Of a stretch of 64,000 nt of DNA, positions 1 through 64,000 are shown piece by piece. A program made the translations under genes and the position numbers. Origin of the DNA: Brevibacillus sedimenti. Lineage in GTDB: Bacteria; Bacillota; Bacilli; Brevibacillales; Brevibacillaceae. The notes beneath the pieces were generated by a model, which was not told where the DNA came from, ran no database searches, and saw only the letters and a list, made by a program, of their open reading frames with translations. Each line of letters opens with the position of its first letter. Positions within the stretch are counted from its first letter, which is position 1. The stretch spans positions 3,287,001-3,351,000 of the forward strand of contig NZ_CP064048.1 in NCBI RefSeq assembly GCF_020923495.1, written 5' to 3'.

Positions 1-302
1 TAGACCGGGTCCAGTGCGTGCTCTGCGTCGATAAACGCAGCTTGTCCGCCCTGGCGCTGCACTTCGGCGATGGCGTGAAGGGCAACCGTCGTTTTACCGG
101 AGGATTCCGGTCCGTAAATTTCGATGATCCGTCCACGCGGGAATCCGCCCACACCCAGGGCGATGTCGAGGGCAAGCGCACCGCTGGAGACCGTGGAAAC
201 CTGAACGTTGGCCATGTCCCCCAGCTTCATGATGGACCCTTTCCCGAACTGTTTTTCTATTTGACGCAATGCGTTTTCCAAAGCAGCGCGACGATCTGAC
301 AA
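1..302 (-). CDS. recA: RecA recombinase, N-terminal part (runs off window)
   Basis: Only the first 100 codons are in the window. RecA is the ATP-dependent strand-exchange protein of homologous recombination and the co-protease that triggers LexA self-cleavage. The reading frame opens with TTG at 302, preceded by a GGGAG ribosome-binding site; no ATG is available nearby. It encodes [19 protein letters not shown], the family start, then the Walker A box GPESSGKT (residues 64-71) and the conserved segment [10 protein letters not shown]. The gene has its own promoter and a LexA-type operator upstream and is cut off from the helicase gene by a terminator. Identification is certain; the C-terminal two thirds are not visible. 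Confidence 0.97.
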
Positions 303-345
303 ATGGTACACTCCCTTTCAACTCGTAACTGATTTGCTTGTCTTC

Positions 346-375
346 ATCATACATCGAGACAGAAGCGTTTGCCAA
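346..375 (-). promoter_or_regulatory. recA sigma-A promoter
   Basis: On the minus strand a TTGGCA -35 (370-375) and a TATGAT -10 (346-351) are separated by 18 bases, about 45 bases ahead of the recA TTG start. It lies downstream of the helicase terminator, so recA is probably transcribed on its own. Confidence 0.7.
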
Positions 376-385
376 GTATTTTTTG

Positions 386-399
386 CGAACAAATATTCG
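386..399 (-). promoter_or_regulatory. LexA (DinR) SOS box of recA
   Basis: The 14-mer reads CGAATATTTGTTCG on the minus strand, an imperfect palindrome one base away from the symmetrical CGAAC-N4-GTTCG form of the Bacillus SOS box (recalled consensus CGAACRNRYGTTYC). It sits 10 bases upstream of the recA -35 element, a position suited to repression by LexA and induction by DNA damage. Confidence 0.65.
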
Positions 400-405
400 C
401 ATCGC

Positions 406-446
406 AAAAAGAGGCCGTCCGTCCCGAAAACGGAACGTGACGGCCT
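406..446 (-). terminator. Terminator after the DEAD-box helicase gene
   Basis: The 8-bp arms AGGCCGTC/GACGGCCT (412-419, 439-446) enclose a second small stem. On the minus strand the hairpin is followed by a CTTTTTG tract. It ends the rimO-pgsA-cinA-helicase transcript before the recA promoter. Confidence 0.75.
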
Positions 447-466
447 GTGTCTGCGTGCTGTCGGTA

Positions 467-2053
467 TCAGGAACGCTTGGCGCGCGGTTTTGCCGGCTCC
501 AGATTGATCCGTCTGCCGTTGATGCGCGTTTGACGCAGCGATTCGTAGACGAACGGGGCCACGTCTTCGGGAACTTCCACGAAGGTGAAGTTCTCGAAGA
601 TGTCGATGCGGCCAACAGCCTTTCCGGGGATTCCGACGGACTCGGAAATCTCCCGCACCAAATCCTGCGGGCGTACGTTGACATTGCGGCCCACGTTGAG
701 GAAGAAACGCACCATTCCCTTGGCGGCACCCGTCTCCCCGAAGTTGTAGGCGTCGGTATCGTCCGTCTCGCCGATCTCGGTATGGAACGCTAGGTGCAGC
801 GCTGCAGCGGCGATTTTTTCAGCCGGGTACTGAGCGATGAGCGAGTTGGCCACCTTCAGGTACATGTCGGCCACTCCATCGCTCTCCAGCAGGTTGACCA
901 GTTGTTCCCGCAGCTGTTCCTGCTTGCGTTCCGCCACTTCCTCCAGGGACGGCACGTTGCGGCAGATCAGTTGGGCTTTGGTCTGTTTCTGGATGAACAT
1001 CATCTGGCGCATCTCGCGCGGCGTCACCAGCGTCATGGCAATGCCTTTGCGGCCGGCGCGGCCCGTACGGCCGATCCGGTGCACGTAGCTTTCCGAATCC
1101 TGCGGAATGTCGTAGTTGATGACGTGGGAGACGTTGCCGACGTCAATGCCGCGCGCCGCCACGTCGGTCGCGATCAACAGTTCGATGGAACCCTCGCGGA
1201 ACGCATTCATCACCTTGTCGCGCTGAGCCTGGGACAGGTCGCCGTGCAGACCGTCGGCCAGGTAGCCGCGCGCCTGCAGCACTTCGGTCAGCTCGTCCAC
1301 GCCCCGCTTAGTGCGGCAGAAGATGATTCCCAGCTCGACGTCTTCGCTGTCCAGAATGCGGCAGAGGCTTTCCACCTTGTTCCGTTCAAATACCTTGTAG
1401 TACACCTGCTCGATCAGTGGAGCGGTCACTTCTTCGCGGCTGACGGCGATCGTCTGCGGCTGTTTCATGTAGCGGGTCGCCAGGCGTTTGATTTCCGGCG
1501 GCATGGTCGCGGAGAACAGCAGGGTCTGACGGTCTTCCGGGAGGTGGTTGATAATGGTTTCAATGTCGTCGATGAATCCCATGTCCAGCATTTCATCCGC
1601 TTCGTCCAGGACCAGTGTGTGTACGTGATCCAGCTTCAGCGTTTTGCGGCGCAGGTGGTCAAGCACGCGGCCGGGGGTCCCCACCACGACCTGGACACCC
1701 TGGCGGAGCGCACGGATTTGGTGGCCGATGGACTGTCCGCCGTAGATCGGCAGTGTCCGCACCTTTTTGTATTTGGAGATGCGCAAAAGCTCGCCTGCCA
1801 CTTGGATGGCCAGTTCGCGGGTGGGCGTGAGCACAATCGCCTGCACGCGGTTGCCCGGCGTCACTTTTTCAATCAGCGGAATCCCGAACGCGGCGGTTTT
1901 ACCCGTACCTGTTTGCGCCTGACCGATCAGGTCGCCGCCCTCCAGTACTTTCGGGATGCAGGCAGCCTGGATCGGGCTGGGCTCTTCAAAGCCCATGTCG
2001 TAAATGGCTTGCAGAATGGATTTATGTAAAGGAAAATCAGAAAAAATCGTCAT
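467..2053 (-). CDS. DEAD-box ATP-dependent RNA helicase (CshA/DeaD type)
   Basis: A 528-residue RNA helicase that unwinds RNA duplexes, typically in ribosome assembly, mRNA decay and cold adaptation. Visible motifs are the Q motif GFEEPSPIQ (21-29), Walker A AQTGTGKT (46-53), PTREL, DEAD (150-153), SAT (181-183), ARGID and HRIGRTGR. The C-terminal part (about 450-520) resembles the DbpA/CsdA RNA-binding fold, with NVGR and a basic tail. The gene starts six bases after the cinA stop codon, so it is co-transcribed with rimO, pgsA and cinA and closed by its own terminator. In B. subtilis cinA is directly followed by recA, so this gene is an insertion into that order. The exact subfamily (CshA or DbpA-like) is not certain. 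Confidence 0.9.
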   Translation of the reverse strand: MTIFSDFPLHKSILQAIYDMGFEEPSPIQAACIPKVLEGGDLIGQAQTGTGKTAAFGIPLIEKVTPGNRVQAIVLTPTRELAIQVAGELLRISKYKKVRTLPIYGGQSIGHQIRALRQGVQVVVGTPGRVLDHLRRKTLKLDHVHTLVLDEADEMLDMGFIDDIETIINHLPEDRQTLLFSATMPPEIKRLATRYMKQPQTIAVSREEVTAPLIEQVYYKVFERNKVESLCRILDSEDVELGIIFCRTKRGVDELTEVLQARGYLADGLHGDLSQAQRDKVMNAFREGSIELLIATDVAARGIDVGNVSHVINYDIPQDSESYVHRIGRTGRAGRKGIAMTLVTPREMRQMMFIQKQTKAQLICRNVPSLEEVAERKQEQLREQLVNLLESDGVADMYLKVANSLIAQYPAEKIAAAALHLAFHTEIGETDDTDAYNFGETGAAKGMVRFFLNVGRNVNVRPQDLVREISESVGIPGKAVGRIDIFENFTFVEVPEDVAPFVYESLRQTRINGRRINLEPAKPRAKRS

Positions 2054-2059
2054 GTGTTG

Positions 2060-3301
2060 TCACCTTTCTTTTAGTCGTTGCAACGCGTAAAACAACGCAA
2101 ATTTCGCTGCCCGGCCGACGATGGCCTGGCGCCGCCCGGCCAGGCGAAGCTCCTTGACCAGCGTGGGCAGTCCTTCCACGGCAACGCCAACGTAGACCAG
2201 TCCCACCGGTTTGCCTTCCGCAGGGTCTGGGCCGGCCACCCCCGTCACGGAGATGCCGACGTCCGCGCCGAGCGTCGCCCTGATATTTTCGGCGAGCAAC
2301 CGGGCCGTCTGCTCGCTGATGGCCCCTGCCTCTGCCAGGACTTCTTCCGGCACGTTGAGCATCTGCCGCTTCGCCTCGTTGGTATAGCACACCACGCCTC
2401 CGCGCATGACGGCAGAGCTGCCGGGTACGGACGTAATGAGGGATGCGACCGTTCCCCCGGTACAACTTTCCGCACAGGCGATCGTCGCCCCCCTGCGATT
2501 CAGTTCGTCCACCAGCACCTCGTGCAGTGACGTTTCTCCTGTCGCGTAGATGTACTCGCCCAACCGCTCACGTATTTCCCGCTCTACAGGTTGAATCAGC
2601 CGCTCCGCATCGTCTACGTTCGCCGCCCTGGCCGTAATCCGCAGCGTCACTTCAAACTCTTTGGCATACGGGGCTATGGTCGGGTTGTCCTGCTGTTCAA
2701 TCAGGTCGATCAACCGTTCTTCCAGCGCCGATTCGCCGATGCCGTAGAAGCGCAGCACGCGCGAATGAAACACTTGCTGTTCCGGCTTTAAGCCGATCAG
2801 ATACGGCATCACGTATTTCTCTACCATCGGATACAGTTCACTGGGCGGCCCCGGCAGCAGTACAAACGTGCGTCCGTCGCGCTGCGCTGCCATGCCCGGT
2901 GCCATGCCGTGATCGTTCGGGAAGACGTGGCTGCCCGCCAGCACCAGTGCCTGCTTGCGGTTGTTTTCCGTCATCGTAATGCCACGCTGGCGGAAAAACG
3001 CCTCGATCCGCGCCATCGCCGTCTGATCAATGGTCAACCCGACGCCCAGGTGCTCCGCCACCGTCTCCTTGGTCAAGTCATCCTGGGTCGGTCCCAGTCC
3101 GCCGGTGAACACGATCAGCTCGGACCGGGCCGCGGCCTGACGAATCACGCTAGCCAGCCGTTCGGCGTTATCCCCCACCACTGTGTGGAAATAGACGCCG
3201 ATACCAATCTCGGCGAGCTTTTGGGAGAGATACTGGGCGTTCGTATTGGCGATCTGCCCAAGCAACAGTTCCGTTCCAACCGCGATTATCTCCGCTCTCA
3301 T
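2060..3301 (-). CDS. cinA: CinA, competence/damage-inducible protein (MoaB-like and nicotinamide-nucleotide amidase domains)
   Basis: About 413 residues, the usual CinA length. The N-terminal half is a MoaB/MogA-like domain that begins MRAEIIAVGTELLLGQ and contains GGLGPTQDD. The C-terminal half is the CinA/PncC deamidase domain with the AESCTGG motif and VSVTGVAGPD-like sequence (here ISVTGVAGPDPAEG). In this family the C-terminal domain recycles NMN by deamidation. The start at 3301 gives the family N-terminus; an in-frame ATG at 3310 is also possible. It follows pgsA after a hairpin and ends six bases before the helicase gene. Confidence 0.94.
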   Translation of the reverse strand: MRAEIIAVGTELLLGQIANTNAQYLSQKLAEIGIGVYFHTVVGDNAERLASVIRQAAARSELIVFTGGLGPTQDDLTKETVAEHLGVGLTIDQTAMARIEAFFRQRGITMTENNRKQALVLAGSHVFPNDHGMAPGMAAQRDGRTFVLLPGPPSELYPMVEKYVMPYLIGLKPEQQVFHSRVLRFYGIGESALEERLIDLIEQQDNPTIAPYAKEFEVTLRITARAANVDDAERLIQPVEREIRERLGEYIYATGETSLHEVLVDELNRRGATIACAESCTGGTVASLITSVPGSSAVMRGGVVCYTNEAKRQMLNVPEEVLAEAGAISEQTARLLAENIRATLGADVGISVTGVAGPDPAEGKPVGLVYVGVAVEGLPTLVKELRLAGRRQAIVGRAAKFALFYALQRLKER

Positions 3302-3424
3302 GCCCCTCATCCACTCTCTTTGGAATAAAGTAACGCTGCCGGCAAAGCCCATCCGGCGAAGCCTTTCCTTACGCATCGTCAGGCCGCCTCGGACGTTTCC
3401 TGTCTGACGCGGAAGAAAAGAAGA

Positions 3425-3451
3425 CCAATACCCGTTTTTCACGAGTATTGG
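3425..3451 (-). terminator. Hairpin overlapping the pgsA stop, possible partial terminator
   Basis: Arms CCAATACCCG and CGAGTATTGG (3425-3434, 3442-3451) straddle the pgsA stop codon. On the minus strand the stem is followed by TCTTCTTTTC, a moderate U tract. It may reduce read-through from pgsA into cinA; no strong second promoter was seen in the gap. Confidence 0.45.
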
Positions 3452-4014
3452 ATGACATTGCGATTTTTGACAAAGTAGTCATACCCGGAGTACAGGGTAA
3501 TCACCACCATTGCCCATATCGCTGCTTCATCAAAGGGAATGCCGAAAATCTCAAACGGAAAATTGTTTACCATCACCGCCGTAATGGCCACGATCTGCAC
3601 CCATGTTTTTAGTTTGCCCAATGCGCTGGCGGCAATTACCTGTCCTTCCGCCGCTGCGACCAGTCTTAGACCGGTCACGGCAAACTCACGGCTGATGATG
3701 ACGATGGCAATCCACGCTTCCAACCGATGCATTTCCACCAGCGAAATCAACGCAGCGGAAATCAGCAGCTTGTCAGCCAACGGATCAAGGAATTTCCCCA
3801 AGTTGGTCACGATTTTGCGCTTGCGGGCGATATAGCCGTCCAGTCCGTCCGTACTGGCTGCCAGGATGAACACCAATGCCGCAATCAGTTCGTTGTACGT
3901 CATCGACACGGTGCCGATGGTAAACGTCCCGATGTTGTATCGCACCAGCAGAAAAAACATGACTACCGGCACCAGGAAGATCCTGGCGAGGGTGATGCGG
4001 TTGGCGAGATTCAC
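3439..4014 (-). CDS. pgsA: CDP-diacylglycerol-glycerol-3-phosphate 3-phosphatidyltransferase
   Basis: A 191-residue integral membrane enzyme that makes phosphatidylglycerophosphate, the first committed step to phosphatidylglycerol and cardiolipin. The CDP-alcohol phosphotransferase signature is complete: D56-G-x-D59-G-x2-A-R64, G73, D77 and D81. Four or more hydrophobic segments surround it. The start codon is GTG, immediately after the rimO TAG stop, with GGGGAGGT as ribosome-binding site inside the end of rimO, which implies translational coupling. Confidence 0.96.
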   Translation of the reverse strand: MNLANRITLARIFLVPVVMFFLLVRYNIGTFTIGTVSMTYNELIAALVFILAASTDGLDGYIARKRKIVTNLGKFLDPLADKLLISAALISLVEMHRLEAWIAIVIISREFAVTGLRLVAAAEGQVIAASALGKLKTWVQIVAITAVMVNNFPFEIFGIPFDEAAIWAMVVITLYSGYDYFVKNRNVIQYS

Positions 4015-5361
4015 CTAGACTACCTCCCCGGCCAAGTCGTATTCGTAGGAGTGCGTAATCTTCACCTTTACGATTTTGCCCAGTTCGCCCTTGTATCCCG
4101 TGACGAACACCTCGCCGTCAATCTCTGGAGCATCGTACTGGGTGCGGCCGACGTAAATGTCATTGTGCCCTTCGTACCGCTCAATGAGCACATCCAGTAC
4201 CTTTCCGACAAAGCGGCCGTTTTGCTCGGCAGCCACTTCCCGCTGAATCTCCATCAGGATGTTGGCCCGTTTTTCCTTGGTCTCCTCATCGACGTGGTCC
4301 GGCAGTCGGCTTGCCGGCGTATCGTCTTCATTTGAATAGGTGAAGACGCCCAGCCGGTCAAACTTCACTTCCTTCACAAATTCACACAGCCGCTGGAAGT
4401 CCTCTTCCGTCTCACCGGGGAAGCCGACGATCAGGGACGTGCGCAGGGCGACGTCCGGTACGCGGGCGCGAATCTTCGCCACCAGTTCGCGAACATCCCG
4501 CTGGCGGCCGGGGCGGCGCATCTTTTTCAGGATATGATCCTCGGAGTGCTGCAGCGGCATATCGATGTATTTGCACACTTTGGGGTTGGTTGCAAACACC
4601 TCGATCAGCTCGTCGGTAAAGAAGCCGGGGTACGCATAGTGCAGTCTGATCCACTGAATCCCATCCACTTCGGCCAATCGGTTCAGCAATTCGGGCAGCA
4701 TGTGCTTGCCGTCGTAAATGTCCGTGCCGTAGTTGGTGGAATCCTGCGCGATCAGGCTGATCTCCACAATCCCCTGTTCGGCGAGATGCTTTGCCTCCTC
4801 CACGATCGATTCGATGGTCCGGCTGCGAAATCCTCCGCGCATCAGCGGAATGCTGCAGAACGTACAGGCGTTGTCGCAGCCTTCCGCAATCTTGATGTAG
4901 GAGGAATAAGTGCCCGCCTTCACTTTCCGTTTGACCACTTCCTCGTACGTGAAAACGGGATTGCCGACATAGACGGGCCGCTTGCCCGCGAGCGATTCAG
5001 CAATAATGTCCGTAATCGACATAAAATCGCCTGTTCCGACAATGCCGTCCACTTCCGGGATCTCCTGTAGAATTTCCTCTTTGTACCGTTGCGTGAGACA
5101 GCCTGCCACGACAAGCGATTTCAACTTGCCGGATTCCTTCAGCTCCGCCATGTCAAGAATCTTGTTGACCGATTCTTCCTTGGCGGCGTCGATGAATCCG
5201 CAGGTATTGACGATGACGACCGTTGCTTCTTCGGGGTTATCAACCAATTCGTACCCTTTTTCATCTATCAGATGGGCCATCATGTCCGAATCGACAAGAT
5301 TCTTTTCACAGCCCAGCGTAACGATCGCTACTTTTTCACGTGAGCCTACCTTCTCTGTCAT
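4015..5361 (-). CDS. rimO: Ribosomal protein S12 methylthiotransferase RimO
   Basis: A 448-residue radical-SAM enzyme that adds a methylthio group to an aspartate of ribosomal protein S12. The UPF0004 domain holds Cys18, Cys54 and Cys88 for one iron-sulfur cluster. The radical-SAM triad C162-x3-C166-x2-C169 (EGCDNACTFC) binds the second cluster. A C-terminal TRAM domain ends the protein. The sequence GCEKNLVDSD near the start is typical of RimO rather than MiaB or MtaB. B. subtilis is believed to lack RimO, so its presence between the RodZ-like gene and pgsA separates this organism from that species. It has its own sigma-A promoter and leads the transcript to the helicase. Confidence 0.95.
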   Translation of the reverse strand: MTEKVGSREKVAIVTLGCEKNLVDSDMMAHLIDEKGYELVDNPEEATVVIVNTCGFIDAAKEESVNKILDMAELKESGKLKSLVVAGCLTQRYKEEILQEIPEVDGIVGTGDFMSITDIIAESLAGKRPVYVGNPVFTYEEVVKRKVKAGTYSSYIKIAEGCDNACTFCSIPLMRGGFRSRTIESIVEEAKHLAEQGIVEISLIAQDSTNYGTDIYDGKHMLPELLNRLAEVDGIQWIRLHYAYPGFFTDELIEVFATNPKVCKYIDMPLQHSEDHILKKMRRPGRQRDVRELVAKIRARVPDVALRTSLIVGFPGETEEDFQRLCEFVKEVKFDRLGVFTYSNEDDTPASRLPDHVDEETKEKRANILMEIQREVAAEQNGRFVGKVLDVLIERYEGHNDIYVGRTQYDAPEIDGEVFVTGYKGELGKIVKVKITHSYEYDLAGEVV

Positions 5362-5406
5362 TTGTTTTCCTCCAATTGGTCACACCTGCCCAGATTACAC
5401 CTATTC

Positions 5407-5436
5407 AGTATAATATAAGCCCCAACAGAGTGTCAA
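5407..5436 (-). promoter_or_regulatory. rimO sigma-A promoter
   Basis: A perfect TTGACA -35 (5431-5436) and a TATACT -10 (5407-5412) with 18-base spacing lie on the minus strand, about 45 bases ahead of the rimO ATG. It lies just downstream (in transcription) of the fold-back element at 5455-5742. Confidence 0.8.
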
Positions 5437-5454
5437 AAGTGAAGAAAGTACGAA

Positions 5455-5742
5455 AGGCAAGCGAGATGCTTGCCTCAGGCTGAAGACAATGTGCATCGCA
5501 TGGCGGGATGGGCCAAGCGAGCTCCTTTGACGACCTGCTCAGCGGAAAAACGAAAGACGCGGGGATACACAGGGGACACAAGTCTCACTTCATCGAAACA
5601 CCCAGATGTTTGTCCCCTGCCCGCGTCTCGTTTTGGAGCGGACTTCATCCGCTTCTGTGCTGGGCGTCAAGCGAGCGAGCGGGCCCGATCTCCATCCGCC
5701 TCGGACTTTGTCTACACGCTTTGGCAAGCATGACGCTTGCCT
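5455..5742. repeat. 288-bp fold-back (MITE/REP-like) element with terminal inverted repeats
   Basis: This is the only gene-free stretch over 300 bases (5362-5740). Its two ends are inverted copies of each other: about 29 of 37 bases match between the left end and the reverse complement of the right end. Each end contains a small hairpin of its own, AGGCAAGC-N5-GCTTGCCT (5455-5475) and GGCAAGC-N5-GCTTGCC (5723-5741). The centre holds a second long stem: AAAACGA/AGACGCGG/AGGGGACA on the left (5547-5578) against TGTCCCCT/CCGCGTCT/CGTTTT on the right (5611-5634), capped by CATC/GATG. No convincing coding frame is inside. The right end overlaps the stop codon of the RodZ-like gene. It looks like a non-autonomous mobile repeat; it may also end that gene's transcript. 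Confidence 0.6.
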
Positions 5743-6646
5743 ATTGCGTAGGGGATTGTGCCATCGTAACGACGACGTTGGACGGCATGTATTTCATGTT
5801 GGATGTGTCTACATGCGCGCCGTTGACCGTCAACTCTACAGCCATCGGCTTGCCCAGACGGATGTATGCCGTCTTGCCCAGTTCGACGACGACTTCCTCG
5901 TCTTTCTTCAACGTGCCCTCTTTGACGTACTTCTTGCCCTTCGCCTCGGACACCCCGTACCAGCATTTGTCGTCGACAACTTTCAGTTTGACCGTGATCT
6001 TGTCGCCGCCGCTCAGCGTGTAATTGTACAGGGCCCCCTGCTGCGACTCGAATGTGATCGTCGCCTGCTGCTCGCTGCTCGGAACTTCCGGGTTGACCGC
6101 GGTCGAGCCGGGGTCTGGTTCCGTATCGGTGGACGGAGGGATAGGCGTTTGACTCTGCGGTGAAGGAGTTGGCGTCGCGTTTCCGCCCTGGCCCGGTTTC
6201 ACGATTTCCGCGCCCGGCGACAGGTTCCCCCCCGGCAGCGCCGGCTGGATGTTCATTCCGCTGTTGACGACAGCGATGTAGATCACCCCGATGATCAGCG
6301 CAATAAACAGCACCAGCAGCGTCTTGGTCAACCATCTTCCGGCCTGCAGCGGGTTGTTGGCGGCCACCACCCGGCGACGGCGCAGCCGTTCCACTTGTTC
6401 CTGCGGAGGTTGGGCAGGCAGGTCTGCCTGGAAGTGACTCATGATGTGGTTCGGATCAAGACCGACGGCTTCCGCGTAGCTCTTGACGAAAGCCCGTGCG
6501 TAAAAGTGGCCAGGGAGTACGTGAAAATGGCCCCTTTCTATGGCTTCCAAATATCGCCGTTGGATCTTGGTGATCCGTTGAATGTCGTCGAGCGTGATCC
6601 CTTTTTCTTCGCGGGCCCTTTGTAGTACTTGACCTAGCTCAGACAC
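5741..6646 (-). CDS. RodZ-like helix-turn-helix membrane protein (YmfM family)
   Basis: A 301-residue bitopic membrane protein. Residues 1-70 form a Cro/RodZ-type helix-turn-helix domain (MSELGQVLQRAREEKGITLD), followed by a basic stretch RRRR and one membrane span at about 107-127. A Pro/Ser/Thr-rich linker (about 140-190) leads to an extracellular beta domain of the DUF4115 kind (about 190-290). In this family RodZ links the MreB cytoskeleton to the cell envelope for shape control. It corresponds in position to B. subtilis ymfM, downstream of ymfK. The stop codon lies within the right end of the fold-back repeat at 5455-5742, so the last codons may have been altered by that insertion. Confidence 0.85.
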   Translation of the reverse strand: MSELGQVLQRAREEKGITLDDIQRITKIQRRYLEAIERGHFHVLPGHFYARAFVKSYAEAVGLDPNHIMSHFQADLPAQPPQEQVERLRRRRVVAANNPLQAGRWLTKTLLVLFIALIIGVIYIAVVNSGMNIQPALPGGNLSPGAEIVKPGQGGNATPTPSPQSQTPIPPSTDTEPDPGSTAVNPEVPSSEQQATITFESQQGALYNYTLSGGDKITVKLKVVDDKCWYGVSEAKGKKYVKEGTLKKDEEVVVELGKTAYIRLGKPMAVELTVNGAHVDTSNMKYMPSNVVVTMAQSPTQ

Positions 6647-6658
6647 AGCTTACCCTCC

Positions 6659-7438
6659 TTAATTCATGTCGAAATGGTCGAAGCCGCGGTTGTTGATCAA
6701 CTCGTATGTAATCTCTTCGTCCGGATGCTGACGCAGCTCGATGATGTAGTGAAAATCTGACAGTTCATACTCCGACTCGCGGACAAAAATATCGGGGTGT
6801 TCAATGATCTTGGCCGCCGGGAAGTTCATGATTTCCCTCAGCAGTGCGTGATGTTTCTCCGTAGAGCGCAGCGTCGACACAATTCCATCTATTAAATATA
6901 CATGATCAGTCGACATCTCATCAACGGCAAGGGAACTGCGCACGGTCTGCCGCAGCAGCGTCGAAGAGATGAACGTCCAGCGCTTGTTGGCCGAGACGCT
7001 GGCCGCGATCATCGACTCGGTTTTGCCGACGCGCGGCATGCCGCGAATGCCGATCAGCTGGTGGCCCTCCCGCTTCAAAATCTCCGCCATGAAGTCGACC
7101 AGCAGCCCCAGCTCGTCGCGCACAAAGCGGAAAGTTTTTTTATCCTCGCTATCGCGCTCGATGTAACGACCGTGGCGAACAGCCAGTCTGTCCAGCATCG
7201 TCGGCGGACGCAGCCTCGTTATGGTTATTTTGTCCATTTTTTGCACAACGTTGCGCAGCACCTCTATTTTTTCGTCATCATCCGTCAATAGCAGCATGCC
7301 GCGTCGCATATTGTCGACACCGTTGATCGTCACGATGTTGATGTTGAGCATACCCAGGATGGAGGCGACATCCCCCAGCAGACCGGGCCGGTTTTTGGAG
7401 ATTTCGTATTCCATGTACCATTCTTTTTTCGCTTCCAT
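6659..7438 (-). CDS. ymfK: YmfK-like protein, ACT domain plus DUF3388
   Basis: A 259-residue cytoplasmic protein. Residues 4-75 look like an ACT regulatory domain (YEISKNRPGLLGDVASILGML). The rest is the DUF3388 region found in Bacillales; it contains GMPRVGKTES, which resembles a P-loop and suggests nucleotide binding. The biochemical role is not known. It has its own promoter after the ymfJ terminator and is followed 12 bases later by the RodZ-like gene, so the two form one transcript. Confidence 0.85.
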   Translation of the reverse strand: MEAKKEWYMEYEISKNRPGLLGDVASILGMLNINIVTINGVDNMRRGMLLLTDDDEKIEVLRNVVQKMDKITITRLRPPTMLDRLAVRHGRYIERDSEDKKTFRFVRDELGLLVDFMAEILKREGHQLIGIRGMPRVGKTESMIAASVSANKRWTFISSTLLRQTVRSSLAVDEMSTDHVYLIDGIVSTLRSTEKHHALLREIMNFPAAKIIEHPDIFVRESEYELSDFHYIIELRQHPDEEITYELINNRGFDHFDMN

Positions 7439-7478
7439 GCCCTATCCCTCTCCGACAGCCAATTTTCTCTTCGTATGT

Positions 7479-7506
7479 AGTATATCACGTTCCATACAAT
7501 CGACAA
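7479..7506 (-). promoter_or_regulatory. Sigma-A-like promoter of ymfK
   Basis: TATACT -10 (7479-7484) preceded by TTGTCG (7501-7506) at 16 bases on the minus strand, roughly 40 bases ahead of the ymfK ATG and after the ymfJ terminator. Confidence 0.55.
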
Positions 7507-7527
7507 TCAGTATTCAGACAGAAAAGA

Positions 7528-7552
7528 AAAATCCCCGTAAAAAGGGGATTTT
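7528..7552 (-). terminator. Rho-independent terminator after ymfJ
   Basis: A perfect 9-bp stem AAAATCCCC/GGGGATTTT (7528-7536, 7544-7552) followed on the minus strand by TTCTTTTC. It lies eight bases past the ymfJ stop. Confidence 0.85.
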
Positions 7553-7560
7553 CAAGCAAG

Positions 7561-7824
7561 TTACCTGTTTTGATTGGCGTCGTTCTCCACCAGCTTGACC
7601 ATCATGGAAGCGAGCGCGCGCTGCTGCTGTTCGTCGCCGGCGTCCCACAGCTGTTTCAGCAGGCGTTCCTGATCGTTTTTCGGATCCACCTGATCAGCCA
7701 GGTAATGGCCAATCTGGTACGCCACATTTTCAATCGTGTCAGATTCCATGCCTGCCTGTTTGGCCTGCTCTACTCGCTCGCCGAGAAATTGCTTCCAGTC
7801 GCGGAAATTGTCGAGAACCGACAT
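7561..7824 (-). CDS. ymfJ: YmfJ-like DUF3243 protein
   Basis: An 87-residue, acidic, helical protein of the DUF3243 family, found in spore-forming Bacilli without a known activity. It starts MSVLDNFRDWKQFLGERVEQA after a good AAGGAGGG ribosome-binding site and ends in front of a strong terminator. Position between the SDR gene and ymfK matches B. subtilis ymfJ. The 91-base gap upstream contains a CATTCTA sequence that could be a sporulation -10 element, but the -35 spacing is poor, so no promoter is called. Confidence 0.85.
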   Translation of the reverse strand: MSVLDNFRDWKQFLGERVEQAKQAGMESDTIENVAYQIGHYLADQVDPKNDQERLLKQLWDAGDEQQQRALASMMVKLVENDANQNR

Positions 7825-7915
7825 GTACTATTCCCTCCTTACTGTCGTTACGGACTAGGTTTGTGCCCGTATATTGGTAGAATGCCTTCATCAAGAGGGA
7901 ATTATGCATGCCGGC

Positions 7916-8650
7916 TCAGGCGTACCAGCCACCGTTGGGGCTGATGATCTGACCGGTCAGGTAGCTCGCCTCTGCCGTCAGCAAAAAGCGAACGACCGCA
8001 GCCACCTCCGCCGGCGTGCCAAGTCGGCCGGCAGGGATCTCGGCCGCGATCATCTCCCGTTCTTCGGGAGAAAACCGCTCCATCATGCCGCCTTGGATCG
8101 CTCCCGGTGCCACTGCGTTTACGGTGATCCCGTTGGGGGCAAGCTCCTTGGCCAGCGCTTTGGTAAAGGCGTTTACAGCCCCTTTGGTGAGCGAGTAAAG
8201 CACTTCGCAGGAGCCGCCCGTCAGGCCCCAGACGGAGGAGATGTTGACGATCCGGCCGTACCGCTCCAAGAGCATCGCGCCCAACGCCGCCTGTGTCACA
8301 AAATAGGCGGAGCGGACGTTGAGCGCCACCAGTTCGTCAAACGTTTCCGGCGACACATCGGTAAAAAGGCCGACGTGATCCGCTGACGCGTTGTTGACGA
8401 GCAGCAGCGGAGCGACGGGCATGGCCTGAAACATGGCGGTGATTTGCTTCACAACGCGCAAGTCGGCCTGCAGGGCATACGCAGGGACGCCTAGCGCCCG
8501 GCATTCGCTCAGCACCGGCTCCAGTTTGTCGTAGGATTGATGGTAATGAAGGTACAGCGGGACGCCCGACGCGGCCAACGCCAGGCTGATGGCGCGGCCG
8601 ATCTCGCCGGACGCCCCTGTCACCAACGCCCACGGCGTCTGTTGATTCAT
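7916..8650 (-). CDS. ymfI: Short-chain dehydrogenase/reductase (YmfI family)
   Basis: A 244-residue classical SDR oxidoreductase. Visible are the cofactor loop TGASGEIG (about 14-21), NNAS, the catalytic Ser in NISSVWG, and the Tyr-Lys pair YSLTK, all in the expected order, followed by AVAPGAI and a C-terminal GQIISPNGG. The nearest relatives by pattern are FabG-like reductases, but the context (two M16 proteins upstream, DUF3243 downstream) gives no substrate. It starts nine bases after the ymfH stop codon and is probably transcribed with the M16 pair. Confidence 0.88.
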   Translation of the reverse strand: MNQQTPWALVTGASGEIGRAISLALAASGVPLYLHYHQSYDKLEPVLSECRALGVPAYALQADLRVVKQITAMFQAMPVAPLLLVNNASADHVGLFTDVSPETFDELVALNVRSAYFVTQAALGAMLLERYGRIVNISSVWGLTGGSCEVLYSLTKGAVNAFTKALAKELAPNGITVNAVAPGAIQGGMMERFSPEEREMIAAEIPAGRLGTPAEVAAVVRFLLTAEASYLTGQIISPNGGWYA

Positions 8651-8659
8651 CTGTGTTCA

Positions 8660-9952
8660 CTACTCCTGCGGCGAAGCGGAACGAACGATCGAGACAGACA
8701 TTTGTTCCGGCAGGAAGTGCTCCCTCATGCGTTCCTCCACGTCTTCGCGGGTGATCGACTCCAGCATCGGCACCACGGAGAAGAGATCGTTGCCGTTGAA
8801 TTTGTAGCTGGTGAACTGGTTGGCGATAAACTCCACGGAATTCAGCGAGCGCAAAAACTGGCCGATTTTTTTCCGCTTGGCGCGTTCAAAATCGTCCTCC
8901 GCGATGCCCGACTGCTTCAACGTCTCGATCCCCAGCTTGACTTCCTCGGCCAGGCGGTCGGGATCTGGGGTATCGGCGCCGATAATGGAGTAGCCGTAGT
9001 CCTGTTCACCGCTGTAGTCGACATCGAAATTCTCCGTGATCAGCCCGCTGTCGTACCATTTCTGGTAGAGCGCGGAACTGGTGCCAAATGCGATGTCCAA
9101 CAACAGTTTAGTGGCTAGCTCCCGTTTTAACAAGGCCTCTTGAGACAACCCGCATTGTTTTTCCTTAAAGCCGATCATGCATTTGGGAATCCCCACGGGC
9201 AGATGATGTTCGATGCGCTGTTTGCCCACCTCCGCCGGCTCTTCGGGAAAGATGCGTTCAATCTTCGGGGCCGGCGGGAACTGCTTGGCGGCCTGATTGT
9301 TCCGGATCAACTCCATCACTGCTTCCGGCGCAAACGATCCCACCACCAACAGCAGCATGTTGGCCGGGTGGTAAAACGTTTCGTAGCACTGGTACAGCAT
9401 CTCCTTGGTGATCTTGGAGATGGAGTCAATCGTGCCGGCGATCTCGATGTTGATCGGATACCGCTGGTACATGGCTTTCAGCAGATTCATGTACACTTTC
9501 CAGTCCGGGTTGTCGTCGTACATGGTGATTTCCTGCCCGATGATGCCTTTTTCCTTTTCCACGCTGGCATCGGAAAAGTACGGCTCCTGCACGTAATCCA
9601 GCAGCAGGTTAAGGTTGGCCTCCAGCTTGTCAGTGCAGGAAAACAGATACGCCGTGCGGTTGAAGCTGGTGAACGCGTTGCAGGAGGCGCCGTTCTTGCT
9701 GAACTCGTGCATGACATCCCAGTCCTGCTTCTCAAACATTTTATGTTCCAGAAAATGAGCGATCCCGTCCGGCACGTGCACTTCCTCCCCGTTGCGGGTG
9801 CGAAAATGGCTGTCGATTGAGCCGTACCGCGTGGTAAAGACGGCGTATGTCTTGCTGAATCCCTGCTTGGGCACCAGGTATACCTGCAGGCCGTTCGGCA
9901 GTGTCTCGTGATAGACGGTCTCGTTCACCTGTTCAAACACGGTGGTCTGCAT
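8660..9952 (-). CDS. ymfH: M16 family zinc metallopeptidase (YmfH-like)
   Basis: A 430-residue pitrilysin/insulinase-family protein. The inverted zinc motif HFLEH (66-70) is intact in the context DGIAHFLEHKMF, so this member should be catalytically active. The ATG at 9952 follows the ymfF stop by one base and has a GGGGGACG ribosome-binding site; an in-frame extension upstream to 9997 overlaps ymfF and is not needed. The pairing of this protein with an M16 partner lacking the zinc motif (ymfF) resembles heterodimeric M16 peptidases with one active and one substrate-binding subunit. Confidence 0.9.
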   Translation of the reverse strand: MQTTVFEQVNETVYHETLPNGLQVYLVPKQGFSKTYAVFTTRYGSIDSHFRTRNGEEVHVPDGIAHFLEHKMFEKQDWDVMHEFSKNGASCNAFTSFNRTAYLFSCTDKLEANLNLLLDYVQEPYFSDASVEKEKGIIGQEITMYDDNPDWKVYMNLLKAMYQRYPINIEIAGTIDSISKITKEMLYQCYETFYHPANMLLLVVGSFAPEAVMELIRNNQAAKQFPPAPKIERIFPEEPAEVGKQRIEHHLPVGIPKCMIGFKEKQCGLSQEALLKRELATKLLLDIAFGTSSALYQKWYDSGLITENFDVDYSGEQDYGYSIIGADTPDPDRLAEEVKLGIETLKQSGIAEDDFERAKRKKIGQFLRSLNSVEFIANQFTSYKFNGNDLFSVVPMLESITREDVEERMREHFLPEQMSVSIVRSASPQE

Positions 9953-9953
9953 G

Positions 9954-11249
9954 TTACACGTCCCCCTTTTTGTCCCGCAACAGATAGATGGTATCAATGG
10001 CGACGCGTTCTGCCACGCGCTTGATATCGTCCACTGTCACGCTGTTGATCTCGTTCAGCAGTTCCGTCAACTGCCGTTTCCGCCCGCTGAGCACGCCATT
10101 GTAGGCAAAGTCGATCATCATCCGGGCGCTGTCCAGCAGTTCACGGAACTGGTTGGTCAGCGTCGCTTTCGTCTGCTCCAGTTCTCCGGCGGTGATGCTT
10201 CCCTGTCGCATCAACTCCAACTGTTCCTTGATGATGTCGACCGCCCGCCGGTAATTGTTTACGTCGATGCCGGACATCATCATCAGGATGCCTTTGTGGC
10301 TCTCCAGCCGGGAGACGGCGTAGTAAGCCAGGCTCGCCTTTTCGCGGACATTGACAAACAGTTTGGAATGGGGAAAGCCGCCCAGCACGCCGTTGTAGAC
10401 CAAAAGCGCCGGGTAATCGTCGTCCTTAAAGGAAATCTGCGTCCGGCAGCCGATGTTCAGCTTCGCCTGGGTGACATCGAGCCGCTCGATCACTTCCCGC
10501 TCCTGGGTTACTTGCTTGGTGACGTCAGTTGGCGGGAACGCTTTCACATCGGCCCGCTTCAGCGTCACATGAGTGCCGATTGCCCGCTCCACCTCCGCCT
10601 GCTGCACATCCCCGACCACGAAGATGTCGATCGGATTGCACGACGTGATCTCACGGAAATAGCGGTACAGCTCCGCCCCCGTAATGGACGGCAGGTCCTC
10701 GGTACGCCCCTGAACAAGCAGGGCGAACAGCTCCCCTTTGCACATCTCCGCCGTCACCCGCTGGTTGGCGTACTTCATCTTGTCGTCAATCAGGCTCTCG
10801 ATCCGCTTGCGCAGTGACTCTTTTTCCTGAGCGACGTACTTTTCGGCAAACGCTTCCCCTTCCAGATAGGGACGGGTCAGCACGTCGCCGACGAAGTGAA
10901 TCGCCTGGTCCAAAAGGGACGTTTCAGTTGACAGGTACTTCTCGTTGGGCACTTCCATGTAGATTTGGAGGATTTGTCGCTCCCCCTTTTTCACCACGTC
11001 CACGTCGAACGTGGCCCCGTAAAGAAAGTCCAGATGTTCACGAAGCTGCTTGGTCTCAGGAAAACGGGCGGTTGCCCGCTTCATTAGCATGGCCAGCAGC
11101 GCCGTCTTGGTCACGTGCGCTTCGGAGAGTTCCTGTTCAATCATCGTTACGATGGTCGTCGTCTTGAATTTGGCAGTCGGCAGGATATGTACGCGAATAC
11201 CGTTGACTGAGGAGGTGTGAAACGCTATCTCATTCCGCTGCTCGCTCAT
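9954..11249 (-). CDS. ymfF: M16 family peptidase-like protein lacking the zinc motif (YmfF-like)
   Basis: About 431 residues. It aligns along its length with M16 peptidases, and the C-terminal M16 domain is visible (GYAVSRLE-type segment, here YYAVSRLESHKGI). At the place where HxxEH belongs the sequence is TALLAMLMKRATARF, so the zinc ligands are missing. It is likely the non-catalytic partner of ymfH, which follows with a one-base gap. The start at 11249 has an AGAAGGGAG ribosome-binding site. A sigma-A promoter precedes it. Confidence 0.88.
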   Translation of the reverse strand: MSEQRNEIAFHTSSVNGIRVHILPTAKFKTTTIVTMIEQELSEAHVTKTALLAMLMKRATARFPETKQLREHLDFLYGATFDVDVVKKGERQILQIYMEVPNEKYLSTETSLLDQAIHFVGDVLTRPYLEGEAFAEKYVAQEKESLRKRIESLIDDKMKYANQRVTAEMCKGELFALLVQGRTEDLPSITGAELYRYFREITSCNPIDIFVVGDVQQAEVERAIGTHVTLKRADVKAFPPTDVTKQVTQEREVIERLDVTQAKLNIGCRTQISFKDDDYPALLVYNGVLGGFPHSKLFVNVREKASLAYYAVSRLESHKGILMMMSGIDVNNYRRAVDIIKEQLELMRQGSITAGELEQTKATLTNQFRELLDSARMMIDFAYNGVLSGRKRQLTELLNEINSVTVDDIKRVAERVAIDTIYLLRDKKGDV

Positions 11250-11286
11250 ATTCCAATCTCCCTTCTCGGTCGGCTTGATCGTTTCT

Positions 11287-11316
11287 ATTGTAACCAATTG
11301 GCAGGCCGTTCAGCAA
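11287..11316 (-). promoter_or_regulatory. Promoter of the ymfF-ymfH-ymfI transcript
   Basis: TACAAT -10 (11287-11292) and TTGCTG (11311-11316) with an 18-base spacer on the minus strand, about 40 bases upstream of the ymfF start and just after a terminator hairpin. Confidence 0.6.
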
Positions 11317-11326
11317 AACAGACGAG

Positions 11327-11357
11327 AAAAGGCGGGACCGTACCGTCGCCGCCTTTT
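11327..11357 (-). terminator. Terminator after the small Cys-rich gene
   Basis: Stem AAAAGGCGG/CCGCCTTTT (11327-11335, 11349-11357), with additional pairing inside. The flanking A and T runs make it usable in either direction; on the minus strand it separates the 51-residue protein gene from ymfF. Confidence 0.75.
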
Positions 11358-11438
11358 CATCGTGGAAATGATCTCTGCTGTTACTGTATGCACCCCGGAC
11401 GATACCTACCACTACCGAATGGATTTTTTCTTGTGTCG

Positions 11439-11594
11439 TTACAAATCGGTGTCATCCCACTCGCTGAGGTCGTCAGGGTCCCAATTTCTGTCGACAAACC
11501 GGCCGCAGTCTGGTTCCATGCATAGGATCCCATCCAGTTGGCTGTCATGAAACGGCAGACCGTGCGTGCCGCCGCAGTAGGGACAGGTCCACAT
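11439..11594 (-). CDS. Small zinc-ribbon-like protein, 51 residues
   Basis: An ATG at 11594 lies six bases after a near-perfect AAAGGAGGACG ribosome-binding site and opens a 51-codon frame ending in TAA. The protein starts MWTCPYCGGTHGLPFHDS. It has a CxxC knuckle (Cys4, Cys7), a second pair Cys25-x4-Cys30 (CMEPDCG) and an acidic tail (DDLSEWDDTDL). Two Cys pairs about 20 residues apart are typical of a zinc ribbon. The gene is between the transporter terminator and its own terminator, which supports independent expression. It is a real gene by these criteria but I do not recognise a family; regulator, redox or RNA-binding roles are equally possible. Confidence 0.7.
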   Translation of the reverse strand: MWTCPYCGGTHGLPFHDSQLDGILCMEPDCGRFVDRNWDPDDLSEWDDTDL

Positions 11595-11692
11595 TAGACG
11601 TCCTCCTTTATGAAAAAGTGCTGTACTCGTCTAGTGTGCCCCGATTTCCCGCCGGATTACGCGCAACGCACCTGCTGGTGGTTTGTTTTCAT

Positions 11693-11717
11693 AAAAAAAG
11701 CGCCCGGAAGTCCGGGC
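11693..11717 (-). terminator. Terminator after the nucleoside transporter operon
   Basis: Stem GCCCGGA/TCCGGGC (11702-11708, 11711-11717) followed on the minus strand by GCTTTTTTTATG. The 120 bases between it and the permease stop hold no gene that I can support. Confidence 0.8.
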
Positions 11718-11836
11718 AATTTGAACGACCACCATTTGCAGCGAGCTGCGGATCGCTCTTCTCCTCCTGCATCGTTCGACGAGAACACGACTCGTGCAGG
11801 AAGAGTCCCAGATTCCAGACGCATGCTTGTGTATGC

Positions 11837-12796
11837 TTAGCGGGAGCCAGTCTCGTACGGCTTGCCCAGTGCAGCAGGTGCGTTCGAACGGCCGACGACG
11901 CCTGCCAGGACCAGGATGGTCAAAATGTACGGGAACATGTAGATGAATCCGGTCGGTACGTATTGCGTCAGTCCGAAAATCTGCACCAGCGATTTGATCG
12001 CCTGCGCAACCCCGAAGAACAGCGCCGCGCCCATCGCACCAGCCGGATGCCATTTCCCGAAAATCAACGCTGCCAGCGCGATAAATCCTTGGCCGGACAC
12101 CGTGTTGTGGGAGAAGTTGCTGGTCGTGGTCAGGGCGATCGTCGCACCGCCCATCGCTGCCAGGGCGCCGCTGATCATGACCGCCGTGTAGCGCATGCGC
12201 TTGACATTGATGCCCACAGTGTCAGCGGCGCGCGGATGCTCACCGACCGCCCGCAGCCGCAGACCGAACGGCGTTTTAAACAGCACGTACCAGGAAAGCG
12301 CCACCAGCGCGAAGGCGATAAAGCTGGTCGGGTACCCTTCGAACAGTGCGTGTCCCACATACGGGATGTCGGCCAAGAGCGGAATCTGCCATTTGCTGAA
12401 CACATGGGCGAGCGTCGTAGTTTGACCCGCACCGTTGAAGATAATCTTGGTCAGGTAGACGGACAACCCGGCGGCCAGGAAGTTCAACGCAACGCCGCTG
12501 ACCACCTGGTCGGCCTTGAACGTGATTGAGGCGACCGCGTGCGGCAGGGCAAAAATCGCACCGGCCACAATCGCAGCGGCAAAACCTATCCACGGCGCGC
12601 CGCTGCCAAACGCGTCCTGCGCAAAGAAGGTGATCACGGCACCGGTAAACGCCCCGATGATCATCATCCCTTCCAGTGCGATGTTGACGACACCGGAACG
12701 CTCCGAGTACATGCCGCCCAGCGCGGCAAAAATCAAGGCAGTGGAAAACACGATGGTATCGTGAATCAGGTTGCTGAGAATCATGCCCCAATCCAT
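11837..12796 (-). CDS. nupQ: ABC transporter permease, nucleoside type (NupQ/YufQ-like)
   Basis: A 319-residue membrane protein of the BPD_transp_2 (branched-chain/ribose/nucleoside) permease family with about eight hydrophobic segments. Conserved sequences include AALGGMYSERSGVVNIALEG near the N-terminus and VGEHPRAADTVGINV. It overlaps the stop of the upstream permease by one base. Together with the other permease, the ATPase and the BMP lipoprotein it forms a complete importer. Substrates of this family are purine nucleosides; the symbol is taken from the B. subtilis guanosine transporter and is an inference. Confidence 0.85.
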   Translation of the reverse strand: MDWGMILSNLIHDTIVFSTALIFAALGGMYSERSGVVNIALEGMMIIGAFTGAVITFFAQDAFGSGAPWIGFAAAIVAGAIFALPHAVASITFKADQVVSGVALNFLAAGLSVYLTKIIFNGAGQTTTLAHVFSKWQIPLLADIPYVGHALFEGYPTSFIAFALVALSWYVLFKTPFGLRLRAVGEHPRAADTVGINVKRMRYTAVMISGALAAMGGATIALTTTSNFSHNTVSGQGFIALAALIFGKWHPAGAMGAALFFGVAQAIKSLVQIFGLTQYVPTGFIYMFPYILTILVLAGVVGRSNAPAALGKPYETGSR

Positions 12797-13866
12797 CAGT
12801 TTCCACCCTCCTTTTTCTTCAGTATGGGCTTCAGGAATACTTTTACGATGCCGTGAGCAGCCACGAAGAAGATGACGGAGGCGATCACGACGCGAATCAG
12901 TTCGACCGGAACACCGGCGCCAAACTTCATGCCGGCCGCGCCGAACGTCAGGATGCCGAACAGAATCGCAGCCAGCACGACACCCAACGGGCTGTTGCCG
13001 CCGATCAGCGCAACGGCAATACCGTCAAAGCCGTACCCCGGCATGCCTGCCATGACAGACTGGTAGTGATGCACGCCCAGAATTTCGCACGCGCCGCCGA
13101 TACCGGCGAACATCCCCCCGATAAACATGGCGTTGACCACGTTGCGGTTGACATTCATGCCGGCGTACTCGGAAGCGTGCGGGTTCAGACCGACTGCGCG
13201 CAGTTCGAACCCGGTCTTGGTCTTCCACAGGACGACGTAGAAAAAGACGGCGGCAAGCAAGGCCAACAGCGTCCCCCAGTGCAGCCGGGCACTGTCAAAC
13301 ATCTGCGACAGCCAGCCGATCGTAATGGAGGCAGAATCCTTGATCAGCTCGGAACGCTGCTGTCCCTCTGGCACATAAAAAGTGGTCAGGATGTAGTTGG
13401 CAAAGTAGAGGGCAATCCAGTTCAGCATGATGGTCGTAATGACCTCGTTTACACCCCGGGCAGCTTTCAGATAGCCGGCGATCGCTCCCCACAAACCCCC
13501 TGCCAGCGCCCCGGCCAGCACCGCGAGCGGCGCGTGAATGTACGCCGGGAGATCCAGGGAAACGCCTACAGCCGTAGAGGCGATCATCCCGATGATGAAC
13601 TGCCCCTCCGCCCCGATGTTAAACAGCCCGGTGCGAAACGCAAACGCCACGGACAAGCCCGTAAAAATCAGCGGGGTGATCTGGCGAATCGTCTCACCGA
13701 AGTTGTACGCATTGCCGAATACCTTATCCACAAGGGACACGTACGCCTTGATCGGGTTGAATCCTCCCGCGAGCATGGCGACGGCTCCAGTCAATAATCC
13801 AAGAATGATAGCTGCTGCCGGGACGAGGAACGATTCCTTGGTAAAAACAGCAATCACTCTATTCAT
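12796..13866 (-). CDS. nupP: ABC transporter permease, nucleoside type (NupP/YufP-like)
   Basis: A 356-residue membrane protein, the second permease of the pair, with multiple hydrophobic helices. It carries the conserved FRTGLFNIGAEGQF segment and the ELRAVGLNPHASEYAGMNV loop that contacts the ATPase. It overlaps the ATPase gene by eight bases and the next permease by one base, implying translational coupling and equal production of the two membrane subunits. Confidence 0.87.
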   Translation of the reverse strand: MNRVIAVFTKESFLVPAAAIILGLLTGAVAMLAGGFNPIKAYVSLVDKVFGNAYNFGETIRQITPLIFTGLSVAFAFRTGLFNIGAEGQFIIGMIASTAVGVSLDLPAYIHAPLAVLAGALAGGLWGAIAGYLKAARGVNEVITTIMLNWIALYFANYILTTFYVPEGQQRSELIKDSASITIGWLSQMFDSARLHWGTLLALLAAVFFYVVLWKTKTGFELRAVGLNPHASEYAGMNVNRNVVNAMFIGGMFAGIGGACEILGVHHYQSVMAGMPGYGFDGIAVALIGGNSPLGVVLAAILFGILTFGAAGMKFGAGVPVELIRVVIASVIFFVAAHGIVKVFLKPILKKKEGGN

Positions 13867-15400
13867 CGCTTCCTCCTCCTTGCATCCGTTTTCCGCCGGA
13901 CATCATCAGGCCCAGTTCTTGTTCGGTCGTCGACTTGGCGTCAACAATGCCGACGATCTGTCCCTCGTAGATGACCGCAATCCGGTCAGAGACGTTGATG
14001 ACCTCGTCCAGCTCGAGCGAGATCAACAGCACGGCTTTGCCCTTGTCGCGCTGCTCCACGAGCCGTTTGTGAATAAACTCGATCGCCCCTACGTCCAACC
14101 CGCGCGTCGGCTGTGCCGCAATCAACAGATCCGGGTCCTTGTCCACTTCACGGGCGATGATCGCCTTCTGCTGGTTACCGCCGGAAAGCGCTCTGGCCTT
14201 GGTGTGGATGCTCGGCGTGCGGACGTCGAACTCCTCGATCAGTTTGGATGCATGCTTGTCAATTGCTGCGTAGTCCAGGAAGCCGTTTTTGTTGAACCGC
14301 GGGTGGAAGTACGTCTCCAGCACCATGTTTTCGCTCATGGTAAAGTCGAGCACAAGCCCGCGCTTGTGGCGGTCCTCCGGAATGTGGGACAACCCTGCTT
14401 CCGAGATTTCACGCGGCAGCCGGTTGGTAATGTCCTGTCCCTTCAAGAGGACCCGTCCGCCGGAAGCCTTGCGCAATCCTGTCAGCACTTCAATCAGTTC
14501 GCTTTGACCGTTGCCGTCCACACCGGCGATGCCGAGGATTTCCCCTGCACGCACTTCAAACGAGATGCCGTTCAGCGCGTTGACACCGCGGTTGCCCATG
14601 GCGGTGATATTTTCGACCGAGAGGATGACCTCTTTTGGCTGCGGCGGCTTTTTGTCCACTTTGAACGTAACTTCGCGCCCCACCATTTTTGCAGCCAATT
14701 CGTCCGGGTTGGTATCCTTGACGGCGACCGAATCGATCACCTTGCCCCGGCGTATGATCGTGACCGCGTCGCAGACAGCCATGATCTCTTTCAGCTTGTG
14801 CGTGATTAGGATGATCGTCTTGCCCTCTTTTACCAGATTGTGCATGATCTCGATCAGTTCCTGAATCTCCTGCGGTGTCAGGACGGCGGTCGGCTCGTCA
14901 AAAATGAGGATGTCCGCGCCTCGGTAAAGCGTTTTCAAAATCTCTACCCGCTGCTGCATGCCTACGGAAATATCGGCAATTTTGGCAGTAGGATCCACTT
15001 TCAGCCCGTATTTGCGGGAAAGTTCTTCCACTTCCTTTTCCGCGCGACGAATATCTATCTTCAACCCGTTTTTCGGTTCGTTTCCTAACACGATGTTTTC
15101 CGTGACCGTAAATGTTTCGACAAGCATGAAATGTTGGTGCACCATGCCGATGCCCAGATCGTTCGCGACGTTGGGACTCGTGATGTTTACCGGTTTCCCA
15201 TTGATGAGGATTTCCCCCTCATCCGGTTGATACAAACCAAACAAGATGTTCATTAATGTAGACTTCCCCGCGCCGTTCTCCCCCAGGAGGGCGTGGATTT
15301 CGCCTTTTTTCACGACCAGGTTGATGTTGTCGTTCGCCACGATGCCGGGAAAACGTTTGGTAATCCCGCGCATTTCAACAACTGTCTGTACCGAGTTCAA
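13859..15400 (-). CDS. nupO: ABC transporter ATPase with two nucleotide-binding domains (NupO/YufO-like)
   Basis: A 513-residue duplicated ATPase, the form used with ribose/nucleoside permeases. The N-terminal domain has Walker A GENGAGKST (about 38-46), signature VGMQQR and Walker B ILIFDEPTAVLT. The C-terminal domain has a P-loop GVDGNGQSE with the usual deviation, signature LSGGNQQK and LLIAAQPTRGLD, so the second site is degenerate at Walker A as expected for this subfamily. Translation starts at TTG (15400) after GGGGGGAACATGG; an ATG just upstream is out of frame. Confidence 0.9.
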   Translation of the reverse strand: MNSVQTVVEMRGITKRFPGIVANDNINLVVKKGEIHALLGENGAGKSTLMNILFGLYQPDEGEILINGKPVNITSPNVANDLGIGMVHQHFMLVETFTVTENIVLGNEPKNGLKIDIRRAEKEVEELSRKYGLKVDPTAKIADISVGMQQRVEILKTLYRGADILIFDEPTAVLTPQEIQELIEIMHNLVKEGKTIILITHKLKEIMAVCDAVTIIRRGKVIDSVAVKDTNPDELAAKMVGREVTFKVDKKPPQPKEVILSVENITAMGNRGVNALNGISFEVRAGEILGIAGVDGNGQSELIEVLTGLRKASGGRVLLKGQDITNRLPREISEAGLSHIPEDRHKRGLVLDFTMSENMVLETYFHPRFNKNGFLDYAAIDKHASKLIEEFDVRTPSIHTKARALSGGNQQKAIIAREVDKDPDLLIAAQPTRGLDVGAIEFIHKRLVEQRDKGKAVLLISLELDEVINVSDRIAVIYEGQIVGIVDAKSTTEQELGLMMSGGKRMQGGGSDE

Positions 15401-15442
15401 CCATGTTCCCCCCGTTTTTGTGGGTCTTAGTGAAGGTAAAGA

Positions 15443-15471
15443 ACAAGGCTAGTTGCTCGAACTAGCCTTGT
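15443..15471 (-). terminator. Intercistronic hairpin between nupN and nupO
   Basis: A perfect 11-bp stem ACAAGGCTAGT/ACTAGCCTTGT (15443-15453, 15461-15471). On the minus strand it is followed by TCTTTACC, a weak U tract. Such hairpins usually let more binding-protein mRNA than transporter mRNA accumulate, by partial termination or by blocking 3' decay. Confidence 0.6.
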
Positions 15472-15492
15472 CCGCATGCAGCCTGCTGTGGG

Positions 15493-16539
15493 TTACTGTT
15501 GAGGTGTTTCAGGAACCTTGATCTCGCCGTTTACAATTTTTTGCTTGTACTCTTCAACCTCTTTCAGCACGTCTTCCGGCACGTTCTTGCTGGAGGTGTC
15601 GGCTAGTCCTACACCGTTTTCTTTCAGACCGAGCCATACGATGCCGCCTTTGAAGTTGCCGTCGATGACGTCTTTGGAGACGCGGTACACGGCTTCGTCC
15701 ACGCGCTTCACCATGGAGGTGAGGGTGATGTCGTCGCCGAAGGTCAGGGACTGGTCCTTGTCTACACCGATTACCCAAACCTGTTGACCTTTTGCCTTGC
15801 GGGCCTTGGCTTCGTTGAATACGCCGTCGCCGGTGGCGCCGGACGCGTGGAAGATGATGTCAACGCCCTGGTCGTACATTTGCGACGCGGTGGATTTGCC
15901 TTGGTCCGGTTTGTCGAACGCAGCGGTGTATACCTTCACGACTTGAATGCTCGGATCAACAGCTTTCACACCTGCTTCGAAGCCAGCTTCAAAGCGTTTG
16001 ATAACCGGAATTTCCATACCGCCGACAAAGCCGACTTTTTTCGTTTTGCTCATTTTCGCGGCGACTACGCCAACCAGGAAGGACCCTTCATGCTCTTTGA
16101 ACAGAACGGATTCCACGTTTGGCGCATCCACTTCGGCGTCGATGATCGCCAGTTTGGCATCCGGGTTTTCGGACGCCACTTTTTTCACGTGGTCGCCCAT
16201 CAGGAAGCCGATGCCCCAGGTCAGATTCCATTGGTCCTTGACGAACTGGGTCAGGTTCGGGATGTAGTCGGCGTCACTGGTGGACTGGAGGTAGCTGACG
16301 TTTTCTTGCGGGAGGTTGAGGTCTTTTTGCAGTTTTTGCAGACCTTCCCACGCGCTTTGGTTGAAGGAGTTGTCGTTCACACCGCCCACGTCGGTCACCA
16401 TGCCGATTCTCGCGTTCGGCGCAGCCGTTCCCCCTTGGTCGGCCGCTCCTTGCTGTCCTTCTGTTTTTCCGCCGCAGCCAGCCAGTACAAGCGACAGGCT
16501 GAGGGCTGCCACGGAGAAGACGGAAAGTACCTTTTTCAT
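15493..16539 (-). CDS. nupN: BMP family substrate-binding lipoprotein (NupN/YufN-like)
   Basis: A 348-residue lipoprotein. The type II signal peptide has a lysine-bearing N-terminus and the lipobox LAGC with Cys22 as lipid attachment site, followed by a Gly/Thr-rich tether. The mature part has the Bmp/PnrA fold signature: IGMVTDVGGVNDNSFNQSAWEG, VGFVGGM and IIFHASGATGDGVF. PnrA-type proteins bind purine nucleosides. It is the external receptor for the nupOPQ importer downstream and lies 60 bases after the GntR regulator gene. Confidence 0.9.
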   Translation of the reverse strand: MKKVLSVFSVAALSLSLVLAGCGGKTEGQQGAADQGGTAAPNARIGMVTDVGGVNDNSFNQSAWEGLQKLQKDLNLPQENVSYLQSTSDADYIPNLTQFVKDQWNLTWGIGFLMGDHVKKVASENPDAKLAIIDAEVDAPNVESVLFKEHEGSFLVGVVAAKMSKTKKVGFVGGMEIPVIKRFEAGFEAGVKAVDPSIQVVKVYTAAFDKPDQGKSTASQMYDQGVDIIFHASGATGDGVFNEAKARKAKGQQVWVIGVDKDQSLTFGDDITLTSMVKRVDEAVYRVSKDVIDGNFKGGIVWLGLKENGVGLADTSSKNVPEDVLKEVEEYKQKIVNGEIKVPETPQQ

Positions 16540-16599
16540 GCCGAAATACCCCCTAATATGAGATGGAATGAAATTGTTGTGCGAGGTTTCCCCCGCTTG

Positions 16600-17325
16600 T
16601 TACAACCGTCTGCGTACGACGTGAAAGTGAATCTTGTCCGCCCGGAAGTAATTGTGGGAGTATAGCACGGGCCGTTCACTCTCGTCGTAGTGAATCTGTT
16701 TCAGCAGGAGCAGCGTCGCGTTTTTGTCGCACTGCAGCAGATTGGAAACCTTTTCAGAGTAGCCCAGCGGTTCGATATGAGCCACTGCGTATGCAATGCG
16801 CAGTCCCGTCTTGCTCTCCAGCCAGTTGAAGATGGACTCGCCCTCTGCCGTGTACCCTTCAGGGACCAGGCGAGCTGGAATGCGGTCAAAGCAGTAGACG
16901 ACCGGGTCGCCGTCCGCCGTGCGAATGCGCTCTACCATGAGCACGCCTTCACCTGGATTGAGGGACAGGTGTTTGCGCTCGTCCTCGCAAGGCTCACCGA
17001 ACGCGGTGCCAATCAGGATTGTTCCCGCTTTGTACCCCTGCCGCTCAATTGCATCCGTCACACTAAAGAGTTCCCCAATTCCGCCTGTAAAAACAGGGCG
17101 GGAATTAATAAACGTACCGACCCCGTGACGACGGATGACAATTTTCTCTTCTTCGAGAAGGCGAAGCGCTTCCCGCAACGTCGCCCGACTCACACCCAAC
17201 TGTTTTGACAGCTCGGCTTCGGAAGGGAGACGTTCGCCAGGTTTAAACACGCCGGAATCAATATCACTCTTGATCTTGTCCATGACCAAGAGGCTCAGCG
17301 ACCGGAAATTCCCCTTGATGCTCAT
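16600..17325 (-). CDS. ymfC: GntR family regulator, HutC/UTRA subfamily (YmfC-like)
   Basis: A 241-residue transcription factor. Residues 10-75 are the winged helix-turn-helix with GVFKPGERLPSEAELSKQLG and VSRATLREALRLLEEE. Residues about 95-235 form a UTRA effector domain (LIGTAFGEP to VLYSHNYFRADKIHFHVVRR). Position after spoIIIE matches B. subtilis ymfC. It is immediately upstream of the nucleoside transporter with no terminator between, so it may control this transporter and bind a nucleoside-related ligand; that link is an inference. Confidence 0.88.
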   Translation of the reverse strand: MSIKGNFRSLSLLVMDKIKSDIDSGVFKPGERLPSEAELSKQLGVSRATLREALRLLEEEKIVIRRHGVGTFINSRPVFTGGIGELFSVTDAIERQGYKAGTILIGTAFGEPCEDERKHLSLNPGEGVLMVERIRTADGDPVVYCFDRIPARLVPEGYTAEGESIFNWLESKTGLRIAYAVAHIEPLGYSEKVSNLLQCDKNATLLLLKQIHYDESERPVLYSHNYFRADKIHFHVVRRRL

Positions 17326-17425
17326 CCATACTCACTCCTGTTTCCCTTCAGCCATCCAACAGGTAGGACGTCAGACCTCTGATTCACATGCAACGATAAC
17401 AACAATTTCCTAGAATCCCGTAAAA

Positions 17426-17454
17426 ATTGTACCGTAGGGGCAGATATCATGCAA
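17426..17454 (-). promoter_or_regulatory. Sigma-A promoter of ymfC and probably the transporter operon
   Basis: TTGCAT -35 (17449-17454) and TACAAT -10 (17426-17431) with exact 17-base spacing on the minus strand, about 100 bases upstream of the ymfC ATG. No other strong promoter was seen before nupN. Confidence 0.7.
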
Positions 17455-17541
17455 GCCAAATTTTCAGAAGTCGTTATACCATTTTTTGCGTTTTCAGTCG
17501 TCTGATGAGCAGTCGCTCATAGACTGCCCCATTCGGCCGAT

Positions 17542-17582
17542 AAAAAACGCCCGGCTCAGGAGATGTTGCTCTCCTGTGCCGG
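17542..17582 (-). terminator. Terminator overlapping the end of spoIIIE
   Basis: On the minus strand CCGGCACAGGAG pairs with CTCCTGAGCCGG (one mismatch), followed by GCGTTTTTT. The left arm is still inside the coding sequence; the spoIIIE TGA stop lies in the right arm. Confidence 0.85.
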
Positions 17583-19936
17583 ACGCGGTATGCGCACTTC
17601 GCGGGGTTTGCTGCCCTCATACGGGCCGACAACCCCTTGTGCTTCCATCATGTCGATCAGCCGGGCTGCCCGCGTGTACCCGATGCGGAGCCTGCGCTGC
17701 AGCAGGGAGGCGGATGCGGTCTGCGCCTCGGCGACAATCTGCACCGCCTGATCGTACAATTCGTCGTCGACGACGGCCTGCTGCTCGTCCGCCACTTCGT
17801 CCGGAATCATCTCTTCCTGATAACGGACTTCCTGCTGTTCCTTGACAAAGCGGACGACGTCCTCCACTTCCTTGTCGGAGACGAACGCCCCCTGCACGCG
17901 AATCGGCTTGGAAGCCCCCATCGGCAGGTAGAGCATGTCCCCGCGGCCGAGCAGTTTTTCCGCCCCGCCCATGTCCAGAATGGTGCGAGAGTCGGCCATG
18001 GACGAAACACCAAAGGCAATCCGCGACGGGATGTTCGCCTTGATCACGCCGGTGATCACGTCCACCGACGGACGCTGCGTGGCGATAATCAGGTGAATGC
18101 CGGCTGCGCGAGCCATCTGGGCCAGGCGGCAGATGGCGTCTTCCACTTCACCTGGCGCCACCATCATCAGGTCAGCCAACTCGTCGACGATGACCACGAT
18201 GTACGGCAGCGGGCTTCCTTCCACCTGCTGGTTGTACATCTCGATGTTGCGGCTCCCCGTTTTGGCAAACAGGTTGTAGCGCCGCTCCATCTCCGCGACC
18301 ACTTTTTTCAATGCAACGGACGCTCGGCGGGGGTCGGTCACCACCGGCGCGAGCAGATGGGGAATCCCGTTGTACACATTCAGCTCGACCATTTTCGGAT
18401 CGACCATCATCAGCTTCACTTCATCCGGCTTCGCCCGGAACAGGATGCTCATGATCAATCCGTTGATGCAAACTGATTTGCCGCTGCCGGTCGCGCCAGC
18501 CACCAGCAGGTGAGGCATTTTGGCCAGGTCGGCCACGATCGGCTCGCCCGAGATGTCCCGGCCGAGCGCCACCGTCAGCTTTCCGGGCGCCTCCTGGTAT
18601 TGCGGCGATTCCAGTACTTCGCGAAGCGACACGACCGCCACTTCGGCATTGGGCACCTCGATGCCGATCGCCGACTTTCCTGGAATCGGCGCCTCGATGC
18701 GAATATCCTTGGCCGCCAGCGCCAGCGCCAAATCATCTGTCAAGCTGACGATCCGACTCACTTTCACGCCGGTCGCGGGCTGCACTTCATAGCGGGTGAC
18801 GGCCGGCCCCCGGTGCACTTCCGACACGATCGCGCTGACGCCAAAGCTTTTCAGCGTCTGCACCAGCTTGGCCGCGTTGGATGTATGGTCCACATCCTTG
18901 CCCGGCGTATAACCTTTGGGCCGGGCCAGCATCTGCAAGCTGGGAAGCACATAGGGGACAGCCGACTGCTCTTCTGTGTTCTCCAGTGTGCCAAAAATCT
19001 CTTCGTCGCCTTCCAGCGAAAAGGTAATCTCCCTCTCTGCCGGCGGTCGGACGGGCGCGGCCGCAGATTCGGGGATTCCTGTTCGTGTTCGCTCGCCACC
19101 CGCTCGGTAAAGTCCCGAATCAACGGGGCGACAGGCAGTGCTTCCTCCTCGTCCACTGACGCTCCCGCCGTCCCAGGTGACTCGGCAGCCTCCGATGCAG
19201 GGGAGGCTGCTCCGTCCTGCCGGTCAGCGGTCCCTTCCTCATTGGCGCTTTGCTCTGCGCGGGCCTTCCGCTTTTCCTTCTCCTGCCTGCGCTTCTCGCT
19301 TTCTTCCTGCAACAGCTGTACGGAATCTTTCACCGAGTCCTTCAATTTTTCGTATAGCTGCAACGTTTTGTTGCGCATGAAAATTACGATGTCCACGTAC
19401 GAAAGGTTAAACAAAAACATGGTGCCGGCCAGAAACAGCAGGGCGATGATCAGGCCGGTTCCGGCCAATCCCACCAGGCTGTTGCACAGGCCGAAGAAGA
19501 GCGCTCCAACCATGCCGCCGCCAACACCGGTAGTGGACACCTTCTGGCTGTGGTCCAGCCACAGCCGGTCCCACGTGACGCGGACGATGCTTTGTTCAGC
19601 GAATTTGCCGTCTGCCGTGACCTGCTTGTACAGCATCAGATGGTCCCACGTCAAAATCGCCAGGAAGATAAACAAAATGCCCAGCACCCGGTAGGTGAGC
19701 CGCGGCGGTTTGCGGGTAAACATCATGTGGATGGCCATTCCGATCATTAGCAGCGGGATGACAAAGTCCCACGAGCCTGCCACAAACCGAAACAAAAAGG
19801 CAAGCACATGTTTCCCCAGCGTGCCGCTCTCCAACAAGCCGATCAGGCTGAGCACAATCACCACCAGGCCCAACAGTTCCACTTTAACGACCGAGGCCCA
19901 TGCCGCTTGTGACTGTCTTCTCTCTTTTCTACTCAA
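17556..19936 (-). CDS. spoIIIE: DNA translocase SpoIIIE/FtsK, interrupted by an apparent one-base frameshift
   Basis: Membrane-anchored DNA pump that moves the chromosome into the forespore and clears DNA from septa. The N-terminal part has four membrane segments (about 1-175) and a charged linker. The motor domain carries Walker [10 protein letters not shown], Walker B-like [12 protein letters not shown], and [12 protein letters not shown]; a C-terminal gamma domain follows ([22 protein letters not shown]). The two parts are in different frames. The switch falls at a GGGG run (plus strand 19071-19074); one more G there would restore a single frame of about 793 residues, the family length. 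Translation probably starts at TTG (19936) after AAAGGAGGCG. A sequencing error is the simplest cause; a real disruption would block sporulation. Confidence 0.85.
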
Positions 19937-19960
19937 TGGCACGCCTCCTTTGTCATGCAT

Positions 19961-19989
19961 AAAAAGGCAGCCGTCTGCTGTTCGGCTGC
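19961..19989 (-). terminator. Terminator after ylzJ
   Basis: Stem GCAGCCG/CGGCTGC (19967-19973, 19983-19989), followed on the minus strand by CTTTTTATG. It separates tepA-ylzJ from spoIIIE. Confidence 0.7.
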
Positions 19990-20041
19990 TGTTCGTTCAT
20001 GTCTAGTATAACACAGGAAATTCATAGAAATACAGGACTTC

Positions 20042-20272
20042 TTATGCGCGCCAATCGGGGAGAAAGCGAACCGTCTCACCAGGCGCCAGCCGCGGATTGA
20101 GGTAATCCTGGGGATTGGGGCTGATCAGCCGCACGATCCGTCCCTCGTAGGGTCCTGTCGGTTCCACCACCATGGTGGCCTCGCCCAGCGGCAGTTCGCG
20201 CAGTTGACGCTTTTCCACCTGCTCCATGTTGGCAAACACCATTTCCATCGGAACGACCGAGTAAAATATCAC
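20042..20272 (-). CDS. ylzJ: YlzJ-like protein
   Basis: A 76-residue protein of the YlzJ family, known mainly from spore formers and always close to tepA; function unknown. It begins with GTG at 20272 that overlaps the tepA TGA stop (GTGA), a sign of translational coupling. The sequence has the family pattern of a hydrophobic start ([12 protein letters not shown]) and a C-terminal region rich in Pro and Arg ([20 protein letters not shown]). Confidence 0.85.
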
Positions 20273-21066
20273 TGCAGCACCTTCTCTCCGTTGCGCACCT
20301 TTTCAATCAGCTCATTCAGTTTTTTCAGCGCTGGGCCCAATCCGCCCACTTCGTCGATCAGCCCGTACTTGACGGCATCGGCCCCGATCACGTTGGTTCC
20401 GATGTCGCGTGTCAGTTCGCCGGTGCGCAGCATCAGCTCGCGAAACTTCTCTTCGGTAATCTTGGAGTGGCGGGCGATAAAACTGACCACCCGGTCCTGC
20501 ATCTTATCCAGGTATTCAAACGTCTGCGGCACGCCGATTACCAATCCGGTCAGGCGGATGGGGTGAATCGTCATCGTCGCCGTTTCGGCGATAAACGAGT
20601 AATCGCCCGCAACCGCAATCGGCACGCCGATGCTGTGTCCGCCGCCCAGCACCAGGGTGACGACCGGTTTGGACAAGGAAGCGACCATCTCCGCAATGGC
20701 CAGTCCCGCTTCCACGTCGCCGCCCACGGTGTTGAGGATCACCAACACACCTTCCACCTTGCTGTTTTGCTCGGCTGCCACCAACTGCGGAATAATATGT
20801 TCATACTTGGTGGTCTTGTTTTGGGGCGGCAGTTGGATATGCCCCTCCACCTGCCCGATAATCGTCAAGCAGTAGATGTTGCTCTCCAACTGCGGGACAT
20901 TGGTTTGCCCAAGCTGGGTAATCGAATCGAGCAGCTTCTTTTTCTGATCGTCAGTCTCCGGCGGCGCCGCAGCCGGCCGCGGCTGATCATTCGGTGCCGA
21001 CGGGGGGACGTCCTGTCCTGAAAAAGGGGGGCGGTTGAGGTAATCGGTTATTCGTCGGTTTGGCAT
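20269..21066 (-). CDS. tepA: ClpP-like serine peptidase TepA
   Basis: About 265 residues. After a Pro-rich N-terminal region (about 12-40) comes a ClpP/crotonase-like fold with GHSIG around nucleophile Ser145 and His168 in TIHPIRLTG. TepA is a ClpP-like protease of endospore formers, reported to act in spore outgrowth on small acid-soluble proteins and earlier linked to secretion. The start at 21066 has a GGAGGAT ribosome-binding site. A sigma-G-like promoter upstream agrees with forespore expression. It is coupled to ylzJ downstream. Confidence 0.9.
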
Positions 21067-21092
21067 GGACCATCCTCCTCGCTTTCCTCCGT

Positions 21093-21123
21093 TAGTATGG
21101 ATTGGACAAGGGAAAACGATACA
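21093..21123 (-). promoter_or_regulatory. Sigma-G-type promoter of tepA
   Basis: On the minus strand a perfect CATACTA -10 (21093-21099) is preceded at 18 bases by TGTATC (21118-21123), close to the TGAATA -35 of forespore sigma-G promoters. It is about 27 bases ahead of the tepA start. No sigma-A promoter is obvious in the same gap. Confidence 0.5.
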
Positions 21124-21216
21124 CTTCTGGAAATGAGGCAAAACGGGCAGGCCAAAAAACACGTGTCGTCAGACCTATATTTTCAAACAGCTTAGGTCTT
21201 TTCTCTTGGAATTTTA

Positions 21217-21245
21217 TTGCAGACAGAATGGCAAGCCTTTACAAT
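21217..21245 (+). promoter_or_regulatory. Sigma-A promoter of the TM2-domain gene
   Basis: Plus-strand TTGCAG (21217-21222) and TACAAT (21240-21245) with 17-base spacing, about 37 bases upstream of the TTG start at 21282. Confidence 0.65.
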
Positions 21246-21281
21246 AAAAGAGACTAATTCTTGGAAGGAGGACCATGTGTT

Positions 21282-21626
21282 TTGAACAACATTGTGGCAC
21301 GATCAGGCCTGACTACCGAGCAGCAGTTAATTGTAAACTCGGAGCTGGAAAAAAGAAGAAAAAGCAAGGGAATGGCTTATTTATTGTGGTTTTTCCTTGG
21401 CGCATTTGGCGGTCATCGCTTTTACGTAGGTGACATAGGTATTGCGATCGGCATGATTCTTGTTTGGATTATCGGATGGTTTACTTTTTTTATCCCTACG
21501 ACCATTTGGTTCATTATTGATGCATTTTTGCTCAGCAAACGTGTTGACAAGTACAACGAACAAGTTGAACTTGAAATCATCCAAAAAGTCAAAATGCTCG
21601 CCGCAAACAGTGATGTGGCTCAATAA
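21282..21626 (+). CDS. TM2 domain-containing membrane protein
   Basis: The only plus-strand gene. The frame starts at TTG (21282), ten bases after GGAAGGAGG; an ATG nearer to the ribosome-binding site is out of frame. The 114-residue product has a charged N-terminal region, then a TM2 domain: a first helix (about 31-43), the loop GGHRFYVGD (43-51), and two further hydrophobic segments ending with WFIIDAFLL (76-84). TM2 proteins are small membrane proteins of unknown function. The gene has its own promoter and terminator and is visibly richer in A+T than its neighbours, suggesting recent acquisition. It separates tepA and rnjB, which are adjacent in B. subtilis. Confidence 0.82.
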   Translation: MNNIVARSGLTTEQQLIVNSELEKRRKSKGMAYLLWFFLGAFGGHRFYVGDIGIAIGMILVWIIGWFTFFIPTTIWFIIDAFLLSKRVDKYNEQVELEIIQKVKMLAANSDVAQ

Positions 21627-21629
21627 ATT

Positions 21630-21652
21630 ACGCCCTTTATGGGCGTTTTTTT
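21630..21652 (+). terminator. Terminator after the TM2-domain gene
   Basis: Plus-strand stem ACGCCC/GGGCGT (21630-21635, 21641-21646) followed by seven Ts, four bases after the stop codon. Confidence 0.85.
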
Positions 21653-21686
21653 AAACAAAAGGAACCCTTGTGAGAACAAGGGTTCC
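21653..21686 (-). terminator. Terminator after rnjB
   Basis: A perfect 10-bp stem GGAACCCTTG/CAAGGGTTCC (21661-21670, 21677-21686), followed on the minus strand by TTTTGTTTAA. It abuts the rnjB stop codon and faces the TM2 gene terminator. Confidence 0.85.
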
Positions 21687-23362
21687 TATACTTCCATGAT
21701 GATGGGCAGAATCATTGGACGACGGCGCGTCTGATCGTACAGGAAGCGCCCCAGTGCTTCCTTCACGTTGTTTTTCAGGGAAGACCATTCGTTTACATTT
21801 TCTTCCATACATTTGACAAGTGTTTGGGTTACTATGCGATTCGCCTCGTCCAGCAGTTCTTCGGATTCGCGCACATAGACGAATCCGCGGGAGATGATGT
21901 CAGGACCAGACAGGATCGTACCATTTTGTTTGCTGAGTGTAACGACAACTACCAGAATGCCATCTTGAGAGAGCAGTTTGCGGTCCCTAAGTACAATATT
22001 GCCGACGTCGCCGACGCCAAGACCGTCAATCAGCACGTTGCCTGCGTGTACCTTCGGACCGTAACGGGCTTTGCCGCCGGAAATCTCCACCGTGTCGCCG
22101 TTGTCCAGCAGGAAGATGTTCTCCCGGGGAACGCCCACTTGTTCCGCCAGAATGCCGTGCATCCGCAGCATGCGGTATTCGCCGTGAATGGGGATAAAAT
22201 ACTTGGGTTTCATCAGGTTGAGCATCAGCCGCAGTTCTTCCTGGCTGCCGTGACCGGAAACGTGGACGGTGCCGCTGGGTCCGTGACCGCCGTAAATTAC
22301 CTCTGCGCCAATGCGGTACAATTGGTCAATCGTGCGCGCCACGTATTTTTCGTTGCCCGGAATGGGCGTAGCGGCAATCACGACCGTATCCCCTGGAAGG
22401 ATGTCAATTTTCCGATGGGCGGATCGGGCCATCCGGGTGAGCGCAGACATCGGCTCCCCTTGACTTCCAGTGGAGAGAATGACTACTTGATCGGCTGGAA
22501 GCTTGTTTACTTCATCCGTCTCGACAAACACGCCCTCGGGTACATTCAGATACCCCAGGTCCTTGCTGATGGCAATGACGTTTTGCATGCTCCGTCCGAC
22601 AACCGTAATCTTGCGGTTAAACTGAATCGCCGCATCCACCACCTGCTGAATGCGGTGGACGTTGGACGCAAACGTGGAAACGATGATGCGTCCCCTTGCC
22701 TTGCTAAAGACGTCCTTGATTGCCACGCCGACAGCACGTTCCGAGCCGGTGAATCCCGGCCGTTCAGCATTGGTACTGTCGGACAAGAGACACAAGACTC
22801 CCCGCTCACCGATCATTGCCATCTTTGCCAGATCCGCCTGTTGATTATTCACCGGCGTCTGGTCAAATTTGAAGTCCCCGGTGTGCACGATGTACCCTTC
22901 CGGCGTCTCCAGGCAAACCCCAACACTGTCCGGGATGCTGTGGTTGACGCGGAAAAACGTCGCTTTCATCTTGCCGAGAACGATCTCCGAGTCGCTGTTG
23001 ATCAAAACCCGCTTGGTATCGGCCAAGATACCCGCTTCCTTCAGCTTGGCTTCAATCAGGCCCATAGTAAGTTTCGTGGCGTAAACGGGCACATTGAGGT
23101 GTTTGAGCACATAGCTGAGACCGCCGATGTGGTCTTCGTGGCCGTGCGTGATAATGATGCCGCGAACCTTGTCACGATGTTCTTCCAGGTACGTGATGTC
23201 CGGAATGACCATGTCAATTCCCAGCATTTCCTCTTCCGGGAATTTTAATCCGGCGTCGATGACCACGATGTCGTCATCGCACTGCACCACGTACATGTTC
23301 TTCCCAATTTCGCCAACTCCGCCCAGGGCGAAAATGAGAACAGAGTGTTTCGATTTTGCCAA
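21686..23362 (-). CDS. rnjB: Ribonuclease J (RnjB position)
   Basis: A 558-residue metallo-beta-lactamase/beta-CASP ribonuclease with endo- and 5'-3' exonuclease activity in mRNA decay and rRNA maturation. The zinc site motif HGHEDH is at 73-78, GDFKFDQTP and the beta-CASP segments follow, then HGEYRM and SGHGSQEE near the C-terminus. Gene order dapA-rnjB-tepA is that of B. subtilis rnjB (ymfA). Translation starts at TTG (23362) after AGGAGG. It has its own sigma-A promoter and terminator. Confidence 0.92.
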   Translation of the reverse strand: MAKSKHSVLIFALGGVGEIGKNMYVVQCDDDIVVIDAGLKFPEEEMLGIDMVIPDITYLEEHRDKVRGIIITHGHEDHIGGLSYVLKHLNVPVYATKLTMGLIEAKLKEAGILADTKRVLINSDSEIVLGKMKATFFRVNHSIPDSVGVCLETPEGYIVHTGDFKFDQTPVNNQQADLAKMAMIGERGVLCLLSDSTNAERPGFTGSERAVGVAIKDVFSKARGRIIVSTFASNVHRIQQVVDAAIQFNRKITVVGRSMQNVIAISKDLGYLNVPEGVFVETDEVNKLPADQVVILSTGSQGEPMSALTRMARSAHRKIDILPGDTVVIAATPIPGNEKYVARTIDQLYRIGAEVIYGGHGPSGTVHVSGHGSQEELRLMLNLMKPKYFIPIHGEYRMLRMHGILAEQVGVPRENIFLLDNGDTVEISGGKARYGPKVHAGNVLIDGLGVGDVGNIVLRDRKLLSQDGILVVVVTLSKQNGTILSGPDIISRGFVYVRESEELLDEANRIVTQTLVKCMEENVNEWSSLKNNVKEALGRFLYDQTRRRPMILPIIMEV

Positions 23363-23428
23363 AACGTGTAACCTCCTATATTTAGTTGTCCATTACACTC
23401 AAAAAACCGCCCCAAATCACTTAGTAAC

Positions 23429-23458
23429 ATTATAACCGAACGCAAAAGCGGAACTCAA
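23429..23458 (-). promoter_or_regulatory. rnjB sigma-A promoter
   Basis: TATAAT -10 (23429-23434) and TTGAGT -35 (23453-23458) with 18-base spacing on the minus strand, between the dapA terminator and the rnjB start. Confidence 0.75.
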
Positions 23459-23497
23459 GAAAAAACAACCAAATAGATTGCAGCCCAGTCACGACGC

Positions 23498-23545
23498 AAA
23501 AAAGCTGCCCGTCCGGCACTTTCTCTTGCCTTCGGGACAGCTTTT
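23498..23545 (-). terminator. Terminator after dapA
   Basis: A long hairpin with arms AAAAGCTG and CAGCTTTT and GC pairs inside, followed on the minus strand by TTTTTTGCG. It ends the dpaA-dpaB-asd-dapG-dapA transcript. Confidence 0.8.
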
Positions 23546-23561
23546 GGCTGCAGTCGACAGG

Positions 23562-24428
23562 TTATTGCAGCAGCGAATGCACAAACGCTTTTTCCTCGTC
23601 GTTGAGCTCTACCAATGGCAGGCGAACGCCGCCCACCGGCACGCCCAGCTTCTCCAATGCCGCCTTCGTCGGTGTGGGGCTCGGGTATTTGAACAGCCCT
23701 TCGAACACGGGCAGCAGCTTGCGGTGAAGGGCGGCAGCCTTGGCGTTGTCGCCGCCGAAGTACGCCGCCATCATCTCGGCCATCTCGCTGCCCACGACGT
23801 GGCTGGCCACGCTGACCACACCAACGCCGCCAATCGATAGAATCGGCAGTGTCAACGCGTCGTCCCCGCTGTACAGTTCAAAACCCTCAGGCGCCTCCTC
23901 GACAATCCGCGCCATTTGCGACAGGTTTCCGGACGCTTCCTTGATGCACACCACATTGGGCAGCTGCGCCAACCGCACGGTGGTCTCAGCGGCCATGTTG
24001 ACGCCGGTGCGGCCGGGCACGTTGTACAGCATGACCGGCAGACTGGTTGCTTCTGCCAGCGCCTTGAAATGCCGGTACAAGCCTTCCTGCGACGGACGGC
24101 TGTAGTAGGGTGCCACCAGCATCACGGCGTCCACGCCGATCTTTTCCACTTCCTGCGTGAATTCGATGCTGGCAGCCGTATCGTTGCTTCCCGTCCCGGC
24201 GATGATGTGGCATTTTCCTTTCGCGTACGCCACGACATGCCGGAACAAGTCCAGTTTTTCGGAACGGGTCAGCGTCGGCGATTCGCCGGTCGTGCCGCTG
24301 ACCACTAGCGCTTCCGTACCGGTAGACAGCAGATGGTCAATCAGTCGTTCCGTTTTCTCGTAGTCGATTTGCAATTGTTCCGTAAACGGGGTCACCATGG
24401 CGGTAACCAGTCGGCCAAAACGTGCCAC
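23562..24428 (-). CDS. dapA: 4-hydroxy-tetrahydrodipicolinate synthase
   Basis: Condenses pyruvate with aspartate semialdehyde, the branch point to diaminopimelate, lysine and dipicolinate. The 288-residue protein starts at GTG (24428), giving the family N-terminus MARFGRLVTAMVTPF; the longer in-frame extension is not conserved. Catalytic residues are Tyr135 (LYNVPGRTG) and Schiff-base Lys163 (CIKEASG), and GTTGESPTL is present. It is the last gene of the dipicolinate/aspartate operon, next to asd and dapG, which supply its substrate. Confidence 0.96.
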   Translation of the reverse strand: MARFGRLVTAMVTPFTEQLQIDYEKTERLIDHLLSTGTEALVVSGTTGESPTLTRSEKLDLFRHVVAYAKGKCHIIAGTGSNDTAASIEFTQEVEKIGVDAVMLVAPYYSRPSQEGLYRHFKALAEATSLPVMLYNVPGRTGVNMAAETTVRLAQLPNVVCIKEASGNLSQMARIVEEAPEGFELYSGDDALTLPILSIGGVGVVSVASHVVGSEMAEMMAAYFGGDNAKAAALHRKLLPVFEGLFKYPSPTPTKAALEKLGVPVGGVRLPLVELNDEEKAFVHSLLQ

Positions 24429-24478
24429 GTCCTCCAACTCCTCTTCGATTGTTCCCCCATCTGCCACGGCAAATGGAG

Positions 24479-25705
24479 CTACATGTGTCCGTTGTGCAGC
24501 TTGAACTGTTTGTGCAGGGCGCGAACAGCGCGCACCATGTCCGCTTCGTGAACCAGCACCCAGATGGTCGTATGCGAGTCGGCCGACTGCAAGATCTGGA
24601 TGTCTTCCTGCGTCAGCGCCTCCACAATCTGCGCCATTACACCGGGAACGCCGGCAATCCCCGCACCAATGACAGAGACTTTGGCGCAGTGCGGCAGAAT
24701 CTGCGGTTCGTATCCCAAGTCGGTCAGAATCCGCGCTGCTTGTTCGCTCATCTCGTCATGGACGGTGTACGCCACGCCCAACGGATTTACGTTGATAAAG
24801 TCCACACTGATGCTGTGCTGGGCCATCGCCTTGAACACCTGCAATTGGGTGTCGTACGTTCCGTCCTTGTTCGCCACCTTGATCTGTGTAATGTTCGGCA
24901 CGTGCGCGATGCCCATGACCAGGCGGTCGTGTACAGTATAACCCATCTTGTCAATTTCCAGCATGGTGGTCACCAGCGTGCCAGGGGCGTCCGAAAACGT
25001 GGAACGCACCCGAATCGGCACGTTGGCCTGCATCGCAATTTCCACCGCGCGGGGATGGATCACTTTGGCCCCCAGGTGGGCCATGTTGCAAATTTCCGTA
25101 TACGTCACCGTGCTGAGCGGCTGCGCTTCTTCGACAATCCGCGGATCAGCCGTCATGATGCCGTTTACGTCAGTAAAAATGTCCACCCTTTCGGCGCGGA
25201 GGGCGACACCAAGCGCTGTCGCCGTGGTGTCGCTGCCGCCCCGCCCCAGCGTGGTAATCTCCCAATCAGCCGTGCGCCCCTGAAAACCGGGAACGATGAC
25301 CACGTTCCCCGCTTCCAGTTCCTTGCGAATCCGGCCGGGATCAATCGATTCAATCTGGGCGTTGGTAAACTCGTCTGTCGTGACGATGTTGGCCTGCCCG
25401 CCCGTCAGGATTGTGGACTTGATGCCGCGCGCGTTCAGCATGCTGCACATCACGGTGGCGGAGATGATCTCTCCGGTGTGCATGAGCAGGTCCGTCTCCC
25501 TGCGGGGCAGGCGGTTGCCGTTGTTGCGAATCAACTGCAAGAGCGTGTCGGTCGCATACGGGTCACCTTTGCGCCCCATTGCAGACACGACGACGACGAG
25601 GGCATAGCCTTCGTCGAGCGCTCGTTCCATATGCGTAATAGCCCTCATTCGGCACTCTTCCGTCGTCAGGGAAGAACCGCCGAACTTCTGGACGAGAATT
25701 TTCAC
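24479..25705 (-). CDS. dapG: Aspartokinase I (DapG type)
   Basis: A 408-residue aspartate kinase. It starts with GTG and the family sequence VQKFGGSSL, has GRGGSDTTATALG in the kinase core and two C-terminal ACT domains (from about 265). The B. subtilis DapG isoenzyme is inhibited by meso-diaminopimelate and serves cell wall and dipicolinate synthesis; position between asd and dapA supports that assignment here. The GTG start (25705) follows GGGGAGAGG. Confidence 0.94.
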   Translation of the reverse strand: MKILVQKFGGSSLTTEECRMRAITHMERALDEGYALVVVVSAMGRKGDPYATDTLLQLIRNNGNRLPRRETDLLMHTGEIISATVMCSMLNARGIKSTILTGGQANIVTTDEFTNAQIESIDPGRIRKELEAGNVVIVPGFQGRTADWEITTLGRGGSDTTATALGVALRAERVDIFTDVNGIMTADPRIVEEAQPLSTVTYTEICNMAHLGAKVIHPRAVEIAMQANVPIRVRSTFSDAPGTLVTTMLEIDKMGYTVHDRLVMGIAHVPNITQIKVANKDGTYDTQLQVFKAMAQHSISVDFINVNPLGVAYTVHDEMSEQAARILTDLGYEPQILPHCAKVSVIGAGIAGVPGVMAQIVEALTQEDIQILQSADSHTTIWVLVHEADMVRAVRALHKQFKLHNGHM

Positions 25706-25716
25706 AAACCTCTCCC

Positions 25717-26757
25717 CTATGCTCGTGCTTTGATGAGTTCTTCAGCGATTTGTACCGTATTCCATGCCGCACCTTTGAGCAAGTTGTCGGAAACGATCCA
25801 CATGTGCAGGCCGCGGGGGTGATGCAGGTCGCGTCTTACCCGCCCAACAAACACGTCCAGCTTGCCAGCTGCATCGGTCGCCAGCGGATAACGCTGCTCT
25901 TCGGGCTGATCCACCAACACGATGCCAGGCGCCTGTTCCAGCAGGGACTTCACTTCGTCCAGGTTGTAGTCCTGTTTCAGCTCCACGTAGACGGCTTCGC
26001 TGTGACCGTAGACGACCGGAATGCGCACGCACGTTGCGGAAACCAGCACACTGTCGTCACCGAGGATCTTTTTGGTCTCGTTGACCATTTTCATCTCCTC
26101 GTAGGTGAAGCCGTTGTCCGTGAACACGTCGATTTGCGGAATGGCGTTAAAGGCGATCGGGTGATGCACCGGCAGCTTGCCGACAGGCAGCACCTTGCAC
26201 TCCGGCTGCTTGCCGTCCAGAACGTCGCGGGTCTGCGTCAACAGCTCCTGAATGGCAGATGCACCCGCGCCGGATACGGCCTGATACGTGGAGACGATGA
26301 TGCGATCTATTCCATATCGATCATACAAGGGTTTCAAAGCGGCTACCATCTGAATCGTCGAGCAGTTCGGATTGGCAATGATCCCCTTGTGCTTGAACGC
26401 GGCCTCCATGTTCACTTCCGGCACGACGAGCGGCACGTCCGGGTCCATTCGAAACGCGCTGGTGTTGTCAATTACCACGGCACCGTGACGCACGGCGTGA
26501 TGAGCCAGTTCCTTGCTGACCGCCCCGCCGGCGCTGAACAAGGCGAAATCCACTCCGGCAAAGCTGTCCGGCGTTGCCTCTTCCACGACGACGTCCTGTC
26601 CCTTGAAGCGGACGGTCTTGCCGGCGGAACGTCCGGAAGCGAGCAGTTTCAACTGCTTGATCGGAAAGTCGCGCTCCTCGAGAATCTTGATCATTTGCTG
26701 TCCGACTGCGCCGGTCGCGCCGACCACAGCGACGGTGTAGGTCAGTTGGTTCGCCAT
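25717..26757 (-). CDS. asd: Aspartate-semialdehyde dehydrogenase
   Basis: A 346-residue NADPH enzyme that reduces aspartyl phosphate to the semialdehyde. The Rossmann motif VVGATGAVGQ is at 11-20; active-site Cys132 is in NPNCSTIQ; the substrate-binding segment VSGAGASAI is present. It follows dpaB and precedes dapG by 11 bases. Confidence 0.96.
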   Translation of the reverse strand: MANQLTYTVAVVGATGAVGQQMIKILEERDFPIKQLKLLASGRSAGKTVRFKGQDVVVEEATPDSFAGVDFALFSAGGAVSKELAHHAVRHGAVVIDNTSAFRMDPDVPLVVPEVNMEAAFKHKGIIANPNCSTIQMVAALKPLYDRYGIDRIIVSTYQAVSGAGASAIQELLTQTRDVLDGKQPECKVLPVGKLPVHHPIAFNAIPQIDVFTDNGFTYEEMKMVNETKKILGDDSVLVSATCVRIPVVYGHSEAVYVELKQDYNLDEVKSLLEQAPGIVLVDQPEEQRYPLATDAAGKLDVFVGRVRRDLHHPRGLHMWIVSDNLLKGAAWNTVQIAEELIKARA

Positions 26758-26789
26758 CTTTTACTCTCCTCCAAATCGCTTTTCAGTTG

Positions 26790-27389
26790 TTACGAATAGT
26801 TGTATCTTTCTATCAACAAGGGTTGCAACTGTCGGCCTTCCAAAGCAGCTTCACACGTCTCCAAGATCAAATCCATGCGGGCGACAAGCGAATTGGGCTT
26901 TTTCTCCGGCGCATCCTGTCCAAACGGAACAAAGTAAATGTTTTTCGCCGCGAGCAGCTTGGCGATGTTGGCTGCATTCAAGCCCAGACCGTCATTGGTG
27001 GAGATGGCAATGACGACCGGACGCAAGTTGCGCATCGTCGCCTTGGCTGCCATCAACACCGGACTGTCGGTGATTGCGTTGGCCAGACGACTGGTCGTGC
27101 TGCCTGTGCAGGGGGCGATCACCATCACGTCCAGCAGCATCGACGGCCCCAGCGGTTCTGCCTCCGGAATCGAAGCGATCAGCGATTCCCCCGTAATCTC
27201 CACCAACTTGCGCTGCCAGCTTTCCGAAGTGCCAAAGCGCGTATCCGTCGTCATGATCGTTTGTGAGACGATCGGGATCACTCTCGCGCCTGCGTCCACC
27301 AGCCGTTTGATCTGCGGCATCGTCTCGTCTAACGTGCAGTGGGAACCGGACAAACCGAAACCAATGGTCTTTCCCTTCAGTTTACTCAT
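26790..27389 (-). CDS. dpaB: Dipicolinate synthase subunit B (SpoVFB)
   Basis: A 199-residue flavoprotein-like subunit of the mother-cell enzyme that oxidises dihydrodipicolinate to dipicolinic acid, the spore core calcium chelator. It begins MSKLKGKTIGFGLSGSHC, typical of the flavoprotein (UbiX-like) fold, and contains APCTGSTTSRLAN. The ATG at 27389 overlaps the dpaA stop by eight bases, so the subunits are translationally coupled. Confidence 0.94.
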   Translation of the reverse strand: MSKLKGKTIGFGLSGSHCTLDETMPQIKRLVDAGARVIPIVSQTIMTTDTRFGTSESWQRKLVEITGESLIASIPEAEPLGPSMLLDVMVIAPCTGSTTSRLANAITDSPVLMAAKATMRNLRPVVIAISTNDGLGLNAANIAKLLAAKNIYFVPFGQDAPEKKPNSLVARMDLILETCEAALEGRQLQPLLIERYNYS

Positions 27390-28284
27390 GTTGACTCCCC
27401 CTGGTGATCGTTTGTTCCGCAATTAGACGAGACAGCGTTTGAGCCATGATCTTTCCGGCGGTCTTCGGTGCGACGATTCCAGGCAATCCGGGAGCGAGCA
27501 GCGCTTTGATGCCTCGTTTTTCTGCATAGCGAAAATCAGTGCCCCCCGGCTTCGACGCCAGGTCCAGGATAAATGCCGTTTGCGGCATCTGGGCAATCAC
27601 TTCCGCTGTGAGGACAAGATGAGGCACGGTGTTGAATATAAAATCGGCATTGGTCACCTGCTGCTTCAATTCGCTGAAATGAAAAGGGGTAAGCCCCATT
27701 TCATAAATGCGTGCCAAGTGTTCCTGACGTCTCGCCCCCACCTTGACGCGGGCGCCCAGCGCATGCAGCGCCCGCGCCATGGACATGCCTGTCCGCCCCA
27801 ATCCGAGCACGATGGCCTGTGATCCGTGAATCGTAATGTCCGTATGTTGAATTGCCATCATCAACGCTCCCTCCACCGTCGGGATGGAATTGTAGATGGC
27901 AACATCATCACGATCTAATAGTTCCACCAGCGTAATCTGCGAGGCTGCCAGCAGTTGTCTCAGATAGGGCTTCGCCATGCCGGTGTACACGACGCAGTGC
28001 TTCTGCAAGCTGGCTGCGTGCTCTTCCAAAAGCCGCAGCGGCTTGGAGCAGAAGATGCTTTCCACGTAACCGTCGTCATCAGTACCGACCACGGGCAAGA
28101 TGAGGGCATCCACGTCTCGCAACACATCGCATGTTAATGGTCTCTTCGTTGCCCCGGTGAAGATGCTTTCCAGGTTGTCAAAGCCAATCAACGTGACGCT
28201 GGCATCCAGTTGTATGCACCGCTTGATGACTTCCAACTGGCGGGCGTCGCCGCCGATAAAGGCAACATGTATGCCCGTTAGCAT
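27382..28284 (-). CDS. dpaA: Dipicolinate synthase subunit A (SpoVFA)
   Basis: The NAD(P)-binding subunit of dipicolinate synthase, 300 residues from the ATG at 28284, which has a GGAAAGGGG ribosome-binding site. An N-terminal substrate domain (MLTGIHVAFIGGDARQLE) is followed by a Rossmann fold with GLGRTGMSMARALHALG. With dpaB it converts the DapA pathway product into dipicolinate during sporulation. The upstream gap should hold a sigma-K promoter, but I could not identify one with confidence. Confidence 0.94.
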   Translation of the reverse strand: MLTGIHVAFIGGDARQLEVIKRCIQLDASVTLIGFDNLESIFTGATKRPLTCDVLRDVDALILPVVGTDDDGYVESIFCSKPLRLLEEHAASLQKHCVVYTGMAKPYLRQLLAASQITLVELLDRDDVAIYNSIPTVEGALMMAIQHTDITIHGSQAIVLGLGRTGMSMARALHALGARVKVGARRQEHLARIYEMGLTPFHFSELKQQVTNADFIFNTVPHLVLTAEVIAQMPQTAFILDLASKPGGTDFRYAEKRGIKALLAPGLPGIVAPKTAGKIMAQTLSRLIAEQTITRGSQHE

Positions 28285-28419
28285 GCTGCGTTCCCCTTTC
28301 CACACATTTTACTGCAATCGATTCGAAACGCAAAGGTTTTTCCGTGTGAAAAAGATAACGGAAATCGTTGCGGTCTACCCCCATCCTATTCGCCGTTTAT
28401 AGGTTCGGTTACACTCACC

Positions 28420-28680
28420 CTACTTTTCAGAGGCTTGCGGCTCTCGTCTGTGCATTTGGATGATCACCATGTCAGGACCGATTTTGACGATCGCCTCCCA
28501 AGGGATCACGATGTCCTCGCGCCGTTTCCCCAAAGCGAAAAAGCCGCCTTGCGGTATGATGATCGAACGGATTTGTCCCGTCTCCGTATTGATCTCCAGA
28601 TCCGCGTCGCCGATCACGCCCAGCCGTTCCCCGTTGTCCAGCCCGATGATCTCCTTGCCGCCAAACTCGCTCAAGCGCAT
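28420..28680 (-). CDS. ymxH: YlmC/YmxH family PRC-barrel protein
   Basis: An 86-residue protein starting MRLSEFGGKEIIGLDNGERLG with an AAAGGGGGAG ribosome-binding site at the right distance. The family (YlmC/YmxH, PRC barrel-like) is common in spore formers and is usually sporulation-associated with unknown activity. It lies between the M16 peptidase gene and dpaA as in B. subtilis (ymxH). Confidence 0.88.
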   Translation of the reverse strand: MRLSEFGGKEIIGLDNGERLGVIGDADLEINTETGQIRSIIIPQGGFFALGKRREDIVIPWEAIVKIGPDMVIIQMHRREPQASEK

Positions 28681-28773
28681 GCCGTCTCCCCCTTTGTTCC
28701 GAACCGCCGCAGTCATTCGCCGGCAGATCTTTCCCGTGTTTGGGCACCAGCCCGTCATCACCATGCTTATACG

Positions 28774-28801
28774 AAAAAATCCGGCCTATGCCGGATTTTT
28801 T
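28774..28801 (-). terminator. Terminator after the M16 peptidase gene
   Basis: Perfect stem AAAAATCCGGC/GCCGGATTTTT (28775-28785, 28790-28800), strong in both orientations. It ends the mlpA-type transcript before ymxH. Confidence 0.88.
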
Positions 28802-28812
28802 GTCCTCCCTTT

Positions 28813-30066
28813 CTACAGGAGAATATCGCTTTTCACATTGGCCGGGAAACCGTCCAGCGGGCTCACCATCGCCAGCGCCAGTTTGGAGCGGAACAATTCG
28901 CGTGCCACGGCGTGGACCGACTCATGGGAGACGCGGTCGATCTTGGCGAGAATCTCATCCAGTGTGAGGTGGCGCCCCAGCAGCAGCTCGTTTTTGCCCA
29001 GCCGGCTCATGCGGCTGTTGGTGCTTTCCAGGCTGAGCATCAGGCTGCCCTTCAACTGCTCCTTGCCCTTGTTCAGTTCCTTGTCGGTAATGCCGTTTTC
29101 AGCAACGTCCCGCAGCACGTGGGCGACGATGTCAAAGACTTGCCCGACCTGCTCCGGCGCCGTCCCGGTGTAAATCGTGAAGGTACCCGTCTCTTTGTAT
29201 GAAGAGTGGTACGAATAGACGGAGTACGCAAGCCCGCGTTCTTCGCGGATTTCCTGGAACAGCTGGGAGCTCATGCTGCCGCCGAGCACGTTGTTGAGCA
29301 GAATGAGCGAGTATATCTCCTCGTGTCCGACCGGATAACCAGGCAGCGAAATGCACAGGTGCGCCTGCTCCGTGGCCTTGTGCTGCGCTAACGCGTTGGC
29401 CGCGAACACAGGTTGGGCCACGTCCATTTGCTGGGCATGACGCTGAAACGCAGAGAAGCGCCGTTTGATTTCTTCGATCAGGGAGTCGTCAAAATTGCCC
29501 GCCACCGTCACCACAGTATTGGTCGGCAAATAACGACGTTCAATGTAATTGATCAAATCGTCACGTTTGAGCGCTCGCAGCACCTCTTCCGTGCCGAGAA
29601 TGGGGGACCCCAGCGGATGGTCAGCGAAGCTGGCGCGGGCAATCAGATCATGCACCAGATCGTCCGGGGTATCCTCGTACATGCTGATCTCTTCGATCAC
29701 CACGTTTTTTTCCTTTTCCAGCTCCTCCTCGTCAAATACGGAGTGAAAGTACATGTCCGCCAACACGTCAAGCGCTATCGGGGCATGCTGGTCCAGCACC
29801 CGCGCGTAGTAGCAGGTGTACTCCTTGGAGGTAAAGGCATTCACATTGCCGCCAATTTCGTCAAAGGTTTCGGCAATTTCCTTTGCCGAACGGGATGTGG
29901 TCCCCTTGAAAAACATGTGTTCCAGAAAATGGGAAATGCCGTTGTCCTGTTTTGTTTCGTATTTGGAGCCGGTCCCCACCCAGATGCCCAGTGCAACGGA
30001 ACGCACGGAAGGAATCTTCTCCGTCACGATCCGCAGACCGTTTTCACATGTATGCCGTTGAATCAC
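28813..30066 (-). CDS. mlpA: M16 family zinc peptidase (MlpA/YmxG)
   Basis: About 417 residues from GTG at 30066, which follows GAGGAGG and gives the family start MIQRHTCENGLRIV; further upstream in-frame codons are not conserved. The inverted zinc motif HFLEH is at 46-50 (GISHFLEHMFFKG) and the downstream M16 C-terminal domain is complete (REERGLAYSVYSYHSSY). In B. subtilis this single-chain mitochondrial-processing-peptidase-like protein lies between ylxY and ymxH. It has its own promoter here. Confidence 0.93.
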   Translation of the reverse strand: MIQRHTCENGLRIVTEKIPSVRSVALGIWVGTGSKYETKQDNGISHFLEHMFFKGTTSRSAKEIAETFDEIGGNVNAFTSKEYTCYYARVLDQHAPIALDVLADMYFHSVFDEEELEKEKNVVIEEISMYEDTPDDLVHDLIARASFADHPLGSPILGTEEVLRALKRDDLINYIERRYLPTNTVVTVAGNFDDSLIEEIKRRFSAFQRHAQQMDVAQPVFAANALAQHKATEQAHLCISLPGYPVGHEEIYSLILLNNVLGGSMSSQLFQEIREERGLAYSVYSYHSSYKETGTFTIYTGTAPEQVGQVFDIVAHVLRDVAENGITDKELNKGKEQLKGSLMLSLESTNSRMSRLGKNELLLGRHLTLDEILAKIDRVSHESVHAVARELFRSKLALAMVSPLDGFPANVKSDILL

Positions 30067-30130
30067 ACAAATCCTCCTCGGTTGTCTATCTGTCTCTATC
30101 CGCTTCGGGACTCTCTTGTAAACACGTCTA

Positions 30131-30159
30131 ACTATAGCAAAATTCCCTTGACTCCACAA
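30131..30159 (-). promoter_or_regulatory. Sigma-A promoter of the M16 peptidase gene
   Basis: TATAGT -10 with extended TGC (30131-30136) and TTGTGG -35 (30154-30159), spacing 17, in the gap after ylxY. Confidence 0.65.
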
Positions 30160-30184
30160 TAAATGATCCCATTGTCTTGCACTT

Positions 30185-31153
30185 TCAGGGCAAGCGCCGG
30201 CTGGAAATCACTCCAGAAACGGTGGTGGGGACCAATCCCTTTTGCTTCGCCATCCTGATCAACGTATCCAGCCCTGCTGCCGTGGGCGCGGTCGGGTGCA
30301 TCAGAACCAGTACTCCGTTGCCCATTTTGGGCTCGATCCGCCGAATCAGCACGTCGACCGACGGCTTTTGCCAGTCAACCGTGTCCGCTGTCCAGAGGAT
30401 GGTCGTCATCTGGAAGTCGTGGCGGGCGATGTCGACGACCGCTTGATTGAACGCACCGGAGGGAGGGGCAAACAGCACAGGTGTTACCCCTAGTGTATGG
30501 CGGATCACCTCCTGTGTGTGGCCGATTTCCTGGCGAATGCGCTCACGGCCCAACCGGCTCATGTCGGGGTGGGAGTATGCGTGGTTGCCGATCTCGTGAC
30601 CCCGGGCAGCAATCTTTTTCGCCCATTCCGGGAAGCGTTTGACCCACGACCCGTCCAGGAAAAACGTGGTCTTCACCCCGTGTTTGTCCAGCGTGTCCAG
30701 GATGGTATCGAGATACTCGTTGCCCCAGGCAACATTGATCATAAACGAAATGGCCGGCTTTTTTTCGTTCCCCCGGTAAACGGGGTGCGCACCCAATTGT
30801 TCCAGCGTGACCGCCGGAGGGACCTCCTTGTACACCAGCGACTCCGGGCCTGGCGTGCGGGACCGCTTCATGTTGGCCAGGGATGCCTCGACGTCCACGA
30901 CGCGTCCGTTGTAACCGGGAATCGCTTTCCAGATGGGGTCGATCCGGGCATTGATCGGTGCCTCTTCCCGTCCCTGTTTCCACTGATCGATCAGGGCGCG
31001 CAGCCGTTCATCCCCTTCCAGGGAAAGCGCTGCCTGCACGGTCTGGCGCTTGACCGTGTCAACGTACTGATCGATCGGACCGTTGCTGAGAACAAAGAAC
31101 AGGAGGACCGCACCCCCTCCCATAAACCACAAGCGTTTTGCCTTTTGACCCAT
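30185..31153 (-). CDS. ylxY: Polysaccharide deacetylase-like protein YlxY
   Basis: A 322-residue membrane-anchored (signal-anchor at about 6-25, GGGAVLLFFVLSNG) protein with a NodB-homology domain from about residue 155. The metal-binding HxxxHPDM-type motif is present as NHAYSHPDM, and FFLDGSWVKRFP is typical. The first NodB motif, normally TFDDGP with the catalytic Asp, reads MINVAWGNEY, so the catalytic base is missing and activity is doubtful. The start at 31153 has a GGAAGGGGG ribosome-binding site. Order pnp-ylxY-mlpA is conserved; the B. subtilis protein is sporulation-associated. Confidence 0.88.
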   Translation of the reverse strand: MGQKAKRLWFMGGGAVLLFFVLSNGPIDQYVDTVKRQTVQAALSLEGDERLRALIDQWKQGREEAPINARIDPIWKAIPGYNGRVVDVEASLANMKRSRTPGPESLVYKEVPPAVTLEQLGAHPVYRGNEKKPAISFMINVAWGNEYLDTILDTLDKHGVKTTFFLDGSWVKRFPEWAKKIAARGHEIGNHAYSHPDMSRLGRERIRQEIGHTQEVIRHTLGVTPVLFAPPSGAFNQAVVDIARHDFQMTTILWTADTVDWQKPSVDVLIRRIEPKMGNGVLVLMHPTAPTAAGLDTLIRMAKQKGLVPTTVSGVISSRRLP

Positions 31154-31229
31154 GAGGGTTGCCCCCTTCCTTCTCTGCCGTACAACCTTTCTTTGTCCAG
31201 TGTATGTATGGAGAAAAACGGTTAGACGA

Positions 31230-31260
31230 AAAAAGAACATCCCTGTCAAAACAGAGATGT
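31230..31260 (-). terminator. Second hairpin after pnp
   Basis: Stem ACATCCCTGT/ACAGAGATGT (31237-31246, 31251-31260; one mismatch) with TTCTTTTTTCG following on the minus strand. It backs up the stem at 31306-31350. Confidence 0.7.
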
Positions 31261-31305
31261 CCGTGTGCAGACGACGTGGTTGGCAAAACGCAAAACGCAA
31301 AAAGA

Positions 31306-31350
31306 AAAAGCTTCCGTACGCGAAGATACCTTCGAGTGACGAAGCCTTTT
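31306..31350 (-). terminator. Terminator after pnp
   Basis: Outer arms AAAAGCTTC and GAAGCCTTTT with an inner CGAAG/CTTCG stem, followed on the minus strand by TTTTTCTTTTTG. It starts ten bases past the pnp stop. Confidence 0.75.
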
Positions 31351-31359
31351 GCTTGTAAG

Positions 31360-33495
31360 TTATTCTGCTTTAGCAGCCGCACGCTGTGCCGCCTGTTCCT
31401 TCAGCACGGCCTTGCGGGACAGGTTGATCCGGCCCTGGTCGTCAATTTCCGTAACCTTGACGAGCACTTTGTCGCCGATGGAGACGACATCTTCGGTCTT
31501 GGCGACCCGTTCTTCCGCCAGTTGGGAAATGTGGCAGAGACCTTCCTTGCCGGCAAACAGTTCGATGAACGCCCCGTATTTTTCCACGCGCTTCACGGTG
31601 CCCAGATAGGTCTGGCCAACGGTTACCTCGCGAACCAGGTCTTCGATGATCTGTTTCGCACGCAGGTTGGCTTCCTGATCGACCGAGGCGATGTAGATGC
31701 GACCATCTTGTTCGATGTCGATTTTGACGCCCGTTTCGTCGATGATCTTGTTGATGACGCGTCCTTGGGGACCGATCACTTCGCGGATCTTGTCCGGATT
31801 GATCTGCATCGTGATAATCTTCGGCGCGTATGGAGAAAGCTGCGGCCGCGGTGCGGAGATCGTTTCCATCATGTGCTTGAGAATCACGAGCCGTCCTTCG
31901 CGAGCCTGTTCCAGCGCCTGCTGCAGAATCTCCCGGTTGATGCCGGAAATCTTGATGTCCATCTGAATGGCGGTAACCCCTTTTTCCGTACCGGCCACCT
32001 TGAAGTCCATGTCGCCGAGATGGTCTTCCATGCCCTGGATGTCAGTCAGGATGGAGAAGGTCTTGCCGTCGTTGCCCATGATCAGCCCCATCGCGATACC
32101 GGCAACCGGCGCCTTGATCGGCACGCCTGCATCCATCAGAGCCAACACGCTGGCGCAAATCGATGCCTGGGAGGTGGAACCGTTGGATTCGATCACCTCG
32201 GAAACAAGCCGGATGGTATACGGGAACTCGCTCTCAGACGGGATGATCGGTTCGATCGCCCGCTCGCCCAGCGCTCCGTGCCCGATTTCGCGGCGTCCCG
32301 GTGCCCGCAACGGACGTGCTTCCCCTACACTGTACGGCGGGAAATTGTAGTGGTGCATGAAGCGTTTGGACTCTTCCAGACCCAATCCGTCCAGGATCTG
32401 CACATCCCCTAGCGCACCGAGCGTACATACGCTGAGCGCTTGCGTTTGGCCCCGTGTGAACAGCCCGGAACCGTGCGTGCGAGGCAGCAGGCCCACTTCG
32501 CTGGACAGCGGACGAATTTCGTTGAGGGCCCGTCCATCCGGCCGGATTTTCTCCTCGGTGATCAGGCGGCGCACTTCTTCCTTGACGATGTTGTGCAGCA
32601 CCTCGTTGATCATCGCTTCCTGCTCCGGATACGTCTCCGGATTGAGCTCGGCAAAGTGCTGACGCGTTTCTTCCTTAATTGCGTCAATTGCGTCGTAGCG
32701 CGCCTGCTTCTCCTCGATGCGGATCGCTTCCTTCAACCGGGCTTCGGCATAGCTGCGGACAGCCTGGTCAATCTCCGGGTCCACTTCATGCAGCACGACT
32801 TCCATTTTTTCCTTGCCGATCTCGGCGACGATCTGATCCTGGAATGCGACCAGTTCCTTGATGACCTCGTGACCGGTCATGATCGCTTCCAGCATCACTT
32901 CTTCCGGCACCTGGTCGGCTCCCGCTTCCACCATGTTGATGGCGTCGCGCGTACCGGCCACGACCAGATGAATGTCGCTCTTTTCCATCTGTTCGACGGT
33001 CGGGTTGATCACGAACTGGCCGTCTACGCGCCCGACGATCACGCCGGCAATGGGGCCGTTAAACGGAATTTCCGATACGCACAGCGCAGCCGACGTACCG
33101 ATCATCGCAGCGATCTCCGGCGAGCAGTCCTGGTCAACGGACAGCACCGTGTTTACCACCTGGACTTCATTGCGGAACCCCTCGGGGAACAACGGACGAA
33201 TCGGACGGTCAATCAGGCGGCTGGCCAAAATCGCCTTTTCGCTGGGACGTCCCTCCCGTTTGATAAACCCTCCGGGAATTTTCCCGACTGCATACAGGCG
33301 CTCCTCGTAGTTGACGGTCAGCGGGAAAAAGTCAATCGGCTTTGCTTCCTTGGATACCGTCACAGCGGAGAGAATCGCCGTATCGCCGTACCGAACCAAA
33401 ACCGAACCTTGTGCCTGCTTGGCCATCTTGCCGAATTCCAGCGTCAGTTTGCGGCCTGCCAGGTCAAAGTCGTATGTACGGTATTGTTGCTCCAT
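31360..33495 (-). CDS. pnp: Polyribonucleotide nucleotidyltransferase (PNPase)
   Basis: A 711-residue phosphorolytic 3'-5' exoribonuclease of mRNA decay. Two RNase PH domains are visible ([26 protein letters not shown] in parts near 80-105, and [25 protein letters not shown]-type sequence near 325), then KH (about 555-615: [17 protein letters not shown]) and S1 (about 622-690: [18 protein letters not shown]). The catalytic segment [18 protein letters not shown] is present. The gene follows rpsO after a terminator and a structured leader. Confidence 0.97.
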
Positions 33496-33620
33496 GTTGC
33501 TAGCAGTCCTCCTTCACGACGTAGTGACACGTATACAATCTTTTTCTACCTATATGTATTATTTCCTGCCTGTTTGAAAATTAAATGGCACCCTGTGCCA
33601 GTTGCACGGGAAGAATGGAG

Positions 33621-33699
33621 TTTCGCCAGCGGTCGCCGGGCGCAGGATCGCCGAGAAGCAACTGGTCTGCAGCTCGTAACGTCACCCCGCTGGCGGAAA
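33621..33699 (-). promoter_or_regulatory. Structured leader upstream of pnp
   Basis: Between the rpsO terminator and pnp (256 bases without a gene) the arms TTTCGCCAGCGG (33621-33632) and CCGCTGGCGGAAA (33687-33699) pair over 12 bp with one bulged G and enclose about 54 bases with further short complementarities. A smaller hairpin TGGCAC/GTGCCA (33586-33600) with a T-rich tail follows on the minus strand and could act as a weak attenuator. No clear sigma-A promoter was found. Confidence 0.4.
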
Positions 33700-33715
33700 G
33701 AGGCGCAGACAGCAG

Positions 33716-33738
33716 AAAAAGCGGGATGAACCCGCTTT
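33716..33738 (-). terminator. Terminator after rpsO
   Basis: Stem AAAGCGGG/CCCGCTTT (33718-33725, 33731-33738) followed on the minus strand by TTTTTCTGC. Confidence 0.75.
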
Positions 33739-33751
33739 CCAACTGATGTCA

Positions 33752-34021
33752 TTAGCGACGCAGACCGAGACGGTCAATCAGTACGCGATAGCGCTGAATG
33801 TCCGTTTCTTTCAGGTAGTTCAACAGATTGCGGCGCTGACCAACCATCTTCAGCAGACCACGACGGCTGTGGTGGTCTTTCTTGTGAACGCGCAGATGTT
33901 CGTTCAGGTTGTTGATGTTTTCGGTCAGGATAGCGATCTGAACTTCCGGAGAACCAGTGTCGTTCTCATGCGTGCGGAACTCTTGAATCAGTTGAGCTTT
34001 GCGTTCTTGAGACAGTGCCAT
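33752..34021 (-). CDS. rpsO: 30S ribosomal protein S15
   Basis: An 89-residue primary 16S rRNA-binding protein of the 30S platform. The sequence contains the family hallmarks [18 protein letters not shown] and [19 protein letters not shown]. Two ATG codons stand in tandem (34024 and 34021); the second gives the usual length. The leader can pair over the region next to the ribosome-binding site, in keeping with S15 autoregulation. Confidence 0.97.
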
Positions 34022-34025
34022 CATG

Positions 34026-34110
34026 ACTCACCTCCCTCTTGTCTATCCCCGTCAGCCGAGTCTGCCGCCGGTGAGTGTCGGACAGCCAAGCTGCGGTTAT
34101 CTGTACAACG
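34026..34110 (-). promoter_or_regulatory. rpsO 5' leader, candidate S15 autoregulatory element
   Basis: The roughly 85-base leader contains ACTCACC (minus strand, 34070-34076) that is perfectly complementary to GGTGAGT (34026-34032), the sequence at and just after the Shine-Dalgarno. Between them are GC-rich stretches that can form inner stems. Formation of the long-range helix would hide the ribosome-binding site. S15 mRNA leaders that bind S15 are established in Bacillales; the match here is by arrangement, not by a covariance model. Confidence 0.5.
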
Positions 34111-34116
34111 TTTTGA

Positions 34117-34145
34117 ATTATAGCATACCGCTCATGGAAAAGCAA
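34117..34145 (-). promoter_or_regulatory. rpsO promoter
   Basis: Extended -10 TATGCTATAAT (TATAAT at 34117-34122) with TTGCTT -35 (34140-34145) at 17 bases on the minus strand. It lies in the 60 bases between the ribF stop region and the leader. Confidence 0.7.
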
Positions 34146-34154
34146 AGAAAAGAT

Positions 34155-35096
34155 TTACACGTTCGCCTCGGCAAACTTCCGCTTGGCGTACTCCACATCT
34201 TCCCGAATTTGTGCGATCAGCGCGTCCACACCGGAGAATTTTTGCTCGTCGCGGATGAAGAACAGAAATTCCACTTCCACTTCTTTTCCGTACAGGTCTC
34301 CCTGGAAGTCAAAAATGTGCACTTCCAGCGACTTTTCCTTCTTCTCCAGCTCAAACGTCGGCTTGATGCCCACGTTCATCACGCCCCGGTAGCTTTGCCC
34401 GTCCACGTTGAAACGGACGCCGTACACCCCGTTTTTCCCGATCAGATACGGGCGTGATAGGCGCACGTTGGCTGTGGGGAAGCCGATCGTGCGGCCGCGC
34501 TTGTCGCCGTGGACGACCACGCCCCTGATCTTGTACGGCCGTCCGAGCAGCAGACGGGTCTGCTCCACGTTGCCATGGTGCAGATACTCACGGATGATCG
34601 TGCTGCTCACTTTTTCGCCCAACCGGTTGACCGGTCCGACGATGTCGATGCCGTACCGTCCCTCGCTTGATGCCAGCAGCGTCTGTGCAGTACCCATGCC
34701 GCGGTAGCCAAACGTGTAGTCAAACCCGACGACCACATGGCGGCAGTTGAGCGGCAGCAGGCACTCGGCTATGAAGTCCTCCGGGTAGACGGCCGCGAAG
34801 GCGATGTCAAAACGCATCACGTAGGTCAGATCTACGCCCATCTTTTCCAGTTGTTCCAGCTTATCCGCCAGCGGGGTGAGATACTGGCTGTACCCGGTCT
34901 GCCCCAGCACCTCGCGCGGATGGGGATCGAAGGTCATGATCGCGCTTTTCCATCCGTTCATCTTGGCCGTGTCGATCGCTTTCTGAATCACGCGTCGATG
35001 GCCGATATGCACGCCGTCAAAATACCCCAGGGCAATGGCGCAGGGGTCCGGCTGCAAATCCCGCGGCAGTGGATACGTCAAGGATATCGTTTTCAC
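34155..35096 (-). CDS. ribF: Bifunctional riboflavin kinase/FAD synthetase
   Basis: A 313-residue enzyme making FMN and FAD from riboflavin. The N-terminal nucleotidyltransferase domain has ALGYFDGVHIGHR (about 22-34) and FDYTFG; the C-terminal kinase domain (about 185-310) has GRTIGFPTANV and the metal-binding NVGIKPTF. It follows truB by two bases and belongs to the rimP to ribF transcript. No FMN riboswitch is present here. Confidence 0.95.
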   Translation of the reverse strand: MKTISLTYPLPRDLQPDPCAIALGYFDGVHIGHRRVIQKAIDTAKMNGWKSAIMTFDPHPREVLGQTGYSQYLTPLADKLEQLEKMGVDLTYVMRFDIAFAAVYPEDFIAECLLPLNCRHVVVGFDYTFGYRGMGTAQTLLASSEGRYGIDIVGPVNRLGEKVSSTIIREYLHHGNVEQTRLLLGRPYKIRGVVVHGDKRGRTIGFPTANVRLSRPYLIGKNGVYGVRFNVDGQSYRGVMNVGIKPTFELEKKEKSLEVHIFDFQGDLYGKEVEVEFLFFIRDEQKFSGVDALIAQIREDVEYAKRKFAEANV

Positions 35097-35098
35097 GT

Positions 35099-36028
35099 TT
35101 ACACCTCGGTGGGAAAGACTTTTTCAGCCTTGGCAAAAAGACCTTTGGGGCCGCGGCAGACGCGGTGAATGCCTAGCAGCTGTTCGCCTGCAAACAGGCA
35201 GATCAGGCTGCCCTCTTCCGCCTTCACGCCGGGAAGAGCGGTGGACAAACCGTTCAGCACCGCTTTTGTCCGCTCTGGCGGCACCTGATACCTCGGCAAG
35301 AACGAGACCGCTTGCGACAAGGGGACCAACCAGGGGGACAAATCCTCACCGCCCGCGCTTTTTTCTTCCAGCAGCTCCAGCGCCACGGCGTCCCTTTCTG
35401 AAAACGGGCCGCTTTTGACGCGCCTCAACTGCTTCATATGGGCAGGATACCCCAGAGCTCGTCCCAGGTCAACACACAAGGTGCGCACATACGTGCCTTT
35501 GGAACACGTGCAGGAAAAGTGCACGTCTACGCCGTCGCCGTCCGGCCGGATGTCGTGCAGGTCCAGTTCGTAGATCGTCACTTTGCGGGCGGGGCGCTCC
35601 ACCACTTCGCCCTCTCTGGCCAATTGGTACAGCCGCTTGCCGTTTATCTTGACGGCAGAGTACATCGGCGGCACCTGCTCGATCTCGCCCAGAAACTGGC
35701 TGAACACGTCATTCAGCCGCTCTGTCGTGATCTCCGCAGAGTCGACCGGCACGTGTTCCACCCGTTCACCGGCCGCGTCCTCGGTCGTTGTGGAGGAACC
35801 GAGGCGCATCACCACATCGTATCGCTTCGGAAGGTCCTGCAGGTATTCCACCAAGCGGGTGGCATGCCCCAGACAGACAGGCAGCACACCGGTCACGTCC
35901 GGGTCCAGGGTGCCGGCATGCCCCACTTTTTTCGTGCGAAACAGGCGGCGGATACGCGCCACGCAATCGTGGGAGGTCATTCCGGCCGGCTTGTCCAGCA
36001 CGACGACGCCATGCCACTTGTTACTCAT
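35099..36028 (-). CDS. truB: tRNA pseudouridine(55) synthase TruB
   Basis: A 309-residue enzyme that forms pseudouridine 55 in the T-loop of tRNAs. The catalytic Asp42 is in HAGTLDPDVTGVLP; YDVVMRLG and KGTYVRTLCVDLG are conserved. A PUA-like C-terminal part completes the protein. It overlaps the nrnA gene by eight bases. Confidence 0.96.
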   Translation of the reverse strand: MSNKWHGVVVLDKPAGMTSHDCVARIRRLFRTKKVGHAGTLDPDVTGVLPVCLGHATRLVEYLQDLPKRYDVVMRLGSSTTTEDAAGERVEHVPVDSAEITTERLNDVFSQFLGEIEQVPPMYSAVKINGKRLYQLAREGEVVERPARKVTIYELDLHDIRPDGDGVDVHFSCTCSKGTYVRTLCVDLGRALGYPAHMKQLRRVKSGPFSERDAVALELLEEKSAGGEDLSPWLVPLSQAVSFLPRYQVPPERTKAVLNGLSTALPGVKAEEGSLICLFAGEQLLGIHRVCRGPKGLFAKAEKVFPTEV

Positions 36029-37016
36029 CGGCGTTCACTCCCAACGCCTGCCCCAGGGCGTTCCACACCCGTTCCTGCGCCTCCGCCAGCGTTCCGCGAA
36101 GCGTGCAGCCTGCCGCTTTGGCGTGGCCGCCGCCCCCCAGCTGCTTGGCGATCTCCGACACGTCCACGCGGCTGCGGGCCCGCAGGCTCACCTTCACCGT
36201 CCCCGGCTCCGCTTCCACAAACGACACGCCTACTTCCACGCCTTTAATGTTGCGGCAGTAATTTACCAGTCCCCCGGCATCCTCCCGGTCGGCCCCTGCA
36301 CTTTCCAAATCCTGGCGAGAAACAAAAACGGATGCCACCAGGTTGCCATGGGACATGCGCAGCGTCTGCAGCGCCTGCCTGAGCAGCTTGACATGGGACA
36401 GCGTGATGACTTCAAGACACCGCTCCGCCACGTCGCCCGGATTGACGCCGTACCGCAGCAAGCGGGCGGCGATCTCCATGTTGTACGGCGACGTGTTGGA
36501 GTAGCGGAAGCCGCCCGTGTCGGTCAAAAGTCCCGTGTAGATGCAGAGCGCAAAATCTTCGGTGATCGGCAGCCCGGCCGCCTCGTTCAGGTCATACAGA
36601 ATCTCTGCCGTGGCCGCCGCATCGGTGCGAATGACGTTTACCGCACCAAAGGCGTCGTTGGTGGGATGGTGATCGATATTGAGCAGGGCGGCGTCGGGGG
36701 CAAACAGATGACGCACGTCCCCCATTCGCGACGCATCGGCGCAGTCGACCGCGATCACTGCGGAAAAGGTGTCGCCGGCCAAATCTTGCGAAAGATTGCA
36801 AATCCGCTCAAACCGGGGCAAAAATGAAAATTTGTCCGGCGCGCCGCTCTCATTGACGAGCACGTATGATTTTCCCAACTGTTCCAGCATTGCGGCCACA
36901 GCCAGTGTAGAACCGATCGCATCCCCGTCCGGGTTGACGTGGGAGAGAATCAGGAAGCGATCGTGTTCCCGCAGGAACCGGACCGCTTCCTCCAAGGCAC
37001 GGCGATAATCAGTCAT
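36021..37016 (-). CDS. nrnA: Bifunctional oligoribonuclease/PAP phosphatase NrnA
   Basis: A 331-residue DHH/DHHA1 phosphoesterase that degrades nanoRNAs and dephosphorylates 3'-phosphoadenosine 5'-phosphate. Motifs are [24 protein letters not shown] and the DHHA1 glycine-rich [10 protein letters not shown]. Starting at ATG 37016 ([11 protein letters not shown]), it overlaps the rbfA stop by eight bases and the truB start by eight bases, indicating tight coupling. Confidence 0.93.
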
Positions 37017-37380
37017 CCTGCTTGTCTCCTTTGGCACCTTCTGTGGAGATTTCACGGAGAATCGATTCAATCCGGTTCCCGTAATCGATCGACTCATCCA
37101 GTTTGAATACGAAATCGGGCACGTGGCGCAGCTTTACACGCCGGCCGATCTCCGTGCGCAGATAGCCCTTTGCCTTTTGCAGCCCGGCCAGGGACGCCTT
37201 GCGCTGTTCGTCGTCGCCGAAAATGCTGACGAACACCTTGGCCAACTGGAGATCGCTGGTCACTTCCACATCCGTTACCGTGACGAAGCCGATGCGCGGG
37301 TCCTTCAGGCCGCGCTGCAAGAGGACGCTCAGTTCTTTCTTGATCTCCTCGCCCACCCGGCTCATCCTCGTCTTGTTCAT
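37009..37380 (-). CDS. rbfA: 30S ribosome-binding factor RbfA
   Basis: A 123-residue KH-like factor for late 16S rRNA maturation. It starts [22 protein letters not shown]-like sequence after GGAGGTG and contains [19 protein letters not shown], with a hydrophilic C-terminal tail. It lies between ylxP and nrnA as in other Bacilli. Confidence 0.95.
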
Positions 37381-37400
37381 TTCTGTCACCTCCGCTGGCG

Positions 37401-37682
37401 TTAGTCGTAGTATTCCGTATCGGCGCGAATCAACTCCACGCCGGGATGGTTTTCCACCAGACGGACAGCCGCCTGGATTTGTTCCTGCAAAAACGACCAT
37501 TCATTAGCAACGGCAGCGATACCCAGCACGGTACGCTGCCACTGCTCTTGACAGGCCAACTCCGCCGCGGAGACGTTGAAGCGGCTCCGCAGCTTGCCAA
37601 GTATGCTCTTGACGATGGCCCGTTTCTCCTTTAGATTGCGGCAGGCGGGCAGAAACAGTTCGATCCGCGCCCCCGCCAGCAT
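37401..37682 (-). CDS. ylxP: YlxP-like DUF503 protein
   Basis: A 93-residue member of the DUF503 family, always in the infB-rbfA interval. Start ATG overlaps the infB stop (TAATG). The sequence [21 protein letters not shown] and [19 protein letters not shown] are family-like. A role linked to ribosome assembly is inferred from position only. Confidence 0.92.
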
Positions 37683-40114
37683 TACTGCTTCACTTCCTCC
37701 ATGATGAAGGCTTCGATCACGTCGCCGACCTTGATATCCTGGAAGCGCTCCAGGGTCAGACCGCACTCGTAGCCGCTCATCACTTCGCGTACATCATCCT
37801 TGAACCGCTTGAGCGTATCCAGCTTGCCCTCGTAGATGACCACACCTTCGCGGATCACGCGGGCGCCAGCATCGCGGGTAATCTTGCCCTCGGTGACGTA
37901 GCAGCCGGCGATGTTGCCCACTTTGGAGACCTTGAAGATTTCGCGGATTTCCGCCTGGCCGATGATGGTCTCCTTGTAGACCGGGTCCAGCATTCCTTTC
38001 AGCGCCTGCTCGATCTCGTCGATGACGTTGTAGATGACGCGGTGCAGGCGAATGTCGATTTTCTCCTGTTCCGCCATGTTGCGGGCATTTGGCTCAGGAC
38101 GCACGTTGAAGCCGATCACGATGGCGTTGGACGCGTTGGCCAGGGTGATGTCGGACTCCGTAATCGCCCCTACACCGGTGTGAATGATCTTGACGCGCGT
38201 GCCGTTCACATCGATCTTCTCGAGCGCGCCGCGGAGCGCTTCCACGGAGCCCTGCACATCCGCTTTCACGATCAGGTTGAGCTCTTTCACATCGCCCTCC
38301 TGAATGTGCTGGAACAGATCGTCCAGGGATACGCGCGTGTTGGCGCGCCGTTCCGATTCGCGCTGCTTGGCTGCGCGCGCTTCACCGATGGAGCGGGCCT
38401 TTTTCTCGTCTTCGAAGACCATGAACTGGTCGCCCGCCTGCGGAACGTCATTCAGACCGGTAATCTCCACTGGCGTGGACGGTCCTGCTTCCTTCAGACG
38501 GCGTCCCTTGTCGTTTACCATCGCACGGACGCGGCCATAGGCGGTGCCCACGACGATCGGGTCCCCGACTTTAAGCGTACCATGCTGCACCAGGACGGTT
38601 GCCACCGGTCCGCGCCCCTTGTCCAGTTCGGCCTCGACGACGGTACCGCGGGCGCGCTTGTTCGGATTTGCTTTCAACTCCTGCACCTCGGCAACGAGGA
38701 GGATGTACTCCAACAGCTCCTCGAGGCCGATGCGCTGTTTTGCGGAGATCGGGCAGAAAATGGTGTCGCCGCCCCACTCTTCAGCCACCAGTCCATACTC
38801 GGTCAGTTCCTGCTTGATGCGCTCGACGTTTGCCTCCGGCTTGTCGACTTTGTTCACGGCGACGATGATCGGCACGTTTGCTGCCTTGGCGTGGCTGATG
38901 GCTTCCACGGTTTGCGGCATGACACCGTCATCCGCTGCTACGACGAGAATGGTAATGTCGGTGATTTGCGCACCGCGGGCACGCATCGTGGTAAACGCCG
39001 CGTGGCCGGGGGTGTCCAGGAACGTAATTTTCTTCCCTTTGACTTCCACCTGGTACGCACCGATGTGCTGGGTGATGCCGCCTGCTTCACCCGCTACGAC
39101 GTTGGTGGAGCGGATGGCGTCCAACAGGGTGGTCTTCCCGTGGTCGACGTGACCCATGATGGTGACAACCGGCGGACGTTCCACCAGATCGGCCGGGTTA
39201 TCCACTTCTTCAATCGTCTCGAAGTTGGTTTCGTCGATGACGATCTTCTCTTCCACTTCGACGTTGTACTCGGAGCAGATCAACTCGATGGCATCGCGGT
39301 CGAGATCCTGGTTAATCGTCGCCATGATGCCCAAATTAAACAACTTTTTGATGATTTCCGCCGGTTCCCTGCGCAGTTTTTTCGCCAGTTCTGCGACGGT
39401 AAGCGACTCGGTGAAGGTAATTTTGGACGGCGGATCCGGCAGCTGGCGCTGTTGCTGTTCGCGCCCCTGCTTGCGGTTCTCCTGACGTTTGTTGCCGCCT
39501 TTGAACGGCTGATTTTTCTTGCTGTCGTCGAATCCCTTCTTGCCGCCCGCACCTTTTTTGATTTTTTCCCGCTTTTCCAGGGAAACTTTGGGCGGGATTT
39601 TTACCTTGTCCTCAAAGTCGTCGCCTGCGCGCGGATCGTCATGTTCATTGACCGTTGGCTCATGTTGGGCAACCTGCTGCTTGCGATCAAATGGTTTTGC
39701 GGATTGGCTTTTCATATCGCTCGGTTTTCTCTCCTGATTCTTCCCCTGATTTTTTCCTTGTTGCGGACGCTGCTGGTCGGCACGCTGGCCGCCGCCCTGA
39801 CGGCTTGCTCCGCGATCAGACGGGCGTTCGTTGCGACGCTGCTGCTGAGGCTTTTGCTTCCCTTTCGACTCCTCTGTCCGCTTCTTGTCGCCTTCCTGTT
39901 TGGGCTTCGCCTCCGCCTGACCGGCGGGCCGCTGTTGTTCCGGCTTGCCGCCGCTCCGCAGCTTGGCAAGGTGATCTTCAATTTTTTTGATCGTTGCTTC
40001 ATCCATGATACTCATATGATTTGCCACTTCTATGTTCAGCCGCTTTAACAAATTGAGGATTTCCTTGCTGCTCATATTATGCTGTTTGGCGTATTCATAC
40101 ACTCGAGTCTTCAA
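37682..40114 (-). CDS. infB: Translation initiation factor IF-2
   Basis: An 810-residue GTPase that places fMet-tRNA on the 30S subunit. Residues 1-50 form the IF2 N-terminal domain, residues about 55-215 a Lys/Gln/Arg-rich linker of low complexity, and 319 onward the G domain with [20 protein letters not shown] and NKVD. Domains II, III and the fMet-tRNA-binding C-terminus follow ([23 protein letters not shown]). The only gap in the cluster is 21 bases to ylxQ upstream. Confidence 0.97.
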
Positions 40115-40135
40115 GTGATCTTCACCCCTTCTGAA

Positions 40136-40435
40136 TTAGGTGAGCAGGCGCAGTATGCTGTCCGCCAGATTCCCGTCCGTAACCGCTACGGTGACACGCC
40201 CTTCCTTGCCGATGGCGTGCCCCAGCGCGTACCGGTCGCCGGCCGTTACGCACGGAACACCGTAATAGGCGCACTTGTCACGTACCTTCTTCGTCGTGTT
40301 GGCAGAAGCGTCGGCCGCGAGCAGCACCAGCTTGGCCTGACCGGTTCGCACTGCCTGAACGACCAGCTCCTCGCCGGATATCACCTTGCGTGCACGCATG
40401 GCCAACCCCAGCATTTGCGCTGCCTTGGGGATCAT
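40136..40435 (-). CDS. ylxQ: L7Ae-family ribosomal protein (YlxQ)
   Basis: A 99-residue L7Ae/L30e/Gadd45-type RNA-binding protein that recognises kink-turns. It starts MIPKAAQMLGLAMRARKVISG and contains AKLVLLAADASANTTKKV. The ATG at 40435 overlaps the ylxR TGA stop (ATGA), so it is coupled to ylxR. Confidence 0.93.
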   Translation of the reverse strand: MIPKAAQMLGLAMRARKVISGEELVVQAVRTGQAKLVLLAADASANTTKKVRDKCAYYGVPCVTAGDRYALGHAIGKEGRVTVAVTDGNLADSILRLLT

Positions 40436-40722
40436 TGTCCCATCATCTCCAGCCATTTCTCACGGAACGCGTCGTATTTTTCCTGGGTGATGGACATGTT
40501 CAGTGCGCGTTCCAGCACTTTTTTCCACTTGCCCGAAGCAAACGTGTCCGGCTTCAGACAGCTTTCCTGACGGCACACGTACGCCCCGCGCCCGGCTGCC
40601 TTGCCGGTCGGATCGATGATAATCTCTTCGTCCGGGGTCCGCACGACGCGCACCAGTTCTTTTTTCGGAAACATTTCCTGACACACGATGCATTTCCGCA
40701 ATGGAATTTTCTTTTGCTTCAT
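40432..40722 (-). CDS. ylxR: YlxR family RNA-binding/nucleoid protein (RnpM)
   Basis: A 96-residue DUF448 protein with KIPLRKCIVC near the N-terminus and the family signature GRGAYVCRQESC. The Cys residues (CIVC and CRQESC) suggest a metal site. The family binds RNA and, in recent work on Bacilli, has been linked to RNase P. It starts two bases after the nusA stop. Confidence 0.92.
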   Translation of the reverse strand: MKQKKIPLRKCIVCQEMFPKKELVRVVRTPDEEIIIDPTGKAAGRGAYVCRQESCLKPDTFASGKWKKVLERALNMSITQEKYDAFREKWLEMMGQ

Positions 40723-40724
40723 GG

Positions 40725-41810
40725 CTATTCGAGGTCAGCCCCCTCATCGCCCGCTTTCGGGTAGGCGATGCCTTCCTGTTCAGCCTGTGTCTCGCTCTTG
40801 ATGTCGATCTTCCAACCGGTCAGCTTGGCCGCGAGACGGGCGTTTTGACCGCGCTTGCCGATTGCCAGCGACAATTGATAATCCGGTACGATCACGCGGG
40901 TCACTTTCTCGGCAGCGTTCACTTCCACGTGCAGCACCTTGGCCGGGCTGAGCGCGTTGGCCACGTATTCCGCGGGATCTTCCGACCAGCGCACGATGTC
41001 GATCTTCTCGCCCTTCAGCTCGTTGACGATGGTCTGTACGCGCATCCCTTTAGGCCCCACACAGGCGCCTACCGGGTCGACGTCGGGGTTGATCGAATGG
41101 ACGGCGATCTTGGAGCGGTCGCCGGCCTCACGTGCGACGGATTTAATCTCCACCACGCCGTCGTAGATTTCCGGCACTTCCAGTTCAAACAGCCGTTTCA
41201 ACAGGCCGGGATGCGTGCGGGAGACGATGATCTGCGGCCCTTTGGTCGTCTTTTCCACTTTGATGATGTAGGCTTTCACCCGATCCTGGGGCTTGAAGTC
41301 GTCGGTCGGCATTTTCTCCGTGATCGGCATCACTGCCTCCGCCTTGCCCAGGTCAATGTAGTAGTTGCGGGCATCCATGCGCTGGACCACACCGGTGATG
41401 ATGTCGTCCTCCCGCTCGATGAACTCGCTGTAGATGAGTCCGCGCTCTGCTTCGCGAATGCGCTGGGTCACCACCTGCTTCGCGGTCTGGGCGGCAATGC
41501 GGCCAAAGTCGCGGGGCGTCACTTCGATCTCGACGATGTCATCCAGCCGGAAGTTGGGATCAATCTCCTGCGCCGCTTCCAGAGAAATCTCCAGACGCGG
41601 ATCGAGCACTTCCTCCACGACCGTTTTGCGGGCAAACACACGCACCTGGCCGGTGTGGCGATTCACGTCTACGCGAACGTTTTGCGCCGAATTGAAATTC
41701 CGTTTGTATCCGGAAATGAGGGCCGCTTCGATGGCCTCGATCAACACGTCTTTGGAAATTCCTTTCTCTCTCTCAATGGCTTCCAATGCCTCAATAAAAT
41801 CGGCGTTCAT
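40725..41810 (-). CDS. nusA: Transcription termination/antitermination factor NusA
   Basis: A 361-residue RNA polymerase-associated factor. N-terminal domain (1-130, NADFIEALEAIEREKGISKD), S1 (about 135-200), KH1 and KH2 (about 230-345, ACVGPKGMRVQTIVNELKGEKIDIV parts and IGKRGQNARLAAKLTGWKIDI parts). The short C-terminus without acidic repeats is normal for Bacilli. The start at 41810 is 11 bases after GGAGGAGG. Confidence 0.97.
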   Translation of the reverse strand: MNADFIEALEAIEREKGISKDVLIEAIEAALISGYKRNFNSAQNVRVDVNRHTGQVRVFARKTVVEEVLDPRLEISLEAAQEIDPNFRLDDIVEIEVTPRDFGRIAAQTAKQVVTQRIREAERGLIYSEFIEREDDIITGVVQRMDARNYYIDLGKAEAVMPITEKMPTDDFKPQDRVKAYIIKVEKTTKGPQIIVSRTHPGLLKRLFELEVPEIYDGVVEIKSVAREAGDRSKIAVHSINPDVDPVGACVGPKGMRVQTIVNELKGEKIDIVRWSEDPAEYVANALSPAKVLHVEVNAAEKVTRVIVPDYQLSLAIGKRGQNARLAAKLTGWKIDIKSETQAEQEGIAYPKAGDEGADLE

Positions 41811-41852
41811 GATTTTCGTTGCCTCCTCCTTTACGAACACACACCCGCGGGA

Positions 41853-42311
41853 TTAGAAGACGATGGCCATCCGGGCCGCGTCGATTTGGTCCAGGGAAAT
41901 GACGTAGGTTTTTTTCGCTTCTTTCACTGTCAGCTGTCCGTCCTCGAAGGATACCAGTTCCCCTTCGAACACGGTTGAGCCTTCCAGCGGCTCCTTGGTT
42001 ACGATATGTACATGCCTGCCGACAGCCTTGCGAAAATCGCTTTCCTTGCGCAGCGGACGCTCTGCTCCCGGTGACGACACCTCCAGGAAGTACGCGGTAG
42101 GAATAGGGTCCACCTCGTCCAGACGCTGACTCAGCCGCTCGCTGACAAGGCCGCAGTCATCAATGTCGATGTTCCCGGTTTCATTGTCGATGAACACGCG
42201 CAGAAACCAGTTGCTGCCTTCTTTCTTGTACTCGATGTCAACCAGTTCCAGACCCAGTTCGTCGAGAATGGGCGTAACCAGTTCGGTGACAATGTCTGTT
42301 ACCTTGCTCAA
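41853..42311 (-). CDS. rimP: Ribosome maturation factor RimP
   Basis: A 152-residue 30S assembly factor, first gene of the nusA-infB operon. It starts at TTG (42311) nine bases after AAGGAGG and reads [20 protein letters not shown]; the longer in-frame extension upstream crosses the leader hairpin and is not conserved. [11 protein letters not shown] and [15 protein letters not shown] are family signatures. Confidence 0.93.
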
Positions 42312-42357
42312 GCAAGTACCTCCTTGTCGTTGAAGCATGGGGTTCGGCCAGAAAGAA

Positions 42358-42377
42358 AGAGTGGGTTTCCCCACTCT
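42358..42377 (-). terminator. Leader hairpin of the rimP-nusA operon, possible NusA-dependent terminator
   Basis: A perfect 8-bp stem AGAGTGGG/CCCACTCT (42358-42365, 42370-42377) lies between the promoter and rimP. On the minus strand it is followed by TTCTTTCTGG, an interrupted U tract of the sort that needs NusA to work. B. subtilis nusA is known to be autoregulated by a NusA-dependent terminator in its leader, so the same control is likely. Confidence 0.5.
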
Positions 42378-42412
42378 CGCTCTGCGTGCGTATAACCAGT
42401 ATTTCCAAAAAA

Positions 42413-42441
42413 ATTATAGCATAACAGCCTGTCGTTGACAA
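42413..42441 (-). promoter_or_regulatory. Promoter of the rimP-nusA-infB operon
   Basis: TTGTCA -35 (42436-42441), 17-base spacer, TATAAT -10 (42413-42418) on the minus strand. Transcription would begin near 42405 and leave a leader of about 95 bases. Confidence 0.85.
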
Positions 42442-42470
42442 CCGTGTGTTACCCAAATCCCGACAGGCCC

Positions 42471-42494
42471 CTCCGGACCGCTCCTCGTCCGGAG
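42471..42494 (-). terminator. Hairpin after polC
   Basis: Perfect stem CTCCGGAC/GTCCGGAG (42471-42478, 42487-42494) three bases after the polC stop. It has no U tract on the minus strand, so it is probably an RNA 3'-end stabiliser or inefficient terminator. Confidence 0.4.
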
Positions 42495-42497
42495 TCG

Positions 42498-45400
42498 TCA
42501 GAACAGCGAGAGCTGATTGGATTCCGGCAGCCCTTTAAGGGCTCCCTGCTCCTCCAGATATTCCAGGATGCTTTTGGAAATCCGGGCGCGGGTCAAGAGG
42601 TCTTCCTTGGAGAGGAACTCTCCTTCCTCCCGTGCCTTGACGATGCTGATCGCCGCGTTGGTCCCCAGACCGGGCAGAGCGTTGAACGGCGCGATCAAAC
42701 TGTTGCCGTCGATCAGGAATTTGGTCGCATCGGAACGGTAGAGGTCGACGTTGGCAAAGCGAAAACCCCGCTCCACCATCTCCAGCGCCATCTCCAGTAC
42801 GGTCAACAGCGCCTTCTCCTTGGGCTGCGCCTCGTGTCCCTTTTCTTCGATTTCCTCGATTCTTTGCCGGATTGCCGACGAGCCCTTGACCATCAACGGA
42901 ATGTCGAAGTCGTCCGCTCGCACCGTGAAGTATGTTGCGTAAAACTCAAGCGGGTAATGCACCTTGAAGTAGGCGATCCGCACCGCCATCATCACGTAGG
43001 CGGTAGCATGCGCCTTCGGGAACATGTACTTGATCTTCTGGCAGGACTCGATGTACCATTCCGGCACGTTGTTGCGGCGCATTTCTTCCTGGTCTTCTTC
43101 GGGAACGCCTTTTCCTTTGCGCACCGACTCCATGATCTTGAAGGCGCGGGACGGTTCCAGCCCCTTGTAAATCAGGTACACCATGATGTCGTCGCGGCAC
43201 CCGATCACCTCGGACAGCTTGCACGTCCCGCTGCGGATCAAGTCCTGCGCGTTGTTCAGCCAGACGTCCGTACCGTGGGAAAGACCGGAGATCTGCACCA
43301 GCTCGGCAAACGTCGTCGGCTTGGTGTCCTCCAGCATCTGCCGCACGAATTTGGTACCAAACTCGGGAATGCCCAGCGTCCCCAGATTGGTGCGAATCTG
43401 CTCCGGCGTGACGCCCAGCGCCTCGGTCGAACTGAAGATCGACATCGTCGCCTTGTCGTCGAGCGGGATCGTCTTCGGATCGATGCCGGTCAAATCCTGC
43501 AGCATGCGGATTACGGTCGGGTCGTCGTGGCCGAGAATGTCCAGCTTCAACAGGTTGTCGTGGATGGAGTGGAAGTCAAAATGCGTGGTCCGCCACTCCG
43601 ATTCGCTGTCGTCCGCCGGGTACTGGATCGGACAAAAATCCTCGATCTCCATGTAGTCGGGCACCACGATGATTCCGCCCGGGTGTTGGCCAGTCGTCCG
43701 CTTGACGCCGGTGCAGCCGTTTACCAGCCGGGCGATTTCCGCGTTTCGCAGCGTCAGGCCGCGCTCATCCGCGTATTTGCGCACGTAGCCGTAGGCGGTC
43801 TTTTCCGCAACCGTGCCGATCGTTCCCGCGCGGTAGACGTTGTCCACGCCGAACAGTTCCTGCGTATACTTGTGGGCGCGCGGCTGGTATTCGCCCGAGA
43901 AGTTCAGGTCGATATCAGGGACCTTGTCCCCTTTGAAGCCGAGGAACGTCTCGAACGGAATGTCCTGTCCGTCTTTGGCCAGCTTGTGTCCGCAGGCGGG
44001 ACAATCCTTGTCCGGCAGGTCGAAACCGGAACCGATCGAGCCGTCCGTGATGAACTCGCTGTGCCTGCAGTTTGGACAGCGATAGTGCGGCGGCAGCGGA
44101 TTGACCTCGGTGATCTCGGCCATCGTGGCCACGAAGGAAGACCCGACGGAACCGCGGGAACCGACGAGATAGCCATCCATCAGCGACTTGGTCACCAGCC
44201 GCTGGGAGATCAGGTAAATCACGCCGAACCCGTGTGTGATAATGCTGTTCAGCTCTTTTTCCAGGCGCTTTTCCACGATCTCCGGCAGCGGATCGCCGTA
44301 CAGCTTCTTCGCCTTGTCGTAACACATCTGGCGCAGCTCGTCATCTGCTCCCTCGATGATCGGCGTGTACAACCGGTCAGGGATCGGGCTGACGTCCTCG
44401 ATCATATCGGCAATCGCGTTGGGGGCGGTCACCACCACTTCGCGCGCAGTCTCCTCGCCGAGGTGGGCAAACGCCTCCAGCATCTCGTCCGTGGTGCGCA
44501 GGTAAAGCGGCGGCTGGTTGCCCGCATCAGGGGAGCCTTGCGACAGCAAAAACACGTCTCGGAAGATGTCGTCCTGCGGATTGAGAAAGTGGACGTCCCC
44601 CGTTGCCACCACCGGTTTGCCCAGTTCCTTTCCGATATCGACGATCAACTGGTGGTATCCCTTCATCGTCTCCAGTGAGGGAATCTCCTCATTGCGCAGC
44701 AGCGGCGCGTAGTGATCCAGCGGTTGCAGTTCGAGAAAATCGTAGAAGGCGGCTACTTCTTTCAGCTCGTCCCGCGTCTTCCCGCGCAGGATCGCCTGCA
44801 TCAGCTCGCCCTCTTTGCAGGCCGTTCCGATCAAGAGCCCGTCGCGGTACTTGACGAGCTGGCTGCGCTGAATGCGAGGGACGCGGAAAAACGTCTCCAC
44901 GTGGGAGCGGCTGACCAGTTTATACAGGTTTTTCAGCCCGGCCTTCGTTTTTACCAGCAGCGTGGCGTGGAACGGGCGGCCGCTCTTGTAGTCCGCCTCC
45001 GCATTGCTCCGCTCGTTCAGATCGGCCAGGGTTTTGATCTCCGCCTCCCGGATGTCTTTCAGCATGTACTGGAAGACGTGGGCCAGCGCCACGGTGTCAT
45101 CCAGTGCGCGGTGGGCGTTGATCAGTTCCACGTTGAACTTTTTCGCCAGCGTGCCCAGGCGGTAGTTGCGCATGCCCTTGTAAAGCAGGCGGGCCAGCGG
45201 CAGCGTATCCAGGAAGGGGTTGTTCCACGGCTCCATCCCGATTCGCTTGGCGCAGGCATTAATGAACGCCTTGTCAAACTCCGCGTTGTGCGCCACGAGC
45301 ACAGCGTCACCGGTAAACTCCTTGAACCGGCGCAGGACCACGTCCAGCGTCTCCTTGCCGCGCAGCATTTCGTTGGTGATCCCGGTAATTTCGGTCGTCT

Positions 45401-46808
45401 TGGGGCCAATCTCGATCTGGGGATCGATCAATTCCGTCCACTTGTCGACAATCTCCGTGCCGCGCATCTTCACCGCAGCGATTTCAATGATCGTGTGCTC
45501 CGCTGCGTTGAGACCGGTCGTCTCCGTGTCGAACACGACGTACTCGGTGTTTTCGTCGATCGGCAGGTTGTTCTCCTGAGTCAGGTTGTAGACGATGTCT
45601 ACGCCGTCTTCCACCACGTACGCCTCCATGCCGAGGATGCACTTGATGTTGTTCTTTTTGGCGACGCTGTACGCTTCCGGGAACGCCTGAACGACGCCGT
45701 GGTCAGTGATGGCGATCGCTTTGTGCCCCCACTTGGCCGCCGTGCTGATGAGCGACTTGACGGAGGCGACGGCATCGAGCGCGCTCATCGGCGTATGACA
45801 GTGCAGTTCTACCCGCTTCTCCTCGGCTGTGTCTTTTCGCACGACCTGTTCGATTTGGTTGATGTCGTTTGCGACCATTACCAGTTCCCGCAGGAAGGTG
45901 TCATGCTGGACGCTGCCGCGCACTTTTACCCACAAACCGTCCTTTACGGCCTCCAGCATTTTGACGTCTTCCTTGTCGCGGGAAAAAATCTTGACCGTCA
46001 GCGAATCGGTGTAGTCGGTGATGTTGAACGTCAACAAATGGCGGCCGCTGCGCAGCTCCTTCAGTTCCGCGCCAAACACCGTGCCCTGGATGGTGACGCG
46101 CCGCTCTTCGTCCTGGATCTCGCGGATCGGTAGCGGCTCGTCCTTGATCTCGTAGCCGATCATCAGCGTGGTCACTGCCTCTGTCTTCTCACTTTCCTTA
46201 TTCTCTTTCTCCTGCTGGACCGCGCTCATGACCTCTTCGATCAGCGCCCGCTCCTCTTCTTCCCGCTGCTCCATGAACGCCTTGTACGCCTCGTCGTTCT
46301 CTTCGGCCAAAAACGTAAAGCGCGGCACGCAGGCCGTCACTTTTTCAAAGGCGGCGGCCAGTTCGCTGTCCGCTTTCTTCCGCTTGGCCATCTCGACCGC
46401 CATCTCCGTCGGCAGGTACACGGTTACGCTCTGCGCCTCCACTTTCCGTTTCGCCTGGCGCAGCGTGACCGCCAAGGAGTTGATCTTTTGTTCCAGATTC
46501 TCCAGCAGCACGTCCCAGTACTGGCTGACGGCCTGCTCCACACTCGGCTGTTCGCGGTAGCGGAATCGGGCGTCCACTGTCGCCAAATGGGAAAAGCTCT
46601 GGATCAGACGGCGCATAAAGGCCTGATAGATCTCCGCCGGCAGCAACCGGGGCAGTGTAAAGGTAAACACCCACTCCTTGTTCTGCCGGTAGAGTTCCAA
46701 TTTATCGATGTGCCCATCAAGAAAAAATCGCTCCACCCACTCTGCCGGCAGATCCAACTGTTTCACCAACAGCGAGAAGCGATGTTTTTGCTCTTCCAAC
46801 CGATTCAC
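42498..46808 (-). CDS. polC: DNA polymerase III PolC-type, alpha subunit with proofreading exonuclease
   Basis: The main replicative polymerase of low-GC Gram-positives, 1436 residues from GTG at 46808 (after GAGGTGGAG), close to the family length of 1437. Order of domains: N-terminal domain and OB fold (about 1-325), PHP domain beginning ELHCHTPMSALDA (about 333), an inserted epsilon-like exonuclease with DTETTGLN (about 424), the rest of PHP, a zinc site CPNC...CPAC (near 908-940), and the palm active site PDIDLNFSGEYQ (about 962). A helix-hairpin-helix region and the C-terminal NQLSLF clamp-binding motif (QLSLF) complete it. The gene stands between proS and rimP as in B. subtilis. Confidence 0.98.
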   Translation of the reverse strand: MNRLEEQKHRFSLLVKQLDLPAEWVERFFLDGHIDKLELYRQNKEWVFTFTLPRLLPAEIYQAFMRRLIQSFSHLATVDARFRYREQPSVEQAVSQYWDVLLENLEQKINSLAVTLRQAKRKVEAQSVTVYLPTEMAVEMAKRKKADSELAAAFEKVTACVPRFTFLAEENDEAYKAFMEQREEEERALIEEVMSAVQQEKENKESEKTEAVTTLMIGYEIKDEPLPIREIQDEERRVTIQGTVFGAELKELRSGRHLLTFNITDYTDSLTVKIFSRDKEDVKMLEAVKDGLWVKVRGSVQHDTFLRELVMVANDINQIEQVVRKDTAEEKRVELHCHTPMSALDAVASVKSLISTAAKWGHKAIAITDHGVVQAFPEAYSVAKKNNIKCILGMEAYVVEDGVDIVYNLTQENNLPIDENTEYVVFDTETTGLNAAEHTIIEIAAVKMRGTEIVDKWTELIDPQIEIGPKTTEITGITNEMLRGKETLDVVLRRFKEFTGDAVLVAHNAEFDKAFINACAKRIGMEPWNNPFLDTLPLARLLYKGMRNYRLGTLAKKFNVELINAHRALDDTVALAHVFQYMLKDIREAEIKTLADLNERSNAEADYKSGRPFHATLLVKTKAGLKNLYKLVSRSHVETFFRVPRIQRSQLVKYRDGLLIGTACKEGELMQAILRGKTRDELKEVAAFYDFLELQPLDHYAPLLRNEEIPSLETMKGYHQLIVDIGKELGKPVVATGDVHFLNPQDDIFRDVFLLSQGSPDAGNQPPLYLRTTDEMLEAFAHLGEETAREVVVTAPNAIADMIEDVSPIPDRLYTPIIEGADDELRQMCYDKAKKLYGDPLPEIVEKRLEKELNSIITHGFGVIYLISQRLVTKSLMDGYLVGSRGSVGSSFVATMAEITEVNPLPPHYRCPNCRHSEFITDGSIGSGFDLPDKDCPACGHKLAKDGQDIPFETFLGFKGDKVPDIDLNFSGEYQPRAHKYTQELFGVDNVYRAGTIGTVAEKTAYGYVRKYADERGLTLRNAEIARLVNGCTGVKRTTGQHPGGIIVVPDYMEIEDFCPIQYPADDSESEWRTTHFDFHSIHDNLLKLDILGHDDPTVIRMLQDLTGIDPKTIPLDDKATMSIFSSTEALGVTPEQIRTNLGTLGIPEFGTKFVRQMLEDTKPTTFAELVQISGLSHGTDVWLNNAQDLIRSGTCKLSEVIGCRDDIMVYLIYKGLEPSRAFKIMESVRKGKGVPEEDQEEMRRNNVPEWYIESCQKIKYMFPKAHATAYVMMAVRIAYFKVHYPLEFYATYFTVRADDFDIPLMVKGSSAIRQRIEEIEEKGHEAQPKEKALLTVLEMALEMVERGFRFANVDLYRSDATKFLIDGNSLIAPFNALPGLGTNAAISIVKAREEGEFLSKEDLLTRARISKSILEYLEEQGALKGLPESNQLSLF

Positions 46809-46849
46809 GGTTCTCCACCTCAATCATGCCATCAGTACAAACCTGTCTG

Positions 46850-46891
46850 AAAAAAACAGGGGGTACTCCCACGGTTCAACGGGAGTACCCC
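46850..46891 (-). terminator. Terminator after proS
   Basis: A perfect 11-bp stem GGGGTACTCCC/GGGAGTACCCC (46860-46870, 46881-46891) followed on the minus strand by CTGTTTTTTTC. It separates the rpsB-to-proS region from polC. Confidence 0.88.
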
Positions 46892-46931
46892 GATTTGATT
46901 CGACAAAATCAGCCGAATCCCTGCTTTCTTT

Positions 46932-48680
46932 TTACGCGTGGACCAGTTCCGCCCCCGTCCGGTCGACGCGAGTCAGCAGATCTTTCACAAGGGTGACCAG
47001 TTCGTCGCGTTTTACCTCGTGCGTTTCACCAGTTCGGCGGACGCGGACTTCGACGACGCCCTCCTGCGCGGCCCGGTCGGAGATGGTGATGCGCAGCGGC
47101 AGGCCAATCAGGTCAGCGTCCTTGAACTTCACGCCGGCGCGCTCAGGCCGATCGTCGTACAGCACCTCGATGCCAGCCGCCATCAGCGCTTCGGTGATCT
47201 GTTCACTCGCACGCCGCTGCTCCTCCACTTTGGTGTTGACCGGAATGACGTGGACGTGGAACGGCGCCACGGACACGGGCCAAATGATGCCGTGTTCGTC
47301 GTTGTTTTGCTCAATCACGGCGGCCAGAGTACGGGAGATGCCGATGCCGTAGCAGCCCATGATCATCGGCTGGCTGCGCCCGTTCTCGTCGAGGAAGGTG
47401 GCGCCCATCGCCTGCGAGTACTTGGTGCCCAGTTTGAACACGTGGCCTACTTCCACCCCGCGGGCAAATTTGATGACACCGCCGCCGCGCGGGCAGACGT
47501 CTCCCTCCATGATGTTGCGCAGATCGGCGTAACGAGACACGGTAAAGTCCCGGCCCGGCTGCACATGGATGAGATGGTAGTCGGCTTCGTTGGCGCCCAC
47601 GATTCCGTCGTAGACGTCCTGGACGAAGTTGTCGGCGACGATTTCCGTTTTTTCGTCAGCGAGACCGACCGGCCCGACAAAGCCTGCCGGTGCGCCGCTC
47701 ACTGCCAGCACCTCTTCTGCGGACGCAAGGCGTACCTGCGTCGCGTCGAACAGGTTTTTCAGCTTGACTTCGTTCAACTCGTGGTCGCCGCGGACGAGCA
47801 CCATCACCAGCTTGTCGTCGATCCGATAGATCAGGCTTTTGATGATCCGGCTGGCGTCCACGCCAAGCGTTTCCGTCAGTTGGTCAATGGTTTTTACACC
47901 AGGCGTGTGGATTTTCTCCATCGCAGGTGTTTCTCCGGCCGGTTTGGGGGAAGGCTTGTACACCACTTCCGCCTTTTCCAAATTGGCAGCGTAATCGCCC
48001 TCTTCCGAATAGGCAATCGTGTCTTCACCGATGTCGCACAGCGCCATGAATTCGTAGGTTCCTTTTCCGCCAATCGCTCCCGCGTCCGCTTCCACGGCGC
48101 GGAAGTTCAGGCCGACGCGAGTGAAAATGCGGGTATATGCATCAAACATCGCCTGGAAGTTTTTGTCCAGCCCTTCCGGCGTGGTGTCAAACGAGTAGGC
48201 GTCCTTCATAATGAACTCGCGGCTGCGGATCAGGCCGAAGCGCGGTCTGACCTCGTCGCGAAACTTCGTCTGAATCTGGTACAGGTTGATCGGCAGTTTT
48301 TTGTAGGAGTTGATTTCGTCCCGCACCAGGCTGGTAATCACTTCTTCATGCGTCGGACCAAGCGCAAACGAACGTTCGTGGCGGTCCTGCAGGCGCACCA
48401 GTTCGGGACCGTATACGTCCCATCGGCCCGTTTGATGCCACAATTCCGCCGGCTGCATCGCCGGCATCAGCAGTTCCTGGGCCCCGGCGCGGTTCATCTC
48501 TTCGCGCACAATGGTCTGGATTTTCTGCAGGCTGCGCAGCGCCAGCGGCAGGTAGGTGTAAATCCCGGATGCCAGCTGACGGGCCATGCCCGCCCGAAGC
48601 AGCAGCTTGTGGCTGGCAATCTCCGCATCCGCAGGCACTTCCCGCAGGGTGGGAATCAACATCTGACTTTGCTTAAACAC
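46932..48680 (-). CDS. proS: Prolyl-tRNA synthetase (bacterial type)
   Basis: A class II synthetase of 582 residues. GTG at 48680, eight bases after AAGGAGG, gives the start [20 protein letters not shown]. Class II motif 2 ([26 protein letters not shown] in parts) and the editing (INS) domain (about 230-400) with motif 3 [13 protein letters not shown] are present. The leader contains a perfect inverted repeat; no T-box was found. Confidence 0.95.
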
Positions 48681-48736
48681 ACGCTTGTCCTCCTTCATGC
48701 ATCGCACAACTGCGTCGTCAAACTTTTTTCGCAAAG

Positions 48737-48818
48737 CAAACCCACGTGCCTGGGGAGCCTCGCAGCGGGTGTTTCCTCCGCCCGCTCGCAAGGGGCCGCC
48801 GCTATGCACGTGGGTTTG
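48737..48818. repeat. 13-bp perfect inverted repeat between ispG and proS
   Basis: CAAACCCACGTGC (48737-48749) and GCACGTGGGTTTG (48806-48818) are exact reverse complements separated by 56 GC-rich bases that contain another partial stem (CCCGCT/AGCGGG). The whole 82-bp unit could be a transcribed hairpin in the proS leader or a small mobile repeat. On the minus strand it is not followed by a U tract, so it is not a normal terminator. Confidence 0.6.
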
Positions 48819-48838
48819 TCACCGGTTAGAACGTGTTC

Positions 48839-49921
48839 TTATCCAACCGTGGCAGATTTCCGCTCTTCCACCAATTCGTGAATTTCTTTCATCAGCTCTT
48901 CGAACAGTTCCGTTTCCTTCACTTTCCGCACAATCTCCCCGTTGCGGAAAATCAGTCCTTCGCCATTGCCCCCGGCGACGCCCACATCCGCTTCGCGGGC
49001 CTCGCCGGGACCGTTGACGGCACAACCCATGACGGCAATTTTCAGCGGTACCTTCAGCGTGGAAACGGCATCCTCCACCCTGGTGGCCAACCCGATCAGG
49101 TCAATCGCACAGCGTCCACACGACGGGCAGGCAATCACCACCGGGTCGTTGTTGACGATGTCCAGGCTGCGGAGAATCTGTTTCGCCACCTTGATCTCCT
49201 CGACCGGGTCAGCCGTCAACGAGACCCGAATCGTATCCCCGATGCCCATCGACAGCACAGTGCCGATGCCGACCGCCGACTTGATGCTGCCAGAAAACTG
49301 CGTCCCTGCTTCGGTAACGCCGACGTGAAGCGGATAGTTGCGCTTCTCCGCCATCAGCGAATAGGTCTGAATCATCGTCGGCACGTCAGACGACTTCAGG
49401 GAGATGACGATGTTGTCGTAGTTCAGGTCTTCCAGAATGTGGACGTGGTCCATGGCGCTCTCCACAATCGCTTCCGGTGACGGATACCCGTACTTTTCCA
49501 ACAGCCGTTTTTCCACGGAACCGGAGTTGACACCGATGCGAATCGGAACGTTGCGCTCCCGACACGCCTCGACGACCGCTTTCGTTTTTTCCTTGGAGCC
49601 GATGTTACCGGGGTTGATGCGAATCTTGTCGATGCCGCTTTCCAAGGCGATCAGCGCCAGACGGTAATCAAAATGGATGTCGGCGACGAGCGGAAGCGGG
49701 GAGCGTTCCTTGATTGCCTTGATGGCGCGCGCCGCGTCTTCGTTGATCACCGCCAGGCGGACGACTTGGCAGCCGGCTTCATACAGCCGCTGGATTTGTG
49801 CCAGCGTGGCTTCCACGTCGCGGGTGTCCGCCGTCGTCATCGACTGGATCACGACGCTTTTTTGTCCGCCGATCTGTACGCCTCCAACATATACCGGTTT
49901 CGTCTCCTCGCGCTTGTACAT
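48839..49921 (-). CDS. ispG: 4-hydroxy-3-methylbut-2-enyl-diphosphate synthase (IspG/GcpE)
   Basis: A 360-residue iron-sulfur enzyme of the MEP isoprenoid pathway. The N-terminal TIM barrel ([29 protein letters not shown]) is followed by the cluster ligands CPSCGRC and the Cys in [11 protein letters not shown]. Together with dxr in the same cluster it supplies isoprenoids for the UppS undecaprenyl carrier. Confidence 0.96.
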
Positions 49922-49958
49922 AGAGCACCATCCTTTTGTTTGTGTCGGTGATTACACG

Positions 49959-51218
49959 TCACTGCAAAAACAAGCGTTGCAAATCGTTCCAGGTCACGAC
50001 CAGGATCAACAGCATCAGGAAAGCAAAGCCGAGAAAATGCACCATGCCTTCCTTGTGCGGATCGACCGGCCGGCCGCGCAAAGCTTCCACCAGCAAAAAC
50101 GCCAGCCGTCCTCCGTCCAGTGCCGGCAGCGGCAAGAGGTTAAACAAGCCCAGATTGATGGACAGCACCGCTGCCCACTTCAGCAGGACCGCCAATCCCT
50201 GCTGGGCAAATTCGCCCGTCATCTTGAAGATTCCCACCGGTCCGCTCAGGTCGTTCAACCCGACGGCGCCGGTAAACAGCATCCCCAAGCTTTTCAGAAT
50301 CATCGCGGTAAACTCGTACGTGGAGACGGCTCCGTACTTCAGCACCTCGCCAGGCGCGTACGTCAGCGTCTGCGTCACCATGATCTTGCCGACGTTGTTG
50401 TCGTTGTAGATGCGGACTTTTACGCTTTTGCGCTGTCCGTTCCGCTCGATGTCAAACAGCAGTTCCTTGTCGGGGGACTGGCTGACGATCTGCACGATTT
50501 CCTTCCATGTAGATACCGGCTGCCCCTGAATGGCGATCACCCGGTCTCCCTGCATCAGGCCCGCCTGTGCTGCGGGGCCGCCTGGCCTTACTTCGCCCAG
50601 GTACGGCACGTTGCTGGGGACCCCGTAGGACAGTCCGATCGCCACAAACAGGAGAAAGGCAAGCAAAAAGTTGGCCGCCGGACCGGCAAAGATAGCCAGG
50701 AAGCGCTCAGAGACCGTCTTCCCCCTGAACTGCCGGTTGTATGGCGCAATCTGCACCTCCTGCCCGTCCTTGACCAAGTGAGCCTGCGGGTGTACGGAGA
50801 ACGTCTGCTCCTCCCCGTCCACGTTCAAGGTGAGCGTCAGTTGGTGTTCCAAATCATAGCGGACGATCGTCCCGTTCACGCTGCCGCTGTCCGTTTTGTC
50901 CAGCAGAATGCGCGTCACTTTTCCCACTGCATCCCGTTCCACGCTCACTTCCATGTGCGGCTTGAGGATATCCAGCTCCGGATCTTCACCGGCCATGCGC
51001 ACCATTCCCCCGATTGGCAGCAAGCGCAGTGTGTATTCCGTTTCTCCCCGTTTTATGCTGAAGATTTTCGGCCCCATGCCAAGCGCAAACTCCCGGCAGA
51101 GAATGCCGGCCCGTTTGGCCAGCAGGAAATGGCCCAATTCATGCACAAACACGAGTACGCCAAACACGATGATGATCGCGAGAATCGATTCGATCGAATC
51201 CAGATTGGGAAAAGGCAA
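49959..51218 (-). CDS. rseP: RseP-type site-2 zinc metalloprotease
   Basis: A 419-residue intramembrane protease (RasP in B. subtilis) that cleaves anti-sigma factors and signal peptide remnants. The zinc site HELGH is at 26-30 in the first membrane helix, a PDZ domain spans about 185-270 (GGPAAQAGLMQGDRV), and the second zinc ligand motif LPALDGGRL is near 365. TTG at 51218, seven bases after AAAGGTGG, is the best start; an ATG at 51236 in frame has no ribosome-binding site. Confidence 0.93.
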   Translation of the reverse strand: MPFPNLDSIESILAIIIVFGVLVFVHELGHFLLAKRAGILCREFALGMGPKIFSIKRGETEYTLRLLPIGGMVRMAGEDPELDILKPHMEVSVERDAVGKVTRILLDKTDSGSVNGTIVRYDLEHQLTLTLNVDGEEQTFSVHPQAHLVKDGQEVQIAPYNRQFRGKTVSERFLAIFAGPAANFLLAFLLFVAIGLSYGVPSNVPYLGEVRPGGPAAQAGLMQGDRVIAIQGQPVSTWKEIVQIVSQSPDKELLFDIERNGQRKSVKVRIYNDNNVGKIMVTQTLTYAPGEVLKYGAVSTYEFTAMILKSLGMLFTGAVGLNDLSGPVGIFKMTGEFAQQGLAVLLKWAAVLSINLGLFNLLPLPALDGGRLAFLLVEALRGRPVDPHKEGMVHFLGFAFLMLLILVVTWNDLQRLFLQ

Positions 51219-51256
51219 GGGAAAGCCACCTTTCATTACGTTATCGTCAAGCTTCA

Positions 51257-52411
51257 TTATCGTGCAGACAGGGATCGCGCCTGATTGCGGGCCCACTCGT
51301 CGGCATCCATGATCTCCTCCAGGGAGGGCTGGCTGATTCCTTTATGGATTTCGCAGGTTTCCTGCACGATGCGTTCAATCTCCAGGAAGCCGATCTCGCC
51401 CTGGAGGAAGCGCGCAACGGCAACCTCATTGGCTGCGTTGAGGACGGCGGGATGGGTGCCGCCTTGTTTTCCGCACTCATATGCCAATTGTAACAGAGGA
51501 TAACGGACAAAATCCATCGGTGCAAAATGCAGGGTTCCGCACTTCACCAGATCAAGCGGCTCTGTCATCAGCGGCATGCGCTTCGGGTAGCTGAGCGCGT
51601 ACTGAATCGGAACGCGCATGTCCGGGGTGCCCAGTTGAGCCATGACAGCCCGGTCCTTATATTCTACCATAGAGTGAATAATGCTTTCATAGTGCAGGAT
51701 GCAGTCGATCTGGTCGTACGGCATGTCAAACAGCCAATGGGCTTCGATCACTTCAAACCCTTTGTTCATCATGCTGGCGGAATCAACGGTGATCTTGGCG
51801 CCCATGCTCCAATTGGGGTGGTTCAGCGCTTCGGCGACCGTCACGTGGGCCAGTTCCTCCCGGCTCAGATGACGGAACGAGCCGCCGGAAGCCGTCAGGA
51901 TGATACGGGCTACGTCCTCCCGGCGCTCCCCCTGGAGCGCTTGAAACACGGCGGAATGCTCGCTGTCTACCGGGATGATTGGCACGCCCCGTTCGCGCGC
52001 AGCTTTCATGACCAGGTGACCGGCGCTGACAAGCGTCTCCTTGTTGGCCAAGGCGATCGCTTTTCCCGCCTTGATCGCGGCCAGCGTTGGCGCTACTCCC
52101 ACACTCCCGACCACGGCCGTCACGACGACATCTGCGTCCGGATGACGGGCAGCCAGCTCCAATCCGTCTGTTCCGCAGACGATCTCCGGACGATGGTCGC
52201 TGCCGAGCAGCTCCATTAGTTCGCCTACCGCTTTTTCACTGCCAACGGAGACCAGCTCGGGCTTGAATTGCTTCACCTGCTCCGCCAACCGTTCTATATT
52301 GTTCCCTGCCGCCAAGGCCACTATCGAAAATTCCTCCGGATGCTGGGCCACTACGTCCAACGTGCTAATGCCGATCGACCCGGTAGAGCCCAAGAGCGAT
52401 ATGCGTTTCAA
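51257..52411 (-). CDS. dxr: 1-deoxy-D-xylulose-5-phosphate reductoisomerase
   Basis: A 384-residue NADPH enzyme, first committed step of the MEP pathway. LLGSTGSIG near the N-terminus binds NADPH; the metal/substrate segment [12 protein letters not shown] and GSGGSFR-like TASGGSFRH are present. TTG at 52411, eight bases after GAGGG, gives the usual [11 protein letters not shown] start; a GTG at 52420 is an in-frame alternative. Confidence 0.95.
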
Positions 52412-52452
52412 TCGTTTCACCCTCTATATCTCTTTCTATATGGCGTTCGCAT

Positions 52453-53238
52453 TTAGACAATGCCTAGCAGATACAAGACGGGAAAGACCATAATCCAACT
52501 GTCGCAGCGATCGAGAACGCCGCCGTGGCCAGGCAGGATACTGCCGGAGTCCTTGACGCCAAAGTGGCGTTTGATCGCCGATTCTACCAAATCCCCCAAC
52601 TGTCCGGCCACGGCCGCCACCACGGCAATGGCCACAGCCTGTCCGAAGGGAAGATGCCCAAAAGCGGCATTGAGGCCCAGCACGACTGCGACCGCAGCGA
52701 GCAGTCCGCCAAACGATCCCTCTACGGTTTTGTTCGGACTGATGGCCGGCCAAAGTTTTCGCCGGCCCACGGCCTTGCCGATGAAATAGGCACCAGAATC
52801 GGACGCCCAGATGCCCAGGATGACCAGCATCGTCAGCATCAAGCCGTCCGGGAGGTTGCGCACGGCGGCCATGTAAGTAAATCCGTAGCCTATGTATAAC
52901 GCCCCTATCAGCGTAAGGGCGGCGTGTTCAATGTGAAACTGGTTTTTTCGCAAAACGGAATAAACCAGCAGCAGCAGCGTGACTGGCAGCACCAAATTCG
53001 GTATAACAACACCGGTCCCGGCTGAAAACGAAAGCGCCGGCCAGACGATGCTGACCATCAACGCATAAGCGAGCACACCCGCCGTGCTGAACGGCTGCAG
53101 TCCCGCCATCCGCAAAAATTCAAAAAGGCCCATGACGGCCAATAACAACACCAGGAATGAATACCACATGTTCCCCAGATAGACGAGGAACAGGAAGATT
53201 GCCCCACCAATGAGGCCTGTAATGATCCGCTGCTTCAA
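52453..53238 (-). CDS. cdsA: Phosphatidate cytidylyltransferase (CDP-diglyceride synthase)
   Basis: A 261-residue polytopic membrane enzyme that makes CDP-diacylglycerol, the precursor for PgsA in the same window. It has eight or so hydrophobic segments and the C-terminal family signature around SAIKRHFGVKDSGSILPGHG with GGVLDRCDS. ISPNKTVEGSFGG is also conserved. The start is TTG (53238) after GAGGTGG. Confidence 0.94.
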   Translation of the reverse strand: MKQRIITGLIGGAIFLFLVYLGNMWYSFLVLLLAVMGLFEFLRMAGLQPFSTAGVLAYALMVSIVWPALSFSAGTGVVIPNLVLPVTLLLLVYSVLRKNQFHIEHAALTLIGALYIGYGFTYMAAVRNLPDGLMLTMLVILGIWASDSGAYFIGKAVGRRKLWPAISPNKTVEGSFGGLLAAVAVVLGLNAAFGHLPFGQAVAIAVVAAVAGQLGDLVESAIKRHFGVKDSGSILPGHGGVLDRCDSWIMVFPVLYLLGIV

Positions 53239-53256
53239 CTGATTCCACCTCTCGGC

Positions 53257-54027
53257 TTAAACCGCCCCGTAGCGTCGAGCTCGGCCCTGGTATTCCACAA
53301 TTGCCTGATAGAAATGTTCCCGGGTAAAATCAGGCCACAGCACCTCGGTAAACCACAATTCCGTATAGGCCAACTGCCACAACATGAAGTTGCTCAGACG
53401 AATTTCTCCGCTGGTGCGGATCAACAGATCCGGATCAGGGATTTCGCTCGTGTAGAGATGCCGGGAAATGACATCTTCATTCAATTGTTCCAGGTCGATT
53501 TCACCCGCCTGCAGACGGGCTGCAATATCCTTTACGGCTTCAACAATTTCCTTGCGCGCTCCGTAATTGAGTGCGAAGTTCAACTGCAGGCCGGTGTTAT
53601 TGCGCGTTCTCTGTTCCGCCGTTTCCAGCGCCTGAATCGTATACGGCGGCAGCTGCTCCCGGCTGCCGACCATCCGCACCCGCACGTTGCGTTCAACCAA
53701 TTCTTCCAATTCAGTCGACAGAAACTCCTGGGGAAGTCTCATGAGAAAATCCACTTCGTCCCGCGGCCGTTTCCAGTTCTCGGTGGAAAACGCGTACATC
53801 GTCAAATACTGTACGCCAATCTCGTCGGCTGCCTTGACGACTTCCTTCACCGTTTTCATCCCTGCCCGATGGCCGGCCACTCGGGGCAAATTGCGCTTTT
53901 TGGCCCATCGGCCGTTGCCGTCCATGATCACCGCCACGTGATGCGGAATCTGGCCGGACAGGTCCAGTTCAGTTGTGTTTGCCTGTTGTGCCTTGCGCGA
54001 CCACTTGCGCGCCAGATGTTCTAACAT
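53257..54027 (-). CDS. uppS: Undecaprenyl diphosphate synthase (UppS)
   Basis: A 256-residue cis-prenyltransferase that makes the C55 lipid carrier for peptidoglycan. Catalytic Asp36 is in VIMDGNGRWAKKR, and RVAGHRAG and the C-terminal LLIRTSGEIRLSNF are conserved. The start at 54027 has a GGGGGAAC ribosome-binding site; the in-frame extension to 54060 crosses a hairpin. Confidence 0.96.
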   Translation of the reverse strand: MLEHLARKWSRKAQQANTTELDLSGQIPHHVAVIMDGNGRWAKKRNLPRVAGHRAGMKTVKEVVKAADEIGVQYLTMYAFSTENWKRPRDEVDFLMRLPQEFLSTELEELVERNVRVRMVGSREQLPPYTIQALETAEQRTRNNTGLQLNFALNYGARKEIVEAVKDIAARLQAGEIDLEQLNEDVISRHLYTSEIPDPDLLIRTSGEIRLSNFMLWQLAYTELWFTEVLWPDFTREHFYQAIVEYQGRARRYGAV

Positions 54028-54062
54028 AAAGTGTTCCCCCGCAATGAGAGATATAGACATAC

Positions 54063-54084
54063 ATCCCCCTCAACAGAGGGGGAT
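54063..54084 (-). terminator. Hairpin between frr and uppS
   Basis: Perfect 9-bp stem ATCCCCCTC/GAGGGGGAT (54063-54071, 54076-54084), eight bases past the frr stop. Downstream on the minus strand is GTATGTCTATATC, without a proper U tract, so efficient termination is unlikely. Confidence 0.4.
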
Positions 54085-54091
54085 ACCTGGC

Positions 54092-54648
54092 TTACACTTC
54101 GAGAATGTCCTTCTCTTTTTCCTTGATGATCTTGTCCACTTCCGCGATGAACTTGTCCGTGGTCTTTTGGACAGATTCCTGATGACGGCGGGACTCGTCT
54201 TCGGAAATGGTGCCGCCCTTTTCCAGCTTCTTGATCTCTTCGTTGGCGTCGCGGCGGATATTGCGGATCGCTACTTTCGCTTCCTCACCGCTCTTGTTTG
54301 CCACTTTCACCAGCTCTTTGCGGCGCTCTTCCGTCAGCGGCGGGATGACGATCCGGATGATGGTCCCGTCATTGGAAGGCGTCAGCCCCAGATCAGACTG
54401 CTGAATTGCGCGATCGATTTCTTTCAGGGCCGATTTGTCCCACGGCTGGATCGTCAGCATGCGCGGCTCCGGTACGCTGATGTTGGCCAGCTGGCTGATC
54501 GGCGTCGGTGTGCCGTAGTAATCCACAGTGATCTTGTCCAGCATCGCCGGATTGGCACGGCCGGCACGCAGGCTGGCAAGGTCTTTCTTCAGCGTGGCAA
54601 TCGCTTTGTTCATGCGTTCTTCCATGTCTTTCAGCACGGTTTGCGGCA

Positions 54649-54649
<1 letters not shown>
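54092..54649 (-). CDS. frr: Ribosome recycling factor
   Basis: A 185-residue factor that, with EF-G, splits the post-termination ribosome. [39 protein letters not shown] in parts and [15 protein letters not shown] are family signatures. The ATG shares one base with the pyrH TAA stop (TAATG). Confidence 0.97.
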
Positions 54650-55452
<803 letters not shown>

Positions 55453-55462
55453 TTACGCGGAT

Positions 55463-55494
55463 GAGAGTTTCACACAAGATCGCGTGAAACTCTC
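55463..55494 (-). terminator. Hairpin in the pyrH leader
   Basis: A perfect 11-bp stem GAGAGTTTCAC/GTGAAACTCTC (55463-55473, 55484-55494), the second of two stems between tsf and pyrH. On the minus strand it is not followed by a U tract; in the plus direction it is (CTTTTG), so its role is unclear. Confidence 0.45.
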
Positions 55495-55513
55495 TTTTGC
55501 CAAACCTCTTACA

Positions 55514-55543
55514 AAATAGGGAACACACAGGTGTTCCCTATTT
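55514..55543 (-). terminator. Terminator after tsf
   Basis: A perfect 13-bp stem AAATAGGGAACAC/GTGTTCCCTATTT (55514-55526, 55531-55543), six bases past the tsf stop; TTTTGT follows on the minus strand. Confidence 0.75.
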
Positions 55544-55549
55544 CGATTG

Positions 55550-56437
55550 TTACTGTTTATTCACTTGCGCCATTACTTCCGCAGCGAAGTCTTCCTGTTT
55601 TTTCTCGATGCCTTCGCCTACTTGGAAGCGGACAAATGCCTTCAGCGTAGCGCCTGCCTCTTTCAAGAGAGCGGATACTTTCTTGTCCGGATCTTTCACG
55701 AATGGTTGTTCAACCATGACGAACTCTTCGAAGAACTTGCCGAGGCGGCCTTCCACCATTTTCTCCACAATGTTGGCCGGTTTGCCTTCAGCCAGTGCCT
55801 GGTTCTTCAATACTTCGCGCTCGCGTTCGATCTCTTCTTGAGATACCTCTTCACGGTTGGCATAACGCGGGTTGGATGCAGCAGCGTGCATGCCCAGATC
55901 TTTTGCCAACACTTCGTCCTTGGTGCCTTCCAGCGCTACCAGAACACCGATTTTACCGCCCATGTGCAGGTATGCGCCGAACACGCCGTTGTCGGATTTC
56001 TCCAGAATGGAGAAGCGGCGGAAGGTGATGTTTTCACCGATGGTGGCGATCTTCTCGCTGATCACTTGGGAGAGTTTATCGCCATTGCCTTTAAACGGCT
56101 GTTCCAGAGCAACTTCCACGCTGGCCGGACGTTGTGTTACAACGTGCTCGGCAATGTCTTTTACCAGCGTTTGGAACTCAGGGTTTTTCGCCACGAAGTC
56201 GGTCTCGCAGTTAACTTCCACGATCGCAGCCACGTTGCCCTCAATCGCGTAGGAGGTAAGCCCTTCCGCAGCGATGCGGCCCGCTTTTTTCGCTGCTTTG
56301 GCGATGCCGCGCTCACGCAGCAGGTCAATCGCCTTTTCCATGTCGCCGTTGGTTTCTTCCAGGGCGCGTTTGCAGTCCATCATGCCTGCGCCGGTGCGTT
56401 CGCGCAGTTCTTTCACCGCTTGTGCACTGATTGCCAT
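55550..56437 (-). CDS. tsf: Elongation factor Ts
   Basis: The 295-residue nucleotide exchange factor of EF-Tu. The N-terminal UBA-like domain with [20 protein letters not shown] and the core sequence [12 protein letters not shown] are typical. It starts after CAAGGAGG and follows rpsB after a stem-loop. Confidence 0.97.
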
Positions 56438-56487
56438 GAGTTGAACCTCCTTGAAAAATGACGAGCTAAGTATATAGTGGTGAATAA

Positions 56488-56523
56488 AGGGTGGACGGGG
56501 TTCTGAAACCCTCAGTCCACCCT
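56488..56523 (-). terminator. Stem-loop between rpsB and tsf
   Basis: Arms AGGGTGGAC/GTCCACCCT (56488-56496, 56515-56523) with an inner GGGTT/AACCC stem, followed on the minus strand by TTTATTC. Likely partial terminator adjusting tsf relative to rpsB. Confidence 0.6.
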
Positions 56524-56535
56524 CTTAACACTTGC

Positions 56536-57246
56536 TTACGCAGTTGTTGTGGTTTGTTGTTCTCCGCCTTGGCTGCCTTCCAGCAGAGCGTCAGCCATTT
56601 TGGAGGTGAGCAGTTTCACGGCGCGGATCGCGTCGTCGTTACCCGGAATGACGTAGTCGATTTCGTCCGGATCGCAGTTGGTATCGACAATCGCCACGAT
56701 CGGGATGCCCAGCTTGCGAGCTTCCGCTACAGCGATGCGCTCTTTGCGCGGGTCGATGACGAACAGGGCGTCCGGCAGTTCTTCCATGTTCGCGATACCG
56801 CCGAGGAATTTCTCCAGGCGCTCTTTTTCCTTGCGCAGCACGATAACTTCTTTCTTCGGCAGTACGTCGAAGGTGCCGTCTTCTTCCATGCGGTTCAGCT
56901 CAGCCAGACGAGCTGTACGCTTTTTGATGGTAGCGAAGTTGGTCAGCGTGCCGCCCAACCAACGTTGGTTGATGTAGTAGTGACCAGTGCGTTCCGCTTC
57001 TTCTTTCACGGATTCCTGCGCTTGCTTCTTCGTGCCCACGAAGAGCATTTTGCCGCCGTTTGCAGCGAGTTCACGCACGAAGTTGTACGCTTCCTCTACT
57101 TTCTTAACGGTTTTTTGCAGGTCGATAATGTAGATACCATTGCGTTCGGTGAAGATATAGCGAGCCATTTTCGGATTCCAGCGACGAGTTTGGTGACCGA
57201 AGTGAACACCAGCCTCGAGCAGCTGTTTCATCGAAATAACTGCCAT
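56536..57246 (-). CDS. rpsB: 30S ribosomal protein S2
   Basis: A 236-residue 30S protein. [21 protein letters not shown] and [14 protein letters not shown] are family hallmarks; the last ten residues are Gln/Thr-rich. A strong promoter and a structured leader precede it; tsf follows, the usual arrangement. Confidence 0.98.
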
Positions 57247-57303
57247 ATTTCACACCTCCTTCAGATTGGTTTTTAGCGATGCCTACCTCCGCCTCACCGC
57301 ATC

Positions 57304-57343
57304 TTCCGGACAAGACTGCCGATTGGCAGCACCGTTGTCGGAA
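57304..57343 (-). promoter_or_regulatory. rpsB leader stem-loop, candidate S2-binding site
   Basis: In the 120-base leader, TTCCGACAA (minus strand) pairs with TTGTCCGGAA over nine base pairs with one bulge and encloses a second perfect stem CTGCC-AATC-GGCAG. The position, about 58 bases ahead of the start codon and downstream of the promoter, fits an autoregulatory element. Confidence 0.5.
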
Positions 57344-57375
57344 TTGGTGGACGTGCGAATTCAACACCGTTAATG

Positions 57376-57404
57376 AATATATCATATGGCACTTTCAAAT
57401 GCAA
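57376..57404 (-). promoter_or_regulatory. rpsB promoter
   Basis: TTGCAT -35 (57399-57404), 17-base spacer, TATATT -10 (57376-57381) on the minus strand. Confidence 0.7.
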
Positions 57405-57520
57405 CAAACGATTCCTTTGTTTTTTGCAAAATTGTTCCTCTCCTGTTCGAGGCGTCATTCGCCCGCCGGGCACCGGCCCGGGCCGCGCGCAAACGGGATG
57501 GCAGACGGCGGCCTGTCCCC

Positions 57521-57553
57521 CAAAAAAACACCGCCTTACTTCGCAGGCGGTGT
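57521..57553 (-). terminator. Terminator of the chemotaxis/sigD operon
   Basis: A perfect 8-bp stem ACACCGCC/GGCGGTGT (57528-57535, 57546-57553) followed on the minus strand by TTTTTTTGG. The stop codon of the last gene is in the loop. The roughly 115 bases between it and the rpsB promoter are GC-rich and hold no gene that I can support. Confidence 0.88.
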
Positions 57554-58156
57554 AGTGATAATCCGGACGATCTCCGCTTCGCTTGCACCTACCGGGATCT
57601 GATAGGTCCCGACGCGAATCCGGTTCAGTTTGTTCTGTGCGCGCAGCGTCTCCACCAGTGTGTTGTCGGCCTTGAGAACACCCGCTTCCACCATCGAGCG
57701 GGCGACACCTTCGGCGGTGGCCCTGTACGGGACCTGAACCGTGACGGTCGCTGCCGGCGGCTTCGGTGCCGACGGAGTGGAATTGGCGGTGTTCCCGCCC
57801 GGTTTGGACGAATCACCGGCAGCAGCCGGGGCGGGTGTGGACGGCGGCTGCGGCCCGCTGTTGTCCTCAGGTGGTCGAGGCGATTGCGTTTTGGGCTGTG
57901 TCGGTGCCGTTACAGAGGGTGTCTGCGGCTGCTTCGGCGACGCCGCAGACGGAAGCGAGACGTTCTGCTCCTGTCGCAAGCGGTCGTACTCGGCTTTGGA
58001 CAGGATCACCATCTGCAAAGCCTCAGCCGCCTGCTTTACCTGTTCCTTGGTCAGCGAAGCAGAAGAGGCAGGAGCAGCATGTTGCACCGCTCCCAGAACG
58101 GCCGATGCCACAAACAGACCGGCGCCAAACCCAAACAACCATTCACGCTTACTCAT
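57536..58156 (-). CDS. Membrane-anchored Pro-rich protein with MltG/YceG-like C-terminus
   Basis: A 206-residue protein starting MSKREWLFGFGAGLFVASAVLG, an N-terminal membrane anchor, then a 100-residue Pro/Ser/Thr-rich linker (about 65-145), then a C-terminal segment (about 147-206, VQVPYRATAEGVARSMVEAGV to GTYQIPVGASEAEIV) that resembles the LysM-like N-terminal part of MltG/YceG. It lacks the transglycosylase domain, so the function is unknown. The start overlaps the previous stop by eight bases. It is the last gene of the sigD operon. Confidence 0.75.
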   Translation of the reverse strand: MSKREWLFGFGAGLFVASAVLGAVQHAAPASSASLTKEQVKQAAEALQMVILSKAEYDRLRQEQNVSLPSAASPKQPQTPSVTAPTQPKTQSPRPPEDNSGPQPPSTPAPAAAGDSSKPGGNTANSTPSAPKPPAATVTVQVPYRATAEGVARSMVEAGVLKADNTLVETLRAQNKLNRIRVGTYQIPVGASEAEIVRIITTPPAK

Positions 58157-58652
58157 CGGCCTTCCCTCGCTCATGAGAACCGGCCAGCGAGAGAATCAAT
58201 TCGATCTCGCCCTGCCCGGCTCCCAGCCTTTTGGCGATTTCATCGGAGGACAATCCCTCCTGCCGCAGTTCAAAAACGCGCCGATAGCGCTCCTGAAGAG
58301 CAAACACATCGGCTGCTACCGCTTCACTTGTACGCGGAGCCTCTGCATCCGCTGCTTGTCCCGCAGCGCTCCATGCGGACCATTCGCTTTCCATACGGGC
58401 CAAGTGCTGCTTCAGTTCCGCCACCTCTTTCGCGAGTTCCGCATGTGCTTGCGTCCATCTGCCTTCCGTCGCTTTCTGTTCGTGCCTGATTTGGTTCAGA
58501 AACCGCTGCAGGCTTTTTTCCATGTCAGCCTTGTCCCACGCCTCGTTCGGCGCGGTTTCAACAGAGGCGGCCGTCTGTTTCCGTTTGCTCAGGAACGCCG
58601 CTGCCATAATCAGCGCTCCTGCACCCATCAGAATATAATAAGGAAGATCCAT
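58149..58652 (-). CDS. SwrB/YlxL-like membrane protein with coiled coil
   Basis: A 167-residue bitopic protein. Residues 1-22 are a membrane anchor (MDLPYYILMGAGALIMAAAF), residues about 45-90 a coiled coil, and residues about 120-160 a small helical domain, RYRRVFELRQEGLSSDEIAKRLGAG, with helix-turn-helix character. B. subtilis SwrB, which activates flagellar basal-body assembly, has the same length, layout and place after sigD. Sequence similarity could not be measured here, so the equation is an inference. Confidence 0.65.
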   Translation of the reverse strand: MDLPYYILMGAGALIMAAAFLSKRKQTAASVETAPNEAWDKADMEKSLQRFLNQIRHEQKATEGRWTQAHAELAKEVAELKQHLARMESEWSAWSAAGQAADAEAPRTSEAVAADVFALQERYRRVFELRQEGLSSDEIAKRLGAGQGEIELILSLAGSHERGKADE

Positions 58653-58687
58653 TGAAGTCACCTGTGCTCCCATCTTGTCTCGGATGT

Positions 58688-59026
58688 TTACAATGAGATG
58701 TCGATAAACCTTCCGCGCAGCGGATCACGCATCAGCACGCCGTCCGACGTACTGCCCTGATCCGTCCCATCCTTCGCTTCGTTTAGTTCCGCGCCGGAAT
58801 CGGCTTGCTTTTTTCGCTTTTGCTGTTGCTCTCGTTCCCGAATCATGTTTTTTTCCGTCTCGTTGACGTCAGTGGGGCGCTGGCGCATCTGCTGATCCGT
58901 CAGTTTTCGGTCATCCGTCTGCCACTGCTGCTGGTGCACGGTCCTCTGCTGATCATGTTCCTGAATGCGGCCGATCTCCGGGCTCCGCGGCACTGACACC
59001 TGCCATTCAACCGCTTTCAAACTCAT
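58688..59026 (-). CDS. Hydrophilic protein of unknown function in the sigD operon
   Basis: A 112-residue, Gln/Arg/Asp-rich protein without membrane segments. It starts MSLKAVEWQVSVPRSPEIGR after GAAGGAGTT; the middle is highly charged and probably disordered or helical, and the end GVLMRDPLRGRFIDISL is more hydrophobic. I do not recognise a family. The place between fapA and the SwrB-like gene suggests a flagellar or motility role. Confidence 0.7.
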   Translation of the reverse strand: MSLKAVEWQVSVPRSPEIGRIQEHDQQRTVHQQQWQTDDRKLTDQQMRQRPTDVNETEKNMIREREQQQKRKKQADSGAELNEAKDGTDQGSTSDGVLMRDPLRGRFIDISL

Positions 59027-59066
59027 CCGGACTCAACTCCTTCAACCCGTTTCCCATCATGCTGCG

Positions 59067-60485
59067 TCAGATGAGATGGGAAGTGGTGATTTCCCCCTCC
59101 AGCGCGATAAACCGGGTACGGGAGAACTCCTGTTTGATGAAGCGCACCAGTTTGCCAAACACCAGCTTGATACCGGGATACATCAGGTTGTACACTTCCA
59201 CGGCAGCCGACGCGTCCCCTTCCAATTCCTGTTCCAGTTCTTTTTTTCGCGCCTCCAGTTTCTTTACCTCTTTCTCCAGCACGAGACGCGTATTGGTCAG
59301 CTTGATCTGCATCGTTCGTTTTTCCGGAGGCAGTTCGCCGGCGGCCTGCAGCATTTGATTGAGGACGCCCAGCCCCTGATCCGTTTTGCGTAAATTTTCG
59401 TACACGTTTTGCAGTTCCTTGGTGATCGAAGACAGTTCCTTTCTGAGCTCCGGTTTGACGCCCACTTCCAGTATGGTCGGGGTCGCGCTCGCATTGCCGA
59501 TGACGCGAGCCGCGATCTTTTCCCCCGCCTGCAGCAGGCCGCCGATGATAAACCCCTTGGTTCCGTTGCAGATGATCTGCTTTCCGGCCCGGACCTGGGA
59601 AAACATGATGCTCTGCGACACCAGCACCTGATTGCCGGCGGTGACGTTCGCGTTCTGGATATAGGATGTCTTTACATTGTAGCCGGCCACCACATGTCCC
59701 TTGTCCTGAGCGACGATGCCGTTGCGAATTTCGATCGAGCCCCCTGCCTCCAGCTCAGCTCCCTCCACGCTGCCGAACACGCGGATATCGCCGGACGCCT
59801 TTACCCTGAACCCTGTCGGGACGTTCCCGCGAATGACCACCGTTCCCACGAAGTCGATGTTGCCGACGTGAAAGTCTACATCTCCGTTCACTTCAAACAC
59901 GGGAAAGACATTCACCTTGTCGTTCTCCGTAAACGACACCTGGCCGTCGATGGCGGCGTAGAGCAGCGTCCGTTCCTGATTCATCACCACGTTTTTGCCC
60001 GGCTTGATCATGACTTCCCTGCCGTCCTTCGGCGCAATGGGCTCGCCTGTCACGGCCGTCCCCGGCGTCCCAGGTGTTGGCGGCGTCTTGGCAGCCAGCA
60101 ACTGTCCTTTGGCCACGTTGGGAATATTGGTGATGCTGTAGTAATCCACTCGCCCGTCATCCAACTCTTTGGGCCGTTTGTCACCATGCAGCAGCGTCAG
60201 AAATGGATACTCGATTTTTCCGTCGAGCCCGGGAACCGGCGGTGTGCCGCGGGCGACGGTGACCGGAACATTGGCGAATTTGTCAGGATTGCCGACCAGT
60301 TCGCTGATGACGCTGTCTAATACGCCGTATGTCACATTTTTCGCGTGCAGGGCATCACGCACGTCTTTTTCCGTAATGAGGATAGGGCCACCCCGCCCCT
60401 CGTCGGGGACGACCAACGTGACCCTTGCCTCCAGCTTGTCGGGAGAGATGTTCACTTCCAGTCTGATGTTCCCTGTCTCTTCCAT
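59067..60485 (-). CDS. fapA: FapA family protein (DUF342)
   Basis: A 472-residue protein with an N-terminal mixed domain (about 1-170) and the DUF342 right-handed beta-helix with repeating glycine-rich turns (about 180-330: GDVDFHVGNIDFVGTVVIRG in parts, ASGDIRVFGSVEGAEL), followed by a long coiled coil (about 350-430). FapA-type proteins influence flagellar assembly or act as polymer scaffolds in various bacteria. ATG at 60485 has a GAGGGGG ribosome-binding site. The gene sits between sigD and the SwrB-like gene, where B. subtilis has none. Confidence 0.85.
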   Translation of the reverse strand: MEETGNIRLEVNISPDKLEARVTLVVPDEGRGGPILITEKDVRDALHAKNVTYGVLDSVISELVGNPDKFANVPVTVARGTPPVPGLDGKIEYPFLTLLHGDKRPKELDDGRVDYYSITNIPNVAKGQLLAAKTPPTPGTPGTAVTGEPIAPKDGREVMIKPGKNVVMNQERTLLYAAIDGQVSFTENDKVNVFPVFEVNGDVDFHVGNIDFVGTVVIRGNVPTGFRVKASGDIRVFGSVEGAELEAGGSIEIRNGIVAQDKGHVVAGYNVKTSYIQNANVTAGNQVLVSQSIMFSQVRAGKQIICNGTKGFIIGGLLQAGEKIAARVIGNASATPTILEVGVKPELRKELSSITKELQNVYENLRKTDQGLGVLNQMLQAAGELPPEKRTMQIKLTNTRLVLEKEVKKLEARKKELEQELEGDASAAVEVYNLMYPGIKLVFGKLVRFIKQEFSRTRFIALEGEITTSHLI

Positions 60486-60547
60486 CTTTATTGCCCCCTC
60501 AAAACCATGGATTGCTCTCTTTCTGCAATCCCCACTCCTGTCCAGTC

Positions 60548-61336
60548 CTACATCAACTGCGATTTCCATCGCGACAGAGCTGAGCGCATGCGGGAAATCG
60601 CTTTGGAATGAAGCTGCGAGATGCGGGACGGAGAGAGATTCATCACTTCGGCAATCTCTGACAAGGACAGTTCTTCAAAGTAGAACAGCGAGACGACCAA
60701 CCGTTCTTTTTCCGGCAGCTTGTCGATGACGCCGACCAGAACCTCCTTCAACCCGGCGGTTTCCGCCACGTATTCCGGACTGGGCGTCACTTCATCGATG
60801 ATGTAGGAATGACGTGCGGTCTTTTGTTCGTCTTCTTCGCCGACCGCTTCATCAATGGAGATCATCGATGCCAGGGAGGTCTCGTAGTGAACCTGGCGCA
60901 GTTCCTTCTCGGAGATGCCCAGATACTGGGACACTTCCCCTTCAGTGGGCGTGCGGAGCTTCTCCTGTTCCAGGTAGGAATAGGCCTCTTCGATCTTCTT
61001 GGCCTTGTCCCGAATTGTCCGCGGAATCCAGTCGTTTTCCCGCAGTCCATCAATCATTGCGCCGCGAATGCGCCACATCGCGTAGGTCTCAAATTGCAGA
61101 CCGCGCGTATGGTCAAACTTGGCCAGCGCATCCAGCAGGCCAAAGCGGCCGTAACTGATCAGATCGTCCTTGTCCACATTGGCCGGCAGGTTGCCAGCCA
61201 AACGACTGGCAACCTTGTCGACGAGCGGGAGGTACTGGTTCACCAGGTCCTCCTCCGCCTCGCGACTGCCTTCCTGCTTCCACATCACCCATTTATCGAA
61301 CTGTCTTGCCTTCTCCTGATTGGTAAGCCGTGCCAC
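60548..61336 (-). CDS. sigD: RNA polymerase sigma factor SigD (FliA/WhiG type)
   Basis: A 262-residue sigma-28 type factor for flagellar, chemotaxis and autolysin genes. Region 2 (about 25-95) has DDLISYGRFGLLDALAKFD and FETYAMWRIRGAMIDGLR; region 4 (about 210-258) has LSEIAEVMNLSPSRISQLHSKA-like helix-turn-helix. The start is GTG (61336) after GGTGA. It follows the small membrane protein gene and heads fapA. Confidence 0.96.
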   Translation of the reverse strand: MARLTNQEKARQFDKWVMWKQEGSREAEEDLVNQYLPLVDKVASRLAGNLPANVDKDDLISYGRFGLLDALAKFDHTRGLQFETYAMWRIRGAMIDGLRENDWIPRTIRDKAKKIEEAYSYLEQEKLRTPTEGEVSQYLGISEKELRQVHYETSLASMISIDEAVGEEDEQKTARHSYIIDEVTPSPEYVAETAGLKEVLVGVIDKLPEKERLVVSLFYFEELSLSEIAEVMNLSPSRISQLHSKAISRMRSALSRWKSQLM

Positions 61337-61353
61337 GAATCAGTCACCAACCT

Positions 61354-61719
61354 TTACTCATCAGTTAACCGCCTGACAACATCCGCAACGACAGCGGGAT
61401 CTTGAACTGGTGCAATTCGGTCGATCTGGTTTGTGTTCAGCGGCGTAAACGGTTCATCGTCCAAAGCGGTCCGCTGTTCCCCGCTCTCCGGTGAGGCATC
61501 CGTTTCTTCCGCTGCAGCCTTGCCCGTGGCGGCCTCCGATGTATCCATGCCCCTTGCCAGCAGCCAGCGCAGGGGAAACGCCACGAGAAAAAAGAGAATG
61601 AAAGCCATAAAGGCCCGCTCCAGCGAGACAAGCCAGGTGTTTCCTCCCAACGCCGTGGCCAGCGTCATGACGAAGCCGAGCAAACCGATTCCTGTGTTCA
61701 GCCAAATGGTTCCCCACAT
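61354..61719 (-). CDS. Small membrane protein between cheD and sigD
   Basis: A 121-residue protein with two membrane segments (about 3-23, MWGTIWLNTGIGLLGFVMTL, and 31-55, WLVSLERAFMAFILFFLVAFP) and an acidic C-terminal tail (about 60-121). The ATG at 61719 follows the cheD stop by two bases and has GGAAG upstream. B. subtilis has no gene here, so it is lineage-specific; function unknown. Operon context suggests motility or flagellar envelope functions. Confidence 0.75.
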   Translation of the reverse strand: MWGTIWLNTGIGLLGFVMTLATALGGNTWLVSLERAFMAFILFFLVAFPLRWLLARGMDTSEAATGKAAAEETDASPESGEQRTALDDEPFTPLNTNQIDRIAPVQDPAVVADVVRRLTDE

Positions 61720-61721
61720 AC

Positions 61722-62207
61722 CTATACTTCCTTCACACCTTGATTTACGGTCCGAATCTGGAGAATGCCCGTAGACGTGTCGAATTCGATCGTCCTTCCG
61801 CAATTGCCGCCAGTATCCTCAGCCACAATCCTGATCTGCGCGGATTGGAGCGCCCTCTTGCAGGCCTCTACGTTGCGCGGACCAATCCGCATCGTATCGC
61901 AGTTGCCCAAAGCCGCGAACATCTGCGCACCGCCCGCCATCTTGGCCACCATGTGGCGGACCGACGCGCCTGCCCGCTCCATCTCCTGAATCAATCGGGG
62001 AATCGCCGTATCCGCGTATTTCCCCACCGTGATCTGCCCGCCTTTTCCCAAAGACGATTCGGGCAGCATCACATGGGCCATCCCGCCCACCTTGTGCACG
62101 ACGTCATACAGCACAACTCCGACGCACGATCCCAATCCAGTCGTGCGCAACCGGTCCGGAGATTTTGCCACGCCCAAGTCTGCCATGCCGATTCTAATGA
62201 TCTCCAT
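61722..62207 (-). CDS. cheD: Chemoreceptor glutamine deamidase CheD
   Basis: A 161-residue enzyme that deamidates receptor glutamines and in Bacillus also binds and stimulates CheC. The Cys28-His45 pair (TGLGSCVGVVLYD and GGMAHVMLPES) and the Thr22/Thr23 preceding it are the catalytic residues. It overlaps cheC by 14 bases. Confidence 0.95.
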   Translation of the reverse strand: MEIIRIGMADLGVAKSPDRLRTTGLGSCVGVVLYDVVHKVGGMAHVMLPESSLGKGGQITVGKYADTAIPRLIQEMERAGASVRHMVAKMAGGAQMFAALGNCDTMRIGPRNVEACKRALQSAQIRIVAEDTGGNCGRTIEFDTSTGILQIRTVNQGVKEV

Positions 62208-62820
62208 CGAACGGAACTCCTAATGAATCAAATAGTGTTTTCAACGAATCCGGGTCCGGTATCAGAAAAAAGTGGCCTTTCACCCGATCGTTTCCTTCAA
62301 AAAAGGCGGTGTCTATCGTCAGGGCGACGTCACCCGTATGCCCGAGCTCGATCAACCCGTGGCTGAGGATCGCTCCGGCCATGTCGATGGCCAGCGCCGG
62401 CACGGAAGGCTGCATGCTCAGATTGGTGAAGTCGGCCAGCGACGACAGATACGACCCGGTCAGGATATTGCCGATTTCGTGCAGGGCGGAATACTCGAAA
62501 TCGGTCCATTCGTACACGTCCTTATCCGCACCTGTCATCTGCCGCAGCAGGCTGCGTGCGGACTCCATGTCCAGGATAAAGAACATGTTGCCGGGGCAAT
62601 CCCCTTCCACGCGAAGGTACACCGTCACGACAATCGCCTCGGAACCGCCGACACAATCGGCCACCTCATCAAACGGGATCACACTGACCTTCGGCACATT
62701 CATGTCAATTTCTTTTTGTATGAGCTTGGAGAGTGCCGTAGCGGCATGGCCGGCGCCAATGTTGCCCACCTCGCGCAGCACGTCGAATTGAAAGTCTCCA
62801 AACTTGGCAAAGTAATTCAT
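62194..62820 (-). CDS. cheC: CheY-P phosphatase CheC
   Basis: A 208-residue CheC/CheX family protein. The two phosphatase motifs E17-x2-N20 (REVGNIGAGHA) and E114-x2-N117 (HEIGNILTG) are both intact, so both sites should be active. It works with CheD and CheY in signal adaptation. Confidence 0.95.
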   Translation of the reverse strand: MNYFAKFGDFQFDVLREVGNIGAGHAATALSKLIQKEIDMNVPKVSVIPFDEVADCVGGSEAIVVTVYLRVEGDCPGNMFFILDMESARSLLRQMTGADKDVYEWTDFEYSALHEIGNILTGSYLSSLADFTNLSMQPSVPALAIDMAGAILSHGLIELGHTGDVALTIDTAFFEGNDRVKGHFFLIPDPDSLKTLFDSLGVPFDGDH

Positions 62821-62825
62821 CGCAC

Positions 62826-63302
62826 TTATCCCTCAAGCGCGTCCAATTGCCTGATTTCTTCGTTGCTCAACACCTTGTCGAGGTTGAGCAGGATCAGGAG
62901 GCGTTTCTCCAGCTTGGCCACACCCCGCAGATATGCCGCTTCCACGCCGCCGACCACTTCCGGCGGCGGCTCGATGGCATCGATCGGGATGTCGATCACG
63001 TCGTTGGCCGCGTCGACGATCAGCCCCACTTCCAGCTCACCCACCCCTACGATGATGATCCGGGTCGATTCGCCGTAGGCTGTCTCCTCCAGGCCGAAAC
63101 GGCTGCGCAGGTCAATGATCGGCGTCACCACGCCGCGCAGGTTGATGACCCCTTTGACAAACTTGGGCGTGCGCGGAACTCGAGTGATATGCTCCAATTT
63201 TTCAATCGACTTGACCTGGTTCACCTCAACGCCGTACTCTTCGTCTTTCAACCGAAAAACAATGACTTTTACTTCGCCTGTGATTTCTTTTTGCTCCAGC
63301 AT
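62826..63302 (-). CDS. cheW: Chemotaxis coupling protein CheW
   Basis: A 158-residue adaptor linking receptors to the CheA kinase. A single CheW domain fills the protein; VVNLRG-type sequence (GVINLRGVVTPIIDLRSRFG) is characteristic. It lies between cheA and cheC. Confidence 0.96.
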   Translation of the reverse strand: MLEQKEITGEVKVIVFRLKDEEYGVEVNQVKSIEKLEHITRVPRTPKFVKGVINLRGVVTPIIDLRSRFGLEETAYGESTRIIIVGVGELEVGLIVDAANDVIDIPIDAIEPPPEVVGGVEAAYLRGVAKLEKRLLILLNLDKVLSNEEIRQLDALEG

Positions 63303-63317
63303 GGGCTGCGCCTCCCT

Positions 63318-64000
63318 TTACTTGATCAGTGCGTTGCAATCGATAATCAGTGCAACCTGTCCGTCGCCGAGGATCGTCGCACCGGAGATGGCAAAGACGT
63401 TCACCAGGTATTTGCCCAGTGATTTCAGCACAATCTCCTGCTGACCGATGAAGGAATCGACCACCAGGCCGGCCATTTTTTCTCCCTTGCGAACGATTAC
63501 GACGGCCACTTCGTCCTCACTGCCCACTCCTGCGTCGGGCACCTGGAAGATGTCCTTCAGCGAGACGAGGGGAACCACCCTGCCGCGGAAATCGATCACC
63601 TGCTGCTGATGCGCCATCATGATCTCATCTTTGCGGAATACAGCGGTCTCGATGATCGAGCTGAGCGGAACAGCGTACTTCTCGTTTTGCACCTGTACCA
63701 GCATCGCCGAGATGATGGACAGGGTGAGCGGAAGCTGGATGAGGAACGTGGTGCCCTGGCCGCGGACGGAGTCAACGCTGACGCTGCCGCCCAGCGATTC
63801 AATTTTGGACTTCACTACATCCAGGCCGACTCCTCGGCCGGAGATGTCAGAGATGACCTCAGCCGTGCTCAGACCGGATGCAAACAGCAGCTCGAAAATC
63901 TGCTTGTCCGTCATGTTGTCGGCATTGGCGGGATTGACGATGCCCCGCTCGATCGCTTTTTTCAGAACCTTCTCCTTGTTGATGCCGGCCCCGTCGTCCT
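63318..64000 (-). CDS. cheA: Chemotaxis histidine kinase CheA, C-terminal part (runs off window)
   Basis: The last 226 codons are visible. They begin within the HATPase domain with the G1 box DDGAGI, then G2 box DISGRGVGLDVVK and GTTFLIQLPLTL, followed by the CheW-like regulatory domain (about 130 residues). The dimerisation, P1 and P2 domains lie outside the window. The stop is 15 bases ahead of cheW. Confidence 0.96.
   Translation of the reverse strand, partial: DDGAGINKEKVLKKAIERGIVNPANADNMTDKQIFELLFASGLSTAEVISDISGRGVGLDVVKSKIESLGGSVSVDSVRGQGTTFLIQLPLTLSIISAMLVQVQNEKYAVPLSSIIETAVFRKDEIMMAHQQQVIDFRGRVVPLVSLKDIFQVPDAGVGSEDEVAVVIVRKGEKMAGLVVDSFIGQQEIVLKSLGKYLVNVFAISGATILGDGQVALIIDCNALIK

Follow-up and report, generated by a model that had tools for sequence, protein, structure and literature searches.

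A miniature element with IS1182-type ends lies between two copies of the rodZ terminator hairpin in Brevibacillus sedimenti

The rodZ-rimO locus

The window (the whole stretch of 64,000 nucleotides of B. sedimenti DNA that was analysed) contains, at the end of a RodZ-like gene, a non-coding structure. The features of the locus are as follows:

4015-5361, minus strand: RimO/MiaB-like radical SAM gene, downstream of the element
5455-5475, unstranded: left copy of the target-site duplication, the rodZ terminator hairpin, AGGCAAGC-GAGAT-GCTTGCCT
5476-5721, unstranded: the mobile element proper, 246 bp, a non-coding MITE of an IS1182-type family
5476-5490, plus strand: left terminal inverted repeat, CAGGCTGAAGACAAT (family consensus CAGACTGAAGACAAA)
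5482-5489, plus strand: internal-deletion junction, with one GAAGACAA left
5570-5619, unstranded: central stem-loop with arms 5570-5585 and 5604-5619, CAGGGGACACAAGTCT and AGATGTTTGTCCCCTG
5706-5721, minus strand: right terminal inverted repeat, CTTTGTCTACACGCTT (consensus CTTTGTCTACACGCTG)
5722-5742, unstranded: right copy of the target-site duplication, TGGCAAGC-ATGAC-GCTTGCCT
5741-6646, minus strand: RodZ-like gene (HTH_25, RodZ_C), the terminator of which is the target

The earlier note on this DNA had described positions 5455-5742 as a 288-nt fold-back element, and the fold-back is indeed present well above chance (folding z about -9): the minimum free energy as DNA is -85.9, compared to -49.1 +/- 4.1 for shuffled sequences (z -8.95), and the folding z as RNA is -8.77 for the plus strand and -6.90 for the minus strand. 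The central stem formed by AGGGGACA and TGTCCCCT was also recovered. The outer coordinates were exact, but the unit is a composite of a hairpin (5455-5475), an element (5476-5721) and a second hairpin (5722-5742) rather than a single element. The small hairpins at the tips do exist, but what had been taken for sub-terminal hairpins of the element itself is the duplicated target site; the true terminal inverted repeat is imperfect, shorter (about 16 nt) and located just inside these hairpins (from 5476 inward and from 5721 inward). The element in the window is 81 bp shorter than the 327-bp copy L005, and full-length copies have two direct GAAGACAA repeats with a spacing of 81 bp; the window copy derives from the full-length form by an 81-bp internal deletion between these repeats.

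The close relative G022 matches the window at positions 5000-5475 (97%) and 5723-6500 (91%), and the two matches overlap by exactly 20 bp, representing one hairpin (AGGCAAGCATGACGCTTGCCT) and no element. A single hairpin at the rodZ-rimO site was likewise seen in the 12 other congeners displayed. The comparison with strains lacking the element thus yielded an empty site, which demonstrates the insertion; it is the opposite of the single copy conserved at this site in relatives that, according to the earlier note, would have pointed to a fixed RNA or terminator. The left hairpin, followed on the minus strand by TTTCGTACTTTC, occurs once at the corresponding empty site of G022 and of other congeners, and the right hairpin has the same loop as the ancestral hairpin of G022. 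The loops of the two hairpins in the window differ (GAGAT versus ATGAC), a point against our reading of the structure. As had been noticed before, the right hairpin shares two bases with the rodZ stop codon (TAG, 5741-5743, minus strand). The insertion had been suggested as a possible modifier of the last rodZ codons and of the terminator; the stop codon overlaps the hairpin in element-free relatives too, and therefore the gene end was not altered.

A separate observation concerns the orientation of the loops: in the window copy (5455-5475 versus 5722-5742) and in copies L209 and L189, the hairpin of one side looks loop-inverted relative to the other.

Copies in the genome and duplication of the target hairpin

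A search of the genome itself (3.93 Mb, one contig) yielded 43 matches with 87-95% identity, nearly all of which end before reaching the tip hairpins. Alignment of the flanks showed that full-length copies span CAGACTGAAGACAAA to CTTTGTCTACACGCTG and measure 327-345 bp. Mobility, on which the earlier note had been undecided, is evident from these at least 43 homologous copies and from the empty sites in relatives. The element is short (246-345 bp), free of a transposase and present in at least 43 copies, as expected of a MITE; in all, this genome has about 50 copies. Other miniature families, about 254 and 300 bp long, combine these ends with a different interior and behave in the same way. 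The copies are located just 3' of stop codons, with hairpin edges mostly within a few tens of bases of one, and only 3 of the 43 lie between divergent genes. No match to the MITE was found on plasmids.

Nearly every copy has the same hairpin on both sides, and the sequence of this hairpin differs between loci. The alignment of ends for target duplications suggested by the earlier note revealed a direct duplication of 18-38 bp (mean 26), different at each site, in 43 of the 54 copies analysed. In 95% of the duplicated copies the centre of the duplication was within 1 bp of the hairpin centre, and the hairpin score was on average 25 at the copies versus 13 in random windows. Duplication length correlated with hairpin span (Spearman 0.57, p 6e-5), although the span measure is crude and is lengthened by A- and T-tracts. 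Most duplications start with A and finish with T (A..T in 25 of 43). An inverted duplication of the hairpin was considered and rejected, the direct one being better in 47 of 54 copies. In about 11 of the 54 copies there was no clear direct duplication; in some of these the left and right hairpins do not match, as could result from recombination between copies.

We also found tandem arrays in which hairpins and elements alternate, for instance a triple MITE (L044, G000:C1:656312-657347), a double MITE (L045, at 891 kb) and a pair of intact IS copies in genome G019 (L121), consistent with re-insertion into a duplicated hairpin or with unequal recombination. The same MITE, its flanks identical too, was seen close to either end of the contig (at 6.9 kb and 3929.9 kb; G000:C1:1-8276 and about 3922984-3931259). 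The repeated ends suggest an untrimmed overlap of about 8.3 kb in a circular assembly.

IS1182-family relatives

In this genome only fragments of an IS1182-family transposase were found in a search with PF13751 and NF033551, and thus no intact autonomous partner; MITEs usually coexist with a living partner but do not have to. The fragments lie at about 1369145-1369563, are bounded by CAGATTGAAGACAAA adjoining a hairpin, and are 42-44% identical over their C-terminal part to intact elements of congeners. The congeners G014 and G019 each contain six copies of such an intact IS (1551/1553 bp), the ends of which (CAGACTGAAGAGAAA and CAGGCTGTCGAGAAA in G014) are, like that of the remnant, similar to those of the MITE. 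The transposase of this IS has DUF772 and DDE_Tnp_1_6 domains and NF033551 as its best NCBIfam model, each half alone scoring below the cut-off of that model. It is encoded in two frames joined at an A6G stretch. In one intact congener IS (L111, 869-905) the frames are joined at GGAAAAAAGG, a join that suggests programmed -1 frameshifting. The related CDS on a plasmid (L263) is 1331 nt long, which is no multiple of three.

A stem-loop of 15-25 bp is duplicated around all 12 IS copies of G014 and G019, in most cases followed by a T-run, and in G006 one site free of the IS has just one hairpin. Three Paenibacillus IS copies likewise have the whole terminator hairpin duplicated. The simple dyad finder used here is crude, and 3 of 15 centres (G019_5601, G019_5603 and Pb2) fell on flanking A/T tracts; the duplications concerned are nonetheless self-complementary at 9/10, 9/10 and 10/11 positions, respectively. 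On plasmids, 7 of 8 IS copies have a duplicated terminator hairpin (from Brevibacillus, Bacillus subtilis, B. pumilus, Alkalihalophilus (annotated ISBspe1), Rhizobium, Acinetobacter and Aminobacter). In the eighth, from Providencia, the two hairpins differ from each other, a pattern expected from recombination between copies.

Other IS1182-family elements of the genus behave differently. Those of G011 (L246-L248 and L255-L258; ends GAGAGCCCTGCAAAAG) make duplications of about 6-7 bp; judged by eye, 5 of 7 copies have theirs within the loop of a terminator-like hairpin (e.g. AAAGCCCC-TTTCGA-GGGGCTTT) and two are unclear. The elements of G008 and G009 (L237-L245 and L259-L262, 13 copies; ends GGGGCTGTCCAGAAAG) show no target duplication; many are flanked by an A-tract at one end and a T-tract at the other, which would fit an element that has taken the place of the terminator hairpin. 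In terms of the pathways drawn in PMC5678879, the G011 elements match c, the G008/G009 elements a and the present element b.

Mechanism and alternative explanations

In our reading, to which we assign a probability of roughly nine in ten, the element is a non-autonomous MITE with IS1182-type ends that was mobilised in trans and inserted into the intrinsic terminator of rodZ, the hairpin being duplicated as a whole. Mobilisation in trans, probably by an IS that has since decayed, is deduced from the shared ends, as this genome yielded only fragments of an IS1182-family transposase. The DDE transposase would recognise the terminator palindrome by its shape, and the two element ends would be joined at the two 5' feet of the stem-loop, symmetrically about the dyad, after which repair would copy the whole hairpin to both sides. 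Such joining and copying would explain why the target duplications are variable in length (15-38 bp) and centred on the hairpin. That the stagger ranges over 15-38 bp and tracks the palindrome would find its simplest explanation in spatial proximity of the two attacked phosphates, such as a four-way junction would provide in an extruded cruciform, and we infer that an extruded cruciform or single-strand hairpin is what is recognised. The window copy lost the 81 bp between its GAAGACAA repeats afterwards.

Transcripts from flanking genes would cross the element, giving a structured 3' UTR, and then reach a hairpin with the original U-tract. For rodZ this means that the mRNA would pass the first hairpin, of which the U-tract is gone, traverse the element and end at the second hairpin with its original U-rich tail, so that terminator function is presumably kept.

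An explanation with the same element and target, in which the transposase reads the inverted repeat as duplex DNA with flexible spacing, is the most serious alternative, although we consider it rather unlikely. Duplications would be centred on the dyad under either model, but a stagger of 15-38 bp would be hard to reconcile with one rigid transpososome on B-DNA, and in this genus, related elements of IS1182 type seem either to cut at the loop or to remove the hairpin.

It is highly improbable that the structure is a fixed structured RNA or terminator of the rodZ 3' UTR. The very strong fold on both strands would suit such an RNA, as would the pairing kept in the central stem (5570-5619) with one compensatory change, a G-C to A-U double change in 8 of 20 copies. 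Nevertheless, two-sided changes were found in only 2 of 76 pairs, covariation that is too thin to claim an RNA function, the search of Rfam with the element gave a noise-level hit only and thus no match to a described family, and the element is absent from the rodZ site in the congeners inspected while being present at dozens of unrelated sites here.

Even less probable is a REP/RAYT or IS200/IS605-type element moved by an HUH (tyrosine) transposase that reads sub-terminal hairpins, as the earlier note had proposed from the hairpins at both tips and the central GGGGACA palindrome. The tip hairpins vary between copies and are duplicated target, inverted terminal repeats and long duplications (18-38 bp) are present, and matching ends are carried by DDE-type IS1182 elements; the empty sites, too, contradict this proposal. 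We know of no HUH element that makes a target duplication, and the traits of IS200/IS605 or RAYT-REP elements (absence of inverted repeats and of a duplication, an HUH transposase) were not those found here. Hairpins do flank nearly every copy on both sides, as they would if the element carried them itself and the duplications were only apparent, but their sequence differs per locus while being equal on both sides of one copy, and a single hairpin pre-exists at empty sites, which refutes this explanation, the least credible of all.

Group IIC introns also insert at intrinsic terminator hairpins. They are RNA-based retro-elements that insert beside the hairpin without duplicating it, and a group IIC intron, considered for the terminator adjacency, was rejected given the duplicated hairpin and no Rfam support.

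Relation to known elements and implications

Targeting of hairpins by the IS1182 family is already known. IS1272 and TnSha1 of Staphylococcus target stem-loops without a sequence consensus, often confirmed transcription terminators (PMC5678879, PMC4923244), and the family has been described as including members with palindromic targets. IS1272 and TnSha1 share with the present system an IS1182-family DDE transposase and the targeting of stem-loops. For IS1272, however, the hairpin is replaced or deleted (deletion in PMC4923244) and no target duplications were reported, pathways b and c being given as possible outcomes (PMC5678879). Such a replacement, with loss of the target hairpin and no duplication, was not observed for the present element, which has a hairpin on both sides and duplicates it as a whole in agreement with pathway b (Fig 13 of PMC5678879), there hypothetical. 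In the searchable open literature, which our search covered, we found no account of duplication of a whole terminator hairpin, which had previously only been drawn as that hypothetical pathway.

The same CAG...CTG ends are found in ISBspe1-like elements of about 1.56 kb with the duplicated terminator hairpin ACCACATCTATTGATGTGGT, one of which, on an Alkalihalophilus pseudofirmus plasmid, is annotated 'IS1182-like element ISBspe1 family transposase'. These are autonomous and have a transposase, whereas the MITE has the same end motif and a different interior. Like other bacterial MITEs (PMC10969869), the present one is short, non-coding and intergenic, with inverted ends, a high copy number and structured transcripts; what sets it apart from MITEs in general is a target duplication that consists of an entire terminator hairpin and varies in length. 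REPINs (RAYT) and IS200/IS605 elements are likewise repeated, hairpin-forming and intergenic; they depend on another transposase class, make no target duplication and are unrelated to the present MITE.

The target duplication left by most DDE transposases is short and fixed in length. We regard it as fairly probable that in a widespread IS1182 subgroup with CAG...CTG ends the secondary structure of the target sets the stagger of the cut, at the four-way junction of a cruciform, such that the duplication equals the stem-loop. If so, then together with the G011 elements (loop duplicated) and the G008/G009 elements and IS1272 (hairpin replaced), the family would cover all three outcomes that in 2017 were no more than sketched, and it would spread by insertion at gene ends with terminators preserved. 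Since the length of the duplication here varies with the hairpin that is entered, structure-guided target choice can be tested directly. Entering and duplicating a terminator would moreover be a benign way of multiplication, in which neighbouring genes retain their stop signal. Whole-hairpin duplication also occurs in a widespread and little-described group of bacterial insertion sequences, and the direct repeats of whole hairpins provide a clear signature for such elements and their miniature derivatives where annotation misses them.
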